Assembly: GCF_021233415.1 (NCBI RefSeq)
Contig: NZ_CP089466.1
Coordinates: 806,001-870,000 of the forward strand
Length of the DNA stretch: 64,000 bases
Origin: Halobacterium litoreum
Lineage (GTDB): Archaea; Halobacteriota; Halobacteria; Halobacteriales; Halobacteriaceae
Reading direction: 5' to 3'
The notes beneath the pieces were generated by a model. That model made no database searches. It worked only from the letters and a program-made list of their open reading frames with translations, and had not been told where the DNA came from. Below are positions 1 through 64,000 of the stretch, one piece after another; positions within the stretch are counted from its first letter, which is position 1, and each line of letters opens with the position of its first letter. The translations under genes were made by a program, and so were the position numbers.

Positions 1-175
1 CGAGGAGTTCGTCGTAACTCCCGTAGGACTCCGGGATGTCGTGTCGGTCGGCGAACGCGGCGGCGTCGTCCGCGCTCCGTGACGCGACGGCGCGGACCTC
101 GTGGTCCGAGTCGCGGATGGCGGGGACGACGGCGGCGTCGGCGATGTGGGCCGTCGAGATGATGCCGAATTGCAC
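1..175 (-). CDS. Gfo/Idh/MocA-type oxidoreductase, N-terminal fragment (runs off the window)
   Basis: Only the first 58 residues are inside the window. A GTG at 175 opens a typical NAD(P)-binding Rossmann start, FGIISTAHIADAAVVPAI, followed by a second strand RAVASRS and the helix beginning DDAAAFAD. This is the N-terminal pattern of Gfo/Idh/MocA sugar or inositol dehydrogenases (family knowledge). An AT-rich CCTAACTGTTT about 27 bases upstream of the GTG supports a leaderless start. The substrate cannot be told without the C-terminal domain. Confidence 0.7.
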   Translation of the reverse strand, partial: MQFGIISTAHIADAAVVPAIRDSDHEVRAVASRSADDAAAFADRHDIPESYGSYDELL

Positions 176-251
176 GTTGGGAGCGGAGATTGCCAGTCAC
201 CTAACTGTTTGGACCGCAGGCCTCAAGACCCGCCGCCGTCTCCGTGACAGT

Positions 252-416
252 ATGGCACAGATTCGCGCACCGTCCGAGCGAACGTGTACGGACTGCGGAC
301 GGTCGGAGCGGTGGGACCGGGCGGACCGACACTGGAAGGTAGACGGCGAAGAGGGCGACGTCTTCTGCGTACACGCGTGGGACGTGACGGGGTCGTTTAC
401 GACGGTCGAGAAGTGA
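252..416 (+). CDS. HEWD-type small zinc-binding haloarchaeal protein
   Basis: A 54-residue protein with CTDCG near the N-terminus and C-x-H-x-W-D near the C-terminus (VFCVHAWD), which looks like one four-ligand metal site. It fits the small haloarchaeal HEWD family, whose function is unknown to me. Its last 20 bases overlap the end of the convergent winged-helix gene at 397-609. It is short but well formed, with acidic composition and a good start. Confidence 0.75.
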   Translation: MAQIRAPSERTCTDCGRSERWDRADRHWKVDGEEGDVFCVHAWDVTGSFTTVEK

Positions 417-609
417 GGTAGCGCTCGCCGTCGCGGGCGACGAGGCCGCGGTTCTGGAGGGTTCGCAGGACGCTGAACAGCGTTATTCTCGGCACGTCGA
501 GGTCGGCGTGCAGTTCGTCGACGGTCGCGCTGTCCCGGGTCGTCAGCGAGAGGTACACCAGTTTCCCGCGCGGCGACTCCACCGATGTCGGCACCTGTCG
601 TGTCGTCAT
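397..609 (-). CDS. small winged-helix DNA-binding protein
   Basis: A 70-residue protein that is almost entirely one winged helix-turn-helix. The recognition region VDELHADLDVPRITLFSVL is followed by the wing RDGERYLTS. It resembles MarR/TrmB-like single-domain haloarchaeal regulators. The target is unknown; the divergent acyltransferase gene is the obvious neighbour. An AT-rich GATAATT (about 632-638) lies 27 bases upstream of the ATG on this strand, so the gene is probably leaderless. Its 3' end overlaps the HEWD gene by 20 bases. Confidence 0.7.
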   Translation of the reverse strand: MTTRQVPTSVESPRGKLVYLSLTTRDSATVDELHADLDVPRITLFSVLRTLQNRGLVARDGERYLTSRPS

Positions 610-706
610 TCGTCACCCGACGAAACTACTTCGACAATTATCAATGTGTGGTTCGACGCAAGTCGAAACAGGTGGGTTGATTGCGTCCGGCGTCCAATCC
701 GGTGTC

Positions 707-1201
707 GTGCCGACGCGCCACGACCGACTCGACCGACACCCGACGCCCGGCCTCGGCAACTCCCTGCGCCACTGGCCGGACGCCAAGCACCCGCTTCGCG
801 TCGTCGTCAACTACGTCGCCATCGTCCTCGCGCGCGTCTCCCCGAGCCTCCGCCTGAAGAACTGGCTGCTCCGGCGCATCGGCGTCACCGTCGGCGCGCG
901 CGCCTCGTGGGGCCTCGAATCCACGCCCGACGTCTTCTGGCCGGAACTCATCACGGTCGGCGAGGACGCCATCGTCGGCTACGACGCCACCCTCCTCTGT
1001 CACGAATTCCTCCAAGACGAATACCGCACCGGCGAAGTCGTGCTCGGCGACCGGGCCATGATCGGCGCGGGCGCAATCGTCCTCCCCGGTGTCGAAATCG
1101 GCGACGACGCCCAGGTCGCCGCCAACTCGCTCGTCACCGAGGACGTCCCCGAGGGCGCGACGGTCGCCGGCGTCCCCGCCGAACCGGTGGCCCGCGACTA
1201 A
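707..1201 (+). CDS. hexapeptide-repeat acyltransferase
   Basis: About 164 residues from a GTG at 707. An ATG at 644 in the same frame would add 21 residues that do not look conserved. The C-terminal half carries the left-handed beta-helix pattern of bacterial transferase hexapeptides: ITVGEDAIVGYDA, then VVLGDRAMIGAGAIVLPGV, then IGDDAQVAANSLV, ending in the usual AGVPAEPV. These enzymes are trimeric acetyl- or acyl-CoA transferases that use sugars, amino acids or antibiotics. The acceptor here cannot be predicted. The stop overlaps the convergent membrane-protein gene by 4 bases. Confidence 0.8.
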   Translation: MPTRHDRLDRHPTPGLGNSLRHWPDAKHPLRVVVNYVAIVLARVSPSLRLKNWLLRRIGVTVGARASWGLESTPDVFWPELITVGEDAIVGYDATLLCHEFLQDEYRTGEVVLGDRAMIGAGAIVLPGVEIGDDAQVAANSLVTEDVPEGATVAGVPAEPVARD

Positions 1202-1761
1202 CTCGCGCGCTCCACGTCACGCGCCGCGCTCTCGTTCCGACTCCCCGGTACGAACACCCCGACCGCCGCCAACCCCATCACGCACGCCAGCACGCCGCCC
1301 AGCGACAGCGCCCCGACCGTCCGCAACACCGGGTCGACCGACACGCCGCCCGCCAGCGACGCCAACGCGAACCCCGCGACCGACACCACCAGCCCGTACC
1401 GGGTCACGCGGAACTCGGTCGCCGCGGCGTACCAGAACGCCCGCACGCGCCGCCCGACCGACCCGTCGCCGCTCGCCGCCGACGCCACGTCCGCCGCGCC
1501 CGCCGCCGCCAGCGACGCGGCCGCGAACCCGAACACGCCACCCGCCGCGAACAGGTACGCGCCAGTCGGCGGCGACACGGTAAACGACCACGCCGCCGCA
1601 CTCGACACCAACACCCCGGCCGCGGCGACCCACCGAGTCCACGCCCGCCCCGCCGCCGCAGACGCCCACGAGCGAATCCCCGCGTCGCCGACCACCGCGT
1701 ACGAAGACGCTGCGAACGCCACCACTCCCGCGACCGTCACCGCCCAGTTCAGGCCGCTCAT
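1198..1761 (-). CDS. hypothetical membrane protein, Ala/Val-rich
   Basis: 187 residues with about five hydrophobic segments, the first at residues 6-24 and the last near 150-170, in a very Ala/Gly/Val-rich chain. I do not recognise a family. Its start overlaps the stop of the MscS-like gene by 4 bases, so it is probably translated from the same message as dacZ and the channel. A role in osmotic or envelope physiology is only a guess from that context. Confidence 0.6.
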   Translation of the reverse strand: MSGLNWAVTVAGVVAFAASSYAVVGDAGIRSWASAAAGRAWTRWVAAAGVLVSSAAAWSFTVSPPTGAYLFAAGGVFGFAAASLAAAGAADVASAASGDGSVGRRVRAFWYAAATEFRVTRYGLVVSVAGFALASLAGGVSVDPVLRTVGALSLGGVLACVMGLAAVGVFVPGSRNESAARDVERAS

Positions 1762-2534
1762 TCTCGCACCAACACCACGCCGCGCCGGAACACGAGGTGG
1801 TTCGGAAGGACGTACTCCCGGCCGTCGTCCTCCACGCGAGTCACGAACACGTCCACCTCCTGGACGATGCCCTCGTGCTCGCCGATGGCGACCCGGTCAC
1901 CGATGCCGTAGGGCTGTTTCAGGAGCAAGTAGACGCCCGCCGCCGCCGACGTCAACATGTGGCGGGTCGCGACCACCGTGAACACCACGAGCGCCGCGAG
2001 GTACGCGAACAACAACACCAACAGCGCGCCCACCGCGACGCCCACCTGCGAGAGCGCCAACAGCACCGCCACGTACAGAATCGAGTACTTCACCGCCAGC
2101 GACACCACCGAGATCTCGGGCACCTTCACGCTCCGCAGTCGCTCGCTCACCACCAACTCCGCCTTGTCGCTGACCAACAGACCGATCAGGAGTACGGCGA
2201 CCGCCACCAGCACCGACGGCAGGAAGCCGACGATGGGGTACCAGACCGCGCCCTGGACCGTGAGTTGCGCCAACTCCAGCGCGATGAGCGCCGAAATCGC
2301 GTACACGATCCACGACGTCGCTCGCGCTATCAGCCGCACCGTCGTCGTCCCGACCTCCCGCGCCATCCGCTCGACGGTCGTCCCCTCGACGGCGTCGTCG
2401 ACGCCCATCGCCTGCAACAACCGCTCGTTCAGGCGCCCGAGCAAGTACCCGAGCACGATACCCGCGAAGAACACGAGCGCGGCGAGTACGTACCGGAAAT
2501 CCGCGTCCAGTAGCGTGCTCGTATCCACCTGCAT
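1758..2534 (-). CDS. MscS-like mechanosensitive channel, short form
   Basis: 258 residues. Four or five transmembrane segments are followed by the start of an MscS beta-domain: KQPYGIGDRVAIGEHEG, then VFVTRVEDDGREYVLPN. The protein ends soon after that domain and lacks the C-terminal alpha/beta vestibule of full-length MscS. It starts one base after the dacZ stop, so the two genes form an operon. In other haloarchaea the c-di-AMP synthase gene is also found beside a channel gene. The likely role is solute release or osmotic adjustment linked to c-di-AMP (inference). Confidence 0.8.
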   Translation of the reverse strand: MQVDTSTLLDADFRYVLAALVFFAGIVLGYLLGRLNERLLQAMGVDDAVEGTTVERMAREVGTTTVRLIARATSWIVYAISALIALELAQLTVQGAVWYPIVGFLPSVLVAVAVLLIGLLVSDKAELVVSERLRSVKVPEISVVSLAVKYSILYVAVLLALSQVGVAVGALLVLLFAYLAALVVFTVVATRHMLTSAAAGVYLLLKQPYGIGDRVAIGEHEGIVQEVDVFVTRVEDDGREYVLPNHLVFRRGVVLVRE

Positions 2535-2535
2535 C

Positions 2536-3348
2536 TCAGTACTCCTCTGGGTCCAACTCCAACACTAACTCGCCGCCCTTGAACGCGCGGACGAGCCCGT
2601 CGGACTCGGAGAGCACGATGGCGACAGAGTTCGTGTCCCGCGTGATGGCGCCCGCCGCCATGTGGCGCGCACCCAGTCCCTTCGGGATGTCGGTGCCCTC
2701 CGCGGACGGTTCCAGGTAGCGGTACGCGGACACGATCTTCCCCGAATCCGAGATGACGAACGCGCCGTCCAGCCGCGAGAACTCCTTGAGCATCACGTTC
2801 ACGATGGGGTCGCCCACGTGGACGTGGCTCTTCTCGAAGGGGTTGTAGGACAGCGGCCGGGACTTGTTCATCACCTTCCCGGCGTCCCCGACGACGAACA
2901 GCGCGCCGACCGGCTTGCCCTTCTGTCCCTTCTTCCCGAGTTCGATGGCCACCTCGAAGACGTCCCGGATGACGCCCGGCTCCCCCCGCGAGTTCGCGAA
3001 CAGGTCGTAGACGCCCGAGTGGCGTGACTCGTCGGCTTTCGTCCGCGTCACCGTGTCGATGTCGTCGCCGAACAGCGGCACCGCACACCCGAGTTCGTCG
3101 CCGTCCACGACCAATCCCTCGCTGAGCGCGCCCTCCACGCCGAACCGAATGCGCTCGCGCACGTCGTCGAACGTCAACGGCAACTCCACGAACGCGTCGG
3201 CGCCCACCGCGTTCTCCGTCGCGACCACCACGATCGCCGTGTCCTCTAACTCCTCGGCGCGCTCGAAGTACGCGCCGCTCGGCGAGAACAACAACAGCGC
3301 GTCGATACCCTCCAGTATGTCCCCGACGAGGTCTGGTGGCCGAGCCAT
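2536..3348 (-). CDS. dacZ: diadenylate cyclase DacZ (c-di-AMP synthase)
   Basis: 270 residues. The DisA_N (DAC) domain fills the C-terminal half, with the two catalytic motifs intact: DGA at residues 194-196 and RHMAAGAIT at about 228-236. The enzyme condenses two ATP to cyclic di-AMP. The N-terminal 130 residues form the archaeal DacZ-specific domain. Length and layout match the DacZ family. The gene is the first of a tight cluster with the MscS-like gene and a membrane protein, which fits the known role of c-di-AMP in haloarchaeal osmoregulation. Confidence 0.92.
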   Translation of the reverse strand: MARPPDLVGDILEGIDALLLFSPSGAYFERAEELEDTAIVVVATENAVGADAFVELPLTFDDVRERIRFGVEGALSEGLVVDGDELGCAVPLFGDDIDTVTRTKADESRHSGVYDLFANSRGEPGVIRDVFEVAIELGKKGQKGKPVGALFVVGDAGKVMNKSRPLSYNPFEKSHVHVGDPIVNVMLKEFSRLDGAFVISDSGKIVSAYRYLEPSAEGTDIPKGLGARHMAAGAITRDTNSVAIVLSESDGLVRAFKGGELVLELDPEEY

Positions 3349-3461
3349 TTGTCTAACAACGTGTCCCCGCGCTTAAAAAGGATAGTGGCCCGTCGGCCGC
3401 CCGTCCGACGACTGGCTTACAGTCGCTGCTCACTGACACCCCGCTCGAACAGAAAATGCGT

Positions 3462-3541
3462 GGGACCGGATTTGAACCGGAGCAAGACGGTCGCCCTCGC
3501 TTCGCTCGGGCGCTGCGACTTGCAGGGTTCAAATCCGGTCC
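3462..3541. repeat. duplicated tRNA-Leu T-arm/3'-end fragment with inverted copy
   Basis: The 19 bases at 3462-3480 repeat exactly those at 3575-3593, which form the T-arm and part of the acceptor of the tRNA-Leu gene. A third copy, inverted, sits at 3526-3541: the 16 bases 3463-3478 and 3526-3541 are perfect reverse complements. No complete second tRNA can be folded here, because the matching 5' acceptor strand is absent. The arrangement resembles an attachment-site duplication left by integration at the 3' end of a tRNA gene (inference). Confidence 0.7.
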
Positions 3542-3569
3542 GGTTCCCTCGCTCCCTGTGGTCGCTCAG

Positions 3570-3653
3570 TGCACGGGACCGGATTTGAACCGGCGGACTC
3601 CTACGAGACAGCGTCCTAAGCGCTGCGCCGTTTCCTGGCTTGGCTACCCGTGC
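3570..3653 (-). tRNA. tRNA-Leu (anticodon UAG)
   Basis: The 84-base gene folds as a class II tRNA. Acceptor strands GCACGGG and CCCGTGC pair, with discriminator A. The anticodon stem CAGCG/CGCTG encloses the loop CTTAGGA (anticodon TAG), a variable arm follows, and the T-arm is CCGGTTCAAATCCGG. No intron is present. The CCA end is not encoded. Part of the 3' end is duplicated just downstream. Confidence 0.95.
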
Positions 3654-3692
3654 GCACCCACGACTACCCGAGGCAACTGTAAGAGAATTGCG

Positions 3693-4121
3693 CTACGCGC
3701 CGGGGACGCCGAGCGCTTCGAAGGAGCCGATGCCGACGAGCGCGAGCGCCGCGAGGACGACGGTGGCGACGGCCCACGCGGCGACGCCGACGGCGGACGC
3801 GCGGAGCCAGCCGACCGGATAGCGCCACTTGATGACGCCGACCCACGCGACGAGCGCGAGCAGGCCGCCGACGAACGGCACGCCGTCGAGTAGGCCCCAC
3901 GCGAGCGCGCCGAGGAGCGCCGTCAGGATGGCGTCGCCGTAGTCGCCGGCGTCCACGAGATGGGAGGCGGCGACGTGGATGGCGACGCCGCCGACCAGCA
4001 GACTCGCCGCGAACACGACCACCGAGTCGTCGAACGGCGCGGTCACCGACTGTGCGGGCGGTACCGTCCCGGCGAATCGCGCCAGCGACGCGACCGCGGT
4101 GTCCAGAGTTGGTGCGTTCAT
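3693..4121 (-). CDS. hypothetical four-helix membrane protein
   Basis: 142 residues from the ATG at 4121. A GTG at 4148 in the same frame is an alternative, and an AT-containing GTAAACT lies about 30 bases before it. Four hydrophobic segments are visible, around residues 35-55, 60-85, 88-103 and 110-135. I do not recognise the family. It stands alone between the tRNA-Leu and the TFIIB-like gene. Confidence 0.6.
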   Translation of the reverse strand: MNAPTLDTAVASLARFAGTVPPAQSVTAPFDDSVVVFAASLLVGGVAIHVAASHLVDAGDYGDAILTALLGALAWGLLDGVPFVGGLLALVAWVGVIKWRYPVGWLRASAVGVAAWAVATVVLAALALVGIGSFEALGVPGA

Positions 4122-4201
4122 GCGGTCGGGAGTGAGCGCCGCGGCCACGTCAACCGTCGACTCGCTCGCGCCGAGTTTACGCGATTTGTCCCGAGTTCCG
4201 G

Positions 4202-4213
4202 CGAAGGTTTACG
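4202..4213 (+). promoter_or_regulatory. TATA/BRE element of the TFIIB-like gene
   Basis: CGAAGGTTTACG centred 27 bases before the ATG at 4237, the haloarchaeal leaderless-promoter layout. This spacing decides the start of the downstream gene. Confidence 0.6.
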
Positions 4214-4236
4214 TCGGGGACGCGCAATCTCCGGGT

Positions 4237-4551
4237 ATGTACCGGGCGGGCGACGAGGTGGACCAGCGCCAGTGGCTGGAGGAACTCGAAGCGGTCGCCG
4301 AGGACCTCGGCCTCGACGCCGAAGCGCGGTCCACCGCGAAAGACCTGTTCCTGTCGACGGGCGAGACGGCCGACGCCGAGCGCTCGAAGCCCGCGGCGGT
4401 CGCGGCGAGCGTCTACGCGGGCGCGCTCATTGCGGGCGACCAGCGCTCGCAGACCGCCGTCGCGGAGGCCGCAGACGTCTCTCGGCTCGTGATTCAACAG
4501 CGCTGGAAGGACGTGCTCGACGAGGCGGGGTTCGACCCGCCGACGTGGTAG
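4237..4551 (+). CDS. TFIIB-like single cyclin-repeat protein
   Basis: 104 residues resembling one cyclin-like repeat of archaeal transcription factor B. The helical pattern runs WLEELEAVAEDLGL to KPAAVAASVYAGALIAG to TAVAEAADVSRLVIQQRWKD, and the last segment matches the DNA-contacting helix-turn-helix of a TFB repeat. The zinc ribbon, B-finger and second repeat are missing, so it cannot be a complete initiation factor. It may bind DNA or act as a modulator. A TATA element 27 bases upstream and convergence with coaD, whose stop abuts it, support an independent gene. Confidence 0.75.
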   Translation: MYRAGDEVDQRQWLEELEAVAEDLGLDAEARSTAKDLFLSTGETADAERSKPAAVAASVYAGALIAGDQRSQTAVAEAADVSRLVIQQRWKDVLDEAGFDPPTW

Positions 4552-5028
4552 TCAGCGCCCGTCGCTGTCGGGCGTGACGTTGCCGTGTTCGTCGATTTCC
4601 CCCTGCACGATGCGCGTCGAGGAGATGATGTCGCCGTCCTCGGCGCGCACGTGGTCGACGACTTCGATGTCGAGGGGGTCGTGGCCGCGCTCCTCGCGGA
4701 GGTCGTTGATACGTTCGGCGGTGCCCTGGGTCTCCGGCGAGACGACGAGCACGTCGAACTGCGGTTCCGTCGCGATGCCGGTGGGTTCGTGGAGTTTCCG
4801 CACCTCGAACTCGCGGCCCGCGTCGTCGGCGAGCGCCCCGAGTTCGGCTTCGAGGTCGTCGCGCCGCTGGTCGAACGGGCGGACGTAGCGGTCGACGTGG
4901 CGGGTCTGGCCGGCGAGTTCGTCGCTGGTCAACCCGACCGTGACGTCACCGAGTTCGAACGCGCGCTCGAAGAGTTTGCGGTGGCCGTCGTGAATCGGGT
5001 CGAACGTCCCACCGAGGGCGACGTTCAT
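4552..5028 (-). CDS. coaD: phosphopantetheine adenylyltransferase (archaeal type)
   Basis: 158 residues. The nucleotidyltransferase signature GGTFDPIHDGH is at residues 6-16 and the second ATP-binding motif IISSTRI at about 138-144. The enzyme transfers AMP from ATP to 4'-phosphopantetheine to make dephospho-CoA, the penultimate step of CoA synthesis. Length and the HxGH-like motif fit the archaeal PPAT family. It converges with the TFIIB-like gene without a gap. Confidence 0.92.
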   Translation of the reverse strand: MNVALGGTFDPIHDGHRKLFERAFELGDVTVGLTSDELAGQTRHVDRYVRPFDQRRDDLEAELGALADDAGREFEVRKLHEPTGIATEPQFDVLVVSPETQGTAERINDLREERGHDPLDIEVVDHVRAEDGDIISSTRIVQGEIDEHGNVTPDSDGR

Positions 5029-5068
5029 ACGCCGGCGGAAGTCCCGGGCGCGTTTAGCAGTTTGGGTT

Positions 5069-5731
5069 TCAGGTGTCGTCGCCGTCGTCGGTGGAGAGTT
5101 CGGCGTCCGCCTCGACGTCGGCTTCCACGTCGTCGACGCGACCCTCAGCTTCCACGTCGGCGTCCAGTTCGCTCTCGCCGTCGCCGGCCTCGGCTTCCAC
5201 GTCCACGTCCGTCTCGACTTCCGCCTCGGTGTCGCCGACTTCGGCCTCGACGCTGGTGCCGTCCTCGACTTCGATGCGGACCGGCGAGTCGCCGGTGTCG
5301 GCGTCGCCGTCCTCGCGGTCGAGGTGAGCGTCGAGGTTGAAGACGGTGTTCAGTTCGTTCTGTACGCGCCCGACGACGCCGCCGACGAGGTCGCTCGGCG
5401 GGATGGCGGTGTACTCGTAGGGGTTGTTGCCGGCACCTTCGCTCTGGCGCTTGCGGCGTTCGACCACGTCGTCGTCCGCGAGTTCGGCGAGCGCTTCGCG
5501 CACGGTCGACGGGTAGAGGCCGGTGCCGTCGGCCACCTCCTCGCTGGTGCTCCACGGGTGCTGGCGGAGGTAGACGAAGATGCGGGCGCGGGTCTCCGTG
5601 TCGAGCACCCACGAGAGGATGTCCACGACGCGCTGGTCGAACCCGGCGACGGCGCGGTCCTTCCCTTCGTCCAGTCGGTCGCGCGCGGACTGTCGGGACT
5701 CGTCGGTGTCGTCTGCTGGGTCCTCAGACAT
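5069..5731 (-). CDS. winged-helix transcription regulator with long acidic tail
   Basis: 220 residues from the ATG at 5731; an upstream in-frame start at 5752 is possible. Residues about 35-115 form a winged helix: LSWVLDTETRARIFVYLRQH, STSEEVADGTGLYPSTVREAL, then a wing. From about residue 135 on the chain is a low-complexity tail of Glu, Asp, Val and Ala with repeated VEAE, DVEAD and EAEV units. The domain resembles conserved haloarchaeal winged-helix proteins. The target is unknown. Because the tail is repetitive, its length is probably variable. Confidence 0.75.
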   Translation of the reverse strand: MSEDPADDTDESRQSARDRLDEGKDRAVAGFDQRVVDILSWVLDTETRARIFVYLRQHPWSTSEEVADGTGLYPSTVREALAELADDDVVERRKRQSEGAGNNPYEYTAIPPSDLVGGVVGRVQNELNTVFNLDAHLDREDGDADTGDSPVRIEVEDGTSVEAEVGDTEAEVETDVDVEAEAGDGESELDADVEAEGRVDDVEADVEADAELSTDDGDDT

Positions 5732-5788
5732 GTGTCGTCTCGTTCGGGTCAAAAGTGGCGAGCGGATGAAAAACCCTTCGCCGAACGC

Positions 5789-6895
5789 CTACAACACCAG
5801 CGACTCGTACAGCGCGCGCTCGCCGTCCTCGGCGAGGACGCGGCGCTGGCGCGCGGTGCCGGACTCGGCGTCGAACACGTCCCGGATGCCCGAGACGCCC
5901 AGGCGCTCGCACTCCCGGTCGACCACTTCGCCGAGGGAGACGTCGCCCGCTGCGTCCCGGCGCACGAACGACGCGTCGTGGCCGTACCGCGTCGCCCGCC
6001 ACTTGTTCTCGTCGAGCACCTCGCGCCGCAGGCCGGCGGCGTCGCCGTCCCCGAACACTTCCGGCGGTTCCGGGTCGGCGCTGTCCTCGTAGCGCGCGGC
6101 GTAGTCCATCACCAGCGCGTGCGTGTACTCCACGAACGCCTCGACCACCTCGGGGTCGGACTGGCCGTCGGGCGCGCGCACCTCGACGGTGCCGTGGCCC
6201 GAGTGCGGGCGCACGTCGTACCAGAGTTCGCCGCGGTCCGAGATGCCGCCGGACTCGACCATCAGGCGCTCGAACCGGTCGAACTCCTCGTAGGAGTTGA
6301 ACGCCGTCGGCATCCCCGTGTTCGGGAGGCCCTCGAAGATCTTCGCCCGCGCCGACGCCAACCCCGTGTCGTAGCCGTTCCAGAACGGCGAGTTCGCGCC
6401 GAGCGCGAGCATCACGGGCATGTGCCAGCGCAGTTGGTTCGCCACCCACACCGCCTTGTCCGCGTCGTCGACGCCGACGTGGACGTGGAGACCCGCCGTC
6501 GTGTTCCGGTGCTGTGGGTACTGGATTCGCTCCAGTTGCGCGCGGTAGCGGTCCTTCTCGGCGTGCTCGTGTTCCCGCCAGCGCGCGCCCGGATGGAGGC
6601 CCGCCGCCGCGATGCGGTAGCCGTTGGCCTCGGCGTGCGCGACGAGCGCCGCGCGCACGTCCCGGATGGCGTCCGGCGCGCCGTCGGGGCCGTCGAGTTT
6701 CGGCGTCTGCGTCTCCACCACGAACTTGAACAGTTCGTGGTCGAGGCGTCCCTCCAGCAACTCCGGCGGGGTGGCCTCGTACACCAGCCTGTCGGTCCCC
6801 GCGGTGGGGACGCCGTCCTCGCCGACGACGAAGAACTCTTCCTCGACGCCGAGCGTCCCCAGTTCGGCGAACTCCTCCGACGAACCCACGTCCAT
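5789..6895 (-). CDS. gshA: glutamate--cysteine ligase (gamma-glutamylcysteine synthesis)
   Basis: 368 residues of the GCS2/YbdK carboxylate-amine ligase family. The N-terminal LGVEEEFF, the central [13 protein letters not shown] and the [16 protein letters not shown] region are family hallmarks. Haloarchaea use gamma-glutamylcysteine as their main low-molecular-weight thiol instead of glutathione, so this enzyme gives the final thiol (family knowledge). A GTAAATAG element (6923-6930) lies about 30 bases before the ATG, suggesting a monocistronic leaderless transcript. Confidence 0.9.
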
Positions 6896-6975
6896 GCTCG
6901 CCGGGTCTTTTCCTTCGAGCGCGTAAATAGTTCTGGAAGCGGCGGGCTAAGTTGTCGAGGCCGTCGGTCGCGCGT

Positions 6976-7605
6976 TCACTTCGGCGTCGCGACGACGGCG
7001 AGGTGGTCCTCGTGGTACGGCTCCAGTCGCTCCGTCGCCAGCACCTCGTAGCCGTCGCGCAGGCGGTCGAGGACGTCCTCGAACACGTCTCCGGGGTCGC
7101 GGGTCACGTCCTCGCTTCTGGCCTTCACCGCGCCCACGAACCGCCCGTCGTCGGCGAGGAACTGGCGGTTCGCGAGCGCCACGTCCGCCTGTCCCCGAGT
7201 CGCCACGTCCTGTACGATTGCGTCGAGTTCGGACTCGACGACGTGGGCGTACGTCTCGGGCTTTCGCGCGTCCTTCAACAGCGGGAAGAGGTTCGTCCGC
7301 GCTTCCGCCACGTCGAGCAGGTCGCGGACGGGACGGGGCGCGAACTCCACGGCGTACGTCGGTCCCGCGAAGTCCGCGACGTGGCTCACCGTCGTCCCGT
7401 TCGCCGCGCCGAGGTACAGCACCGAGTCGCCGCCCGCCAGCCCCGTGTCGACGCCGAGTTCGAGCGTCGCGCCGAGTTTCGACCGGTGGGCGTCCCAGCG
7501 CCGCCAGCCGTCGACCACGGGCTCGCCGTACGCCGGTTCGCCCCGCGTCGCGAGCGCCGACTCGTCGCCGAAATCGCGTCGCTCCACGCCGTCCGGGAGG
7601 GTCAT
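6976..7605 (-). CDS. flpA: fibrillarin-like rRNA/tRNA 2'-O-methyltransferase
   Basis: 209 residues of archaeal fibrillarin. The S-adenosylmethionine-binding strand VLYLGAANGTTVSHVAD is near residues 64-80, and AVEFAPRPVRDLL follows. FlpA is the catalytic subunit of the box C/D sRNP, where guide RNAs direct 2'-O-methylation of rRNA and tRNA. Its start overlaps the nop5 stop by 4 bases, giving the universal archaeal nop5-flpA operon. L7Ae, the third protein of the complex, is at 19943-20305. Confidence 0.95.
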   Translation of the reverse strand: MTLPDGVERRDFGDESALATRGEPAYGEPVVDGWRRWDAHRSKLGATLELGVDTGLAGGDSVLYLGAANGTTVSHVADFAGPTYAVEFAPRPVRDLLDVAEARTNLFPLLKDARKPETYAHVVESELDAIVQDVATRGQADVALANRQFLADDGRFVGAVKARSEDVTRDPGDVFEDVLDRLRDGYEVLATERLEPYHEDHLAVVATPK

Positions 7606-8435
7606 TCCGTATCACGCGCTCGGATGCGCTCGATTCGCTCGTCGAGTTCCTCGTCCAGTTCGGGGCGGCGCTCGCCCGAGTAGTGGTCGACGCGCGCCGC
7701 GATGGTGAGTTTCCCCGCCAGCGCGCGTGCCGCCGACCCGCGGTGTTCGGGGTGGGTGCCGCGGACGTACTCGTGGGTGTAGATGACGCCGTGTTTCGGG
7801 GACGGCGCGTGTCCGCGGAGGTGCGCGAACAGGGCGTCCTCCGCCCCCAACACCTGCAGGGTGCCACTCGGCTTCTTCGCGAGTGCGCCGAGGCCGCCCG
7901 CGAGCGCGATGAGGCGCGCCGCGAGCACCGGGCCGGCGAGCGCCGAGAGGTTCGGCGCGACCGCCGGCCCCTGTCGCTCCACGTAGTCCGCGATGTCGTC
8001 GCGCTCGTCGGCGAGGTCCGCGGCGCGCCGACACAGCGAGACGGCGCGCTCCTCGCTGGGCGTCGCCGGGTCGCGGGTCGCCACGTCGCGCGCGCCGTCC
8101 ACGCCGCCGCGCACGTCGTCGAACACGCTCCCCGCCCACTCGGTGCCGCGCTCCGCGAGTTCGTTCGCGGTCTCCGCGAGGTCGCTCATCGCCCGCACCG
8201 CGTGAATCAACTGCTGGTCGTCGGCGCGCTCGCGCTCCCGGACCGCCGCTCGGGTGCCCGCCAGCGTCGCCTCGCGCAACAACTCGTAGTACGCCGCCTC
8301 GTCGGGCGCGACGCCCGCGTCGACGGCCTCGCGCGGCCAGTCGGCGGGCGCGTCCGCGCTCCCCTCGCGGACGGCGTCGCCCGCCGCCGACGGGTCCGCG
8401 GCGTCCACGCCGGCGAACCATCCGTGTCCAGTCAT
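7602..8435 (-). CDS. nop5: box C/D sRNP scaffold protein Nop5 (Nop56/58)
   Basis: 277 residues. A short N-terminal fibrillarin-binding part and a helical coiled-coil region lead to the NOP domain, with GPAVAPNLSALAGPVLAARL and KKPSGTLQVLGAEDALFAHL, then PKHGVIYTHEYV. The protein bridges L7Ae-bound guide RNA to fibrillarin. It is shorter than many archaeal Nop5 proteins in its N-terminal domain. A TTTAAAC box at 8460-8466 lies 27 bases before the ATG, so this is the first gene of a leaderless operon with flpA. Confidence 0.93.
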   Translation of the reverse strand: MTGHGWFAGVDAADPSAAGDAVREGSADAPADWPREAVDAGVAPDEAAYYELLREATLAGTRAAVRERERADDQQLIHAVRAMSDLAETANELAERGTEWAGSVFDDVRGGVDGARDVATRDPATPSEERAVSLCRRAADLADERDDIADYVERQGPAVAPNLSALAGPVLAARLIALAGGLGALAKKPSGTLQVLGAEDALFAHLRGHAPSPKHGVIYTHEYVRGTHPEHRGSAARALAGKLTIAARVDHYSGERRPELDEELDERIERIRARDTE

Positions 8436-8458
8436 GCCCGACGCTTCCGGCCGCGCGC

Positions 8459-8467
8459 GTTTAAACC
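8459..8467 (-). promoter_or_regulatory. TATA box of the nop5-flpA operon
   Basis: The near-consensus TTTAAAC at 8460-8466 is centred about 28 bases upstream of the nop5 ATG at 8435 on the minus strand. Confidence 0.65.
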
Positions 8468-8507
8468 TACCTCGCTGGACTCGCGCGCTCGGACCGCGGC
8501 GAACGGA

Positions 8508-8516
8508 CGTTTAAGC
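8508..8516 (+). promoter_or_regulatory. TATA box of the DUF2391-like membrane gene
   Basis: GTTTAAG at 8509-8515 is centred 27 bases before the ATG at 8539. Together with the nop5 TATA box it forms a compact divergent promoter pair. Confidence 0.65.
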
Positions 8517-8538
8517 CGCTCCGGGGCGACGACCGCCC

Positions 8539-9105
8539 ATGAGCGCGCCGCCAGCGGACGACGACCCGCCCGACGTCTCGGACCTCGTCGACGAACTGGA
8601 GGACCTCGACGACGTGGTCGACGACCCGGACGCCCGACGGCGACTGGACGAACTCAAACACCTCGCCGGCGACATCCAGGAGGGCGGCGCGTTCGGACAA
8701 GTCATCTACGGGTTCGACCGTCACGACGCCGCGGAAGCCGTGCTCGGCGCCCTCCTGTTCGGCATCCCGATGGCCGTCGAGGGCGGCACCAACGAGGCGG
8801 GCGCGTTCGTCGCGAGCAACCCCGCGCTCCTCGCAGGGAGCCTCGCGGCGACCGTCGCGGTCGTCCACGGCGTCCTCTACGTCGCGGAGTTCCAGGACGT
8901 CCGCGTCGCCGACCCGTTCTTCGGGTTCCTGCCGCGGCGACTCGTCGGCGTGCTCGCCGCGTCCGGCGCGACGGCCGCAGTCCTCCTCACCGCGTGGGGC
9001 CGCGTCTCGTGGACTGACCCGTGGCTCGCAGCCTGTACGGTGGCCGTGGCGCTCACGCCGATGGCCATCGGCGCCGCCCTCGGCGACATTCTCCCCGGGT
9101 CGTGA
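8539..9105 (+). CDS. DUF2391-like haloarchaeal membrane protein
   Basis: 188 residues. An acidic cytosolic N-terminus of about 45 residues, rich in Asp-Asp-Val, precedes four hydrophobic segments (about 68-83, 95-115, 130-150 and 162-180). A conserved-looking [18 protein letters not shown] lies at the first membrane entry. The layout fits the DUF2391 family of haloarchaeal integral membrane proteins, which has no known function. It has its own leaderless promoter. Confidence 0.65.
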
Positions 9106-9146
9106 GTTCTGTCGCCGGGTCGCCGACGACGCTGCCGAAAGACAAT

Positions 9147-9156
9147 GGTTAAAACG
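9147..9156 (+). promoter_or_regulatory. TATA box of the zinc micro-protein/EF-1beta operon
   Basis: GGTTAAAACG is centred 27 bases before the ATG at 9179, marking a leaderless start for the small zinc-finger gene. Confidence 0.65.
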
Positions 9157-9178
9157 CGTCCGGGCGCATAGTCCGTGT

Positions 9179-9352
9179 ATGAGCGAAGCCAAGCAGGCGC
9201 GCAAGTGCGTCTCCTGTGGCATCAACATCTCCGGCACGACTGCGGCCGCGTTCAAGTGCCCGGACTGTGGCCAGCAGATTTACCGGTGTGCCAAGTGCCG
9301 GAAGCAGAGTAACCTCTACGAGTGTCCCGACTGCGGGTTCCGGGGGCCGTAA
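9179..9352 (+). CDS. zinc-finger micro-protein (HVO_2753-like)
   Basis: 57 residues with four C-x2-C knuckles: CVSC, CPDC, CAKC and CPDC. The C-terminal [13 protein letters not shown] is strongly conserved in haloarchaea. It matches the small two-zinc protein family represented by HVO_2753 of Haloferax, which is linked to swarming and biofilm behaviour there (family knowledge, recalled). It lies just upstream of the EF-1beta gene, two bases apart, an arrangement conserved in related genomes. Confidence 0.9.
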
Positions 9353-9354
9353 CC

Positions 9355-9621
9355 ATGGGGAAGGTCGCCGCCGTCCTCAAGGTCATGCCGAACAGCCCGG
9401 ACGTCGACCTCGACGAACTTCAGGAGCGCCTCTCCGAGTCGCTCCCCGAGGGCGCGAAAATCAACGGCACCGAGACCGAGGAGGTCGCGTTCGGTCTCAC
9501 CGCGCTCCTCACGACGGTCATCGTCCCCGACGACTCCGGCGGGACGGAAGCCGTCGAGGAGGCGTTCTCCACGGTCGACGACGTCGAGTCCGTCGCCGTC
9601 GAAGAAGTCGGCCGCATCTGA
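9355..9621 (+). CDS. ef1b: elongation factor 1-beta (aEF-1B, GDP exchange factor)
   Basis: 88 residues from the ATG at 9355, directly after the zinc micro-protein stop. [19 protein letters not shown] is the typical archaeal start, and the chain has the ferredoxin-like beta-alpha-beta pattern ending in [12 protein letters not shown]. The protein exchanges GDP for GTP on EF-1alpha during translation elongation. Co-transcription with the upstream gene is very likely. Confidence 0.92.
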
Positions 9622-9671
9622 GCCGGACGAACTTCTCTCGGTTCGCTACGCTGCCGTAGCGGCGCTTCTCG

Positions 9672-10310
9672 TCACTCCTCGGCGGTGTAGCGCCGGACTT
9701 CCACGTCGAACCCCCAGTCCGGCGCGGCCCGGATGCCGCCCTCGAACCGGTAGGTCCCGGTCTCCACGCAGGCGTCGCCCTCGTGGGGCGCGAGCACCGC
9801 GAACGTCCGCGACACCGTCTCGCCGGCGTCCAGTTCCGCGGAGCGCACGACACTGGCGAGCGCGACGCCGTCGGTCGCCTGCCAGCACCCGTCCGGGGAC
9901 TCCTCGGGGACGACGCCGTCGTCGGGCGCGAGGAACAGTTCGCCGCCGGTATCGGCGTCGCCCCAGAGGGCGTCCCACGGCACGAGCGACCCGAACTGGA
10001 ACTCCCGAGGTTCGTCACCCTCGTTCGTGAACGCCACGCGGAGGGACGCCGGGCGGTCGGTCGTCGCCTGCTCCGCGACCGACACCTCGATGGAGACGCC
10101 GTCGAGGGACACGTCGTCCGTCTCGACGTCCGTAATATCGTAGCCGCTCTCGGGCCCGTCGCCCTCGCGCTCGGTCGGCGTGGTCGTCTCGTCGTCTTCG
10201 GTCGTTGTGTCGTCGCTCGGAGACGGTTCGTCGTCGCTGTTGCCGGCGACGCCCGCACACCCAGCGAACGCGGTGGTGGCGAGCACGCCGACGAACGCAC
10301 GTCGCTTCAT
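9672..10310 (-). CDS. predicted Tat-exported lipoprotein, unknown function
   Basis: 212 residues. The N-terminus KRRAFVGVLATTAFAGCAG combines a twin-arginine motif with a lipobox (AGC, Cys18), the usual signature of haloarchaeal Tat lipoproteins. A Thr/Asp/Glu-rich linker (residues 24-55) leads to a beta-rich domain with STYLE-like elements LRVAFTNEGDEPREFQFGS, resembling immunoglobulin-like surface domains. The domain has two cysteines in addition to the lipobox. I do not recognise a catalytic family. A GCGTTTATCC element lies about 27 bases before the ATG. Confidence 0.7.
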   Translation of the reverse strand: MKRRAFVGVLATTAFAGCAGVAGNSDDEPSPSDDTTTEDDETTTPTEREGDGPESGYDITDVETDDVSLDGVSIEVSVAEQATTDRPASLRVAFTNEGDEPREFQFGSLVPWDALWGDADTGGELFLAPDDGVVPEESPDGCWQATDGVALASVVRSAELDAGETVSRTFAVLAPHEGDACVETGTYRFEGGIRAAPDWGFDVEVRRYTAEE

Positions 10311-10365
10311 ATCTGCGAGAACGAGCGCCCGGGATAAACGCTTTCTCGGGGCTGAAACAGCGGTT

Positions 10366-11529
10366 TTAGTCGAGGGCGGCGTCCATCGCCTGCTGGAGGT
10401 CGGCCTTCAGGTCGTCGACGTTCTCGATGCCGACGCTCGCGCGAATCAGGGGGTCGGTGAGCCCCGCCGCCTCGCGCTCTGCTTTCGGGATGGCGGCGTG
10501 GGTCATCGCCGCCGGCTGTTCGATGAGCGACTCGACGCCGCCAAGCGACTCCGCGAGCGTGAACACCTCGGTCTCGCTCACGAACTCGCTGGCCTCGTCG
10601 AGGCTGGCGTCCAACTCGAAGGAGAGCATCCCGCCGAAGTCGTCCATCTGCTCTGCCGCGAGGTCGTGGTGCGGGTGGCTCTCCAGCCCGGGGTAGTAGA
10701 CGGTGTCGACGCTGTCGTGGTCGTCCAGCCAGTGGGCGAGTTCGCTCGCGTTCTCGCAGTGGCGGTCCATCCGCACGCTCAGGCTCTTGGTCCCGCGGAG
10801 CACGAGGAAGCAGTCGAAGGGGCTCGGGGTCGCGCCGACCGAATTCTGGTAGAACCCGAGCTGCTCGTCGATGTCCTCGTCGTCCGTAATCAGCGCGCCC
10901 GCGACGAGGTCCGAGTGCCCGCCGAGGTACTTCGTGAGGCTGTGGCAGACGACGTCCGCGCCGTGCTCGATGGGGCGCTGGAGGTACGGCGTCGCGAACG
11001 TGTTGTCCACCGCACAGAGCGCGTCGTGCTCGTGGGCGATGTCCGCGAGCGCGCCGATGTCGTTGACGTTCATCAGCGGATTCGTCGGCGTCTCCACCCA
11101 CACCAACTCCGTCGACTCTCGCATCGCCGACCGGACTTCGTCGTGGTCTGTCGTGTCCACGAAGTCGAAGTCCACGTCGTAGTCCTCGTACACCTGCGTG
11201 AAGATGCGGTGCGTGCCGCCGTACACGTCGTCGCCCGCCACGACGTGGTCGCCCGCTTCGAGGAGGTTCAGGACGGTGTTGATGGCGCCCATCCCCGAGG
11301 AGAACGCGCGCCCGTACTCCGCGCCCTCCAGGCTCGCGAGGTTGTCTTCGAGGTCCGTGCGCGTCGGGTTCCCGGTGCGCGAGTACTCGTAGCCGCGGTG
11401 GTCGCCCGGCCCGTCCTGCACGTACGTGGAGTTCGCGAAGATGGGCGTCATCAGCGCGCCCGTCTCCTCGTCGGGCTCCTGTCCCGCGTGAATCGCGCGC
11501 GTCTCGATGTGTTCGTCGTCGTCGCTCAT
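10366..11529 (-). CDS. metB: cystathionine gamma-synthase/lyase family PLP enzyme
   Basis: 387 residues of the Cys/Met metabolism PLP family. Features in order are the tetramer-contact [15 protein letters not shown], the PLP-phosphate site [12 protein letters not shown], the Asp of [12 protein letters not shown], the catalytic lysine in [13 protein letters not shown], and the C-terminal [17 protein letters not shown]. The enzyme acts in transsulfuration or direct sulfhydrylation. Whether it is a synthase, lyase or acylhomoserine sulfhydrylase is not decided by sequence. The two MetE-type genes at 15562-17627 would act later in methionine synthesis. Confidence 0.88.
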
Positions 11530-11645
11530 ACCGAGAACTGCGACGGCCCGAGAGTTAGGTCTGTTCGTTCGTGGGGCGCCGAGACACGCTTGGGTGGGAA
11601 CGATTCTTTTTTACCCTCGACGGAAGTACGAGACTGCATACGACT

Positions 11646-11939
11646 ATGCCGAGCTCCAACGGACCCCTCAACAGCACGCGCGAGAAACTCTCGAACAAGC
11701 CCCGAGAACGCGGTACGTCGCCGCCCCAGCGCGCCGTCACCGAGTTCGAGGAGGGCCAGAAGGTCCACCTCAAAATCGACCCGAGCGTGAACGACGGTCG
11801 CTTCCACGCTCGCTTCAGCGGCCACACCGGCACCGTCGTCGGGAAGCAGGGCGCCGCGTTCAAGGTGCAGGTCAACGACGGCGGCAAGGACAAGATCGTC
11901 ATCGCGAACGCCGCCCACCTCCGCGCGCAGGAAGAGTAA
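11646..11939 (+). CDS. rpl21e: 50S ribosomal protein L21e
   Basis: 97 residues. [20 protein letters not shown] is a typical archaeal L21e start, followed by [19 protein letters not shown] and the SH3-like [18 protein letters not shown]. It is a component of the large ribosomal subunit. A T-rich TTCTTTTTTA at about 11604-11613 is the likely promoter. It stands one base before rpoF, an archaeal pairing of conserved order. Confidence 0.95.
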
Positions 11940-11940
11940 C

Positions 11941-12300
11941 ATGACCATCTTCAAGGAGACGCTCGACGAGGAGTTCCTGACCGTCTCGGAGGCCAAGGAA
12001 CTGCTCTCCGACGTCGAGGCCGAGCGCGCGCTCGACGAGGACCGCGAGATGCGTTTCGAGTTGGCGCGCGCCGTCGAACACGTCAACCGCTTTGCGGTGC
12101 TCGAACCGGAGGAGTCCCGCGAACTGGTCGCGGAACTCCTCGACCTCGACGCGCTGGACGACGAGTCCGTCGCGTACAAGATTGCCGACCTCCTCCCGCG
12201 GACGCGCACGGAACTGCGCGCCGTGTTCGCGAACGAGCGGTACGCACTCTCCGGCGACGAACTCGACGACGTGCTGGACGTCGTCGCGAAGTACGCCTGA
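11941..12300 (+). CDS. rpoF: RNA polymerase subunit F (Rpb4)
   Basis: 119 residues of the archaeal Rpb4/RpoF family, a helical protein that pairs with RpoE to form the polymerase stalk. FLTVSEAKELLSDVEAER and the HRDC-like ALSGDELDDVLDVVAKYA end fit the family. It follows L21e by one base and precedes the DUF655 gene, an order common in archaea (L21e-rpoF-DUF655-ksgA). Confidence 0.93.
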   Translation: MTIFKETLDEEFLTVSEAKELLSDVEAERALDEDREMRFELARAVEHVNRFAVLEPEESRELVAELLDLDALDDESVAYKIADLLPRTRTELRAVFANERYALSGDELDDVLDVVAKYA

Positions 12301-12309
12301 GTGGCCGAC

Positions 12310-12318
12310 CGTTTAAGT
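12310..12318 (+). promoter_or_regulatory. TATA box upstream of the DUF655 gene
   Basis: GTTTAAG at 12311-12317 is centred 28 bases before the ATG at 12342. DUF655 therefore has its own promoter although it follows rpoF closely. Confidence 0.6.
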
Positions 12319-12341
12319 GTCGGCTGGGCGTACCCGTTCGT

Positions 12342-12908
12342 ATGAGTGATTCGCCTTCGACGGACGACGAGGAGTTCGCCGTCGTTCTCGACTACCTCGC
12401 ACACGGCCGCTCGGACGGCCGCGGCTACGGCGACGGCCCGCTGGCGTACGCCGTCTCTACGGACGATTTCACGCTCTACGAGATGAAACTCGACCCGACT
12501 GCGGACATTTCGATTCTCGACCGCGTGCGGATTCGCCCGGACTTCGCCGAGGGCATCGAGCGCGGCCGCGAAGTGGACTACGACGACCTCTCCGACGGCG
12601 CGCGCTCCGAGTTGGACTACGTCGTTGAGGACGTGGTCGACGAGGAGGAACAGCGGTTCGTCGACTTCTACAACGACGCCCAACCCATCTCGCTGCGACT
12701 CCACCAGTTGAACCTCCTGCCGGGCATCGGCGACAAACTCCGGGACAACATCCTCGAAGAGCGAAAGCGCCACGGCCCCTTCGAGAGTTTCGAGGACATC
12801 GAGGAGCGCGTCGACGGCCTCCACAACCCCCGCGAAATCATCGTCGAGCGCATCCTCGACGAGATGCAGGAAGACGACTTGAAGTACCACAACTTCGCGC
12901 AGTCGTAA
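12342..12908 (+). CDS. DUF655 RNA-binding-like protein
   Basis: 188 residues. The N-terminal beta domain has EFAVVLDYLAHGRS and the C-terminal half has a helix-hairpin-helix, LNLLPGIGDKLRDNILEERK, typical of nucleic-acid contact. DUF655 is an archaeal family of unknown molecular role, found beside ksgA and rpoF. A part in ribosome biogenesis is an inference from this constant context. Confidence 0.88.
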   Translation: MSDSPSTDDEEFAVVLDYLAHGRSDGRGYGDGPLAYAVSTDDFTLYEMKLDPTADISILDRVRIRPDFAEGIERGREVDYDDLSDGARSELDYVVEDVVDEEEQRFVDFYNDAQPISLRLHQLNLLPGIGDKLRDNILEERKRHGPFESFEDIEERVDGLHNPREIIVERILDEMQEDDLKYHNFAQS

Positions 12909-12945
12909 CGCGGGGTTTAGGACGCCCCGGGAGTTATTGACGGCA

Positions 12946-13785
12946 ATGACTGATTCGCGGGACCCGGACGCGCTGATTCGGCGGGCGGGACGACCCGACC
13001 CGTCGTTCGACCAGCACTTCCTCGTGGACGACCGCGTCCTCGACCGGATTCCGACGTTCGCCGAGTCCTTCGACCGCTCGCACGTCCTCGAAGTGGGCGC
13101 GGGGACCGGCGCGCTCACCGACCGCCTGCTCGACGCCGCCGACCGCGTGACGGCGGTCGAACGCGACGAGGGGTACGCGGCGTTCCTGCGCGAGGAGTTC
13201 GCGGACGAAATCGCGGCCGGCGACCTCGAAATCGTCGAGGGGGACGTCCTCGACGTGGACCTCCCGGATTTCACGTGTTCCGTGTCGAATCTGCCCTACG
13301 GCGTGTCCAGCGAGACGACGTTCCGCCTGCTCCCGCTGGGGAAGCCGATGGTGTTGATGTACCAGTTGGAGTTCGCCGAGCGGATGGCCGCCGAGGCAGG
13401 CACCAGCGAGTACGGGCGGCTGTCGGTCGCGGCCCAGCACTACGCGGACGTGGAAGTCGTGGAGACCGTGCCGCGTGAGGCGTTCGACCCGCAGCCGCGC
13501 GTACAGAGCGCACTGGTGCGCGTGACGCCCCGAGAGCCGGATTACGAAGTCGGCGACGAGGCCTTCTTCCTCGACTTCGTGAAGGCGCTGTTCACGCAGC
13601 GCCGGAAGACGGTGCGGAACGCGATTCGGAACACCGCCCACATTTCGGGGCTGTCGGACGCGGACGCGGTGGTCGCGGCGGTCGACGAGGACGTGCTCCG
13701 GCAGCGCCCGGGGAACCTCGACCCGTCGGCGTTCGCGGCGCTCGCGAACGTCGCGCTCGGCGTCGAGGGGGGTGACGGCGGGTGA
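12946..13785 (+). CDS. ksgA: 16S rRNA dimethyladenosine transferase (KsgA/Dim1)
   Basis: 279 residues from the ATG at 12946; a TTG at 12937 is less likely, since a GGTTTAGG element lies 27 bases before the ATG. The SAM site VLEVGAGTGALTDRLL, the second motif AVERDEGYAAFL and the catalytic SNLPYGVS (N-L-P-Y) are all intact. The enzyme dimethylates two adjacent adenosines in the 3' hairpin of 16S rRNA, a late checkpoint of small-subunit assembly. Its stop overlaps the GTG of the next gene. Confidence 0.95.
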   Translation: MTDSRDPDALIRRAGRPDPSFDQHFLVDDRVLDRIPTFAESFDRSHVLEVGAGTGALTDRLLDAADRVTAVERDEGYAAFLREEFADEIAAGDLEIVEGDVLDVDLPDFTCSVSNLPYGVSSETTFRLLPLGKPMVLMYQLEFAERMAAEAGTSEYGRLSVAAQHYADVEVVETVPREAFDPQPRVQSALVRVTPREPDYEVGDEAFFLDFVKALFTQRRKTVRNAIRNTAHISGLSDADAVVAAVDEDVLRQRPGNLDPSAFAALANVALGVEGGDGG

Positions 13786-14933
13786 ACTGGCTCGCGGCGA
13801 TGCAGGTCGCGGTGGACAACCTCTCGCTGGTCGAGCGAGCGCTCGGAACCGCGGCCGCGGTCGTCGCGGCAGCGGGCGTGTTGTGGCTCGCGCGCCGCGA
13901 AATCGGGCGCCGGGAGTCACGCGTCGTCGACCTCCTCGTGGTGGCGGTGACACTCGGCGCGCTCGCGGTCGCCGCGGTGTTCGTGGTGGTGGTCTGGGAC
14001 CTGGAGACGCAGGCCCAGACGCGACTCCGCGAACTGGAGGTGCAGGCGAAACTGCTCGGGCGGGCGGCGTTGACCGTCGGGTTCTTCGCGGCGGTGTACG
14101 TCGGCACCGGCGTCATCCACCGCGGCGTCGAGCGCGTGTTGAAGAAACGCGACGGCATCAGCGACCACCAGGCCGAAATCACGTACCGCATTCTCCAGAT
14201 TTCGACGTACATCGTCGCGCTCGTGGCGGTGCTCGGGTTCTGGGGCATCGAACTCGGCGGCCTGCTCATCGGCGCGGGGTTCGCGGGCATCGTGCTCGGG
14301 ATGGCGGCGCGACAGACGCTCGGCGCGGTCATCGCCGGTCTCGTGTTGATGTTCTCGCGGCCGTTCGAAATCGGGGACTGGGTGGAAATCGGCGACAACG
14401 ACGGCATCGTCACCGACATCACCATCGTGAACACACGCCTGCAGACGTTCGACGGCGAGTACGTGATGTTGCCCAACGACTACGTCGGCTCCCAGGAGGT
14501 CGTGAATCGCTCCCGAAAGGGGCGGCTCCGCATCCACGTGGAGGTCGGGGTAGACTACAGTTCCGACGTGGAACACGCGATGGAGTTGGCCAAGGAGGCG
14601 ATGGGCGACGTGGAGGACGTGTTGACGGTGCCCCGCCCGCAGGTCGTCCTGAAGGAGTTCGGCGCGTCGGCCGTCGTCTTGGACCTCCGGTTCTGGATAG
14701 ACAAGCCGAGTGCGCGGCGGCGGTGGCGCGCGCAGACGTCCGTGATTCGCGCCGTAAAGTCGTCGTTCGACGAGGCGGGCGTGAAGATTCCGTTCCCGCA
14801 GCGCGAACTGTCGGGGCGCGCGGAGACCGGCGGGTTCCGGGTGCAGGACGAACCGCCCGCCGCGGTGGGCGGCGACGACGCCGCCCCGGACCGCGAGTCG
14901 GCGGTAGAGCGCGTCGAGGGCGAGGATGACTGA
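13782..14933 (+). CDS. mscS: MscS-family mechanosensitive channel, full length
   Basis: 383 residues beginning at a GTG that overlaps the ksgA stop by 4 bases. Three or four N-terminal membrane segments are followed by the pore-lining helix GMAARQTLGAVIAGLVLMFS and the beta-domain start RPFEIGDWVEIGDNDGIV, then YVMLPNDYVGSQEV. A complete alpha/beta C-terminal domain and a short acidic tail follow. It should open on hypo-osmotic shock to release solutes. It differs from the short channel beside dacZ, which lacks the C-terminal domain. Confidence 0.9.
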   Translation: MNWLAAMQVAVDNLSLVERALGTAAAVVAAAGVLWLARREIGRRESRVVDLLVVAVTLGALAVAAVFVVVVWDLETQAQTRLRELEVQAKLLGRAALTVGFFAAVYVGTGVIHRGVERVLKKRDGISDHQAEITYRILQISTYIVALVAVLGFWGIELGGLLIGAGFAGIVLGMAARQTLGAVIAGLVLMFSRPFEIGDWVEIGDNDGIVTDITIVNTRLQTFDGEYVMLPNDYVGSQEVVNRSRKGRLRIHVEVGVDYSSDVEHAMELAKEAMGDVEDVLTVPRPQVVLKEFGASAVVLDLRFWIDKPSARRRWRAQTSVIRAVKSSFDEAGVKIPFPQRELSGRAETGGFRVQDEPPAAVGGDDAAPDRESAVERVEGEDD

Positions 14934-15501
14934 CCTCGCCGACCGCCGGGGGGCGGAGACGCAGGTGTACCAGCCGGCCGAGGACACGCGACTGCTCGCC
15001 GAAGCGGCGGTGTCGGAGATAGAGCCGCCGGCGCGCGTACTGGACGTGGGCACTGGCTCGGGCTACGTCGCGGCGACCGTCGCCGACGAGACGGGAGCGG
15101 ACGTGGTGGGTTCGGACCTGAACCCGTACGCCGTGCGGCAGGCCGCCGACCGCGGCGTCCCCGTGGTTCGGTCGGACCTCGTGTCGGCGTTCCGAGACGG
15201 CGCGTTCGACGCCGTGGTGTTCAATCCGCCGTACTTGCCGCGAGACGACGACGCGGCCCGCGAGGACTGGATGGAGGTGGCGCTGTCCGGGGGTGACGAC
15301 GGGCGCGCCGTCGTCGAACCGTTCCTCGACGACGTGGGGCGCGTGCTGGCGCCGGACGGTTTCGCGTTGGTGCTCGTGAGTACGCTGACGGGGGTCGACG
15401 AGGTCATCGAGTACGCGGGCGAGCGCGGGTTTTCGGCGGTGGCGGTGCGCGAGGAGTCGTTCCCGTTCGAGACGCTCAGCGTGCTCAAACTCTGGAAATA
15501 A
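14926..15501 (+). CDS. HemK2/Mtq2-type protein methyltransferase
   Basis: 191 residues. The SAM-binding VLDVGTGSGYVAATVA (about residues 39-54) and the catalytic NPPYLP (about 101-106) define the HemK family of N5-glutamine methyltransferases. The archaeal members are thought to modify the GGQ motif of release factor aRF1. The ATG overlaps the end of the mscS gene by 8 bases, so ksgA-mscS-hemK2 form one translationally coupled unit. Confidence 0.88.
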   Translation: MTDLADRRGAETQVYQPAEDTRLLAEAAVSEIEPPARVLDVGTGSGYVAATVADETGADVVGSDLNPYAVRQAADRGVPVVRSDLVSAFRDGAFDAVVFNPPYLPRDDDAAREDWMEVALSGGDDGRAVVEPFLDDVGRVLAPDGFALVLVSTLTGVDEVIEYAGERGFSAVAVREESFPFETLSVLKLWK

Positions 15502-15526
15502 CTAAGAAGCATATTCGGCTACAGAA

Positions 15527-15536
15527 AATATTAAAC
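15527..15536 (+). promoter_or_regulatory. TATA box of the two-gene MetE-type operon
   Basis: AATATTAAAC is centred about 29 bases before the ATG at 15562 and sits in a short AT-rich gap after the methyltransferase gene. Confidence 0.6.
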
Positions 15537-15561
15537 GAGGGTATGCCGTAGCGGGTGGTAG

Positions 15562-16569
15562 ATGAACCGCATCGCCACCACGCCCGGCCTCTATCCGCTC
15601 CCCGACGACGCCAAAGAGACGTTGTCGGACCTCAAGGGCCACCAGAAACACGACCTCGTCTCCGGCGACGAGTCCGACGCCGTCGCCGCGGAGTACGACG
15701 ACGTGCGCGAGCGACTCGTCGCCATCCAGCAGGACGCCGGCCTCGACCGCGTCGTCGAGGGACAGGCCCGCTGGGACGACATGCTCGCACACCCCCTGAC
15801 AGTCCACGACGCCGTCGACCCCGGCGGCATCGTGCGGTACTACGACAACAACAACTTCTATCGCGACCCCGTCGTCACCGGCGACCTCACCTTCTCCGGC
15901 GACCTCGCCGACGACCTCGAAACCGCGGCCAGTCTCACCGACGACCTGCAGGCGGTCGTGCCAGGTCCGTACTCGCTGGCGGACCTCGCGACCGACGAGC
16001 ACTACGGCGACGACACCGACTTCCTCGCCGCAGTCGCCGACTTCCTCGCGGGCGAAGTCGAAGCGTTCCCGGACGCCGTCGAGACGGTGTTCCTCCTCGA
16101 ACCGTCGCTCGTCGAGAACGCGCCGGGCGACGGCGAGGACGAGCGCGCGAGCGACGCCATCGACGCGGTCGCCTCGGCCGTGGACGCCGACGTGGTCGCG
16201 CACCCGTACTGGGGCGCCCTCGACGAGAAGGTCCACGCCCACCTGCTCGACGCCGACGTGGACGCTGTGGGTTACGACCTCGTCTCGAACCACGACGACA
16301 ACGTCTACAACGTCGCCGAGTACGGCACCAAGGACTCGGTGGCGCTCGGCGTCGTGGACGGCCAGAACACGCTCGTCGAGTCCCCGGAGACGATTCGGGA
16401 GCGCGTCGACTGGTTCGACGACCAGGTGCCGACGGACTTCGAGGACGCCTACGTCACGTCGAACACCGGCCTGTTCTATCTGCCCGTGAACCGCTTCGAG
16501 GAGAAACTGCGCGCCCTCGGCGCCGCCACCGACCCGGAGGCCGTCGAGGAAGCGGAGGTGGAAGCATGA
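15562..16569 (+). CDS. MetE-like barrel protein lacking the zinc cysteines
   Basis: 335 residues homologous to the cobalamin-independent methionine synthase barrel. TTPGLYPLP corresponds to the catalytic-domain start TTVVGSYPKP of the next gene. The zinc site is changed: H-x-C becomes HPYW (VVAHPYWG) and the distal P-D-C-G becomes SNTG (VTSNTGLF), so both cysteine ligands are lost. The active-site GEMRR also becomes GQARW. It is probably a non-catalytic or substrate-binding partner of the downstream enzyme, with which it shares an operon (4-base overlap). A role binding folate or a methyl donor is inference. Confidence 0.8.
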   Translation: MNRIATTPGLYPLPDDAKETLSDLKGHQKHDLVSGDESDAVAAEYDDVRERLVAIQQDAGLDRVVEGQARWDDMLAHPLTVHDAVDPGGIVRYYDNNNFYRDPVVTGDLTFSGDLADDLETAASLTDDLQAVVPGPYSLADLATDEHYGDDTDFLAAVADFLAGEVEAFPDAVETVFLLEPSLVENAPGDGEDERASDAIDAVASAVDADVVAHPYWGALDEKVHAHLLDADVDAVGYDLVSNHDDNVYNVAEYGTKDSVALGVVDGQNTLVESPETIRERVDWFDDQVPTDFEDAYVTSNTGLFYLPVNRFEEKLRALGAATDPEAVEEAEVEA

Positions 16570-17627
16570 CGCACCGCGACCAGTTCCGGCCAGCGGACCA
16601 CCCGAACGACCACTTCCTGTTGACCACCGTGGTCGGCTCCTACCCCAAGCCGAAGTGGCTCGACCGCGCGAACGACCTCCACGAGGACGACGACGCGGAC
16701 TTCGGCGACGACGAACTCGCGGAAGCCGAGGACGACGCGTGCCGACTCATCACGAACGAACACGAGCGCGCCGGCCTCGACGTCGTGGTGGACGGCGAGA
16801 TGCGGCGCAACGAGATGGTGGAGTTCTTCGCTCACCGCATCGACGGCTACGAGTTCAACGGCCCGGTCAAGGTGTGGGGGCACAACTACTTCGACAAGCC
16901 GAGCGTCGTCGACGACGTCGCCTACGACGAGTCGTGGCTCGTCGACGAGTACGAGTTCACCGCGGGCGTCGCCGACCGCCCGGTCAAAGTCCCCATCACG
17001 GGGCCGTACACGCTCGCGAACTGGAGTTTCAACGAGGCCTACGACGACGAGGAGGCACTCGCCTACGACCTCGCGGACCTCGTCAACGAGGAAATCGAGA
17101 AACTCGTGGACGCCGGCGCGCGCTACATCCAAATCGACGAGCCCGCGCTCGCGACGACGCCCGACGACCACGCCATCGTCGGCGAGTGCCTCGAACGCAT
17201 CGCGGCGGGCATCCCCGACGACGTGCGCATCGGTCTCCACGTCTGCTACGGCGACTACTCCCGCATCTACCCGGAGATTCTGGAGTACCCGGTCGACGAG
17301 TTCGACCTCGAACTCGCGAACGGCGACTACGAACAACTCGACGTGTTCAAAGACCCCGCGTTCACGGCGGACCTCGCGCTCGGTGTCGTCGACGCGCACG
17401 TCGCCGAGGTAGAATCGGTCGAGCAAATCGAGGCGAACATCCGGAAGGGACTGGAGGTCGTCCCACCCGAGCAGTTGACGGTCAGCCCGGACTGCGGCGT
17501 GAAACTCCTGCCCCGCGAGGTCGCCTACGAGAAGATGGCGAACCTCGTGGAGGCCGCGCGGAACGTCGAAGCCGACCTCGACGCCGGCGACATCGACGTT
17601 GCGGCGCCGACGCCCGCCGACGACTAA
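16566..17627 (+). CDS. metE: MetE C-terminal-type methionine synthase
   Basis: 353 residues, equivalent to the C-terminal catalytic barrel of MetE. The start TTVVGSYPKPKW, the VVDGEMRRNEMVEFF segment, the Q-I-D-E-P-A-L motif and the zinc ligands His and Cys of LHVCYG plus Cys of SPDCGVKLL are all present. It transfers a methyl group to homocysteine to give methionine. The bacterial N-terminal folate domain is replaced here by the separate paralogue just upstream. The methyl donor in haloarchaea is not evident from sequence. Confidence 0.87.
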   Translation: MTHRDQFRPADHPNDHFLLTTVVGSYPKPKWLDRANDLHEDDDADFGDDELAEAEDDACRLITNEHERAGLDVVVDGEMRRNEMVEFFAHRIDGYEFNGPVKVWGHNYFDKPSVVDDVAYDESWLVDEYEFTAGVADRPVKVPITGPYTLANWSFNEAYDDEEALAYDLADLVNEEIEKLVDAGARYIQIDEPALATTPDDHAIVGECLERIAAGIPDDVRIGLHVCYGDYSRIYPEILEYPVDEFDLELANGDYEQLDVFKDPAFTADLALGVVDAHVAEVESVEQIEANIRKGLEVVPPEQLTVSPDCGVKLLPREVAYEKMANLVEAARNVEADLDAGDIDVAAPTPADD

Positions 17628-17899
17628 GTTCCCTCGCCGACGAGGTTGTCGAAGTGCCGACGGCACACCACGCCGTCGGTCACCGACTCGTACTCGTCGG
17701 GTGACTCGTCGCCCGCTTCGGTCACCGGCCCCGTGTACTCCACGAGGTCGTAGTCGCCGGTGTCGGCGCAGTACAGGCAGTTCTCGTTGTCGATGTCGCC
17801 AGTCAAGTACTCCGCGACGCACTGCTCGCAGACGCCCGCGGCGCGCCCGTCCACCAGCCGGTAGGTAGCCCCCGTCTTGTTGCAGACGACACAGTCCAT
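17624..17899 (-). CDS. small zinc-ribbon protein
   Basis: 91 residues from the ATG at 17899; a longer in-frame start at 17974 adds unlike sequence. It holds three cysteine pairs, CVVC, CEQC and CLYC, plus a lone Cys-Arg-Arg-His near the C-terminus, consistent with two zinc sites. The ending VTDGVVCRRHFDNLVGEG is unusual for a plain ribbon. I do not recognise the family. It overlaps the metE stop by 4 bases, convergently, and lies beside a larger zinc-ribbon regulator. Confidence 0.65.
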   Translation of the reverse strand: MDCVVCNKTGATYRLVDGRAAGVCEQCVAEYLTGDIDNENCLYCADTGDYDLVEYTGPVTEAGDESPDEYESVTDGVVCRRHFDNLVGEGT

Positions 17900-17948
17900 A
17901 CCCGCGAGAGGAAACGAACTGCCATGAAACCCGTGGCCGCCGGCGTCG

Positions 17949-18917
17949 TCAGTCGACGGTCTGCTCGGCGACATCCACCACGTCGAAGTCGTCGTCGACG
18001 GTGAGCGTGATTGCGTCGCCGTCGGCGGTGAACGTGAACGACGCCTCGAACGGGTCGGCGTCGTGAATCTCCTCGCCGTAGTTCATCACCACCGACGCGA
18101 ACTGGTCGTAGTCCGGCGACACGAGGTCGACGCCGTGGGCCGTCAGGAACGACTGCAACTCGACGCTGTCCAGCAGGTAGACGCCGAACGTGGTGCGCCG
18201 AGAGTAGACGCAGTTCGTACACCTGGCCGAGTGCTGGGCCGCGTAGCGGTTGTCGCACTCCGGACAGGCGCCGTCGCCGCCCTCGTGGTCGTCACACAGC
18301 GTCAGCCACTCCTCCATCGGCGCGGAACACCGCGAACACGTCCCCGTCGACGCCAGCAGTTGCCCCGAGAGGTGCCAGCGGAGCGCCGTCTCGAACACCT
18401 CGGTCGGCGTTCGGTTCTGGATGCCCGCCGGCGGCAGGTCGAGGTAGCCGAGGAACCCGTACTCGTCCGGCGCGTCCTTCTCGACGCGACCCGCGCTCAT
18501 GGCGTACGCGCCGCGACACTCCGGACAGAACGCGGCCGTGCGCTCGTCGCGGTACGCCATCTCCACGCCCGCCCCGCAGTACGGACACGTCGCGTCGATT
18601 GGCACGCGGTCCATCACGGGGTCGTCGGTGACGGCGCCCGACAGCACCGCCTCCGCGACGCGCTCCCCCGCGGGCCGCAGGTCGTAGCCGTCGTCGGTGC
18701 GCGCCACGAAGTGCCCCACCAGTTCGCCGAGGTGGTAGTTGAACTTCGCCGAGTCCACGGTCCCGACGCGGCCGCGCAACTCGGAGAATGCCAGCGGACG
18801 CTCGACGCGCGTCGCATCCGCCAGCGCCTCCAGAATCCCGACGCGAATCTCGTGGCCGAGCGCCGCGAACGCGTCACCCGGCGACAGCGGCGTCTCGTCG
18901 CTCGAATCGTCTCCCAT
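17949..18917 (-). CDS. winged-helix regulator with multiple zinc ribbons
   Basis: 322 residues. The N-terminal ArsR-like winged helix (about 14-75) contains FAALGHEIRVGILEALAD and STVDSAKFNYHLGELVGHF-like elements. The rest is cysteine-rich: CPYC and CPEC (about 110-135), CSRC with a lone later Cys (about 195-215), and CPEC with CTNC (about 223-240). A beta-rich C-terminal domain ends in a Val/Asp tail. The layout fits haloarchaeal HTH plus zinc-ribbon sensors. The signal is unknown; metal or redox sensing is plausible from the cysteines (inference). Confidence 0.78.
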   Translation of the reverse strand: MGDDSSDETPLSPGDAFAALGHEIRVGILEALADATRVERPLAFSELRGRVGTVDSAKFNYHLGELVGHFVARTDDGYDLRPAGERVAEAVLSGAVTDDPVMDRVPIDATCPYCGAGVEMAYRDERTAAFCPECRGAYAMSAGRVEKDAPDEYGFLGYLDLPPAGIQNRTPTEVFETALRWHLSGQLLASTGTCSRCSAPMEEWLTLCDDHEGGDGACPECDNRYAAQHSARCTNCVYSRRTTFGVYLLDSVELQSFLTAHGVDLVSPDYDQFASVVMNYGEEIHDADPFEASFTFTADGDAITLTVDDDFDVVDVAEQTVD

Positions 18918-19034
18918 GAGAACGCCGTCCGCACTGACACGGTAAATGTCGTTCCCTCGGGTCGCCGTCTCGTCTCCCCCGGCGGGACAGACGCGTCGCT
19001 CGGAAACAGGAAAACCGCGGAGAAGCGGGCGACC

Positions 19035-19517
19035 TCAGTGGTCGCCGGCGTCCTCGTACACCCACTGCGAGGTGCCGAGGTCCCAGTCGACGAGTTCGTC
19101 CTCGTCGAAGAACAGGCTGATTTCGCGCTCGTTTGCGCCCTCGTCCTCGTGGTCGCTCCCGTGGATGAGGTTGTGGCCGAGGTCGTTCCCGTAGTCACCG
19201 CGGATGGTGCCGGGAGCGGCCTCCTGCGCGTCGGTCGCGCCCATCATCTGTCGGACCTGGCGGGTGGCGTCGGCGCCCTCCCAGACCATCGCGAACACCG
19301 GACCGCTCGTGATGAACTCCACGAGCCCGTCGAAGAACGGCTTGTCCTCGTGTTCGGCGTAGTGCTCGTGGGCGAGGTCCTCGTCGATCTGCATGAACTT
19401 CCCGCCGACCATCTTCAGGCCCTTGTCCTCGAGGCGGGAGACGACGTCGCCGATGAGGCCGCGCTGGACGCCGTCCGGCTTGACCATCACGAAGGTGCGC
19501 TCGTCGTGGTGGCTCAT
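19035..19517 (-). CDS. ndk: nucleoside-diphosphate kinase
   Basis: 160 residues. [20 protein letters not shown] is the family start, and the phospho-histidine site NLIHGSD is at about 118-124. It transfers the gamma phosphate of ATP to other nucleoside diphosphates. The C-terminal portion carries a short acidic haloarchaeal extension. It starts right after the L24e stop with no gap, as the last gene of the L7Ae-S28e-L24e-ndk operon. Confidence 0.95.
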
Positions 19518-19712
19518 CTACTCCTCGACCTCCTCGGTCTCGGCTTCCTCCTCGGTCCACTCCACGTCGCGCGGCTCGCGGCCGAGGTCGGCGTTCTTCT
19601 CGCACTTCGCGGAGCAGAAGTGGACGGTGCTGCCGTCGTTGTGGACGAACATCGTGCCCGTACCGGGCTCGATGTCGTCGCCACAGTAGTCACACGTTCG
19701 GTTCTGAACCAT
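19518..19712 (-). CDS. rpl24e: 50S ribosomal protein L24e
   Basis: 64 residues. The zinc ribbon is CDYCG (residues 7-11) with CSAKC (33-37), and the core [19 protein letters not shown] is typical. An acidic tail follows. It is part of the large subunit. Its ATG overlaps the S28e stop by one base, so it is translationally coupled. Confidence 0.94.
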
Positions 19713-19936
19713 CACTGACCACCGATGGAGTCTGCCTCGCGGGCGGTTTCCTTCAGTTGGATGACGTCCCCCACGCGGACGGGACCCAGGACGTTCCGCG
19801 TGATGATGCGGCCCTGGTTGCCACCCTCCTGAATGCGACACTTCACCTGCATCGCCTCGCCGTGCATCCCGGTCTTGCCGACGACCTCGATGACTTCGGC
19901 GGGCGTGGCGCCCTCTTCGGATTCCTCAGCGCTCAT
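19712..19936 (-). CDS. rps28e: 30S ribosomal protein S28e
   Basis: 74 residues. The OB-fold core [17 protein letters not shown] and [19 protein letters not shown] is characteristic, and the C-terminal [10 protein letters not shown] is near-invariant in S28e. It lies 6 bases after L7Ae in the standard archaeal order. Confidence 0.95.
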
Positions 19937-19942
19937 GGCTGA

Positions 19943-20305
19943 TTACTGAAGGTCCTCGATTTTCGTCGCGATGTCCTCGACGTCGTCCTCGGCGTCGCCG
20001 GCGTCGACGACGGCCGCGGCCGCACTGCCGACTTCGAGGCCAGCGGCGTTGCCGAGTTCGTCCTGCGTCTCGACGAACACGACACCGATGCCCTTCTCCT
20101 CGGCGAGTTCGGGGAGGTGCATCACGATTTCCTCGGGGGAGACGTCCTCGGCGACGAAGACGAGCGAGGCGTTGCCGCGCTCGACGGCTTTGGTCGTCTC
20201 GTTGGTACCTTTCTTCACGCTACCCGTGTCACGAGCCACTTCGAGCGCTTCGAGGGCTCGCTCCTGGAGGTCTGCTGGAACGTCGTAGTCTACGTACACT
20301 GGCAT
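19943..20305 (-). CDS. rpl7ae: ribosomal protein L7Ae (kink-turn RNA binding)
   Basis: 120 residues. [19 protein letters not shown] is the RNA-contact motif and [11 protein letters not shown] the adjacent strand. L7Ae binds kink-turns in 23S rRNA, in box C/D and H/ACA guide RNAs and in RNase P. It completes the box C/D complex whose other proteins are encoded at 6976-8435. The only good TATA element lies over 100 bases upstream (20421-20430), implying a leader of about 90 bases, unusual here where most genes are leaderless. Confidence 0.95.
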
Positions 20306-20418
20306 ATGTTGTTCACCTATTCCTGCTGGCGGGCTTGCGCTCCCCTGCCGGCTGAATATCCCTGACGGCTAGGAGCATCATCGACCCCCGCAGGCTGTAT
20401 CCAATATCTGGGAGTCCC

Positions 20419-20430
20419 TCGGTTAAAAGC
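20419..20430 (-). promoter_or_regulatory. TATA element, probable promoter of the L7Ae operon and/or tmcA
   Basis: The near-palindromic TCGGTTAAAAGC can be read either way. On the minus strand, GCTTTTAACC gives a leader of about 90 bases to L7Ae. On the plus strand it would place a start near 20450, close to a GTG at 20453 in the tmcA frame. Confidence 0.5.
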
Positions 20431-20524
20431 GCTTTCAATGCACGCCGGCCCTGTGACGGCGGCGCACCCCGGAGTCGGGACGCCGACGAAACGCACTTCC
20501 CGCGACTCCGCGAACGACGCGGTG

Positions 20525-22753
20525 ATGGACACCGCGGACGCACGCCGACTGCTCGCCGAGGCCGAGCGCGCGAACGAGCGCCGCGTCCTCGTGCTCGCGG
20601 GCGCCCGCGATGCGGGCCTCGAAACCGCCGACCGACTCCTCGACGCCCTCTCGATTCCGCTGACCGGGACGAGTCTCGTGTCAACGCGGGACGCGTTGGC
20701 CTGCGAGCACGTCCCGCCGCGGAACGCCGACCGCTTGCTCGGCACCACGCGACAGGCGGTCGTGTTCGATGCGCATCCGGACTGCCGGCCGAACGCGCTG
20801 GGGCGCGTCGTCGGCGCCGTGGACGGCGGCGGCCTCCTGATTCTGCTCGCGCCGCCGCTCGACGACTGGCCCGAGCGCCGCGACGCGTTCGACGACGGGC
20901 TCGCGGTCCCGCCGTTCGACGCGAGCGACGTGACCGGGCACTTCCGGCGGCGACTCGCCGACACGCTCCGCGCCCACCCCGGCATCGCACTCTACGACCT
21001 CGATTCGGGCACGCTCGAACGCGATGGCCTCACCGACCCGGCGCCCCGCGTCCGCGACCCGCTCCCCGACCCGCCGGAGTCGGCGGCGTTCCCGCGTGCC
21101 GCCTACGAGGCGTGTCTCACCGGCGACCAACTGAGCGCGCTCGCGACGTTCGAGACGCTGCTGGACCCGCCGGCGGCCGTCGTCGCGGACGCTGACCGCG
21201 GCCGCGGGAAGTCGAGCGTCGCGGGCCTTGCCGCCGCCTGCCTCGCCCGCGAGGGACTGGACGTGCTCGTCACCGCGCCCGGCCGCCGGAGCGCCGACGA
21301 ACTGTTCGCTCGCGCCCGCGAACTGCTCGCCGAACTGGACGCGCTCGCCACGGAGGGCGACGAACTCGTGGCCGACTCGGGCGGTCGGATTCGGTTCGCG
21401 AAACCGCCCGACGCCGCCGCACTGCCCGGCGACCCGGACGCCGTCTTCGTGGACGAGGCCGCCGCGATTCCCGTGCGCCTGCTCGAATCCCTGCTCGACT
21501 GCGAGCGCCTCGCCTTTACCACCACCGTCCACGGCTACGAGGGCGCGGGCCGCGGGTTCGACGTGCGCTTTCGCGACCGCCTCGACGACGGCAGCCACGC
21601 GGTCGAGGAACTGTCGCTCGCGGACCCGATTCGATACGCCGCGGGCGACCCCGTGGAAGCGTGGGCGTTCCGCGCGCTCCTCCTCGACGCACGGCCCGCC
21701 GTAGACCCCCTGGTCGCCGACGCACAGCCCGAGAACGCCGAGTACGTCGCGCTCGACTCCGCTGACTTGCTCGCGGACGAACACCTGCTCCGAGAGGTGT
21801 TCGGCCTGCTCGTGTACGCCCACTACCGCACCGAGCCGAACGACCTCGCGCGCCTGCTCGACGCGCCGAACCTCGCGGTGCGCGCGCTCCTCGCGGACGG
21901 CCACGTCGTCTCGGTCGCCCTGCTCGCCCGCGAGGGCGGCCTCGACGCCGACCTGCGAGCCGGGATGTACGAGGGCGAGCGCGTGCGGGGGAACATGATT
22001 CCCGACGTGCTCACGAGCCAACTCCGCGACGAGGACGCCGCAATCCCGGTGGGGTACCGCGTGATGCGCATCGCCACCCACCACGCCTGCCGGTCCCGCG
22101 GCCTCGGCTCCCGGCTCCTCGGCGACCTGCGCGAGGAGTTCGCCGACGACGCCGACTGGGTCGGCACCGGATTCGGCGCCACCCCGGAACTGCTGGATTT
22201 CTGGCGCGAGAGCGGCTACTCGACGGTCCACGTCTCCACCACCCGGAACGACACGAGCGGCGAGTACTCCGCCGTGATGCTCGACCCGCTCTCCCACCTC
22301 GGGGAGCGCCTCCACGACCGGCACGCCGACTGGTTCGCCGACCGAATCTCGGGCGTGCTCTCGGACGCTCTGTCCGACCTCGACCGGGACGTGGCGCGCG
22401 CCGCGCTCCGCTCCTGTGACGCCGACCCCGACCTCGACCTCTCGGCCCGCGACTGGCGCGTCGTCGCGGGCGCCGCCCACGGCCCCGGGATGTACAGCGT
22501 CGACCCCGCGCCGTTCCGCCACCTCGCGCGCTACCACCTCGTCGCCGGCGACCCCGACCTGCTGTCGGCCCGCGAGGAACGCCTGCTCGTCGGGAAACTC
22601 CTGCAAGCCCGCGAGTGGGACGGCCTCGTGGACGCCCTCGACTTCCACTCCCACGGGCAGGCGATGCGCGCGCTCGGCGACGCGCTCCGGCCGCTCGTCC
22701 GCGAGCACGGCACGGACGCCGCGCGCGACGAACTCGAACGCTTCTCCGAGTAG
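20525..22753 (+). CDS. tmcA: tRNA(Met) cytidine acetyltransferase TmcA
   Basis: 742 residues from the ATG at 20525; in-frame starts at 20438 and 20453 are possible. Order of domains: an N-terminal DUF1726-like region; an RNA-helicase-like P-loop, DADRGRGKSSVAGLAAA, with DEAAAIP as the Walker B; a GNAT domain with GYRVMRIATHHACRSRGLGS; and a C-terminal tRNA-binding tail. It acetylates cytidine at position 34 of elongator tRNA-Met using acetyl-CoA and ATP. Haloarchaeal versions may act more broadly on RNA (family knowledge). Confidence 0.92.
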   Translation: MDTADARRLLAEAERANERRVLVLAGARDAGLETADRLLDALSIPLTGTSLVSTRDALACEHVPPRNADRLLGTTRQAVVFDAHPDCRPNALGRVVGAVDGGGLLILLAPPLDDWPERRDAFDDGLAVPPFDASDVTGHFRRRLADTLRAHPGIALYDLDSGTLERDGLTDPAPRVRDPLPDPPESAAFPRAAYEACLTGDQLSALATFETLLDPPAAVVADADRGRGKSSVAGLAAACLAREGLDVLVTAPGRRSADELFARARELLAELDALATEGDELVADSGGRIRFAKPPDAAALPGDPDAVFVDEAAAIPVRLLESLLDCERLAFTTTVHGYEGAGRGFDVRFRDRLDDGSHAVEELSLADPIRYAAGDPVEAWAFRALLLDARPAVDPLVADAQPENAEYVALDSADLLADEHLLREVFGLLVYAHYRTEPNDLARLLDAPNLAVRALLADGHVVSVALLAREGGLDADLRAGMYEGERVRGNMIPDVLTSQLRDEDAAIPVGYRVMRIATHHACRSRGLGSRLLGDLREEFADDADWVGTGFGATPELLDFWRESGYSTVHVSTTRNDTSGEYSAVMLDPLSHLGERLHDRHADWFADRISGVLSDALSDLDRDVARAALRSCDADPDLDLSARDWRVVAGAAHGPGMYSVDPAPFRHLARYHLVAGDPDLLSAREERLLVGKLLQAREWDGLVDALDFHSHGQAMRALGDALRPLVREHGTDAARDELERFSE

Positions 22754-22792
22754 GCCGTCACGCACAAGCCGCCGGCGCCCGCCACACCAGAC

Positions 22793-23266
22793 ATGGACGT
22801 GCTCGTCGTCGCCGCGTTCGCGTTGCTCGTCCTCGGGGTCGCCGGGAGCCTGCTCCCGCTCGTCCCGAGCGGCGCGCTCTCGCTCGCTGGCGTGCTGGTG
22901 TACTGGTGGGCGACCGGCGACCCCGGCGTGTTCTGGGTGTTCGTACTCGCCAGTCTCGCCGTGACCGCGACGCTCGTGGACTGGCTGGCGGGCGTCGTCG
23001 GCGCGAAGGCCGGCGGCGTCGACAACCGCACCGCGATTCTCGCCGGCGCCGTCGGCTTCGTGTTGATGTTTCCGGGCGGCCCGCTGGGGCTGCTCGCGGG
23101 CGTCGCCGGCACCGTGTTCGCGGTCAAAGTCAGAGCGAGCAGAGACATCGAGGAGAGTCTGCGGCAGGCCGCCTACGCCACCGTCGGCGTGCTCGCGTCC
23201 GCCGCGATGCAGGTGGTGTTGACCGGCGTGGTGCTGGCAGCGATGCTCTGGGTGCAGTTCGGCTGA
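22793..23266 (+). CDS. DUF456 membrane protein
   Basis: 157 residues with four hydrophobic segments and glycine-rich turns. PLVPSGALSLAGVLVYWW, the central DWLAGVVGAKAGG and the GFVLMFPGGPLGLLAG hairpin match the DUF456 family, which contains repeated glycine-zipper-like motifs. Function unknown. It follows tmcA by 39 bases and may share its transcript. Confidence 0.8.
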   Translation: MDVLVVAAFALLVLGVAGSLLPLVPSGALSLAGVLVYWWATGDPGVFWVFVLASLAVTATLVDWLAGVVGAKAGGVDNRTAILAGAVGFVLMFPGGPLGLLAGVAGTVFAVKVRASRDIEESLRQAAYATVGVLASAAMQVVLTGVVLAAMLWVQFG

Positions 23267-23272
23267 CCGCGG

Positions 23273-25030
23273 TCAGGGGTGCGCGTAGTACGCCACGGAT
23301 TCCGCCTCGTCGTGGCGGTCGACGCGCGCGAATCCGATGCGCACGAACTGCACGACGGTGTCGGGGTCGTAGTCGACGAAGCCGGGTTCGGCGTACCCGG
23401 ACACGTCGCCGGTCATCGTCCGCAGGGTGACGGGGACGCTCTCGTCGGCGGGCACCCACTGCACCACGTCGACGCCCTCCTCGCGCACGATGTCGATGCT
23501 CGCGTCGAGGTACGCGAAGGCGTCGCCGTCGTACTCGACCGGGCCGTAGCCCTTCAGCCAGACGCGCTCGCCGGCCTCGGGCAGGTCAGCGGCCTCCACG
23601 AGCACGCTGTCGCCGACCGGGATGTCGCGGTCGCCGCGCTCCTCGTGCTCGGGGTGGACCTGCGGCGTCGCCTCGGCGGGGCCGCCCGAAATCGGCACTT
23701 CGACGGCCTCGTAGGACTCGTCGGCGCCCTCAGAGCGCGCCTCGAATCCGTCGCGCACGAGGAACTGTCGGGGCGCCTCGTCGTCCACGAGTTCGCGGTT
23801 GTTCGCGTACACCGCGGACATCGCGAGGTCCACGTCGGAGGTCGAGGTACCGAGTTCCACCATCGCGTCCACGACGGCCTCGCCGCGGATACCGCGGCGC
23901 TTCACGCTCTGGACGGTCGGCGCGCGCGGGTCGTCCCAGCCGTCCAGGTCTCCGGACGCCACGAGTTCCTTGATGGTCGACGTGGACATCTTCACGTCGT
24001 ACTCGTCGAGTTGGACGTGCCCCCAGTGGAGCACCTCGGGGTACTCCCAGTCGAAGTAGTCGTAGAGGAACCGCTGGCGCTTCGCGGAGTCCTGCAGGTC
24101 GATGCCGCGGATGATGTGGGTGACGCCCGTGAGGTGGTCGTCGACGCCGGACTGGAAGTCCAGCATCGGCCAGCACCGGTACTCGCTGGCCTCCTCGCGC
24201 GGGTGGGGCGTGTCGACCATCCGGAACGCAACCCAGTCGCGGAGCGCGGGGTTCTTGTGCTCGATGTCGGTCTTCACGCGCAGCACCATCTCGCCGGACT
24301 CGTACTCGCCGGCGACCATGTCCGCGAACTCCTCGGCGACCACGTCGGGGTCCTTGTCCCGGTGCGGGCACGCCTCCGCGTTGTTCTTCAGTTCCGAGAA
24401 CTCCTCGCCAGGACACGAACACGTGTACGCGCCGTGCATCCCGATGAGCCGGCGCGCGTGCTCGTAGTACGTCTCCACGCGGTCGCTCGCCTTCAGGACC
24501 TCGTCGGCCTCGAATCCGAGGTAGTCGAGGTCGTCGAGAATCTGGTCGTAGGCGTCGAGGTCCGGGCGCTTCGTCTCGGGGTCGGTGTCGTCGAACCGGA
24601 CGAGCATCCAGCCGTCGTACATCTCCTTGTACGTCCCGATGACCGCGGGCATCCGCGCGCTCCCGAGGTGCCACGGGCCGTTCGGGTTCGGCGCACACCG
24701 CATCCGAATCTGGTCGTACTCGTCGGCGTTCGGGAGGTCGGGCAGCGGCTGGTCGTCGCCCTCGTCCTCGCTGTCCAGTTCTTCGAGGCGCTCGGGCGCG
24801 AGTTCGCCGAGGCGCTCGCGTTTCTCCTCGACACTCATCCCGTTCACGTCCGCGATGACCGGGGAGATGACGCCCGGAATCTCGTCGCCGTGCTCGCGGA
24901 ACTCGGGGTTCTCGCCCATCAGCGGCCCCATGATGGCGCCGACCTGCGCGTCGCTGTCGTGTTTGAGCGCGTTGAACAGCGCGGCCGTCTCGGCCTCGCG
25001 TCGCGCCCGCTCGCGAATCTCGTCGTCCAT
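23273..25030 (-). CDS. gltX: glutamate--tRNA ligase (archaeal class)
   Basis: 585 residues from the ATG at 25030; an upstream in-frame start at 25132 adds unlike sequence. The class I HIGH signature appears as HLGSAR and the KMSKS loop as KMSTST. The C-terminal beta-barrels are of the archaeal GlnRS-like type. In haloarchaea the enzyme also charges tRNA-Gln with glutamate, which an amidotransferase then converts (family knowledge). It closes the conserved series mevalonate kinase-IPK-RNase J-IdsA-GltX. Confidence 0.95.
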   Translation of the reverse strand: MDDEIRERARREAETAALFNALKHDSDAQVGAIMGPLMGENPEFREHGDEIPGVISPVIADVNGMSVEEKRERLGELAPERLEELDSEDEGDDQPLPDLPNADEYDQIRMRCAPNPNGPWHLGSARMPAVIGTYKEMYDGWMLVRFDDTDPETKRPDLDAYDQILDDLDYLGFEADEVLKASDRVETYYEHARRLIGMHGAYTCSCPGEEFSELKNNAEACPHRDKDPDVVAEEFADMVAGEYESGEMVLRVKTDIEHKNPALRDWVAFRMVDTPHPREEASEYRCWPMLDFQSGVDDHLTGVTHIIRGIDLQDSAKRQRFLYDYFDWEYPEVLHWGHVQLDEYDVKMSTSTIKELVASGDLDGWDDPRAPTVQSVKRRGIRGEAVVDAMVELGTSTSDVDLAMSAVYANNRELVDDEAPRQFLVRDGFEARSEGADESYEAVEVPISGGPAEATPQVHPEHEERGDRDIPVGDSVLVEAADLPEAGERVWLKGYGPVEYDGDAFAYLDASIDIVREEGVDVVQWVPADESVPVTLRTMTGDVSGYAEPGFVDYDPDTVVQFVRIGFARVDRHDEAESVAYYAHP

Positions 25031-25131
25031 TGGGTCAGCGTTCGCCCGAGGCAGGCAAATCCGTTGGGATTCGCGGCGGCCGACCACCCAGCGACCGCCG
25101 AGCATTCGCGCGGTGGAGCCGCGCGATTCCA

Positions 25132-25160
25132 CCGAGCGCCCTCCGGCGCTCGGCCTTTTT
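25132..25160. terminator. perfect 9-bp hairpin followed by a T-tract
   Basis: CCGAGCGCC at 25132-25140 and GGCGCTCGG at 25145-25153 enclose a 4-base loop, and CCTTTTT follows on the plus strand. It lies between gltX and idsA, both on the minus strand, so its T-tract points the wrong way for idsA. It may serve an unseen plus transcript or act as an RNA element in the gltX leader. Confidence 0.4.
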
Positions 25161-25189
25161 AGCGTAGATTTTTTGCGCGACGGTTCCCA

Positions 25190-25240
25190 CAGCGAGCGAG
25201 GAAACCCGAGCGGAAAAAAGGTCCGTGGAAAAGGTACGCG
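25190..25240 (-). terminator. T-rich terminator of the idsA transcript
   Basis: Downstream of the idsA stop (25242) the minus strand reads two T-runs, CCTTTTCC and ACCTTTTTTCC (about 25213-25234). Poly-T without a strong stem is the usual haloarchaeal terminator. Confidence 0.45.
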
Positions 25241-25241
25241 T

Positions 25242-26288
25242 CTAGTACTCCCGTTCGACGAGGTAGTCGGCGACCTGTTCGAGGCGGGTGTGGGCTTCGT
25301 TCTCGGGGAGGACTTCGAGGTGGGCTTTGCCTTCGGCGACGAGGTCGTCGGCGAGGTCGCGGGCGTACTCGATGCTCCCGACGTCGCGGAGTTCCGCGAC
25401 GGCGGCCTCGATTTCCTCGTCCGTGACTTCCTCGGGGTCGTTCGTGTCGAGGAGGTCGCCGACGTCGACGCCGTGTTTGGCGGCGTGGAGGGTGACGACC
25501 GTCTTCTTGTTCTCGACGAGGTCCGACCCGCGTTGCTTGCCGAGTTTCTCGGATGGCACCGTCAGGTCGAGCACGTCGTCGTGAATCTGGAACGCCTGCC
25601 CGACGCGGAGGCCGTAGTTGTACAGCGCCTCGACGGTGTCGTCGTCGGCGCCGAGCAGGATGCCGGGGAGCGTCGACGCCGCCGCGAACAGCACGGCGGT
25701 CTTCAACTCCACCATCTCCATGTACTCGTCGGGGAGGACGTCGCTCCGGGTCTCGAAGTCGACGTCGAGAGCCTGCCCCTCGCAGATGTGGGTGCAGGTC
25801 TCCGCGAGCGTCCGCATCGCTTCGAGGCCGCGCTCGGCGGGCGCCTCCGTGCGGAGCATGATTTCGAACGCCTTCGAGTAGAGCGTGTCGCCCGCGAGAA
25901 TCGCGGTCTCCGTGTCGTACTCGCGGTGGACCGCCGGCACGCCGCGCCGGAGGTCGTCGTCGTCCATGATGTCGTCGTGAATCAGCGTGAACGACTGGAT
26001 GACCTCGATGGAGACGGCAGACGCCATCACGTCGATGACCTCGCCGTGCAGGTCGGGGAACTCCCGGTAGTCCGTGCTCCCCAGTTCCACGTCCGCGAGC
26101 GCCTCCGCCGTCAACAGCAGGACCGCGGGTCGAAGCCGCTTCCCGCCGGCCTTCAGGAGGTACCGGGACGCCTCGTAGAGGCGCTCCGGTCGCTTCGGCG
26201 GGAGGTCCTCGTCGATGGCGTCGTTCACGAGTTCGCGGCGCTCCCGGACCGCGGATAGCACCGCCTGCTCCCGAGCGTTCTGGGACAT
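25242..26288 (-). CDS. idsA: geranylgeranyl (or farnesyl) diphosphate synthase
   Basis: 348 residues of the trans-isoprenyl diphosphate synthase family. The first aspartate-rich motif is DDIMDDDDLRRG and the second is DDVLD near residue 240; GGKRLRP marks the substrate-binding start. The residue five before the first aspartate is Phe, as in archaeal type I GGPP synthases. It makes the C20 (possibly C15) chains for ether lipids. Its ATG overlaps the RNase J stop, and mevalonate-pathway kinases are close by. Confidence 0.9.
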   Translation of the reverse strand: MSQNAREQAVLSAVRERRELVNDAIDEDLPPKRPERLYEASRYLLKAGGKRLRPAVLLLTAEALADVELGSTDYREFPDLHGEVIDVMASAVSIEVIQSFTLIHDDIMDDDDLRRGVPAVHREYDTETAILAGDTLYSKAFEIMLRTEAPAERGLEAMRTLAETCTHICEGQALDVDFETRSDVLPDEYMEMVELKTAVLFAAASTLPGILLGADDDTVEALYNYGLRVGQAFQIHDDVLDLTVPSEKLGKQRGSDLVENKKTVVTLHAAKHGVDVGDLLDTNDPEEVTDEEIEAAVAELRDVGSIEYARDLADDLVAEGKAHLEVLPENEAHTRLEQVADYLVEREY

Positions 26289-27634
26289 TACTCGACGAGT
26301 TGGATGGTGTTGCCGTTCTCCGTGACGTGCAGGTCGCGGCCGAGTTTGTAGCCCTGGCTCTTACAGAGGTCGGCGTACGGCGCGAAGCCCTTCATGTCCT
26401 GGTGGGCGGGGATGACGTGCTGGGGCTGGAGCGCCTGCAGCATCTGGTAGTGGCCCTCCTCGCGCAGGTGGCCGGAGACGTGGATGTCGTCGTAGATGCG
26501 GGCGCCCTGCATCTGGAGCAGGCGCTCGCTCTGGTAGCGCTGGCCCTCGTTGGTCGGCTCCGGGATGACGCGCGCCGAGAAGATGACCTTGTCGCCGTCC
26601 TCGATGTCGTAGGGGGTCTCGCCGCGGCCCATCCGGGTGAGCATCGCGCGCGGTTCGCCCTGATGGCCGGTGACGATGGGGAGGAAGTTCTCCTTGCCCT
26701 CGTTCATGACGCGCTTGAACGCGCGGTCGACGGACTTCCGGTGGCCGAACATCCCGAGGTCGTCGGGGAAGTTCACGCGACCCATGCGCTCGGCGGTGCC
26801 GGAGTAGCGCTCCATCGAGCGCCCGAGCAGAATCGGTTCGCGGCCGATGTCCTTCGCGAACTCCACGAGCGAGGAGACGCGGGAGACGTGACTGGAGAAC
26901 GTCGTCGCGACGATGCCGCCGTCGTAGTCCTCGACGGACTGGAGCGTGTCCTTGAGTTCGCGGCGCGCGACGCTCTCGGACGCCGTCCGGCCCTTCCGGC
27001 CCGCGTTCGTACAGTCCTCGATGTAACAGAGGACGCCCTCGTCCTCACGCCCGATTTCGCGGAAGCGCTTCATGTCGATGGGGTCTTCGAGGACGGGGTC
27101 GTGGTCCATGCGCTTGTCGAGGCCGTAGACGACGGCGCCCTCGGGCGTGTGGAGGACGGGGTTGATGGCGTCGATGATGGAGTGCGTGACGTGGACGAAC
27201 TCCAGTTCGCAGCGCTCGCCGATGGGCATCGTGCCGCCGGCCTTCATCTTCACGAGTTCGTTGTCGACGCCGAACTTCTGCTCGCCCTCGATTTGGCCCT
27301 TCACCAGTTCGATGGTGAACGGGGACGCGACGATGGGCGCGTCGTACCGGTGGGCGAGCTTCGAGAGCGCGCCGATGTGGTCGAGGTGGCCGTGGGTCGG
27401 GACGATGGCCTGCACGTCGCCCTCGAGGTCGGACATGACGCGGTCGTCCGGGATGGCGCCCATGTCGATGAGGTCGAGGCTGTGCATCTTCTCGGTCTCG
27501 ACGTTGTCGTGGATGAGGACCTGCGAGAGGTTGAGGCCCATGTCGAAAATCACGATGTCGTCGCCTGCTCGGACGGCAGTCATCTGCCGACCGACTTCCT
27601 CGTAACCGCCGATGGTTGCAATCTCGATTTCCAT
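26288..27634 (-). CDS. rnj: ribonuclease J (archaeal 5'-3' exoribonuclease)
   Basis: 448 residues from the ATG at 27634. The metallo-beta-lactamase/beta-CASP layout is clear: the motif HGHLDH is near residue 82, followed by HVTHSI, then [10 protein letters not shown] in the beta-CASP domain, and the distal SGHLREEGH. It degrades or trims RNA from the 5' end. It lies in the conserved gene order with idsA and gltX. Confidence 0.93.
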
Positions 27635-27858
27635 AGTTGGAATCACTGAAATCCGCGTTTTCGCGCGTATTGAAACAGCCGCGGGCTGGCGGCGACCGAC
27701 TCCGGCGTCTCGCAGCCGTCAGCCGTCGTCGCGTGAACGCCCGCGACGCTGCTCTTATCGACCGTACGCTCCGCGGTGTTAAAAACAACGGGGATTGGCC
27801 GGCTGCGCCTGTGAACCACCACAACACACAACACAGTTCGCTTCGTTGACTGGAGCGC

Positions 27859-28056
27859 ATGTCGAACGCGACGTTCCACGTCTACGAGGACTCGGCCGGA
27901 CAGTACCGCTGGCGACTCGTCCACCGCAACGGCAACATCATCGCGGACTCCGGCGAAGGGTACGCCTCCAAGCAGAAGGCCAAACAGGGCCTCCGGAGCG
28001 TGCAGGACAACGCCGCGGACGCCGACGTGGTAGAGGAGAAACCGCCCGAACAGTAG
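27859..28056 (+). CDS. DUF1508 (YegP-like) small protein, HVO_2922 type
   Basis: 65 residues of the single-repeat YegP fold. FHVYEDSAGQYRWRLVHRNG and the GEGYASKQKAKQGLRSV motif are family hallmarks. The function is unknown. It sits on the plus strand and interrupts the otherwise minus-strand mevalonate kinase-RNase J series seen in many archaea. Confidence 0.9.
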   Translation: MSNATFHVYEDSAGQYRWRLVHRNGNIIADSGEGYASKQKAKQGLRSVQDNAADADVVEEKPPEQ

Positions 28057-28071
28057 CCCGCGAAACCCGGT

Positions 28072-28809
28072 TCAGCCGTCGATGCGAGTGCCGGCGTCCC
28101 GCCCCGCGAGAAAGTCGTCGAGGTCGTCGGGGCCGAAGACGAACGCCGGCGACCCGAGGCCGAGCAGCGCCTCCACCTTCGCCGCCATCCCGCCGGTCAC
28201 GTCCGTCGCGTCGCTCTCGCCGAGCGCCGCCGCCGCGTCCTCGTAGGCGGTAATCTCGGGAATCACGTCGCCGTGCTGGTCGAGGACGCCGGGGACCGTC
28301 GAGCAGAGGCCGACGCGGTCCGCGACGAGTCGGTCCGCGAGGCGGACCACGAGTTCGTCGCCGCTCACGATGGTCGCGCCCTCGCCGGCGTGTGCGAGCA
28401 CGTCGCCGTGGAGCACCGGCACGAACCCCTCTTCGAGCATCGCGTCCAGTTGCCCGGTCGGCAGGAACAGGTGCCCGTCCTCGCCGCGGAACCCCGCGGA
28501 GAACGGGTGAACGGGAACCGCCGGCACGCCCGCGTCTGCGAGCGCGTCGACGACGGCCTCGTTCAGGTCCTCCATCGCGCCTGCGATGTCGCGGACGGCC
28601 GCGGCGTCCTTCGTCCCCTCCGTGCTCGACACGCCGTGCTCGGCGGCGTGCGGGTGGCCGAAACTCCCGCCGCCGTGGACGACCACGAGGTCCGAGACGC
28701 CCGAGTCGGCGACGGCGCCGGCGAGGTCGGCGAGGCGGTCGGTCGCCACCGTCTCAGGTTCGTCTTTCTCCGTGACGACGCTCCCGCCGAGTTTCAGGAC
28801 GACGGTCAC
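28072..28809 (-). CDS. ipk: isopentenyl phosphate kinase
   Basis: 245 residues from a GTG at 28809 that overlaps the mevalonate kinase stop (GTGA). The amino-acid-kinase start VVLKLGGSVVTEKD, the VVHGGGSFGH with its catalytic His, and the C-terminal DVTGGMAAKVEAL are all typical. It phosphorylates isopentenyl phosphate to isopentenyl diphosphate in the archaeal mevalonate pathway. No alternative in-frame ATG is needed. Confidence 0.92.
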   Translation of the reverse strand: MTVVLKLGGSVVTEKDEPETVATDRLADLAGAVADSGVSDLVVVHGGGSFGHPHAAEHGVSSTEGTKDAAAVRDIAGAMEDLNEAVVDALADAGVPAVPVHPFSAGFRGEDGHLFLPTGQLDAMLEEGFVPVLHGDVLAHAGEGATIVSGDELVVRLADRLVADRVGLCSTVPGVLDQHGDVIPEITAYEDAAAALGESDATDVTGGMAAKVEALLGLGSPAFVFGPDDLDDFLAGRDAGTRIDG

Positions 28810-29792
28810 TCGACGCGCACCCCCTCGGTCGCGAGTTCGGCGCGGAACGCCTCCTCGCAGTCCGGCGTCAGCGACAGCGCCGTCACTGACCCGCCGTCGT
28901 CGTCCAGCGCGACGATGGAGCCGCCGCCGCCCGCGCCCGTGAGCTTCGCACCGACGGCGCCGCCGTCGCGGGCCGCCCACACCATGTTGTCCAGTGTCCG
29001 CGCGGACACGCCGAGCGCCGACAGCAGGCCGTGGTTGAAGTTCATCAGGCGCCCGAGCGTCTCCACGTCGCCGTCGGCGAGCGCTCGCTCGCCCTCCCGG
29101 ACGAGGTCGCCGACCGTCTCGACGGTGTCCGCCGCGAACTCGAACTCGTCGCGGAGCGCGCGAACCCCGGACACCAGTTCGCCGGTGTCGTGGCTCGTGC
29201 CGTCGTAGCCGACGACGAACGGGAGGTCCGGTGCTTCCAGCGTCGTGCAGTCGTCGCCCTCGACGCGCACCGCGCCGCCCATCGCCGAGCAGAACGTGTC
29301 TGCGCGGGACGCCTGCCCGTCCTGTACCTCGTGTTCCACGCGGTACGCGCGGTCGGCGACCTCCCGGGTGTCGAGTTTCACGCCGAGTTCGCGGGTCGCC
29401 GCGTCGATGCCCGCCACCGCGACGGCGGCGCTCGACCCGAGCCCCGCGCCGAGGGGAATCTCGCTCTCTATCTCCACGTCGAAGCCGGCGTCCGGCCGCC
29501 CGGCGGCGTCCCGTGCCTGCGCGACCGCCTCGTCGACGTACCCGGTCGCCGCCTCGACGAGCGGCGTCGGCACGTCCACGTCCGGCCCGTCGTCGCTCGC
29601 GTTGCCGTACTCCACGGTGAAGCCGTCGATGGACAGCGCGTCCGCCGACACCCGGAGGCGGTCGTCGTCGCGCTCCGAGACGGTTACCCGCGCCCGGCGC
29701 TCGATGGCACACGGCACCGCCGGCTCCCCGTAGACGACGGCGTGCTCGCCGAAGAGGTACACCTTCCCCGGCGCACTCGAAGTCGTAGTCAT
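28806..29792 (-). CDS. mvk: mevalonate kinase
   Basis: 328 residues from the ATG at 29792, which has a GGGAGGT ribosome-binding sequence just before it and a CTGTAACGG box at about -27. GHMP-kinase motifs are SAPGKVYLFGEHAVVYG, PLGAGLGSSAAVAVAG (phosphate-binding loop) and KLTGAGGGGSIVA. It makes mevalonate-5-phosphate. It is operonic with ipk through the GTGA overlap. Confidence 0.93.
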   Translation of the reverse strand: MTTTSSAPGKVYLFGEHAVVYGEPAVPCAIERRARVTVSERDDDRLRVSADALSIDGFTVEYGNASDDGPDVDVPTPLVEAATGYVDEAVAQARDAAGRPDAGFDVEIESEIPLGAGLGSSAAVAVAGIDAATRELGVKLDTREVADRAYRVEHEVQDGQASRADTFCSAMGGAVRVEGDDCTTLEAPDLPFVVGYDGTSHDTGELVSGVRALRDEFEFAADTVETVGDLVREGERALADGDVETLGRLMNFNHGLLSALGVSARTLDNMVWAARDGGAVGAKLTGAGGGGSIVALDDDGGSVTALSLTPDCEEAFRAELATEGVRVE

Positions 29793-29879
29793 ACCTCCCG
29801 GTGTGACCCGTGCCGTTACAGAAGTTCCGGAACGCGACGCCCGCCCCGCGCTTATTGCCCTCGGACGCGAGGACAGGGT

Positions 29880-30698
29880 ATGCGTCCAGTCATCGACCAC
29901 GTCCCGTTCGCCGGCGCCAGTCACGACGCGCTCGTCGAACGCTTCGAGACAGCGGGGTTCTCCCCCGACTACGGCGGCGAACACCCCGACGCAGGCACCG
30001 AGATGTCTGCGCTCGTCTTCCCCGACGGCTCCTACCTCGAACTCGTCGCACCGACCCGCGACGACCCCGCGTGGTGGGGCGACTTCTTCGAATACGGCGA
30101 CCCCGTCGCCGGGCCGAGCGACTGGTGTATCGAGTCGGGGAGCGTCCACGCCGAGTGCCAGCGCGTCATCGACCACGACGTGGAAGTCCACGGCCCCAGC
30201 CACGGGAGCCGCGAGCGCCCCGACGGCACGGTCGTCGAGTGGGACAACGCCTTCCTCGGGCCGCCCGACGAACACCTCCTGCCGTTCGTCGTCACCGACC
30301 GCACGCCCCGCGAGTACCGCGTCCCCGACGCCGACAACTACGGCGCCCCCGTCTCCGGAATCGACTGCGTCGTGCTCGCGACCGAGGACTTAGAGAGCGC
30401 GGTCGACCGATTCCGACGACTCTACCGCTTCCCGAACCCCGAGTACGACTACGACGACGCGTTCGGCGACCTCGCGTCGTTCCCGGGACAGGACGTGGTG
30501 CTCTGCGAACCGACCGACGGCGAACTCCGCGAGCGCGTCGACCGATTCGGGCCGTGTCCCGCGACCGTGCTCCTCACCGCAGACGTAGACGACGCCGTCC
30601 ACCAGCACCCGCTCGACGGCGGACGCGAGTGGTTCGAGCGGCGCGTTCGAATGGTCGAAGGGCTCGCTCCGCACCTCGGCGTCGTCTCGCGGAACTGA
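29880..30698 (+). CDS. VOC (glyoxalase-like) family protein
   Basis: 272 residues from the ATG at 29880, whose TTATTGCC box lies 27 bases before it. Two vicinal-oxygen-chelate modules are visible: IDHVPFAGASHDAL with EMSALVFPDGSYLELVAP, and GIDCVVLATEDLESAVDRF with VVLCEP. It resembles the Glyoxalase_3-like group. The substrate is unknown. It lies on the plus strand between two minus-strand housekeeping units (mvk and S2), so it looks like an insertion in an old gene block. Confidence 0.72.
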   Translation: MRPVIDHVPFAGASHDALVERFETAGFSPDYGGEHPDAGTEMSALVFPDGSYLELVAPTRDDPAWWGDFFEYGDPVAGPSDWCIESGSVHAECQRVIDHDVEVHGPSHGSRERPDGTVVEWDNAFLGPPDEHLLPFVVTDRTPREYRVPDADNYGAPVSGIDCVVLATEDLESAVDRFRRLYRFPNPEYDYDDAFGDLASFPGQDVVLCEPTDGELRERVDRFGPCPATVLLTADVDDAVHQHPLDGGREWFERRVRMVEGLAPHLGVVSRN

Positions 30699-30715
30699 AC
30701 GGCTGCGCCGCTGCG

Positions 30716-30745
30716 CGGACGGAGAAACGAAAAGTACGAACGTCG
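30716..30745 (-). terminator. T-rich terminator after rps2
   Basis: Just beyond the S2 stop the minus strand reads CTTTTCGTTTC (about 30727-30737), two T-runs typical of haloarchaeal 3' ends, at the end of the long ribosomal-protein/polymerase series. Confidence 0.4.
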
Positions 30746-30755
30746 AAATACGGGC

Positions 30756-31508
30756 TTAGAGGCCGTCCTCGAAGTCCTCGAGGGCGTACGTCGGCTCCGC
30801 GCCGCGGCGGTCCAGCGTCTCGTTGGCGAGCAGCCAGTAGACGACGGACAGCGCGCGTCGGCCCTTGTTGTTCGTCGGGACGACGAGGTCGACGTTGCTC
30901 GTCTGGTTGTTCGAGTCGCACATCGCAATCACGGGGATGCCGACCGTGATGGCCTCCTTGACGGCCTGGGAGTCACCGATGGGGTCGGTGACCACGAGGA
31001 CGTCCGGCTCGATGTAGCCGTCGTACTGCGGGTTCGTCAGCGTCCCCGGGATGAAACGGCCGGTCCGGGCGCGCGCGCCGACCGCTTCCGCGAACTTCTC
31101 CGCGGGGAAGCGACCGTACTGGCGGCTGGACGTGACCAGAATCTGCTCGGGGTCGTAGTTCGCGAGGAAGTCCGCGGCCGTGCGGATACGGTCGTCCGTC
31201 TTCGACACGTCCAGCACGTACAGACCGTCGGTACGGACGCGGTGGATGAACCGCTCCATGTCGTTGGTCTTCTGCTGGGTGCCGATGTGGACGCCGGCGC
31301 CGAGGTAGTCCTCGACGGGGATGAGGAGGTCGGCCTCCTCGTCGCTCATGACGTCCTCCGTGGCCGTCGACTCCGGCTCGGGTTCTTCGCTCGTCTGTTC
31401 GTCTGTCTGGGCCTCGCTCTCGGTCGCTTCCTCGGCGGCAGGCGCGTCCTGCTCGTCCTCGGGCGCGTCCTCGAGTTCGGCCTCTGTGTCGGATTCGTTC
31501 TCGCTCAT
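30756..31508 (-). CDS. rps2: 30S ribosomal protein S2
   Basis: 250 residues. A haloarchaeal acidic N-terminal extension of about 60 residues (Glu/Asp/Thr/Ala) precedes the core, which begins [20 protein letters not shown] and contains [20 protein letters not shown]. The protein belongs to the small-subunit body. Its ATG overlaps the enolase stop by 4 bases. The extension has no counterpart in bacteria and fits halophilic surface chemistry. Confidence 0.94.
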
Positions 31509-32701
31509 GCTTCGTCCGCGATGCGGATGAGTTCGTTTAGCTTGGCGGTTCGCTCGCCGCCGACCGCGCCCGTCTTGATGAACGGCGCGTCGGTCGCGAC
31601 GGCGAGGTGTGCGATGGTCGCGTCCTCGGTCTCGCCGCTCCGGTGGGAGACGACCGCGTCGTACCCGTTCCGGGAAGCGAGTTCGATGGCGTCGAACGCC
31701 TCGGAGAGCGTGCCGATCTGGTTCGGCTTCACGAGGATGCTGTTGGCAGCGCCCTCGTCGATGCCGCGCTGGAGACGCTCCGTGTTCGTTACGAACAGGT
31801 CGTCCCCGCAGACGAGCGTGCGGTCGCCCACGCGCTCGGTCAACTCGGCGAACGCCTCGAAGTCGTCCTCGTCGAGCGGGTCCTCGACGTACGCGAGGTC
31901 GTACTCGTCGACGAGGTCGGCGACGTAGTCGACCTGCTCGGCGGTCGAGCGGTGCTCGTCGCCGAACACGTACTCGTCACCGTCGTAGCGCTCGGCGGCC
32001 GCGAGGTCGAGGCCGATGCGAATCTCGAAGCCGAACTCCTCGGCCACGTCGCTCGTCGCCTCGTCCACGATTTCGAACGCGGTGGCGTCGTCGATGGACG
32101 GCGCCCACGCGCCCTCGTCGCCTTTCGCGGCGGCCTCGCCGCGCTCCTCTAAGAGGTCGCCGACGCGCTCGTGCACGGCGGCGTTCGCGAACACGGCCTG
32201 CCGGACGCTCGGTGCGCCGACGGGCGCCGCGAGGAACTCCTGAATCGCGGTCGCGTCGGCGGCGTGCTCGCCGCCCCCGACCACGTTCCCGAGCGGCACG
32301 GGGAAGTTCCGACCGCGGAACGCGCCCCCGAGGTGCTGGTACAGCGGCGCACCGAGGACGTCCGCGGCGGCCTTCGCGACGGCCATGCTGACGGCGACGG
32401 CGCTGTTCGCGCCGACCTCGGAGAAGTCCTCCGTGCCGTCGGCCGCGCGAAGCGCCGAATCGACGCTGCGCTGGTCGCCCGCGAACTCGCGTCCCTCCAA
32501 TCGGGGCGCGATTCGCTCGCGGGCTGCCGCAATCGCCTCGTCGACGGGGAGTTCGATGGCCTCGTACTCGCCCGTGCTCGCGCCCGACGGCGCGGCGGCA
32601 CGACCGAACCCACCGCTCTCCGTCGACACCTCGGCCTCCACGGTCTTGTTGCCGCGGGAGTCGAGTATCGGGCGGAACCGGACGGCCTCGATGCGCGTCA
32701 T
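31505..32701 (-). CDS. eno: enolase
   Basis: 398 residues. N-terminal [20 protein letters not shown] and [10 protein letters not shown], the central metal-binding glutamates in [17 protein letters not shown], and the signature [15 protein letters not shown] with later SHRSGETED are all intact. It interconverts 2-phosphoglycerate and phosphoenolpyruvate. In archaea it lies with the RpoK and S2 genes; here it is one base from rpoK and overlaps rps2. Confidence 0.95.
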
Positions 32702-32702
32702 C

Positions 32703-32882
32703 TCAGTTCTCCCTCCGGACCGTGAACGGGAGCGCGTCCGCGTCGTACTCCTCGGCCGCGATGAGGATGGGCTCGGTCTGGTCGGTGTCGACCAGCACCG
32801 GCGCCCCGTACGACACCTGCAGCGCTCGCGCGCCGATGATGCGCGCCTTCTCGTACCGGCTGAATTGCTGTGACTCGGTCAT
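32703..32882 (-). CDS. rpoK: RNA polymerase subunit K (Rpb6/omega)
   Basis: 59 residues. [20 protein letters not shown] is the conserved polymerase-assembly helix, and [20 protein letters not shown] the C-terminus. Its start overlaps the end of rpoN by 4 bases. It is short and easily missed, but its sequence and operon position leave no doubt. Confidence 0.95.
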
Positions 32883-33079
32883 TGGTAGGGGGAAACCACG
32901 TCCACGAGGTCCTGGTGGGAGACCAGCATGCGTCGACAGCAGTGCCGGTCCACGCCGAGGTCGTCCAGCACGTCCGCTGGGTCCTCGTCGCCGTCGTGCG
33001 ACTCGGCGCGTGCCTTGAACTCCTCCCAGTACTCGCCGACGACGTTACCGCACGTGAAACACCGGACTGGTACCATCAT
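32879..33079 (-). CDS. rpoN: RNA polymerase subunit N (Rpb10)
   Basis: 66 residues. [19 protein letters not shown] at the N-terminus and [15 protein letters not shown] at the C-terminus supply the four zinc cysteines of the Rpb10 fold. An adjacent second Met gives a choice of two starts one codon apart (33079 or 33076). Confidence 0.95.
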
Positions 33080-33091
33080 GGCTTGGTCACC

Positions 33092-33490
33092 TCAGCGGTA
33101 GGACTTCTGGTAGCGGGCGCGAGCACCGGGGCCGCCCCACTTCTTGGACTCGGACTGCCGGACGTCGTTGACCAGCAGACTCCGGTCGAACTCCCGGTAG
33201 GCGTCGCGGAGCTCCGCGTCGCCGAGGTGCTCGACCAGACCGCGCGCGATGGCGGTGCGGACGGCGTCAGCCTGCCCCGCGAAACCGCCACCGGACACGT
33301 CGATGTCCACGTCGACGTCGTCGCGGAGGTCCTCGCCGGCGATGCGGAACGGCTCCAGCATCTTCAGGCGGGACATCTCCGGCTCGACGAGTTCGACGGG
33401 CTGGGAGTTGATTCGCACGCGACCCTTCCCGTCGCTCACGGTGGCGCGAGCGACAGCCGTCTTCTTCTTACCGGACGTGTTGGTTACCAT
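33092..33490 (-). CDS. rps9: 30S ribosomal protein S9
   Basis: 132 residues. [20 protein letters not shown] opens the family fold, [20 protein letters not shown] is the core helix, and the C-terminus [13 protein letters not shown] is the invariant tail that reaches the P-site tRNA. It overlaps the L13 stop by 7 bases. Confidence 0.95.
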
Positions 33491-33921
33491 GTGACGTTAG
33501 CCCCCAGTTCTTCGGAGACTTCGCCGAGGGTGACGAAGCGAATGTTCGAGAGTCGGTCCAGCGACGTTCCCTCGAGGATTTCGCCGTCCTCGTCAGTCGG
33601 GTTGCCGACGTAGACGCGGACGTTCTCGAGTGCCTCGCGACCGCGGTCCTTCTTGTACGGAAGCATCCCGCGAATCGCGCGCTTGAAGATTCCGTCGGGG
33701 CGCTTCGGGTAGTACGGACCGCTGTCGGAGCCGAGCTCCGCGCGCTTGTTGTACGTCCCGAAGACGTCGTCTTTGGTGCCGGTGATGATGGTCTGCTCGG
33801 CGTTGACGACGGCGACCGTCTCGCCGTCGAGGGCGCGTTCGGCGACGTTCGTCGCGACGCGACCCATGATGCAGTCCCGAGCGTCGACGACCACGTCGGC
33901 GTCGAACTCTGCGAGACTCAT
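33484..33921 (-). CDS. rpl13: 50S ribosomal protein L13
   Basis: 145 residues. [20 protein letters not shown] and [20 protein letters not shown] are typical archaeal L13. Its ATG overlaps the L18e stop by 4 bases. Confidence 0.95.
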
Positions 33922-34271
33922 CGAATCACCCGCACGTCGTTCCCGTCGGGGTTCTGTTCGACTGCCTGTTCCAGATGGACGGCCTCGCCGTCGGCGTGCT
34001 CGATTTTCGTCTCCGCGCTGCCGGAGAAGTCCACGGCAGCGATGGTGACTGACTTTCGAAGCGCGCCGGACCCCAGCACCTTGCCGGGGACGACGACGGT
34101 CTCGTCCTCGTTCGCGTATCGTTCGATGCGACTCAGGTTCACCTCGGCGTGCGTGCTCCGGGGCTTCTCCAGCCGGCCGGCCACGTCCTGCCAGACGTCC
34201 GCACCCGAATCTCGGGAGACGGATTTCAGTTCGGCGATGAGACTGCTGAGTCTCGGACTTGTCTTGCTCAT
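33918..34271 (-). CDS. rpl18e: 50S ribosomal protein L18e
   Basis: 117 residues. [40 protein letters not shown] and [18 protein letters not shown] define the L18e/L15P fold. It is the first protein gene after tRNA-Leu(CAG), with which it probably shares a precursor transcript. Confidence 0.95.
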
Positions 34272-34304
34272 GCTCCTAACTCTCGGAAATTGTGAGAAGT
34301 GGAG

Positions 34305-34389
34305 TGCAGGGAGCAGGATTTGAACCTGCGAACCCCTACGGGACAGCGCCCTGAACGCTGCGCCTTTGGCCTAACTTGGCTATCCCTGC
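34305..34389 (-). tRNA. tRNA-Leu (anticodon CAG)
   Basis: The 85-base class II tRNA has acceptor strands GCAGGGA and TCCCTGC with discriminator A. The anticodon stem CAGCG/CGCTG carries the loop TTCAGGG (anticodon CAG). A long variable arm and the T-arm GCAGGTTCAAATCCTGC follow. No intron. It lies between rpoD and rpl18e inside the ribosomal-protein block, a placement conserved among haloarchaea. Confidence 0.95.
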
Positions 34390-34523
34390 ACGGCCGCGGT
34401 GGCGCTTCACTTCTCAGTTGCCCCCGACCCTTCTTACCGATTTCGATTGCCGGACCCGAGGCTCCCGGGGCAGGAGCGGTCGCCGGCGCGGTAGTGTGGG
34501 TCGGATTGGGCATCGTGTTTAGT

Positions 34524-35267
34524 TTACAGTTGGACTGCCTGTTCGAGTTCGTCCGCTCGGTCGACCAGGGTGTCGACCGCTCGGAGAACCAGTTCGGTGA
34601 CGGGCATCGAGCCGTCGGACTCCACGTGGAAGACGAACGCGCCCGAGACGTCCTCGACCTCGACCTCCTTGCCGGGGTACCGGTTCGTGAGGTCGTTGTC
34701 GAACTCGTCGGTCTGGACGTACTCGCCGTCCTCCTCGATGACGCCGCGGAGAATCTCCGGCTCCTCGTCCTCGTACTCCGCGCGGTCGCCGACCACGTTC
34801 ACCGTCTGCAGGTGGCGGTAGCCGACCGCGACGCCGCCCTGGTGTTTGGCGTGGTCGCGACCGTGCGCGAGCACGGCGTCCGCTTCGAGTTCGAGGCGCT
34901 GGTCGTCTTTCAACTCGATGATGGGCACGTTCTTGTCCGCGGGTTCGACGTCCGGGTCGGAACTCACGAGGTCACCGGAGTACGCGGTACCCGGGCCCTC
35001 GACGTCGAGCGCGAGCGTCACCGAGTCGCCCACCTCGAAGTCGTCGGGCGTGGTGAGCGGCACCAGCCCGAGCCGAAGCGCGAGCTGTTCGTCGAACATC
35101 ACGCTCGAGTTCTCCACGAACCGCACGTCGTCGATGGAGAGCGTCGGCACGTCGGCGAGAATCGCTCGCCGGATGCCGTTCGCGAACGCGGGCGTGATGT
35201 TGTGGACGACGAACAGGGCTTCCCGGTCGCCTTTGTCGACGAATTCGACGTCGAAGTCCGTGCTCAT
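34524..35267 (-). CDS. rpoD: RNA polymerase subunit D (Rpb3/alpha-like)
   Basis: 247 residues of the archaeal RpoD family. [39 protein letters not shown] and the dimerisation segments are evident. Some archaea carry an iron-sulfur ferredoxin-like insertion here; this copy shows no cluster cysteines, so that domain is cluster-free. It follows rps11 by 3 bases. It is the polymerase subunit, not the bacterial sigma factor of the same symbol. Confidence 0.94.
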
Positions 35268-35270
35268 GGC

Positions 35271-35654
35271 TTAGTACCCGCTGTTCTTCGGTGGTCGCGT
35301 CCCGTCGTGGGGAATCGGGGTCACGTCCTCGATGCGGCCGATTTCGAGTCCGGCGCGAGCCATCGCTCGAATCGCGGCCTGCGCGCCCGGCCCGGGGCTC
35401 CGCTGCAGGTTGCCACCGGGGCCGCGGACGCGAACGTGAACCTTCTCGATGCCCTGTTCGAGGACGTTCTCTGCGAGCTGTTCGGCCATCTGCATCGCGG
35501 CGTACGGGGACGCCTCGTCACGGTTCTGCTTCACCACGGAGCCACCACTGGACTTCGCGAGCGTCTCGGCGCCCGTCTCGTCCGTGACGGTCATGATGGT
35601 GTTGTTGAACGAGGCGTGGATGTGCGCGATGCCCCATTTGGTTTCGTCAGCCAT
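35271..35654 (-). CDS. rps11: 30S ribosomal protein S11
   Basis: 127 residues. [19 protein letters not shown], the central [18 protein letters not shown], and the C-terminal [16 protein letters not shown] are near-invariant. It is part of the small-subunit platform. The order S13-S4-S11-RpoD is standard for archaea. Confidence 0.96.
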
Positions 35655-35660
35655 TGTTGG

Positions 35661-36173
35661 TCACTCCTGTGCACCGGCGCGAGCCGGGTGCAGTTCGTCG
35701 GTGAGTTCGCTCGTCTCGTCGAACGCGATGGCGTCCTCCTCGCTGACCTCGACCTTGTAGGACGGCGCCGTGACGCGGCGACCGTCGACCGTGATGTGGC
35801 CGTGGTTGAGGAACTGACGGGCCTGCGAGACCGTGTTCGCGAGGCCGTCGCGGTAGACGATGGTCTGGAGGCGTCGTTCGAGGACGTCCGTCACGTCGAG
35901 GGACAGGACGTCGTCGAGGCCTTCCTCAGCGGAGAGGATGCCGATGCGCTGCAGACGCGTGACGAACTCGTCGCCGGAGACCTCGCCCGTCTGCCCGAGC
36001 AGGCTCCGTGCTTCGCGGCGGTAGTCGCGCAGTTCGGACTGCGCTCGCCACAGCTCTTCTTTGTTCTTCAGGCCGTAGCGCGAGAGGAGGTCGGACTCCT
36101 CCGCGATACGCTCGCCCTGATACGGGTGGTTCGGCGTCTCGTAGAACTTGGTGTTCTCGCCAGGGAGACCCAT
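35661..36173 (-). CDS. rps4: 30S ribosomal protein S4
   Basis: 170 residues. The N-terminal [17 protein letters not shown] is typical archaeal, and the S4 RNA-binding domain is at about 100-150 ([20 protein letters not shown] then [14 protein letters not shown]). Its ATG shares one base with the end of rps13. Confidence 0.95.
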
Positions 36174-36679
36174 TACTCCTCACCTCCCTCTTCTTCTGCC
36201 TGTTCTTCCTTGATAGCCTCGACGTTCACGCCGATGGTACCCTCGGTACGACCGGTGGACTTCGTGCGCTGACCGCGGACCTTCTGTCCGCGCTCGTGGC
36301 GGATGCCCTTGTACGAGCGGATCATCCGCATGCGGTTGATGTCTTGGTCGCGCGTGAGTTCCACGTCGTTGCCCGTGATGTGCTGGGTGTCGCCGGTGTA
36401 GAAGTCGTTCCGGCGGTTCGCCAGCCAGTCCGGGGCGTGTTCCGTGAACCCGTCGACGGCTTCGGTGACGCTCTCGATGGCGTCCTCGTCGAGGCGGCCG
36501 AAGGTAGCGGAGCGGTCGACGCCCGCTTCCTCGGCGATGACCCGCGCGACTCGACGGCCGACGCCGTCGAGTTCCGCGAGGGCGCGCTCGACGGTCTTCG
36601 TCCCGTCGAGGTCTGTCTGACCGATGCGGACGAAGTATCGAATGTCCTCGTCCGCGTCCTGTTGTTCTTCCGAACTCAT
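36173..36679 (-). CDS. rps13: 30S ribosomal protein S13
   Basis: 168 residues. [20 protein letters not shown] opens the fold, and the C-terminal [20 protein letters not shown] with [14 protein letters not shown] is the head-domain signature. It is the first protein gene of the operon, just after tRNA-Ser(GCU). Confidence 0.95.
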
Positions 36680-36700
36680 GATTGGTGTGTTGCGGAAAGG

Positions 36701-36783
36701 CGTCGTGGCGGGGATTTGAACCCCGGAGGCTTACGCCACAGAGTTAGCAACCCTGCGCCTTGACCAGGCTAGGCTACCACGAC
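36701..36783 (-). tRNA. tRNA-Ser (anticodon GCU)
   Basis: The 83-base class II tRNA has acceptor strands GTCGTGG and CCACGAC with discriminator G, as expected for serine. The anticodon stem CAGGG/CTCTG (one G-U pair) holds the loop TTGCTAA (anticodon GCT). The T-arm is CGGGGTTCAAATCCCCG. It precedes rps13 and is probably processed from the same transcript. Confidence 0.95.
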
Positions 36784-36865
36784 ACGGCTTTCTTGGTGTA
36801 TCTTCGCCCTCTCGGACTCGGGACCCGTGCCCCTACAGTGACTGCACTCGTGAGAACTCGTGGCC

Positions 36866-36878
36866 CGTACTTAAACAT
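36866..36878 (-). promoter_or_regulatory. TATA element of the tRNA-Ser/S13 operon
   Basis: GTACTTAAACAT lies about 90 bases upstream of the tRNA-Ser 5' end, so the tRNA would be cut from a precursor with a 5' leader of about 60 bases. Confidence 0.5.
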
Positions 36879-36929
36879 CACGAAAGCAAGGTGGCGTCTC
36901 GGCACTCCCCAGACCGAGCCAGTAGCCGA

Positions 36930-37919
36930 CTACGCGTCGAGTACGTCCACGTACTCGTCGTTTATCTCCCAGCCGCCGTCGCCGTCCTCGACCATGTACT
37001 CGCCGTAGTACGGGACGCGCTCGTCGACGGTCTCGCGGAACGCCTCGCGAATCTCTGGTCTCGTCATGTCGCCCATCGACCGCAGGTCGTCGTTCCGGTT
37101 CAGACACCCCTTCAGGTATCCTTCGTGCGTGACGCGCACGCGATGGCAGTTCGCGCAGAACTCCTCGTTGCCCACCGGGTCGACGATTTCGACCATCCCG
37201 CCGCCCGAATCGGCGTCCTCGCCGCCCACCCAGTAGCGCTTCCGGTCGTGCATCTCCCGGGTCTCCACGCGCTCGGCGCGCTCCGCCAGCCAGTCGTGGA
37301 CGTCGCCGATGTCCACCGCCCACTCCGGCTTCCCGACGAGTTCCGGCATGAACTCGATGAGTTGGAGCTGTAGACCGTCGTTCTCGGCGACGTGGTCGAC
37401 CATCTCCGGGACGTATCCCGCCGTCTTCTCGAACACGACCATGTTCAGTTTCACCGGGTCGAGGCCCGCGTCCACCGCTGCGCGAACGCCCTCGAGTACG
37501 CGCTCGTAGGTCGAACTCTGCGTCAGCGCCTTGAAGTCCGCCGGGTCGAGGGCGTCCTGCGAGACGTTCACCCGTTCCAGTCCTGCGTCCACCAGTCCCT
37601 CCGCACGTCCCGAGAGGAACGTCCCGTTCGTCGTCATCGACACCGCCATCGAGTCGGGCGCCCGACGCACGATTTCTTCTAGGTCGTCCCGCAGCATCGG
37701 TTCGCCGCCCGTGAGTTTCACGCTGTCCACGCCGAACTCGCTGGCGACCTCCAGGAACCGGACCACGTCGTCCGCCGTCATCTCGTGGTCCCGGGGGTCC
37801 ATCGGGCCACGCGTGTCTCCCAACCCCTCGTTGTGACAGTAGACGCAATCGAAGTTACAGCGGTCGGTGAGGGAGACGCGGACCCCGGACACCTCGCGCC
37901 CGAACGAGTCCGAGAGCAT
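36930..37919 (-). CDS. moaA: GTP 3',8-cyclase MoaA (molybdenum cofactor synthesis)
   Basis: 329 residues from the ATG at 37919, chosen because GTTTAAAT sits exactly 27 bases before it; an in-frame start at 37934 is less likely. The radical-SAM motif is CNFDCVYC (C-x3-C-x2-C). The second cluster is supplied by the C-terminal CANCHRVRV and a later Cys in LKGCLNR. It starts molybdopterin synthesis by cyclising GTP. The nucleotidyltransferase-moeA pair (54187-56009) and a tungstate-type binding protein (63333-64000) belong to the same theme. Confidence 0.94.
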
Positions 37920-37941
37920 GCTACTGTATCCCACGTACAGA

Positions 37942-37951
37942 CGTTTAAATC
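37942..37951 (-). promoter_or_regulatory. TATA box of moaA
   Basis: The consensus-like GTTTAAAT at 37943-37950 is 27 bases from the moaA ATG. It and the mrp promoter share a divergent region of about 150 bases. Confidence 0.65.
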
Positions 37952-38033
37952 CGCGGGTGAAACCGCCCGAAGCGTAACCGTTCGTGGTTACGTGCCGTCG
38001 CTCGCGTCCGCTACTCGGGATCGTTCGTCACAA

Positions 38034-38042
38034 TCCTTATCG
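38034..38042 (+). promoter_or_regulatory. TATA element of mrp
   Basis: CCTTATCG is centred 29 bases before the mrp ATG at 38067. Confidence 0.5.
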
Positions 38043-38066
38043 GCGCACCGCGTCCTACTCGGAGCC

Positions 38067-39101
38067 ATGAACGAAGCCGACGTCCTCGACCTCCTCGAAG
38101 CCGTCGAGGACCCCGCGCTCGGCGACGACATCGTCTCGCTGGGCCTCGTCAACGACCTCGACGTCGACGGCGACACCGTCACCATCTCGCTTGCACTCGG
38201 CGCGCCCTACTCGCCGACCGAGACAGATATCGCCGGCCGCGTCCGCGAAGTGCTCCACGCCGAAGGCCTCGAAACCGACCTCACGGCCGCCATCCCCGAC
38301 CGCACCGGCGACGACGTCCTCCCCGGCGTCAAGAACGTCGTCGCCGTCGCCTCCGGCAAGGGCGGCGTCGGCAAGTCCACCGTCGCCGTCAACCTCGCTG
38401 CGGGCCTCGCCGACCGCGGTGCGCGCGTCGGCCTCTTCGACGCCGACATCTACGGGCCCAACGTCCCACGGATGGTCGACGCCGACGACCACCCGCAGGC
38501 CACCGAGAGCGAGACCATCGTCCCGCCCGAGAAGTTCGGCATGAAACTCATGAGCATGGCGTTCATGGTCGGCGAAGACGACCCCGTCATCTGGCGCGGC
38601 CCGATGATCCACAAAGTCATCACGCAACTCATCGAGGATGTCGAGTGGGGCTACCTCGACTACCTCGTCGTCGACCTCCCGCCGGGAACCGGCGACACCC
38701 AACTCACGCTACTCCAGACCGTCCCGCTCACCGGCGCCGTCGTCGTCACCACCCCGCAGGACGTCGCCGTCGACGACGCCCGCAAAGGCCTCCGCATGTT
38801 CGGCCGCCACGACACCACCGTCCTCGGCATCGCCGAGAACATGAGCACCTTCGTCTGCCCCGACTGCGGCGACGAACACGACATCTTCGGGAGCGGCGGC
38901 GGCCGCGAGTTCGCCGACGACAACGACCTCCCGTTCCTCGGCTCCATCCCCCTCGACCCGAGCGTCCGCTCCGGGAGCGACGACGGCGAACCGGTCGTCC
39001 TCGACGACGACAACGACACCGGCGGCGCGTTCCGCGACCTCACCGCCGAAACCGCCGACATGCTCGGCCTCGTCAACCGACGGAGCGTCGCCGATGACTG
39101 A
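38067..39101 (+). CDS. mrp: Mrp/NBP35-family iron-sulfur carrier ATPase
   Basis: 344 residues. The N-terminal DUF59 domain (VLDLLEAVEDPALGDDIVSL) is fused to a ParA-type NTPase with the deviant Walker A ASGKGGVGKSTVAVNLA, the DADIYGPNVPRM switch and YLVVDLPPGTGDTQLTLLQ. A C-terminal CPDC (FVCPDCGDEHDIF) is the cysteine pair that holds the bridging cluster. It assembles and delivers iron-sulfur clusters. Divergent to moaA, whose product needs such clusters. Confidence 0.92.
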   Translation: MNEADVLDLLEAVEDPALGDDIVSLGLVNDLDVDGDTVTISLALGAPYSPTETDIAGRVREVLHAEGLETDLTAAIPDRTGDDVLPGVKNVVAVASGKGGVGKSTVAVNLAAGLADRGARVGLFDADIYGPNVPRMVDADDHPQATESETIVPPEKFGMKLMSMAFMVGEDDPVIWRGPMIHKVITQLIEDVEWGYLDYLVVDLPPGTGDTQLTLLQTVPLTGAVVVTTPQDVAVDDARKGLRMFGRHDTTVLGIAENMSTFVCPDCGDEHDIFGSGGGREFADDNDLPFLGSIPLDPSVRSGSDDGEPVVLDDDNDTGGAFRDLTAETADMLGLVNRRSVADD

Positions 39102-39309
39102 ATTCGACGATCACGAGAAACGCGACGCCCTCCGCGAGGTAGCGAACGAACTCCGGAACGAGGACTCCGAAGAAGCCGAACGCGTCGCCGCCATCGTCCA
39201 CCGCGTCAGCGACATCTACGCCGACGACGAGGACGTCGACGCCCAGCACGTCTACCTCAACATGCGGAACATCCTCGAAATCTCGGAGCAGGGCGGAATC
39301 GACCGTTAG
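39094..39309 (+). CDS. small acidic helical protein downstream of mrp
   Basis: 71 residues with no cysteines and no signal. It is predicted nearly all helical: KRDALREVANELRNEDSEE, RVAAIVHRVSDIYAD, then a short beta/helix ending VYLNMRNILEISEQGG. I do not recognise a family. The ATG overlaps the mrp stop by 8 bases, so translation is coupled; a partner role for Mrp is an inference from this coupling. Confidence 0.7.
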   Translation: MTEFDDHEKRDALREVANELRNEDSEEAERVAAIVHRVSDIYADDEDVDAQHVYLNMRNILEISEQGGIDR

Positions 39310-39310
39310 G

Positions 39311-40270
39311 TCAGCGACGCTTTCGGCGCCGCCACAGCCCGAGCCCACCGACGACCAACACCACGGTCGCGACCGCGCCAATCCGCGAAGCGCGCTCGGA
39401 GATCGGTTTCACGTCCGGCCCCTGGTCGCGGTACTTTTTGGCTGACTCGTTCTCGTAGTAGACCTCCTCGTTCATGTCCGAGAGGTTCGGGACCTCCTCG
39501 AAGGCGCGCTCCCACGAGCGGTCGGTGCCGTTCGGATTCGCGACGAACTCCTCCCGGTCGAATTTCCCGTCCGAGCGCTTCCAGTGCTCGTACAACTTGA
39601 GTTCCCCGACGACTGTCTCGCCCGGCGATTCCTCCAATGGGACGTGGTAGACGAGCGTGTGGTTGTCTGGACGGTTTGGTAGGTCTCGTGAAGTTGGCGT
39701 TTCGAACGTTTTCACTAATAATGAAGGGTAATACGACCGGTTGGCCGGATTCGTCGCCGTCACTTCGAGAGTCGTTTCGCCACTACTCTGATTTCGAAGT
39801 ACTTCCACGTCGGTGATGTACGGCGATGGGAACCCGCCCTCTTCGGACTCGTCGAATCGTTCGGTGAAATTGAACACTGCAGTACCGGCGTAGGTACCTG
39901 CTCGCACGGTGTGGTTCTCGGCGGTTACGTCGATCCAGCCGGTGATATTGCTCTGTGCAGAGAATGTCTCACCAGGTGCTATTCGCTCACTCGGCAGATT
40001 TCGAACTGTTCTGTCGTCGACCTGAATCCCGTATCCAGCCTTCGTTTTCTTTTCACCTACGTTCTCCGCCGAGACGCAGACCAACCGTTCAGACTGGTCG
40101 AACGTGATTGTGTATTGTACTTCTATTTCGCCGAGTGTTTCGACGCCCGTCCAGACCTCTCCTTGACAGTTCTGCTCAGACCGAAGATTCGTGCCGCTAG
40201 CCGGCGCGACTGCCGAAAAGAGGACCAGTCCTGCCAAGACGAGAGCAGCAGTCTTACTCGTACCCAACAT
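39311..40270 (-). CDS. secreted, C-terminally membrane-anchored protein (companion of the PKD protein)
   Basis: 319 residues. A signal peptide (residues 1-26, LVLAGLVLFSAVAPASG), a beta-rich extracellular part with N-glycosylation sequons (NITG, NHT, NFTE, NQSS), one disulfide-capable Cys pair (about 34 and 65), and a C-terminal membrane helix followed by the basic stop RRRKRR. It overlaps the end of the large upstream gene by 17 bases, so the two are one operon. GC is lower than in the neighbours. The function is unknown; it could anchor its partner. Confidence 0.7.
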   Translation of the reverse strand: MLGTSKTAALVLAGLVLFSAVAPASGTNLRSEQNCQGEVWTGVETLGEIEVQYTITFDQSERLVCVSAENVGEKKTKAGYGIQVDDRTVRNLPSERIAPGETFSAQSNITGWIDVTAENHTVRAGTYAGTAVFNFTERFDESEEGGFPSPYITDVEVLRNQSSGETTLEVTATNPANRSYYPSLLVKTFETPTSRDLPNRPDNHTLVYHVPLEESPGETVVGELKLYEHWKRSDGKFDREEFVANPNGTDRSWERAFEEVPNLSDMNEEVYYENESAKKYRDQGPDVKPISERASRIGAVATVVLVVGGLGLWRRRKRR

Positions 40271-43200
40271 CTGATTCGTTCACGTGATTAGAGATGAAGT
40301 TTTTAGATTCTTCGGTTGTAAGAAAGACGTCCGCGCTCTCTTCGACTGTGATTTCTCGCGTCTGTGTCTGTACTTGTCCCTTCTGGCCACTGCTCGGTGA
40401 GCGGAGTCGGGTCCGGAGTTCGACTGTCGCAGTTACTGACGTTCGGACCACGTTCGACGGGTTCGCCGGGTCCGAAACTTGCTCGAGCGAGGTTCCAGCG
40501 TCGAGACGCATCATCCACTGCTTCGTCGGCTCCGTCTCGCCGACGCGCACGTCGGCGTTCGACGTGTAGATTAACTTCGCTCGGTCGCTTTCCACTGTTT
40601 CGTACGGCAACCACTCGTACTCCGCTGACTGTGTCTGCACGGTCTTCGACGCGAGGTACGTCCGTTCCGTTCGCTCGTGGTGCGTCGTGACAGAGTACTC
40701 GTACTGGCGCTCGTAATCGGCGTTCTCGACTTTCACGCTTCGCCGCGCGCCGGTCTTGTCGTGGGCGGGATTCTTGGGGCGCTGGCTCCAGTACGTCCTC
40801 GTCTCGTCGCGGTACTTCGTTACCTGCCGTTCTCCCTCGTAGGTCTTCGAGTGAGTCACCGTGATCGTGTCCTTGTATTCGCGACACCCGAGACCTGGGA
40901 GGCAATTTTCTCGCGTCACCGTCTCTGTCTCGGTCCATTCGACGGTGTACTGGTAGTGCTCGGTCGTCTCGTACGCGACCCGCTCCTCGTACCGGAACTG
41001 CCACTCGGTCCGGTACTCCGCCGGATCTACCACCGTTCGCCGAGTATCTCCGGTGAATTCTCCGCCGCCCGTTCTCGAGTTCCGCCAGACGGTGTCCGTC
41101 TCCGTCCACTCGCGGACGCGCATCTCTGACCCCGCGGACGACCACGTCGGGTTCGCACCGAGGAACAGCTTCCGCCCCATCTCGTTCGCGAACTCTCGCT
41201 GTCGCGTGTCGTACGCGGCGGACTGCGTCTTCGTGCGCTTCTCCAAGTGGTACGCCGTCCCCGAGCGACTGGTGCGGTACACGTCGTATCCCTGCGCTTC
41301 GAGCGCGTCTTTCCGCGTGGGGTTCGACGTTTTCCGCACCGTGTGGTCGTCGCGCTCTTCGAGATACTGGACGTCCATGTCGGTGACGTTGCTGTACGTG
41401 TTCAGTGGCTCGTACAGCGCTGGCTTCGGGAGCGAGACTGTCCTCGTCGCCTGTGGGCTGTCGGTAGCGTAAATTGTGACGTTCGGCTGGCCGTCGAGCA
41501 GTTCGTGTGCCGGAACCGAGACGTCCCACTCGTGGTAGATGTACGACGCCCCCGCACTGTCGTCGTCGGGGTTGTCGCCTTCGCCACCGCCCGGCTCGTT
41601 TTCGACTCGATTGTGGCCCGTGACGTTGCCAACGTCCGTCCTGAGGCCGAAGTCGATGTGATCTCCCCCCGTATCGTTTTGGTAGCGCTGTTTCGCGAGC
41701 TCGTACGTGTTCGTCTTAACCGTGTACGTGACCGACTCGTTCGGGAAGTAGGGGCCCGGTTTGTCGACGACCGGTTCAGCCAGGTCCGGGACGAACCAGT
41801 GGAGAATCTTGTACGTGGTGGTCGTCTCGCCTTGTTCGTCAGTGACGTTCAACTTGACACGGTCGTAGACATCGAGTTTTCCGATTGGACCGGGTACATC
41901 GCGCCCATCGTCGGTATGGATCCAAGTATAGCTGAGCTCGGACCCATCCGGGTCGAAAGAATCGGACGCATCGAACCATGCACCCCGGAATCCCTGCCTA
42001 CGGTTCTCCGACTCGACCAGTTCCAGTCGGATAATCGGTTTAGCAGTGGTCACCAATACCGCGTCTTCGTTGTAAGTGTCTTCGGCAGTAGACGAACCAC
42101 GCTGCCACTCGACGACAGATTTGATTCCTATCTCTCCGGGGTTATGCCGCATAAAATCTCGCTGAAACGTCAGATGCCCTGATTGAGACTGAGAACGTCT
42201 CCAATCACCGTTCTCAACGATACCATCTCTTTGGGTGGCATAGCCGGGTTCAATGTACTCTGGATTGACACCGTTCAAGTCGACTTTCATCTGGTACGTC
42301 GCGGTGTACCGTTCGGTGTTCAGTCGCGGGTGGTAGACGTCGAGTGGTCCGTCTTCGACAAACCCGGCAGAGACGACTTCCGGCGGTCCGGGGACGTGGA
42401 TTCGCCGCGTTTCGGCGTCGACTTGGCCGCGGGCGTCGCGGGCGCGAACGGTGAGCGCGTGGCGTCCGGGTTCGAGGCCGGCGAGCCGTTCGAGGAGCGT
42501 GAGTTGGTGGCCGTCGCCGCTTGCTCGCTCGATGCCGCCCGTCGTGACCGTTCGTTTGGGTTCGCCGTCGACGAGCACTGAGAGGGAGCGGAGGTTGCCG
42601 AGGCCGTCGGTGGCGTACGCGTCGACGGTGACAACGCTCTCGTTGGTGGTGCGTCCGAGGTGGACGTTCGGTTCGGGGTCGGCGACGACGGTTCGGCTGC
42701 CGTCCGGGAAGACGGCGGCACCTGAGCCGTCGTGGGGAACGGCGTAGAGTTCGTGGGTGCCGGGGGTGAGCGTGAGCGTCGCGGTGTCGCCGGTGTCGAC
42801 GCGTCGGTCGTCGAGGTACCAGTCGGCGCCGGTGCCGTCGTCGAGGCGGTAGGTCGCGTCGAGGGCGCCGTCACCCGTGACGACTCGGGGGCCGTCGATG
42901 GTGTGTGCGTCGTCGGCCGCCGGGTCGCTGGTCGGCGAGTCGACCGTGCTGTCGCTCGGGTCGGTGACGGTGACGGTTCTGGTGGCGGTCGTTCGCTGGT
43001 CGTCGGCGTCGACGGCGACGACGCGGACGTCGTGGGTTCCTGTAGTCGGGAACCGGACGTCCAGGTCCGGTGTTGCCGCGCGACCGTCGAGCGCTGTGGT
43101 GGCGCGGCGTTCGCCGTCGACGTACCAGACTGCGCGGTCGAGCGGCGCGGCGCCGGCGGCGAGGTCCGCGGTGAACGTTCCCGTGGCGCCGGTTTCGAGG

Positions 43201-43589
43201 CGCGTCGGGCCGGCGACCGCCGCGTCGGGTGGCGCGCCGGGTTCGGCGGTGACGTAGAGGGTGTCGGTCGCTGTGGCGCCGTCGGCTCCTGTCACGGTTA
43301 GCGTGACCTCGTAGGTGCCGACGCTCGTCGCGCGGAAGCGCGTGCGCTGGCAGTCGCCGCAGTTCGGTTCCGTGGTCGTGCCGTTCGGCGCGGTCACCGT
43401 CCAGTCGTAGTCGGTGACGGTGCCGTCGGGGTCGCGGGAGCCGCCGCCGTCGAGGTAGACTGTCGTGCCTCGCGTGGTGGTCTGGTCGAGGCCGGCGTCG
43501 GCGAGCGGCGGGTCGTTCGTCGTCGCGATGCCGGGTGTCGTCGCGGCTGCCGAGAGCACGAGCAGCGCGAGCAGCCAGTCTGCGTTCAC
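40254..43589 (-). CDS. large secreted PKD-domain surface protein
   Basis: 1111 residues from a GTG at 43589. A signal peptide (ending near residue 23) leads to a PKD domain (about 28-115) containing GGGSRDPDGTVTDYDWTV, with a C-x2-C (PNCGDCQ). Further Ig-like repeats follow, then a second PKD-like motif (DASDSFDPDGSELSYTWIH). The C-terminal third is rich in Tyr, Glu, Thr and Trp in alternating beta patterns (EWTETETV, YEERVAYETTEHYQY) and has one more cysteine pair, ENCLPGLGC. It lacks a membrane anchor, unlike the companion gene. Codon and GC style changes near position 42300. Confidence 0.75.
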   Translation of the reverse strand: MNADWLLALLVLSAAATTPGIATTNDPPLADAGLDQTTTRGTTVYLDGGGSRDPDGTVTDYDWTVTAPNGTTTEPNCGDCQRTRFRATSVGTYEVTLTVTGADGATATDTLYVTAEPGAPPDAAVAGPTRLETGATGTFTADLAAGAAPLDRAVWYVDGERRATTALDGRAATPDLDVRFPTTGTHDVRVVAVDADDQRTTATRTVTVTDPSDSTVDSPTSDPAADDAHTIDGPRVVTGDGALDATYRLDDGTGADWYLDDRRVDTGDTATLTLTPGTHELYAVPHDGSGAAVFPDGSRTVVADPEPNVHLGRTTNESVVTVDAYATDGLGNLRSLSVLVDGEPKRTVTTGGIERASGDGHQLTLLERLAGLEPGRHALTVRARDARGQVDAETRRIHVPGPPEVVSAGFVEDGPLDVYHPRLNTERYTATYQMKVDLNGVNPEYIEPGYATQRDGIVENGDWRRSQSQSGHLTFQRDFMRHNPGEIGIKSVVEWQRGSSTAEDTYNEDAVLVTTAKPIIRLELVESENRRQGFRGAWFDASDSFDPDGSELSYTWIHTDDGRDVPGPIGKLDVYDRVKLNVTDEQGETTTTYKILHWFVPDLAEPVVDKPGPYFPNESVTYTVKTNTYELAKQRYQNDTGGDHIDFGLRTDVGNVTGHNRVENEPGGGEGDNPDDDSAGASYIYHEWDVSVPAHELLDGQPNVTIYATDSPQATRTVSLPKPALYEPLNTYSNVTDMDVQYLEERDDHTVRKTSNPTRKDALEAQGYDVYRTSRSGTAYHLEKRTKTQSAAYDTRQREFANEMGRKLFLGANPTWSSAGSEMRVREWTETDTVWRNSRTGGGEFTGDTRRTVVDPAEYRTEWQFRYEERVAYETTEHYQYTVEWTETETVTRENCLPGLGCREYKDTITVTHSKTYEGERQVTKYRDETRTYWSQRPKNPAHDKTGARRSVKVENADYERQYEYSVTTHHERTERTYLASKTVQTQSAEYEWLPYETVESDRAKLIYTSNADVRVGETEPTKQWMMRLDAGTSLEQVSDPANPSNVVRTSVTATVELRTRLRSPSSGQKGQVQTQTREITVEESADVFLTTEESKNFISNHVNESDVGYE

Positions 43590-43613
43590 ACTACACAGAG
43601 TTGAATACTCTAA

Positions 43614-43627
43614 TCAGTATATAAAAT
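43614..43627 (-). promoter_or_regulatory. TATA box of the secreted-protein operon
   Basis: TTTTATATACTG on the minus strand (about 43614-43625) is centred about 30 bases before the GTG at 43589. The gap 43590-43819 holds this and the korA upstream region; no gene is seen in it. Confidence 0.6.
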
Positions 43628-43819
43628 TTCAGAATGAGATTAAATGATACAATTTGCCTCTGTTCCGTGTATAGGTTGCTTCGCGCCGGAGGGCTGGTGC
43701 GTCAGCGGTCGTGTGGGGCAGTCCTTAATCATCGTTCAATGCTAATGGATGGCAAACGATTTAGTGTGGACCACTCCTACTCCCGATAACGGTCCGTATC
43801 GCGGGCCAGAGGTTACATT

Positions 43820-45706
43820 ATGACTGATGACGAACTCATCTGGCGAATTGCGGGCGGTTCCGGCGACGGAATCGACTCCACGAGCCAGAACTTCGCGAAG
43901 GCGTTGATGCGTTCGGGGCTCGACGTCTTCACGCATCGGCACTACCCGTCTCGAATCCGCGGCGGCCACACGTACGTCGAGATTCGAGCGAAGGAGGGTA
44001 ACGTAACGTCCCGCGGCGACGGCTACAACTTCCTGCTCGCGCTCGGCGACTCGTTCGCGCGGAACCCGAGCGAGAACGCCGTGTACGGCGACGAGGAGAT
44101 CAAGCCGCTGTCGGAGAACCTCGACGACCTCCGCGAGGGCGGGGTCATCGTCTACGACGAGGGGCTCATCGACGAGGAAGACGTGCCGAACTTCGAGGAG
44201 CGCGTCGAGGAGAACGACTGGAACGTCTACCCCCTCGACCTCCGCGGCCTCGCGAAAGAGCACGGTCGCGAGGTTATGCGGAACACGGCGGGCGTCGGCG
44301 CCACAGCGGCCCTCATCGGGTTCGAACTCGACCACATCGAGGACCTGATGTCGGACGCGATGAGCGGCGACATCCTCGAGGCGAACCTCGAAGTGCTCCA
44401 CGACGCCTACGAGCAGGTCGGCGAGATGGACCACTCCCACGACCTGACGGTGCCCGAGGGCGACCACGACGAGGAGCAGGTCCTCGTCTCCGGGAGCCAC
44501 GGCATCGCGTACGGCGCCATCGACGCCGGCTGTCGGTTCATCTCCGGCTACCCGATGACGCCGTGGACTGACGCGTTCACCATCATGACCCAGCTCCTGC
44601 CGGACATGGGCGGCATCTCCGAGCAGGTCGAGGACGAAATCGCGGCGGCGGCGCTCGCGGTCGGCGCGAGCCACTCCGGCGTGAAGTCGATGTCCGGGTC
44701 TTCCGGCGGCGGGTTCGCGTTGATGTCCGAACCGCTCGGTCTCGCCGAGATGACCGAGACGCCGCTGGTCCTGCTCGAAGCACAGCGCGCCGGTCCCTCC
44801 ACGGGGATGCCGACGAAGCCCGAGCAGGCCGACCTCGAACACGTCCTGTACACGAGTCAGGGCGACAGCCACCGCGTCGCCTTCGGGCCGAAAGACCCGA
44901 AGGAGTGTTACGAGCAGACGCGCGCGGCGTTCGAAATCGCGTACGACTACCAGATTCCGGTGGTCGTCGTGTACGACCAGAAGCTCTCCGGCGAGTACCG
45001 GAACGTGGACGCGTCCTTTTTCGACCGCGAACCCGCGCCGGACCTCGGGAGCACGCTGTCCGAGGACGAGATTCCGGACGCGCCCCACGACGACACGGGG
45101 AAGTTCCACCGCTACCAGCAGGAGACCGAGGACGGCGTCAGTCCGCGCACGATTCCCGGTCAGAAGGGCGGTCGCTACCTCGCGTCCGGCAACGAGCACT
45201 GGCCGACCGGCCACATCGCCGAGGACCCCGACAACCGCGTGGCGCAAGTCGAGCGCCGACTCCAGAAGCTGGAGTCCATCCGCGCTGACCTCGACGAGCG
45301 CGGTCAGCAGACCGTCTACGGCGACGAGGACGCCGACATCGGCCTCATCGCGTGGGGCAGTCAGGAGGGCACCGTCGAGGAGGCGGTCGCCCGCATGAAC
45401 GAGGACGGCACGAGCGTGAAGGCGCTCGGCGTCAGCGACCTCTCGCCGTTCCCGGCCGAGGAGGTCCGCGAGTTCGTGGAGAGCGTCGACGAAGCCATCG
45501 TCGTGGAGATGTCCTCGACGAAGCAGTTCCGTGGTCTCATTCAGAAGGAGGTCACGGGCGTCGGCGACACCCTCTCCAGTCTCCTGAAGTACAACGGCAA
45601 CCCCTTCGAGCCGGCGGAAATCGTCGAGGCTGTCGACATCGAACTGAACGGCGGCGGCGAGGCGCCGACCGCGCAAACGACCCTCGAATCCGCGGCAGGT
45701 GACTGA
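43820..45706 (+). CDS. korA: 2-oxoacid:ferredoxin oxidoreductase, alpha subunit (fused gamma-alpha)
   Basis: 628 residues. The gamma domain (about 1-195) begins LIWRIAGGSGDGIDSTSQNF and has YPSRIRGGHTYVEIR. The alpha pyrimidine-binding domain (about 215 on) contains AYGAIDAGCRFISGYPMTPW and ASHSGVKSMSGSSGGGFALM. The enzyme oxidises a 2-oxoacid (pyruvate or 2-oxoglutarate) with CoA and reduces ferredoxin. Haloarchaea use this pair in place of dehydrogenase complexes. Two bases separate it from korB. Confidence 0.9.
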   Translation: MTDDELIWRIAGGSGDGIDSTSQNFAKALMRSGLDVFTHRHYPSRIRGGHTYVEIRAKEGNVTSRGDGYNFLLALGDSFARNPSENAVYGDEEIKPLSENLDDLREGGVIVYDEGLIDEEDVPNFEERVEENDWNVYPLDLRGLAKEHGREVMRNTAGVGATAALIGFELDHIEDLMSDAMSGDILEANLEVLHDAYEQVGEMDHSHDLTVPEGDHDEEQVLVSGSHGIAYGAIDAGCRFISGYPMTPWTDAFTIMTQLLPDMGGISEQVEDEIAAAALAVGASHSGVKSMSGSSGGGFALMSEPLGLAEMTETPLVLLEAQRAGPSTGMPTKPEQADLEHVLYTSQGDSHRVAFGPKDPKECYEQTRAAFEIAYDYQIPVVVVYDQKLSGEYRNVDASFFDREPAPDLGSTLSEDEIPDAPHDDTGKFHRYQQETEDGVSPRTIPGQKGGRYLASGNEHWPTGHIAEDPDNRVAQVERRLQKLESIRADLDERGQQTVYGDEDADIGLIAWGSQEGTVEEAVARMNEDGTSVKALGVSDLSPFPAEEVREFVESVDEAIVVEMSSTKQFRGLIQKEVTGVGDTLSSLLKYNGNPFEPAEIVEAVDIELNGGGEAPTAQTTLESAAGD

Positions 45707-45708
45707 CA

Positions 45709-46647
45709 ATGAGCAAAGCGTTCAGCGCAATCGGTGAGGAACGGGAGGTCGAACGAGACGAGTTCACGCCCGGACTGGAGCCACAGCCGACGTGGTGTCC
45801 GGGCTGCGGTGACTTCGGCGTCCTGAAGGCGCTGAAGGGCGCGATGGCCGAACTCGGCAAGGACCCCGAGGAGGTCTTGCTCTGTACGGGTATCGGCTGT
45901 TCCGGGAAGCTCAACAGCTACTTCGAGAGTTACGGCTTCCACACGATTCACGGGCGGTCGCTGCCGGTGGCTCGCGCGTCGAAGCTCGCGAACCACGACC
46001 TCGAGGTCGTGGCGGCGGGCGGCGACGGCGACGGCTACGGCATCGGTGGCAACCACTTCATGCACACCGCTCGTGAGAACCACGACATCACGTACATCGT
46101 GTTCAACAACGAGGTCTTCGGCCTGACGAAGGGACAGACGTCTCCGACGTCGCCGAAGGGTCACAAGTCCAAGACCCAGCCCCACGGCTCGGCGAAGGAC
46201 CCGATTCGGCCGCTCTCGATGAGCCTGTCCGCGGGCGCGTCGTACATCGCGCGGACGGCCGCCGTGAACCCGAATCAGGCCCAGGAGATTCTCGTGGAGG
46301 CCATCGAGCACGACGGCTTCTCGCACGTGGACTTCCTGACGCAGTGTCCGACCTGGAACAAGGACGCGAAGCAGTACGTGCCGTACGTCGACGTCCAGGA
46401 CTCCGAGGATTACGAGTTCGACGTCCAGGACCGCCGCGAGGCCGCCGACATGATGGCCGAGACGGAGGAGGCCCTGTACGACGGCACCGTCCTGACGGGT
46501 CGCTACTACAAGGACGAGAACCGCCACTCCTACCAGCAGGAGAAACAGGAGCGCGGCGACATGCCGAACGAACCGCTCGCGGAGCGGTACTTCGACGACG
46601 ACTACGACTGGGAGCGCTCGGCCGACTTCATCGACCGCCACAAGTAA
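45709..46647 (+). CDS. korB: 2-oxoacid:ferredoxin oxidoreductase, beta subunit
   Basis: 312 residues. The N-terminal cysteines PTWCPGCGDFGVLKAL and CTGIGCSGKL hold the iron-sulfur cluster. The thiamine-diphosphate motif is GDGDGYGIGGNHFMHTAREN followed by FNNEVFGLTKGQTSPTS. It catalyses decarboxylation together with KorA. Whether the substrate is pyruvate or 2-oxoglutarate is not certain from the sequence. Confidence 0.9.
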   Translation: MSKAFSAIGEEREVERDEFTPGLEPQPTWCPGCGDFGVLKALKGAMAELGKDPEEVLLCTGIGCSGKLNSYFESYGFHTIHGRSLPVARASKLANHDLEVVAAGGDGDGYGIGGNHFMHTARENHDITYIVFNNEVFGLTKGQTSPTSPKGHKSKTQPHGSAKDPIRPLSMSLSAGASYIARTAAVNPNQAQEILVEAIEHDGFSHVDFLTQCPTWNKDAKQYVPYVDVQDSEDYEFDVQDRREAADMMAETEEALYDGTVLTGRYYKDENRHSYQQEKQERGDMPNEPLAERYFDDDYDWERSADFIDRHK

Positions 46648-46729
46648 CTCGCTCTCGGGCGATTCGAGGGCGCTGTGGCGTTCGTTCGGCGGGCGTTCTC
46701 GTTCGCTCGCCGTTACTTTCCGGTTCGGA

Positions 46730-46743
46730 AGATATTTTTTCAC
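46730..46743 (+). promoter_or_regulatory. TATA box of lrpA1
   Basis: GATATTTTTTCAC is centred 27 bases before the GTG at 46763. Its T-run may also serve to end the korAB transcript. Confidence 0.6.
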
Positions 46744-46762
46744 AGGCACCAAACTCTCTGTC

Positions 46763-47191
46763 GTGAGTTCAGAATCGACGGAAGACCGTATCCTCGCTGC
46801 GCTCGAGGAGGACGCGCAGGCGTCGTACGCGGACATCGCGGCGCGCGCCGACGTGTCGAAGCCGACGGTCCGCAAGTACATCGACAAACTCGAAGAGGAG
46901 GGCGTCATCGTCGGGTACTCGGCGGACGTCGACCCGAAGAAACTCTCCAGTCAGAGCATCGCGATGGTCGGCGTCGACGTGGCATCCGAGCAGTACGTGG
47001 ACGCGACGCGCGCGCTGAAGGACCTCGACGCGGTTCGCGCGCTGTACACGTCCAGCGGCGACCACATGTTGATGGCCGAAGTCCGCGCGGACGACGGCGA
47101 CGCGCTCGGCGAAGTGATCAGCGAGGAGATTCTCGGCATCGACGGCGTCACCGCCGCCCACCCGTCTTTCCTGCAGGAACGCCTCAAGTAG
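46763..47191 (+). CDS. lrpA1: Lrp/AsnC-family transcription regulator (LrpA1-like)
   Basis: 142 residues from a GTG. The AsnC-type helix-turn-helix is DAQASYADIAARADVSKPTVRK split over residues 16-40, and the C-terminal RAM domain runs from about 65 to 135. In Halobacterium salinarum lrpA1 lies beside aspB3 and regulates itself and aspB3 in response to aspartate (family knowledge, recalled). The same neighbour is present here, convergent, with an 8-base overlap of the two genes. Confidence 0.85.
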   Translation: MSSESTEDRILAALEEDAQASYADIAARADVSKPTVRKYIDKLEEEGVIVGYSADVDPKKLSSQSIAMVGVDVASEQYVDATRALKDLDAVRALYTSSGDHMLMAEVRADDGDALGEVISEEILGIDGVTAAHPSFLQERLK

Positions 47192-48326
47192 TCGTGGTGG
47201 CTAGCAGCGCGTCGATGCGCTCGATAGCTTCGCGTACGTCTTCGGTGCTGGTGGCGAACGACGCGCGCAGGTAGTCCGTCGCCCCCTCGCCGAAGTCGGG
47301 GCCGGGCGTCATGGCGACGCCGGCGTCTTCGAGGAACACGTCGGCGACGTCGAAGGCGTCCCCCAGTTCGGAGACGTCGAGGAGGAGGTAGTAGGCGCCC
47401 TCGGGCGTGTACCCGAGGTCGAACCCCCAGCGCTCGGCGGCCTCCAGGAGCAGGTCGCGGCGTTCCGCGTAGTCCTCGCGCACGTCGTCGAGCCAGTCGG
47501 TGCCGCCGCGAATCGCGGCTTCGGCGCCGGCCTGCACGAACGACGGCGCGCAGATGAGCGCGTTCTGCGCGATGCGGTTGACGGCTTCGACGTGGCTCGG
47601 CGGACACACCACCCAGCCGAGGCGCCAGCCGGTCATCCCGTAGCGCTTCGAGACGCCGTCGAGGACGAACGCGTCGTCCGTGTACTCCAGGACGGAGTGT
47701 TCCTCGGCGTCGAACGCGAGGCCGTGGTACACTTCGTCGGAGACGACGGTGGTGTCGGTGCGCTCGGCGAGGTCCACGAGGCCGGCGAGCGTGTCGCCGC
47801 TCGTCACGGCGCCCGTCGGGTTCGCCGGGGAGTTCAACAGCATCGCGGCGGTGTCGTCGTCCACGACCGCCTCGTAGGCCGAGACGCTCGGTTCGAAGCC
47901 GTCCTCGGGGTCGAGGTCGACCGTGCTCACGCGGCCGTCCGCGAGGCGCACGAAGTTCGGGTAGCAGGCGTAATGCGGGTTCGTGAGTACGACTTCCTCG
48001 CCGGGTTCGACCGACGACAGCATCGCCAACAGGAGCGCCGGCGACGACCCCGGCGTGACGATGATTCGTTCGGCGGGCACGTCGACGCCGTAGGTGTCGG
48101 CGTAGTGCTCGCTGATGGCGTCCCGCAGCGAGGCCGTTCCTCGCGACGAGGTGTAGTCGTCGTCGCCTGCGCGGAGCGCTGCAACCGCCGCTTCCGTCGC
48201 TGCTTCCGGCGGCCGGAAGTCGGGTTCGCCCACTTCCATGTGGACGACCCCGTCGCGTTCGCTCGCCCGCTCGAGCACGTCCATCGCCGCGAACGGCGTG
48301 GTGTCGGTTGCACGCTCCGAGGGCAT
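47184..48326 (-). CDS. aspB3: aspartate aminotransferase-type PLP enzyme (AspB3-like)
   Basis: 380 residues from the ATG at 48326, with TATAAC exactly 27 bases before it. Class I aminotransferase features are MEVGEPDFRPPEAATEA, YTSSRGTASLRDAISEHY, the NSPANPTGA loop, VVSDEVYHGLAF, and the Schiff-base lysine in LDGVSKRYGMTGWRLGW. It likely moves amino groups between aspartate or a similar amino acid and 2-oxoglutarate. It converges with lrpA1. Confidence 0.88.
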   Translation of the reverse strand: MPSERATDTTPFAAMDVLERASERDGVVHMEVGEPDFRPPEAATEAAVAALRAGDDDYTSSRGTASLRDAISEHYADTYGVDVPAERIIVTPGSSPALLLAMLSSVEPGEEVVLTNPHYACYPNFVRLADGRVSTVDLDPEDGFEPSVSAYEAVVDDDTAAMLLNSPANPTGAVTSGDTLAGLVDLAERTDTTVVSDEVYHGLAFDAEEHSVLEYTDDAFVLDGVSKRYGMTGWRLGWVVCPPSHVEAVNRIAQNALICAPSFVQAGAEAAIRGGTDWLDDVREDYAERRDLLLEAAERWGFDLGYTPEGAYYLLLDVSELGDAFDVADVFLEDAGVAMTPGPDFGEGATDYLRASFATSTEDVREAIERIDALLATTTT

Positions 48327-48349
48327 GTCCCGTGGAAAGGCGCTCGACG

Positions 48350-48357
48350 CTATAACC
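48350..48357 (-). promoter_or_regulatory. TATA box of aspB3
   Basis: TATAAC at 48351-48356 (GTTATA on the coding strand) is 27 bases from the aspB3 ATG; it is the likely control site for LrpA1. Confidence 0.6.
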
Positions 48358-48426
48358 GTTCTTCGCACGTCAACACTTGCCGGGGTGTGCCACCGGAGTT
48401 TTGCGCCCGCGGTGCCAACGCGGCGT

Positions 48427-48906
48427 ATGGAGACCTTCGAGCGGGACCTCCGCTTGCGCGCGCCGCTGGCCGACGTGTGGGCGTTCCACTCCACCATCGA
48501 CGGTCTGCGGGCGCTGACGCCCGACTGGATGCACTTGCGCGTCGACGAGATAGAGCGCCCGGGCGACGAGCGCGAGGACACCCACGTCCTCACCGAGGGG
48601 ACGCGCATCCACATGTCGGTCCAGCCGTTCGGCGTCGGGCCGCGCCAGCGCTGGGTGTCCCGAATCGAGGAGCGCGTGGAGAACGGCGGGATGGCGTACT
48701 TCGTGGACGTGATGGAGGACGGGCCGTTCCCCGAGTGGCGCCACACCCACCTGTTCTACGGCGACGGCGACGAGACGCTGCTCCGTGACCGCGTGGAGTA
48801 CCGCGCGCCCCTCGGCCGTTCGCTGGACGGCCCGGCGAAACTGTTCTTCGAGCCGATGTTCCGACAGCGCCACCGTCGAACCCGCGAGATTCTCGAAGAC
48901 GCGTAG
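48427..48906 (+). CDS. SRPBCC-fold (polyketide cyclase/START-like) protein
   Basis: 159 residues. The pattern of a SRPBCC domain is visible: F-E-R-D-L-R-L-R-A-P-L-A-D-V-W-A-F-H at the start, the central RWVSRIEERVENGGMAYFVD and the ending C-terminal helix PAKLFFEPMFRQRHRRTREI. It binds a hydrophobic ligand in most homologues; the ligand here is unknown. A small FAD-protein gene follows 31 bases later. Confidence 0.75.
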   Translation: METFERDLRLRAPLADVWAFHSTIDGLRALTPDWMHLRVDEIERPGDEREDTHVLTEGTRIHMSVQPFGVGPRQRWVSRIEERVENGGMAYFVDVMEDGPFPEWRHTHLFYGDGDETLLRDRVEYRAPLGRSLDGPAKLFFEPMFRQRHRRTREILEDA

Positions 48907-48937
48907 GTTTATCGGCGGCGCGAGCGATGACTGACAC

Positions 48938-49495
48938 ATGGCACACGTAGCCGTCGTCGGCGGCGGTCCCGCCGGTCTGAGCGCCGCACTGTTCACCGCG
49001 AAAAACGACCTCGAGACGGCCGTCTTCGACACGGACGAGACGTGGATGCACAAGGCCCACCTCTTCAACTACCTCGGCATCGAGTCCGAGGACGGCTCCG
49101 GGTTCATGGAGGACGCCCGCGAGCAGGTCGACGACTTCGGCGTCGACCGCCACCAGGGCGAGGAGGTCACGGGCGTCTCACAGTCCGAGGACGGCTTCAC
49201 CGTGGCGACCGAGGACGGCGAGTACGACGCCGACTACGTCGTGCTCGCGACCGGTGCGAGCCGTGACATCGCCGAGGACCTCGGCTGTGACTTCACGGAC
49301 GAGGACATCGTCGACGTCGGTGTTTCGATGGAGACGAGCGTCGCGGACGCCTACGCCACCGGCGCGATGGTGCGCGCCGAGGAGTGGCAGGCCGTCATCT
49401 CCGCGGGCGACGGCGCGGCCGCCGCGCTGAATATCCTCTCGAAGGAGAAAGGCGAGCACTTCCACGACTTCGACGTGCCCGCCGACGCCGAGTAG
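48938..49495 (+). CDS. short thioredoxin-reductase-like FAD protein without NADPH/CxxC domain
   Basis: 185 residues. The FAD-binding start AVVGGGPAGLSAALFTAKN and the C-terminal FAD motif SAGDGAAAALNIL are present, with ADYVVLATGAS between them. The central NADPH domain of thioredoxin reductase and its redox CxxC are missing; the sole cysteine is in EDLGCDF. It is therefore a minimal FAD-fold protein. Such short forms occur in haloarchaea; the function is unknown and may need a separate reductant. Confidence 0.8.
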   Translation: MAHVAVVGGGPAGLSAALFTAKNDLETAVFDTDETWMHKAHLFNYLGIESEDGSGFMEDAREQVDDFGVDRHQGEEVTGVSQSEDGFTVATEDGEYDADYVVLATGASRDIAEDLGCDFTDEDIVDVGVSMETSVADAYATGAMVRAEEWQAVISAGDGAAAALNILSKEKGEHFHDFDVPADAE

Positions 49496-49532
49496 TCGGT
49501 CGCTGACACCGTCCGCCGCGGCCACCGAGCAG

Positions 49533-49760
49533 TCAGTCGCGGTAGAGCGGCGATTCTTCGTTCGTACACTCCGGGCGTCCGCAGACGCCGGCGTCCGCGC
49601 CGGCCTGTTCGACGCCCGCAGCGACCTCGTGAATCTTCCACGTCGGGTCGTGGCCGGTGTCGTCGCGGTGGTCGGCGACCGCGCTCCGGGCGTCACGCAG
49701 GCGGTCGAACTGTTCTTCGTACCCGCAGTCACAGACCACCGTCGCGCGAGCGTCGCTCAT
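49533..49760 (-). CDS. small zinc-binding protein (C-x-C / C-x4-C type)
   Basis: 75 residues. VVCDCGYEEQFDRLRDARSA is a haloarchaeal motif for a small metal-binding fold, followed by a DHRDDTGHDPTWKI region and a C-terminal CGRPEC. The two cysteine pairs and two histidines could bind one zinc. I do not recognise a named function. It is divergent to the EamA transporter. Confidence 0.7.
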   Translation of the reverse strand: MSDARATVVCDCGYEEQFDRLRDARSAVADHRDDTGHDPTWKIHEVAAGVEQAGADAGVCGRPECTNEESPLYRD

Positions 49761-49852
49761 CGGTCGAATCGACGGGCGCGAGTCACATTAATCGCTCGCG
49801 TGCGGGCGACCGGCAACGCAACGCCTAACCGGAGCGCGGGCGACTCTCCGGT

Positions 49853-50743
49853 GTGACTGCCGTCGAAGACCTGCCGGTGCCGCCGATGGCGGGCGTTGCG
49901 GTGGCCGTCGTCGCGGTGTCCACGAGCGCGATTCTCGTCGACCTCAGCGACGCGCCGAGTCTGGTGAAGGCGTGCTATCGCGTGCTGTTCATGACCGGGC
50001 TGGTGGCGCCGTTCGCGGTGCGGGAGCGCGACCAGTTCGCGACGATTTCGGGGAGCGACTGGCTGCTGGTGACGGCGTCGGGCGCGCTGCTCGCGGGCCA
50101 CTTCGCGGCGTGGTTCGCGTCCATCGAGTACACGAGCATCGCGGCGTCCACGACGCTCGTGCAGACCCAACCCGCGTTCGTCGCGGTGGGCGCGTGGCTG
50201 CTGTTGGACGAGCGCGTCACCTCGCGGGTAGCGGGCGGCATCCTCGTCGCAATCTCCGGGTCCGTGTTGCTGTCTGCGGGCGACTTCCTCGGCGGGACAA
50301 CCGTCGGCTCGAACCCGTCACTCGGGAACGGCTTGGCGGTGCTCGGCGCGGCGTCGGCGGCGGGGTACGTGCTCGCGGGACGGTCGGTACGCCAGCGTCT
50401 CTCGCTCGGGCCGTACGTCCTCGTCGTCTACGGCGTCTGCGCGGCGACGCTGTTCGCAGCGGCGCTCGCGCTCGGCCTCCCGCTCGCGAACTACCCGGCC
50501 CACGAGTGGGGGCTGTTCGTGGCGATGGCTGTGGGGCCGGGATTGCTCGGGCACACCGTCGTGAACTGGGCGCTGAAGTACGTCGAGTCGAGCATCGTGA
50601 GCGTCTCCCTGCTCGGCGAACCCGTGGGAAGCGCCCTACTCGCGCTCGCAATCTTCGGCGAGGTGCCCGGCGAGTTCACGATTCTCGGCGGCGCCGTGAT
50701 TCTGCTCGGCATCGCGGTGACGGCGACCGACCGCGCGTCGTGA
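49853..50743 (+). CDS. EamA/DMT-family transporter
   Basis: 296 residues from a GTG, with ten hydrophobic segments. Two EamA repeats are seen: the first around residues 18-145 with YTSIAASTTLVQTQPAFVAV, the second from about 160 with WALKYVESSIVSVSLLGEP and the end GGAVILLGIAVT. DMT proteins export or import small metabolites; the substrate cannot be predicted. Confidence 0.85.
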   Translation: MTAVEDLPVPPMAGVAVAVVAVSTSAILVDLSDAPSLVKACYRVLFMTGLVAPFAVRERDQFATISGSDWLLVTASGALLAGHFAAWFASIEYTSIAASTTLVQTQPAFVAVGAWLLLDERVTSRVAGGILVAISGSVLLSAGDFLGGTTVGSNPSLGNGLAVLGAASAAGYVLAGRSVRQRLSLGPYVLVVYGVCAATLFAAALALGLPLANYPAHEWGLFVAMAVGPGLLGHTVVNWALKYVESSIVSVSLLGEPVGSALLALAIFGEVPGEFTILGGAVILLGIAVTATDRAS

Positions 50744-50843
50744 CCACGTTCGTGGTTATTTCGAGTTCTCGGTGTGGGAATTACTGTCTAAATAGGCAGG
50801 AATGAACAACGCTTTTGAGGGTGGTTTCGGTGCGTCGACACGC

Positions 50844-52877
50844 ATGCGAACCGCGACACTGCTCGTGGTCTGTGCGCTCGTGCTGTCGGCAGCGGTGCCG
50901 GCGGCCGCGGTCGGTTCGGAAACCGCGACCCCCGCGGCGACCGAAGCGAACGCCACGCAGACCGAGAGCACTACCGTCACGATTCTCTCGTACAACGACG
51001 TACAGACGGCGATGGCGCAGAACGGGAGCGTCCCGCGACTCGCGACGCTCCTCGAACAGCGCCGCGCCGCCCACGACAACCCCACCTTCACGTTCGGCGC
51101 TGGCGACGAGGTCAGCCCGCACTCGATGTCCCCCATCTCGCAGTGGCGGACGCCCGTGAAGGTGCTCAACGAGATGCAGCCGGACGCCGAGGTCGTCGGG
51201 AACCACGACCTCGACTACGGCTTCGGCGCCGTGTCGAACTACTCGAACGCCTCCGAGTTCCCGTGGCTGCTCGCGAACGTCGTGGACAGCGAGACCGGCG
51301 AGACGGTGCCCGGCACGGAGCCCTACGAGGTCTTCGAGAAGGGCGGCGTGAAAGTCGGCGTCGTCGGCCTCGTCGACGAGAAAATCAAGTCCAAGACCGC
51401 GGTCGACTTCCAGAAGCAGGGGTACGAACTCCGGGACTACAGCGAGGTCGGCTCGGAGTACGCGACGATGCTGAAAGAGGAGAAGAACGTCGACGTGGTC
51501 GTGACGCTCGGCCACTTCGGGGTGCCGGTCGCGAAGGAGTTCGCGAACAGCACCGAGAACGTCGACGTGGTGCTCGTCGGTGACGACGAAATCGCCTACG
51601 AGCCGAAGGCGACCGACGGCGTCGTCATCAGCGAGGCCGCCGGGCGCGCGGCGTACCTCAGTGAACTCAACCTCACCGTCGAGAACGGCGAGGTGACGAA
51701 GTGGAACGGTCGGCTCGTCGAGACCGACGAGAACGTCACGAAGGACAGCGAGGTCTCGAACATCATCGCCGATGCGCGCAGCGAGCAACTCTCCCGGGTC
51801 GCCGGGAAGACGACGACCGAACTCGACGCGCGGTTCTCCTCGAACTACCACGACGAGACCGCGCTCGGCAACCTCATCACGGACGCGTTCCGCTGGCAGA
51901 CGGACGCGGACGTCGCCATCACGAACGCGGGCGGCATCCGGTCGAACGCCCAGTACGGTCCCGGCAACCTCACCGCGGGCGACGTCTACAACGTCCTGCC
52001 GTTCAACAACCACCTCGTCACGGTCGAACTGACGGGGAGCGAACTCGAAGCCCTGCTCCAGAGCCAGGTCGTCACGCTGGAGAGCGAGACCGGCCAGCAG
52101 TACGGCGCGGAAGCCCAACTGCAGGTCAGCGGCGTGACCTACGAGTGGCTCGGCCACGAGCGCGCGAGCGACCAGATTCGCTCGCTGTACGTGAACGGCG
52201 ACCCCGTCGACCCCGACGCGACGTACACCGTCACCGTGAACTCCTACATGGCGGGCTGGGACGGCTCCGTGCTCGAGAACGCGACGCGCACGGGCGTCGA
52301 TTACACGATGTACGGCGAGGTCGTCTACGACTACGTCGCCGACCAGGGCACCGTGTCGCCGACCGACGCCAACCGCATCCGCCGCATCGACTACGAGACC
52401 GACGCGGGCGGCGTCGAACTCGACGGCGAGGGGTCGGTCACCGTCACCTTCGAGAAGCCGACCGCGGCGAACAACACGGTCGTGAACTCCCGGAGTTTCC
52501 ACGCGCTGAACAGCGAGAACGAGCGCGTGAACGCCACGAGCGCGTCCGTCGAGGACGGCACCGTCTCGGTGACCTTCGAGGACGGCGCGCTCCGAACGCT
52601 CGCCGAGTCGGGCGACGTCGAAGTGTACGGGAACTACGTCGTCGACCGGCCGGAGCGCCCGTACTTCGAGAACTCCGTCGTGAACGCGGAAGTCGACGCG
52701 TCGCTCGTGGAGCAGTCCACGACCACGCAGTCGACGACCGAGAGCACGACGACGACCGAGAACACGACGAACGCGACCACCGAGGACGAGTCCGGCGGTG
52801 ACACGCCCGGCTTCGGCGTCGGTGTCGCGCTCGCGGCGGTCCTCGGCGCGGCGCTCGTCGCCGTCCGGCGCGCCTGA
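50844..52877 (+). CDS. surface 5'-nucleotidase/UshA-like protein with PGF-CTERM tail; degenerate metal site
   Basis: 677 residues from the ATG at 50844; a CTTTTGAG box at about 50815-50822 precedes it, and an in-frame ATG at 50802 is less likely. A signal peptide (1-22) precedes a metallophosphatase-like domain (45-300): NDVQ at 51-54, GDE at 87-89, GNHD at 119-122, GHFG at 223-226, and VGDDEI at 245-250 where GHTH is expected. A 5'-nucleotidase C-terminal domain follows (NAGGIRSNAQ, VLPFNNHLVTVELTG). A Thr-rich linker ends in the archaeosortase signal TPGFGVGVALAAVLGAALVA plus RR. It is probably anchored and processed at the cell surface. Confidence 0.82.
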   Translation: MRTATLLVVCALVLSAAVPAAAVGSETATPAATEANATQTESTTVTILSYNDVQTAMAQNGSVPRLATLLEQRRAAHDNPTFTFGAGDEVSPHSMSPISQWRTPVKVLNEMQPDAEVVGNHDLDYGFGAVSNYSNASEFPWLLANVVDSETGETVPGTEPYEVFEKGGVKVGVVGLVDEKIKSKTAVDFQKQGYELRDYSEVGSEYATMLKEEKNVDVVVTLGHFGVPVAKEFANSTENVDVVLVGDDEIAYEPKATDGVVISEAAGRAAYLSELNLTVENGEVTKWNGRLVETDENVTKDSEVSNIIADARSEQLSRVAGKTTTELDARFSSNYHDETALGNLITDAFRWQTDADVAITNAGGIRSNAQYGPGNLTAGDVYNVLPFNNHLVTVELTGSELEALLQSQVVTLESETGQQYGAEAQLQVSGVTYEWLGHERASDQIRSLYVNGDPVDPDATYTVTVNSYMAGWDGSVLENATRTGVDYTMYGEVVYDYVADQGTVSPTDANRIRRIDYETDAGGVELDGEGSVTVTFEKPTAANNTVVNSRSFHALNSENERVNATSASVEDGTVSVTFEDGALRTLAESGDVEVYGNYVVDRPERPYFENSVVNAEVDASLVEQSTTTQSTTESTTTTENTTNATTEDESGGDTPGFGVGVALAAVLGAALVAVRRA

Positions 52878-52923
52878 CTGACGCGGCGGAGACTAGCGCT
52901 TGCCGCGTCAGCCACCGGGACAG

Positions 52924-52935
52924 TACAATTTTTGT
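52924..52935 (+). promoter_or_regulatory. TATA element of the DICT gene
   Basis: ACAATTTTTGTT is centred about 30 bases before the ATG at 52961; its T-run may also end the upstream transcript. Confidence 0.5.
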
Positions 52936-52960
52936 TCGCGTGGTTCCACGTAGCCGACAG

Positions 52961-53719
52961 ATGGCGGACTCCGACGGACCGACCGACGCGCCAGCGCTCC
53001 CGGAAATCATCGAGCGCGTCGACTCGCGGTCACCGACGCTCACCCTGTACAACGTGGACACGGACGACGTCGTCCTCGCGGACATCCAGTCGTACTTCGA
53101 CGTCCAGTCCGTGACGCTGCGGCGCGCGACCACCGACGACGCCCGCCCCCGGAACTTCGTGGTGCTACACGACGGCGACCAGTTCCTCGGCGCGGCGGGA
53201 CTGAAACACCTCTACAGCGTCATTCGTCCGGACTCGGAACTCCTCGACGTGTCGAACCCCGAGGAGATCGAGTACCCCGACTTGCTCCGGAAGATAACGC
53301 AGAACCTCTTCACGAACTACGGACGTCGCCGCATGACCGTGGCGTCCCGCGAGATAGAGGAGTACGCGTACCGGAACGGCGGGGCGGTCCACGCGGGCTT
53401 CCAGGAGTTGTCGAACTTCCGCACCCAGTACCGCCTCTACGGGTCGCTGGCGGACGCCGGCGTGGAGACCCACCTCTACGGCGCGCCCGACTGGCAGATT
53501 CCGACGGACGCACACGCGCTCCACGAGTACGACGACGACGAGATTACGGGGTCGTGGTTCGTCGTGCTCGACGGCGACGACGAGGACAAGCGCGCGCTGC
53601 TCGCGGAAGAACGGCGAGAAAACGAGTTCTTCGGGTTCTGGACGTTCGACGCGTCCATCGTGGACACGATTCTGGCGCGCCTCGACGCCTACCCGGCGAC
53701 GACGCCGTCAGCCCTCTAA
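52961..53719 (+). CDS. DICT sensory-domain protein
   Basis: 252 residues from the ATG at 52961. The DICT domain pattern appears in full: LTLYNVDTDDVVLADIQSYF, NFVVLHDGDQFLGAAGL, and RYLYG-type turns with FQELSNFRTQYRLYGSLADA, then a WFVVLDGDD strand and the closing FGFWTFDASIVDTILARL. DICT domains occur in light- and signal-related regulators of haloarchaea and cyanobacteria. No DNA-binding or output domain is attached. The 3' end overlaps the convergent thioesterase gene by 12 bases. Confidence 0.82.
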   Translation: MADSDGPTDAPALPEIIERVDSRSPTLTLYNVDTDDVVLADIQSYFDVQSVTLRRATTDDARPRNFVVLHDGDQFLGAAGLKHLYSVIRPDSELLDVSNPEEIEYPDLLRKITQNLFTNYGRRRMTVASREIEEYAYRNGGAVHAGFQELSNFRTQYRLYGSLADAGVETHLYGAPDWQIPTDAHALHEYDDDEITGSWFVVLDGDDEDKRALLAEERRENEFFGFWTFDASIVDTILARLDAYPATTPSAL

Positions 53720-54106
53720 CTCGTCGAACGCGGTGCGCCACGACTCCGGCACGGGCCGTGTCTCCTTCGTCTCCGGGTCGAGTGCGACCTGCACGCTCTC
53801 GCCCTCTACGGCGACACCCTCGTCGTCTCGGACCTCGTACGCCATCGTGAAACTGGAGTCGCCGACGTCCGTCACCGACACGCCGACTTCGACGTCTCGC
53901 GCGTACTCGACGGGCCGACGGAAGTCGACGGTGAGGTTCGCGACGACCATGCCGAGTTCGTCCGCCGGGATGCCGACGCCTTCGGTGAGGTACGCGAACC
54001 GGGCTTCCTCCATGTACGTCACGTAGACGGCGTTGTTGACGTGCCCCATCGTGTCGTGGTCCTGGTAGCGCACGTCCACCGACTCCGTGTACGAGAACTC
54101 CGTCAT
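53708..54106 (-). CDS. 4-hydroxybenzoyl-CoA/acyl-CoA thioesterase
   Basis: 132 residues of the hot-dog fold. VDVRYQDHDTMGHVNNAVYV contains the catalytic Asp-His region (D-x-D-T-M-G-H-V-N-N), then FRRPVEYARDVEVGVSVTDV. It hydrolyses acyl-CoA thioesters of unknown chain. It overlaps the DICT gene by 12 bases at the 3' end. Confidence 0.88.
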   Translation of the reverse strand: MTEFSYTESVDVRYQDHDTMGHVNNAVYVTYMEEARFAYLTEGVGIPADELGMVVANLTVDFRRPVEYARDVEVGVSVTDVGDSSFTMAYEVRDDEGVAVEGESVQVALDPETKETRPVPESWRTAFDELEG

Positions 54107-54186
54107 CCCTCGATGGGTCGCTCGCCGCCCGCATAACGCCCGCGGTTCAGGCGAAGCCGTCGGCGACTCGGAGCCGGCTCACTCCC

Positions 54187-54798
54187 TCACGCCACGTCGT
54201 CCGGACGGTCCACGTCCCGGCGGACGCCCGCGTCGCCGGTCTCCACGACCGCGCCGTCCTCGGCGCCGAGCAGAATCTGTTTCCCGCCGGTGTCGCCGTC
54301 GCTGTCGGCGAGCGCGTCGAAGTGGCGTGCGCCGAACAACACGGGGTTCCCGCGCTCGCTCGCGAAGCCGGCGGCGAGCGCCGACCCCGCGCCGTCCTCG
54401 TAGGCCGCGACGAGCGCGCGGACGCTCTCCGAGTCGACGTACGGCATGTCCCCGAGCGCGAACACGGCGGCGTCCGCGTCGGCGAGCGCGCACACCCCCG
54501 CACGGACCGAGGACGCCTGTCCCGTCTCGTAGTCGGGGTTCTCGACGAAGCGCACGTCGAGGCCGTCGAGCGCGTCGCGAACCCGGTCGGCCTCGTACCC
54601 GACGACGACGACGACTTCGGCGAGTCCCGCGGCCAGCAGCGTCTCGGCGCTCCGGCGTACCATCGGCGCGCCGTCGACGTCCGCGAGGAGTTTGTTCGCG
54701 TCCCCGTACCGCGAACTCGTACCCGCGGCGAGCAGGACGCCCGCGACGCGAGTGTCACCGGTGCGCTCGCCCGGCGGGTCGACGGCGGGGAGGGTCAT
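54187..54798 (-). CDS. MobA/MocA-like nucleotidyltransferase
   Basis: 203 residues. The nucleotide-binding signature VLLAAGTSSRYGDANKLL is at the N-terminus, and ALGDMPYVDSESVRALV is the second metal-binding motif, as in MobA and MocA proteins that add GMP or CMP to molybdopterin. The start overlaps the moeA stop by 4 bases, so it works with moeA; CMP versus GMP specificity is not decided. Confidence 0.85.
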   Translation of the reverse strand: MTLPAVDPPGERTGDTRVAGVLLAAGTSSRYGDANKLLADVDGAPMVRRSAETLLAAGLAEVVVVVGYEADRVRDALDGLDVRFVENPDYETGQASSVRAGVCALADADAAVFALGDMPYVDSESVRALVAAYEDGAGSALAAGFASERGNPVLFGARHFDALADSDGDTGGKQILLGAEDGAVVETGDAGVRRDVDRPDDVA

Positions 54799-56009
54799 TC
54801 CACGGACTCGTAGCGTACGACCCGCACTGATTCGCCCGCGGACAGCGCGGACTCCGTGAGCACGAATCCGTCGGCGCGCGTCGCTCGCGTGCTGGAGGAC
54901 AGCACGCTCGGGTCGAAGGTGTCCTCGTAGACAGCGAGCGGCGAGTCGACGTGGCCCAGGGGCGTCGCCTCGTCGCCGTCCAGCGTGACGGGAATCGCGT
55001 ACTCGAAGCCCTCGGGGCCGAGTCCCACGTCGTGCGTGAACGTCGCCGGCACGGTCGGGAGGTCGGTGCGCCCGGTGAAGAAGGGGCGCGCGACCAGCGT
55101 CGTGATGGTGTGCGCGCCGAGTGGCTTTCCGGGCACGGCGATGGCCGTCGCGTCGTGGTCGGGGAGGTCAGCGAACGCGATTGGTTTTCCGGGACGGACG
55201 GCGGCGCGGTGGAAGTCCACCTCGCCGAGTTCGTCGAGCGCGCGAATCACGTAGTCTTTCTTCCCGACGCTCGTCCCGCCCGTCGTCACCACCACGTCGT
55301 GTTCGTCCGCCAACTCCGCGATGCGGCCCTCGACGGTGTCGTAGTCGTCCGGCACCGTCCCCTCGTAGGTCGCGTCGTGGCCCCACGACTCGAAGAGGCC
55401 GGCGAGCATCGGTGAGTCGAGGTCGCTGATGCGCCCCTCGTGAATCTCGGTGCCGGTCGCCAGCACGCCCACCGAGAATCGCGCCAAGACTTCGGGTTCC
55501 TCCACGCCGAGGTCCCGAAGGAGGATGGCGTCCTTCGGCGAGACGCGTTCGCCCGCCGCGAACAGTTCTTCGCCCGCCTCGACGTTGCTCCCGCGCTCGT
55601 AGACGTAGGTTCCGGGCGTCAGTTCCGTCCCAGTCAGTTCGCCGCCCTCGACGGTCGCCTCCTCGACTTTCAACACGGCGTTCGCGCCCTCGGGGAGCGG
55701 CGCGCCCGTCGCGATGCGCACCGCCTCGCCGGCGTCGAGTTCGCCGGGGTCGTCCTCCGGGAACAGTTCGCGGTCCACCACCTCGTAGGGGTAGGCCGCG
55801 CTCGCGTCGAACGCGAACCCGTCCATCGTCGCGTAACTGTACGGCGGCTGGTCCGCGTCGGCGGTGACAGACGATGCGAGCACCCGCCCCGACATCGCGT
55901 CCAGTCCGACGGTTTCGGTGTCGACGCGCCCGAGCGCCGTCTCGCGGTGCGCGAGCACGCGCTCGACCGCCGCCGTTCGCGACAGCATGTCGCCGTGGTC
56001 GTGGGTCAT
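54795..56009 (-). CDS. moeA: molybdopterin molybdotransferase MoeA
   Basis: 404 residues from the ATG at 56009; starts at 56018 and 55988 are in frame. MoeA features are VLASSVTADADQPPYSYATM, IATGAPLPEGANAVLKVE, the FSVGVLATGTEI strand, VTTGGTSVGKKDYV and the GKPIAFADLP loop. It inserts molybdate (or tungstate) into adenylylated molybdopterin. It is operonic with the nucleotidyltransferase. A GTATACAG element lies about 65 bases upstream. Confidence 0.9.
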   Translation of the reverse strand: MTHDHGDMLSRTAAVERVLAHRETALGRVDTETVGLDAMSGRVLASSVTADADQPPYSYATMDGFAFDASAAYPYEVVDRELFPEDDPGELDAGEAVRIATGAPLPEGANAVLKVEEATVEGGELTGTELTPGTYVYERGSNVEAGEELFAAGERVSPKDAILLRDLGVEEPEVLARFSVGVLATGTEIHEGRISDLDSPMLAGLFESWGHDATYEGTVPDDYDTVEGRIAELADEHDVVVTTGGTSVGKKDYVIRALDELGEVDFHRAAVRPGKPIAFADLPDHDATAIAVPGKPLGAHTITTLVARPFFTGRTDLPTVPATFTHDVGLGPEGFEYAIPVTLDGDEATPLGHVDSPLAVYEDTFDPSVLSSSTRATRADGFVLTESALSAGESVRVVRYESVE

Positions 56010-56018
56010 GTCACACAC

Positions 56019-56379
56019 ACCGGCTTCCGAGTGCTTGTGTCTTGCTCCCCCACCGAACGACCCGAACGGCTGTATACCAGAATAATTAGTAGTAACTTAA
56101 TTTGGTAGTTGTAAATCCGCTTGAAATCGGATGTATAGTAAATCACAGTCTCGGCGCTCAAATCCAATTCAAAATACACAATAGTTGAAATAGGTGAAAT
56201 TTTTTATCCTCGTTGGCTTGGCTCGATTTATCCGCGAATTTAGCGCTTACAAGTCCAGTATACGGGATTCTAGACGAGTAAACTCTCGATGGGCACATTA
56301 GTATACGAAAACTGTTGGTTCAGGGGATTAGAAAGTAGATTGGTAGTTTTGGTGTATTACGAATGTACGTCTGTAATGG
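56019..56379. other. AT-rich intergenic segment, no gene seen
   Basis: About 360 bases, clearly poorer in GC than any neighbouring gene, between the divergent-side start of moeA and the 3' end of the IclR gene. No reading frame of credible coding style is present. It holds the moeA promoter (TATA near 56070-56078), a small inverted repeat ATCCG/CGGAT at 56115-56119 and 56128-56132, and a 9-base direct repeat TTGGTAGTT at 56102-56110 and 56340-56348. Confidence 0.6.
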
Positions 56380-57138
56380 CTACGAGTAGGTGACGTTGAG
56401 GTCGATGACGTTGACCGCGCTCCGCACGACGCCAGGAAGTTCCTCGCGGAAGCGCTCGTCGCGGAGGCGACTGGTGGGGCCGGCGACGCTCACCGCACCG
56501 AGCACGTCGCCGTCCGGGCCGGTGACGGCGCCCGCGACGCTCCGGAGTCCGTCGAGGCGCTCCTCGTCGTCGAACGCGATGCCGGTCTCCCGGATTTCGG
56601 CGAGTTCGTCTGCGAGTTCGCCGCGGTCGGTGACGGTGTTCTCGGTGAGCGCCGGGAGCCCGTGGCGGTCGGCGATCGCGTCGACGCGCTCCTCGGGGAG
56701 GTTCGCGAGCACGGCCTTTCCGAGTGCGGTGCCGTGGAGGTAGATGCGCTTGCCCGCGTACGTGTCGACGTGGACGGCGCGGTCGCCCTTCGCGCGGTGG
56801 AGGAAGACGCCGCGGCCGTGTTCCTCGACGACGACGCCGGAGAGTTCGCCGGTCTCCTCGGCGATGCGGTCGACTTCGGGGCGCGCGACCTCGTAGATGG
56901 CGCGGCGGTCGCGGGCGTGTGCGCCGAGTTCGAGGAAGCGACTGCCGACGCGGTAGGTGCCGTCGTCGTTGACGACGTACTCGTTGCCTTCGAGCGTCTG
57001 CAGGTGGTTGTGGACCGTGCTCTTGGGGGCGGAGAGCGCGGACGCGAGTTCGGTGACGCCGGCGCCGCCGCGGTCGTGGAGCGCCTCGATGATTCGAAAG
57101 GTGGTCTCGACCGATTTGACCGTCGTGTCCTCGCCCAT
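56380..57138 (-). CDS. IclR-family transcription regulator
   Basis: 252 residues. The N-terminal winged helix contains SVETTFRIIEALHDRGGAGV and the recognition helix SALSAPKSTVHNHLQTL. The C-terminal effector domain has GKRIYLHGTALGKAVLANL and the end GAVSVAGPTSRLRDERF. IclR proteins usually control nearby catabolic genes in response to a small acid or aromatic ligand. It is divergent to a CoA-transferase gene; the space between holds two perfect inverted repeats that are candidate operators. Confidence 0.9.
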   Translation of the reverse strand: MGEDTTVKSVETTFRIIEALHDRGGAGVTELASALSAPKSTVHNHLQTLEGNEYVVNDDGTYRVGSRFLELGAHARDRRAIYEVARPEVDRIAEETGELSGVVVEEHGRGVFLHRAKGDRAVHVDTYAGKRIYLHGTALGKAVLANLPEERVDAIADRHGLPALTENTVTDRGELADELAEIRETGIAFDDEERLDGLRSVAGAVTGPDGDVLGAVSVAGPTSRLRDERFREELPGVVRSAVNVIDLNVTYS

Positions 57139-57443
57139 TGGTATCTACTCGCACGTCGTCGTTCGGCTACGTAATACTTTCGTTCACTCGAACGAAACAG
57201 TTGTCCTACTGAACTGCGCTCTCGTCGCTCGAATCAGCACAGCCGAACGTCAAGTCAACACGTACCAAACGACAAATATTGCCTCGAATGCGTGTTGGCG
57301 TTCGCTATCGTCCCGAATATGGAGATTCGGGAAATCAGTCCGCCGAAACCGCTGTTCGGTAGAGGTGAACATTCTGTTCGCCGCGGCGTCTCGGGCGGAA
57401 CCACGGCAATGATTTAAGCCGCGGGTCCCCCTCAGATGTGGTG
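57139..57443. promoter_or_regulatory. divergent control region with two inverted repeats
   Basis: About 305 bases without a gene. TTTCGTTC (57178-57185) and GAACGAAA (57190-57197) form a perfect 8-bp inverted repeat directly beside the AGTATTAC TATA region of the IclR gene. GAACATTCTGTTC (57367-57379) is another perfect inverted repeat, about 35 bases before the CoA-transferase TATA box (TTTAAG, 57413-57418), which lies 28 bases from the ATG at 57444. Confidence 0.55.
57412..57419 (+). promoter_or_regulatory. TATA box of the CoA-transferase gene
   Basis: TTTAAG at 57413-57418, centred 28 bases before the ATG at 57444; this decides among three adjacent start codons (57438, 57441, 57444). Confidence 0.6.
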
Positions 57444-58646
57444 ATGGCTACCGACGGACACGTACTCGACGGCGTGACGGTGCTCGACCTGAGCACGTTC
57501 GTCACCGGCGGTTTCTGCTCGCTGATGCTCGCGAACCAGGGCGCGGACGTAATCAAGGTCGAACGGCCCGAAGTCGGCGACGACAACCGCCACTCCGGGC
57601 CGCCGTTCGTGGACGGCGAGTCGCCGTACTTCTGGACGGTGAACTACGACAAGCGCAGCATCGAACTGAATCTGAAGAAAGAGGAGGGGCTGGCGGCGCT
57701 CTACGACCTCGCCGAGGAGGCAGACGTCTTCATCCAGAACTACCGCCCGGGCACCGCGGAGAAACTCAACGTCGCGTACGACGACATCCGCGAGGTGAAC
57801 GACGACGTCGTCTACTGCGCGATGTCCGCGTTCGGGCAGACCGGGCCGTGGAGCCAGCGCCCGGGCTACGACCTCCTGATTCAGGGGATGAGCGGCATCA
57901 TGTCCGTCACCGGCGAGGCCGACGGTCGCCCCGTGAAGGTCGGCCTCCCGCAGACCGACCTCATCACCGGGATGTGGGCTGCGTTCGGCATCGTAAACTC
58001 GCTCTACCGGCGCGAGCGCACCGGAGAGGGCGAGTACGTCGAACTCGGCATGCTGGACGCCGCGCTACCGTGGCTCACGAAGCAGGCGGGGAAGGCGTTC
58101 GTCGGGGAGGAACCCCAGCGCATGGGGACGAAAGACCCCGTGCTCGCGCCCTACCAGACGTTCGAGACGGCGGACGGCCACATCAACGTCGCGTGCCTGA
58201 ATCAGAAACTCTGGGGCCTGCTCTGCGAGGCGCTCGGCCGCCCCGAACTCGCCGACGACGAGCGCTTCGAGACGAACGCCGACCGCGTCGAACACATGGA
58301 CGAACTGGAGGCCGAACTGGAGGCCGAACTCGCCGAGCGCACCACCGACGAGTGGATGGAGATTCTCGTCGACGACGCCGGCATCCCCGCCGGCCCCGTC
58401 TACTCGGTGGACGAGGCGCTCCACAACGAGCAGGTCGAATCGCGGGGTGTCGTCCGCGAGATGGAGGCCCGCGGGAAGACAATCCCCGTGGTCGAACACC
58501 CACTGAACTACGAGCACAGCGAGAGCGGCTTCCGGTCGCCGCCGCCCGAACTCGGCGAGCACAACCGCGAGGTGTTCGAAGAACTCGGGTACAGCGACGC
58601 CGAAATCGAGGCGCTCGCGGAGGCGGGCGTCTTCGGCGACGACTGA
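57444..58646 (+). CDS. CaiB/BaiF class III CoA-transferase
   Basis: 400 residues. VLDLSTFVTGGFCSLMLANQ is the family start, GADVIKVERPEVGDD and FWTVNYDKRSIELNLKKEEG follow, and the catalytic Asp is in KVGLPQTDLITGMWAAFGIV. The second domain has the long C-terminal linker and GIPAGPVYSVDEAL. It moves CoA between a thioester and a free acid. The acid is unknown. It is divergent to an IclR gene and upstream of a cyclase gene. Confidence 0.88.
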   Translation: MATDGHVLDGVTVLDLSTFVTGGFCSLMLANQGADVIKVERPEVGDDNRHSGPPFVDGESPYFWTVNYDKRSIELNLKKEEGLAALYDLAEEADVFIQNYRPGTAEKLNVAYDDIREVNDDVVYCAMSAFGQTGPWSQRPGYDLLIQGMSGIMSVTGEADGRPVKVGLPQTDLITGMWAAFGIVNSLYRRERTGEGEYVELGMLDAALPWLTKQAGKAFVGEEPQRMGTKDPVLAPYQTFETADGHINVACLNQKLWGLLCEALGRPELADDERFETNADRVEHMDELEAELEAELAERTTDEWMEILVDDAGIPAGPVYSVDEALHNEQVESRGVVREMEARGKTIPVVEHPLNYEHSESGFRSPPPELGEHNREVFEELGYSDAEIEALAEAGVFGDD

Positions 58647-58750
58647 CGGGCGGGGTTCGCGGGCCGCGTCCACCCGACGGATTCGGGCGCGCTCGCCCCG
58701 CAAAGTCGTGGTAACGATTCGACGACCCCCCAGCCGACTGCCCCAGGGCC

Positions 58751-58760
58751 AATTCTTATG
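58751..58760 (+). promoter_or_regulatory. TATA element of the cyclase gene
   Basis: AATTCTTATG is centred 28 bases before the ATG at 58785, which is therefore preferred over an in-frame ATG at 58758 lying within this box. Confidence 0.55.
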
Positions 58761-58784
58761 AGGGAGTCACGCGACGGGAGGAGT

Positions 58785-59549
58785 ATGCTCGACGGTTACG
58801 AGATGCACGACCTGACGCAGCCGTGGTCACAGGACACGCCCGCGTGGCCGACGTACGACAACCCGAAAATCTGGTACGAGAAGTCACTGGACACGGAGAA
58901 GGTGAACGGCCAGAAGATCGAGTTCATGAACCACACGGGGACCCACCTCGACGGCGAGAAACACTTCATCGCACACGGGCGGGACATCGAGAGCATGCCC
59001 CTCGAGGAACTCGTGGGCGACGCCGTCGTCGCCGACATCTCCGACAAGGTCGGGGACTACGACGTCTACACCTCCGAGATGATAGAGGACGTCTGTGACG
59101 TTCAGAAGGGCGACATCCTCTTCATCCACACGGGCTACCAGGAGTACGCGTGGCACAAGGAGAACGCCGACCCGCACAAGTTCTTCTGCAAGCACCCCGG
59201 CCCGAACCAGGAGTTCGCGGACTGGTGTAAGGAGATGGAACTGGAGTACCTGATTCTGGACTGCGGGAGCGCCGACCACCCGATGAACACGGTGATTCGG
59301 GACGTGCGCCCGGAACTCGCGGCGGAAGCCCGCGAGAAGCACGGCGTCGACGACCTCGACGAAATCTTCCCGCCGGAGGGCTACCAGTTGATGCACACTG
59401 AACTGTTCCCGGAGGGTATCGTCCACGTGGAGAACGCGCAGGTGCCCGAGGAACTGCTGAACGAGCGCGTTCAGATCGGGACGTTCCCGTGGCGGTTCCG
59501 CGGCGGCGAATCCTCCGTCTCCCGCGTCGTGGCGTTCACCGAAGAATAG
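58785..59549 (+). CDS. cyclase-family (kynurenine formamidase-like) metal-dependent hydrolase
   Basis: 254 residues. MHDLTQPWSQDTPAWPTY and the metal-binding HTGTHLDGEKHF match the H-x-G-T-H-x-D-x-P-x-H pattern of Cyclase family hydrolases, but the Pro is Glu. GDILFIHTGYQEYAWH and LDCGSADHPMN are further motifs. Members hydrolyse amides or cyclic imides such as N-formylkynurenine and isatin. The substrate here is unknown. It lies in the IclR/CoA-transferase/NCS2 island. Confidence 0.85.
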   Translation: MLDGYEMHDLTQPWSQDTPAWPTYDNPKIWYEKSLDTEKVNGQKIEFMNHTGTHLDGEKHFIAHGRDIESMPLEELVGDAVVADISDKVGDYDVYTSEMIEDVCDVQKGDILFIHTGYQEYAWHKENADPHKFFCKHPGPNQEFADWCKEMELEYLILDCGSADHPMNTVIRDVRPELAAEAREKHGVDDLDEIFPPEGYQLMHTELFPEGIVHVENAQVPEELLNERVQIGTFPWRFRGGESSVSRVVAFTEE

Positions 59550-59556
59550 CGGTCAG

Positions 59557-59573
59557 CGGTTTTCCGATTTTTC
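59557..59573 (+). terminator. T-rich terminator after the cyclase gene
   Basis: GGTTTTCCGATTTTTC immediately after the cyclase stop has two T-runs (59560-59563 and 59568-59572), overlapping the stop region of the convergent NCS2 permease. Confidence 0.5.
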
Positions 59574-60969
59574 AGTCGTCCAGCGCGTCCTCCGCGTCCT
59601 CGCCGGCGACGGGTTCACCGACCGGGCCTCGACCGACGGGTGCGATGTCCTCGGGGAGAATGAGGTTGAGGAGGAGCGCGGTGACGCCGCCCATGATGAG
59701 GCCGGACGTGGCGAGAATCTGCACGTCCGGGTGGAGTTGGGCGAGTGCGTCGGCGCGCCACTCGACGCCGACGCCGAGGACGATGGAGACGGCGATGATG
59801 GTGAGGTTGCGCTGCGTGAGGTCCGCGCCGTTCGCGATGATGCGCATGCCCGTGGAGATAATCATCCCGAACATGACGACCGCGGCGCCCCCGAGGACCG
59901 GGTTTGGCATCGCGGAGACGACTTCGGCGACCTTCGGGATGAAGCCGAGGACGACGAGGAAGACGCCGGCGATGGCGACGACGAACCGACTGGCGACGCC
60001 GGTGAACGTGATGAGGCCGACGTTCTGGCTGAAGGAGGTGTTGGGGAAGGCGTTGAAGACGCCCGCGAATGCCGACATGACACCGTCAGCGACGAGACCG
60101 CCCTTGGTCTCCTCGGTGGTGGGTTCGCGGTCCACCGCGGCGGTGGTGCCGGAGATGTCGCCGATGGTCTCCATGGACGTGATGACGTACGCGAACGCGA
60201 CGACGAGGATGGCGCTGGGTTCGAACTCGACGCCGAACGCGAGCGGCGTGGGGAGTGCGAACCACCCGGCAGCGCTCACGCCGGAGAGGTCGAGCAAGCC
60301 GAGCGGAATCGCGGCGACGTAGCCGACGACGACGGCGACGAGGACGCTCGCGGAGCGCAGGAAGCCGTCGAAGAACTGGTTCACGAGGAGCGCGACGAGT
60401 AACACGAGCGTCGCGAGTCCGAGGTTCTCCAGGCTCCCGAACGCCTCGGTTCCGGGCGTGCCCGCGGAGTACTGGATGGCGATGGGGATGAGCGTGAGGC
60501 CGACGAGCATCACGACGATGCCGGTGACGAGCGGCGGGAACAGACTCCGGATGTCGTCGTAGAGGTAGCCGATGACGACCTCGATGGGCGAGGCGACGAT
60601 GACGGCGCCGAAGATGGCGGCGAGGCCGAACTCCGTGCCGACGGTGATGAGCGGCGAGACGAAGATGGCACTCGTCCCCATGACGATTGGGAGGCGCGCG
60701 CCGATGGGGCCGATTGGGTAGGCTTGGACGATAGTGGCGACGCCGGCGACGAGCAGCGCCATCTGGATGATGAACTGGGTGTCTGCCGCGCCGACGCCGA
60801 TGGCGCTCGCGATGACGAGCGGGAGCGCCACCGTCGAGAGGAACATCGCGAGCAGGTGTTGGATGCCGAGCGGAACCGCCTCGTCCATGTCGGGGCTCTC
60901 CTCGATGCCGTATCTGACGAGCGTTCGCTCACGGTTCGTTGCGTCTTGCTGCGTGTTGCCGTCAGGCAT
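59572..60969 (-). CDS. NCS2-family nucleobase/urate permease
   Basis: 465 residues from the ATG at 60969, with a GATTTAATC box 28 bases before it. The layout is 12-14 membrane helices. The NCS2 signature is QNVGLITFTGVASR, after FPNTSFS, and SMETIGDISG is the TM8 motif; the TM10 region contains GAAVVMFGMIISTGM. It imports a nucleobase-like compound (uracil, xanthine, urate or similar) with protons or sodium. Its placement with a cyclase and a CoA-transferase suggests a catabolic substrate. Confidence 0.88.
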   Translation of the reverse strand: MPDGNTQQDATNRERTLVRYGIEESPDMDEAVPLGIQHLLAMFLSTVALPLVIASAIGVGAADTQFIIQMALLVAGVATIVQAYPIGPIGARLPIVMGTSAIFVSPLITVGTEFGLAAIFGAVIVASPIEVVIGYLYDDIRSLFPPLVTGIVVMLVGLTLIPIAIQYSAGTPGTEAFGSLENLGLATLVLLVALLVNQFFDGFLRSASVLVAVVVGYVAAIPLGLLDLSGVSAAGWFALPTPLAFGVEFEPSAILVVAFAYVITSMETIGDISGTTAAVDREPTTEETKGGLVADGVMSAFAGVFNAFPNTSFSQNVGLITFTGVASRFVVAIAGVFLVVLGFIPKVAEVVSAMPNPVLGGAAVVMFGMIISTGMRIIANGADLTQRNLTIIAVSIVLGVGVEWRADALAQLHPDVQILATSGLIMGGVTALLLNLILPEDIAPVGRGPVGEPVAGEDAEDALDD

Positions 60970-60991
60970 GAGACGACTCACCGTGGTACCC

Positions 60992-61001
60992 AGATTAAAT
61001 C
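60992..61001 (-). promoter_or_regulatory. TATA box of the NCS2 permease gene
   Basis: GATTTAATC on the coding strand (60993-61001) lies 28 bases before the ATG at 60969 and favours it over the in-frame start at 60981. Confidence 0.6.
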
Positions 61002-61095
61002 TATCTTATGTGCTATGACAGGAGCCGGCGGCGGTTGCCGGTTCCGGGGCGAACACCTAACTGACCCAACTGCAAACACGGCGAGCGTGCCATCC

Positions 61096-62133
61096 ATGAA
61101 CGCGGTCGTCCTCGACGAGTGGGGCGGCGACCTCGAAGTCCGCGAGGTACCGCGACCCGAACCCGACCCCGGCGAAGTACTGGTCGACGTGCGCGCCTGC
61201 GGCGTCACCCGAACCATCGAGAACGCGATACAGGGCGGCCTGAGCGACGACCCCGGGTTCACGCCCCGCATTCCCGGTCACGAGTTCGCGGGCGTCGTCG
61301 AGGCGACGGGCGACGGCGTCACCGACCACGAACCCGGCGACCGCGTGGTGTCGTACTTCTATCTCACCTGTGGCACCTGCGAGCGCTGTCTGCGCGGGGA
61401 CACGAACCAGTGCGTGAACTTCGGCGGCTGGTTCGGCGTCCAGCGCGACGGCGCGTACGCCGAGTACGCGACCATCCCCGAATCGAACCTCCTCGCGCTC
61501 CCCGAGGGCGCGACGTTCGCCGAGGGCGCCGTCGCCGCCGACGGCCTCGCGACGCCGCTGCACGTCTGCGAGCGAACGGGCGTGAGCGACGACGACACCG
61601 TGCTCGTGCTCGGTGCGGCGGGCCGAATCGGCGTCCACCTCTCGCAGTTGGCCGCGAACAGAGGGGCGCACGTCCTCGCCGCGGACGTCGACGACGCCCG
61701 ACTCGCGCACGTGGACGACCTGACGCCGGACGCGGTGACGCCGATAGACGCGCGGGGCGACGACTTCGCCGAGCGCGCCCGCGACGCCACCCCGTTCGGC
61801 GACGGCCCGACGGTCGCCGTGGACACCGTGGGCGACCTCGACACGCTCCGGGACGCGTGGGACGCGCTCGCGATGGGCGGCGACCTCGTGACGCTCACCA
61901 CGCACCACGAGCGCTCGTTCGCGCCGCTCCTGAAGGAGTTCGTCGTCAAAGAGGCGAGCGTCGTCGGCTCCCGGTACGCCACCAAAGACGAGGTGTCGCG
62001 GGCGGCGCGCCTGCTCGCGGACGGGCGGGTCACCGCCGACTACACCGACACGGTGGGACTCGACGAGGTACCAGAGACCCACGAGCGAATCCGGAACGGC
62101 GAGACGTTCGGGATGACGGTCCTCGAACCGTGA
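61096..62133 (+). CDS. zinc-dependent medium-chain alcohol dehydrogenase
   Basis: 345 residues. The catalytic Zn ligands lie in RACGVTRTIENAI (Cys) and PGHEFAGVV (His, Glu); the structural zinc lobe CGTCERCLRGDTNQC has all four cysteines. The NAD(P)-binding strand is VLVLGAAGRIGVHL, a variant of G-x-G-x-x-G. CGVTRT replaces the usual C-G-V-C-x-T-D, so the substrate pocket differs from common alcohol dehydrogenases. Its placement beside the NCS2 permease gene suggests a part in the same pathway, but the link is inferred. Confidence 0.87.
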   Translation: MNAVVLDEWGGDLEVREVPRPEPDPGEVLVDVRACGVTRTIENAIQGGLSDDPGFTPRIPGHEFAGVVEATGDGVTDHEPGDRVVSYFYLTCGTCERCLRGDTNQCVNFGGWFGVQRDGAYAEYATIPESNLLALPEGATFAEGAVAADGLATPLHVCERTGVSDDDTVLVLGAAGRIGVHLSQLAANRGAHVLAADVDDARLAHVDDLTPDAVTPIDARGDDFAERARDATPFGDGPTVAVDTVGDLDTLRDAWDALAMGGDLVTLTTHHERSFAPLLKEFVVKEASVVGSRYATKDEVSRAARLLADGRVTADYTDTVGLDEVPETHERIRNGETFGMTVLEP

Positions 62134-62206
62134 CCGCACTGGCCGACCGCCCGCGAACCGCGGCCGCGTCCGAACTACTTTGGGCGGACGCGACCCACCG
62201 GGAAGC

Positions 62207-63370
62207 GTGAATCGGGACCTGCCGCGGCGTGCGCTCGCCGTCCTCGGCGTCGGCCTGCTCGGGATGGGACTGGCGGTCGGGAGTTACGGCGCCGGTGTCA
62301 CCCGACTCCTCGAACGCGGCGTCGCGCCCGGTGTCGCCGGATTCGGGATGACGCTGTTCCTGCTCGGCCAGTTGGTCGTCGTCGCGTTCGCGGACCGCGC
62401 GACGCGGACGCGGCGGTCGGCGTGGGTCGCCGCGGTCGGTCTCGGTGCCGGTGCCGCGGCCGCCGCGCTGTCCGCCGTCGGCACGCTCTCGGCGACGCTC
62501 GCCGCGCGCGCCCTGCTCGGTCTCGGGCAGGGCGCGGCGTTCGTCGGCGCGATGAAACACGTCGGGAAGCGCACGCCCGACCGCGCCGTCGCCACCGCGC
62601 AGGGACTGCTCGGCGCGCTGTTCACGCTCGGTCTCGCCGTTTCGCTCGCCGTCGCCGAACCCGCGTTCGCGGCGGTCGGCTTCGAGGCGTCGATGGCCGG
62701 GGTCGCCGCCGTCGTCGCCGTCGGCGCGGCGGCCGCCCCGCTCCTCGACTCGGCGGGCTCTGAGGCCGTCGTCCCGTACCGCGACTACCTCGCGCCCCTG
62801 CGCTCGCGGGTCGGCCTCGCGCTCGGCCTCGGGAACATGGCGACGTTCGGCTTCCTCATCGTCGCGACGACGTGGTACGTGGACGCGCTCGGCGGCGTTC
62901 CCGGGGTTCCGGCGACGCCCGCGCTGCTCGCGTTCGCCGCGACCACCGTCGTCGGGCGGGCGCTCGGCGGCGTGCTCGCGGCGCGCGTCGGCGAGCGCGC
63001 CGTCGTCTCCCGGTCGATGCTCGGCCTCGCCGTCGCGCTGGCGGGCATGGCGGCGGGCGTCCAGTACGGCGTGCCTGCCGTCCTCGTCGCCGGCGTCGTC
63101 GGCACGGGCCTCGGGTTCAGCGTGCCCTTCGGCCCGCTGTTCGCGTTCGCGTTCTCGAACCTCGCGGACGACGCCGGCGTCACGCTCGTCGTGATGCTCG
63201 CCGTCGGGAACGCCGGCGCGCTCGCGTACCCGTGGCTCGTCGGCGAACTCGTCGCGGCGACTGGGACCTACGCCGCCGGCTTCGCGGCGATGAGCGCCAC
63301 CGTCGTCGGCGTCTGGTGGCTGTGGCGGACGGCTATCGGGGGCGCTCCGGGAACCCCGATGGGACGGTGA
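62207..63370 (+). CDS. MFS transporter
   Basis: 387 residues from a GTG at 62207; a GTG/ATG at 62180 in frame is less likely since the region before it has a CTACTTTGG box. Twelve hydrophobic segments are visible, with ALLGLGQGAAFVGAMKHVGK and GLVAARVGERAVVSR-type loops. It is short for the family but shows the 6+6 layout. The substrate is unknown. Its last 38 bases overlap the end of the convergent solute-binding gene. Confidence 0.8.
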   Translation: MNRDLPRRALAVLGVGLLGMGLAVGSYGAGVTRLLERGVAPGVAGFGMTLFLLGQLVVVAFADRATRTRRSAWVAAVGLGAGAAAAALSAVGTLSATLAARALLGLGQGAAFVGAMKHVGKRTPDRAVATAQGLLGALFTLGLAVSLAVAEPAFAAVGFEASMAGVAAVVAVGAAAAPLLDSAGSEAVVPYRDYLAPLRSRVGLALGLGNMATFGFLIVATTWYVDALGGVPGVPATPALLAFAATTVVGRALGGVLAARVGERAVVSRSMLGLAVALAGMAAGVQYGVPAVLVAGVVGTGLGFSVPFGPLFAFAFSNLADDAGVTLVVMLAVGNAGALAYPWLVGELVAATGTYAAGFAAMSATVVGVWWLWRTAIGGAPGTPMGR

Positions 63371-64000
63371 ACCCCGCTGCTTCGAGGCGGTCGCGGCCAG
63401 TCACGAGGGATTCCGTCCACGGTTCGCCGGCGTCGGTGAGCGCGGCGGCGCCGTAGGTGATGGGCGCGCCGCGAATCGCCTCGCCGTTCACCTCGATGGA
63501 CACCTCGGCGTACTCGTCGGCGCGTTCGGGGTCCGAGAAGTCGATTTCCGGGGGAAGGTCGCGGTACGGTAGGTCGTGGTCCTCGGCCATGTTCCGGTAG
63601 CAGAAGGCGGCGTCCAGCCCCCCGGATTCGAGCGTGCGGAGCATCGACGTCTCGGGGAACAGCGGCATATCTGGGAGGTGTTCGTCGGCGTCCAGGTCGC
63701 TGAGCCGGAGCGCGAGCACCGTCCGGTAGCCCAGTGGGTCCTGCTGTGGGTCGGTGCGCCCGACTTTCACGTCGTCGCGGCGCACGGCGGCCCGCCAGTC
63801 CTCCGGGAGGGCGCCCTCGCGGCCGGCGAGCACGAGCGCGTTCGTCGCGAACAGCGTCGGCTCGGCGATGCCCTCGAACAGCACGGGGTCGGCGAGCGCG
63901 AGCGCGTCCGGGTCGCGCAGGTCGTCTAAGACGTACTGCCGGCAGGTCACGCTCCCGTGGGCTTCGACGGAGCCGTCGGGAACCTCGCCCGCGACGGACT
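63333..64000 (-). CDS. tungstate/molybdate-type ABC transporter solute-binding protein, C-terminal part
   Basis: The 3' end of a gene whose start lies outside the window; 222 residues are visible, read from the edge through VAGEVPDGSVEAHGSVTCRQ to the stop at 63333. It shows the WtpA/ModA-like pattern: GRTDPQQDPLGYRTVLALRL (substrate-binding region), SMLRTLESGGLDAAFCYRN and PITYGAAALTDAGEPW. It should bind molybdate, tungstate or a like oxyanion outside the cell; fits the moaA and moeA genes. The frame continues upstream of a GTG at 63950. Confidence 0.8.
   Translation of the reverse strand, partial: SVAGEVPDGSVEAHGSVTCRQYVLDDLRDPDALALADPVLFEGIAEPTLFATNALVLAGREGALPEDWRAAVRRDDVKVGRTDPQQDPLGYRTVLALRLSDLDADEHLPDMPLFPETSMLRTLESGGLDAAFCYRNMAEDHDLPYRDLPPEIDFSDPERADEYAEVSIEVNGEAIRGAPITYGAAALTDAGEPWTESLVTGRDRLEAAGFTVPSGFPERPR

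Follow-up and report, generated by a model that had tools for sequence, protein, structure and literature searches.

The window analysed here (the whole stretch of 64,000 nucleotides from Halobacterium litoreum) encodes an exported protein that is probably an active phosphohydrolase related to UshA and CD73 and anchored at the cell surface, acting most likely on nucleoside 5'-phosphates with a rebuilt, oxygen-rich two-metal site. As judged from sequence comparisons, the family of this protein is a variant of the known two-domain group that differs in its metal ligand set, and the swapped ligands are more likely to have retuned the family to other metals than to have abolished its activity.

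Gene and domain organization

The frame is free of stop codons from 50802 to 52877 and the gene is intact. Within it, translation most likely starts at 50844 (MRTATLLVVC...), because the orthologues begin there and because GAGGGTGGTT, a possible ribosome-binding site, lies directly upstream. Along the protein, the signal peptide is followed by the Metallophos domain, the 5'-nucleotidase C-terminal domain, a further beta-rich region, the Thr-rich linker and the PGF-CTERM signal. The features are:

50844-52877, + strand: gene for the exported UshA-like protein, 677 aa, stop codon included (open frame; Pfam and NCBIfam matches; orthologues)
50844-50912, + strand: predicted Sec-type signal peptide, residues ~1-23 (hydrophobic stretch, no twin arginine in a pattern scan)
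50982-51584, + strand: Metallophos domain, residues 47-247, motif V extending to 249 (PF00149; fold match to UshA/CD73)
50994-51008, + strand: motif I, NDVQT, residues 51-55 (Asp52 retained, Gln54 in place of His; aligned with D-x-H)
51096-51110, + strand: motif II, GAGDE, residues 85-89, with the bridging ligand Asp88 (G85, G87 and D88 invariant, n = 68)
51198-51215, + strand: motif III, GNHDLD, residues 119-124, with Asn120, His121 and Asp124 (G119, N120, H121 and D124 invariant, n = 68)
51510-51521, + strand: motif IV, GHFG, residues 223-226, with His224 (invariant, n = 68)
51579-51590, + strand: motif V, GDDE, residues 246-249, replacing GHxH (E249 in 68/68, D247 in 64/68; aligned with GHAH)
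51801-52265, + strand: 5'-nucleotidase C-terminal (nucleoside-binding) domain, residues 320-474 (PF02872)
52719-52802, + strand: Thr-rich linker, residues ~626-653 (sequence)
52803-52871, + strand: predicted PGF-CTERM archaeosortase signal, residues 654-676 (PF18204 and TIGR04126; artA in the genome)

The two-domain architecture of the UshA/5'-nucleotidase superfamily is present, with PF00149 (47-247, E 1.3e-6) followed by PF02872 (320-474, E 2e-42), both above the Pfam cut-offs, and the C-terminal domain contains the motifs NAGGIR (361-366), LPFNN and NSYMAGWD. Against the named NCBIfam equivalogs (UshA PRK09558, CpdB/YfkN, SoxB, NadN), the protein scored far below every curated cut-off (UshA 140.5 vs 600 bits, SoxB 111 vs 550, CpdB 49.5 vs 486). 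Two AlphaFold models were of middling confidence, with only 11 sequences used; the first clearly matches UshA, CD73 and 3IVD (VIA-align Z ~29-30), the identity in fold alignments to UshA, CD73, Thermus 5'-nucleotidase and 3IVD is 19-26%, and the GNHD loop is poorly modelled (pLDDT <50 in both models). With E. coli UshA, human CD73, Thermus 5'-nucleotidase and E. coli c4898 (3IVD) the window protein shares the PF00149 plus PF02872 fold, motifs II, III and IV, the nucleoside-site residues and an extracytoplasmic location. Unlike them, it has D-x-Q instead of D-x-H, GDDE instead of GHxH and an archaeal PGF-CTERM anchor.

The earlier note had read a Thr-rich linker and a PGF-CTERM archaeosortase target at the C-terminus, and this was borne out: PF18204 matches residues 654-676 above the Pfam cut-off, TIGR04126 scores 34.3 bits (NCBIfam cut-off 24.5), and the archaeosortase A gene (artA) was found in the same genome (TIGR04125, 320.6 bits). 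With its PGF motif, hydrophobic helix and basic end, the window protein is a predicted PGF-CTERM/ArtA substrate. Among its orthologues (clade A, below), some of whose ends fell outside the fetched stretches, PGF-CTERM was seen in about a third, a few had dockerins and the rest ended in neither; by this survey the predicted anchor is real in the window protein and is not a trait of the whole family.

Metal-site residues and their conservation

In the superfamily, motif I is D-x-H and motif V is GHxH with a variable second position, and canonical members normally keep the His of D-x-H and the first of the two in GHxH. In profile-profile alignments, motif I of the window protein (YNDVQT in its fuller context, residues 50-55) was aligned with TNDLHA of bacterial relatives, placing D52 on the Asp and Q54 on the His, and D247 and E249 were aligned with both His of the GHAH motif of a canonical relative. 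As a second method, a profile search against PDB entries agreed on the residue equivalence by aligning GDDE with GHAH of 3IVD. In the modelled site of S. pombe Efn1, metal 1 is held by D101, N135, H238 and H269, and metal 2 by D55, H57, D101 and H271 (PMC11708047). Mapped onto the window protein, these positions are D88, N120, H224 and D247 for metal 1 and D52, Q54, D88 and E249 for metal 2, so that four ligand positions are the same as in canonical enzymes and three are replaced, His by Gln, Asp and Glu. Gln54, Asp247 and Glu249 are aligned to ligand columns and are of residue types that can bind metals. Efn1 and Efn2, secreted phosphate-scavenging two-domain 5'-nucleotidases, resemble the window protein in having modelled ligands at matching positions, but Efn1 has the full canonical His set (H57, H238, H269, H271) (PMC11708047).

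The sample comprised 391 genomes of the class, of which 65, by our own count, carry an orthologue of the clade of the window protein; 68 non-redundant haloarchaeal orthologue sequences constitute clade A. The genome of the window (2.7 Mb) groups with Halobacterium, the named orthologues being from H. salinarum DSM 3754 and Halobacterium sp. TGN-42-S1. Motif I of clade A was NDIQ in 37 sequences, NDVQ in 30 and NDLQ in one, D-x-H thus being absent and D-x-Q present in 68/68; motif V was GDDE in 64 and GHDE in four, without a single GHxH. Motifs II to IV (GD, GNH[DE], His) were present throughout. No variation was observed at D52, Q54, D88, N120, H121, D124, H224, E249, R366, F387 and N389, although only 52 of the 471 core columns were invariant. 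All seven ligand columns carried ligand-capable residues, six of them invariant and the seventh Asp or His (n = 68). The nucleoside site (the Arg of GGIR, two aromatics and an Asn, with roles taken from PMC11708047) was likewise retained, R366, F387 and N389 being invariant and position 468 Tyr or Phe across the 68 orthologues. Divergence between sequences in the metal domain relative to the substrate domain was 0.99 in clade A and 0.95 in the canonical clade C.

The letters reported by the earlier note, NDVQ in motif I and GDDE at the GHxH site, are correct and are fixed in the orthologues except for the four with GHDE, which is far from a chance pattern, and GNHD, GHFG and the C-terminal 5'-nucleotidase domain are kept as it had stated. 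The alignment it proposed, which asked whether the change is family-wide among haloarchaeal homologues, answers that it is. Its phrase "missing key metal ligands" needs correction, as Gln, Asp and Glu, all capable of binding metals, have taken the places of the canonical His; at the sequence level, these are the substitute ligands at the same positions that it had named as evidence against its own reading.

Phylogeny and probable stepwise change of the metal site

In a tree of 114 sequences, obtained by a quick ML search and with provisional deep joins, clade A and the nested clade B formed one supported group, separate from clade C, the bacterial relatives and clade D. The four GHDE sequences branched outside the supported branch uniting all GDDE sequences. 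Because of this position of the GHDE forms, a stepwise history is suggested, in which D-x-Q with GHDE came first and GDDE later. A Tistrella plasmid protein carried NDID in motif I together with GHDE.

Clade B (eight sequences: L077-L082, L151 and L152) had a single origin within the GDDE group. Its motifs were NDIG (Gln54 to Gly), QNHE, Pro for His224 in motif IV and mostly GDDQ or GDDH, and its proteins, of 900-1200 aa, had an additional domain at the N-terminus and, in many cases, a dockerin. Judged by these motifs, true ligand loss belongs to clade B and not to the window protein, and clade B is the better pseudoenzyme candidate. Dockerin-bearing relatives in clade B (L077, L078, L079 and L080) and, on a Halarchaeum plasmid, in clade A (locus L165:5416-6258) had almost directly behind them the coding sequence of another exported protein (~280 aa). 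It has a single beta-sandwich-like domain (~130 aa), a Ser/Thr-rich linker and, in L077 and L080, its own PGF-CTERM end. Pfam and PDB searches of this protein gave no match supporting a cohesin; it could be a cohesin-like protein that anchors the dockerin at the surface.

The haloarchaeal canonical clade C (L083-L096 and others) is similar to the window protein in being exported, in its two domains (33-36% identity) and, in many members, in its C-terminal PGF-type ends, but differs in its HD-x-H motif I, its mostly GSHS motif V, of which the second ligand column is also variable, and its mostly twin-arginine signals. Among the signals detected by a simple pattern scan, twin-arginine signals made up 22/23 in clade C and 7/54 in clade A. 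This suggests that clade C may be exported folded and metal-loaded and that most of clade A may fold after export, in brine rich in Mg, where oxygen ligands would be appropriate. Two relatives of clade C (L107, L108) kept HDTH in motif I and had GDDAA at motif V, an apparently independent loss of the GHxH His.

In clade D, motif I was S-D-x-E, GGH was present and export signals were mostly lacking. Two paralogues in the genome of the window (L002 and L003; G000:C1:697370 and 706379) showed the departure from D-x-H common to clade D, with S-D-x-E in motif I and GGHxxxE or GGHEHDE, and the pattern scan detected no export signal in L002. No relatives of the window protein were found on viral contigs. 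One record of the plasmid collection (L161, NZ_CP141089.1) is labelled as an E. coli plasmid but is chromosome-sized (4.9 Mb) and probably mislabelled.

Proposed activity and alternative explanations

From the alignments and conservation we infer the metal occupancy and identity, catalysis, substrate and role of the window protein as follows. Metal 1 would be bound by Asp88, Asn120, His224 and Asp247 and metal 2 by Asp52, Gln54, Asp88 and Glu249; the two metals would activate a water for attack on the phosphate, which would be stabilised by Asn120, His121 and Arg366 while the base is stacked by Phe387 and Tyr468. The exchange of His for Asp, Glu and Gln would be expected to move the metal preference away from Zn or Co and towards Mg, Mn or Ca, a suitable choice for a protein that is exported by Sec and folds in the brine outside the cell. 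More tentatively, the new oxygen-dominated set (Asp, Gln, Asp, Asn, His, Asp, Glu) may well take Mg2+, Mn2+ or Ca2+ from the brine and not Zn2+, and may have arisen stepwise via GHDE. For such chemistry PhoD of Bacillus subtilis, an active extracytoplasmic enzyme of the metallophosphatase superfamily in which Asp ligands hold Ca2+ where its relatives use His (PMC4223295), is a precedent. It belongs to the PAP-like branch, has three metals and lacks the 5'-nucleotidase C-terminal domain, so it is a precedent for the chemistry and not a relative.

The earlier note was right that the protein is UshA-like, sits at the surface and has a changed metal site, and its "non-catalytic" alternative becomes the minority reading. 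Altered chemistry is favoured because a large family has kept the altered residues through long divergence, because the replacements are ligand-type residues at ligand columns, because the catalytic NHxxD, Arg366 and the base-stacking aromatics are conserved alongside, and because the relatives truly losing ligands form a different clade. Invariance of H121, D124, R366 and F387 and a metal domain as constrained as the substrate domain support activity, although conservation by itself fits an enzyme or a conserved binding protein alike. A pseudoenzyme would be recognized by ligand loss without capable replacement and by relaxed constraint; here Gln, Asp and Glu are conserved and the divergence ratio is 0.99, which makes inactivity less probable. 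Such a ratio is not expected of a decaying metal site, but could be displayed by a binding protein under selection.

It is fairly unlikely that the protein is a non-catalytic surface binder capturing nucleotides or other phosphates for uptake or adhesion. Such a binder would retain nucleoside or nucleotide binding in its C-terminal domain, and its metal site would be a vestige or house a single structural cation. The swap of two normally retained His in all or nearly all members, the full retention of the nucleoside-site residues and the further ligand losses in the nested clade B, by which loss is evidently tolerated in the lineage, would agree with it. A pure binder, however, would need neither N120, H121, D124 and the Arg nor ligand-type replacements at ligand columns, and changes have not accumulated faster in the metal domain than in the substrate domain. 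It also seems unlikely that the protein is an enzyme of the same fold whose changed ligands tune the site for another main substrate, i.e., cyclic nucleotides, nucleotide sugars, polyphosphate or a non-nucleotide phosphate. The same fold occurs in the cyclic phosphodiesterases CpdB/YfkN and in SoxB, a thiosulfohydrolase, all of which were among the profile and fold matches, and an unassigned Mn/Co-dependent activity degrading exogenous polyphosphate is reported from Haloferax (PMC13318637), which may be a mere analogy. The conserved R366, F387, N389 and Tyr/Phe468 nevertheless indicate a nucleoside group, and all NCBIfam equivalog cut-offs, including those of CpdB and SoxB, were missed by far. 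Sequencing errors or decay in a single genome, for which nothing but the unusual residues themselves would speak, are practically out of the question and were rejected, as the same motifs occur in the orthologues of dozens of genomes and no stop codon interrupts the frame.

If the site is active, GHxH, GHDE, GDDE and the degenerate clade would form a natural ladder within one fold, on which one could test directly how, among metallophosphoesterases, the type of ligand relates to the choice of metal and to catalysis; if it is inactive, the family would be a widespread, conserved surface nucleotide-binding protein. The automatic label of a plain 5'-nucleotidase masks both cases.

Genomic context and possible role

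The role of an active window protein would be phosphate or nucleoside scavenging at the cell surface. Haloarchaea are known to draw phosphorus from extracellular DNA (PMC3929857); little is known of the steps that follow, and the window protein, if active, would identify a haloarchaeal enzyme of such scavenging. Three PF02872 genes were found in the genome of the window, only that at 50844-52877 having a detected export signal. In the class sample, no genome carried clade A together with the main canonical clade C, against 8.1 expected (P ~7e-5, phylogeny ignored). This exclusion would fit exchangeable enzymes but is only suggestive, because both groups are also lineage-bound and the comparison is confounded by phylogeny.

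No paper characterising the clade A family was found in the literature search. OE3017R of H. salinarum, annotated as "UDP-sugar hydrolase/5'-nucleotidase" and cell-cycle regulated (PMC1906763), may be an orthologue of the window protein or a paralogue without a signal. An operon or transporter partner was rejected, as no neighbour was common to different genera in the loci examined. The neighbours (an EamA transporter, a DICT-domain protein, a thioesterase and MoeA) are conserved only within the genus; among them, the DICT sensory-domain protein lies downstream at 52961-53719, and its pairing with the UshA-like gene is kept within the genus only.
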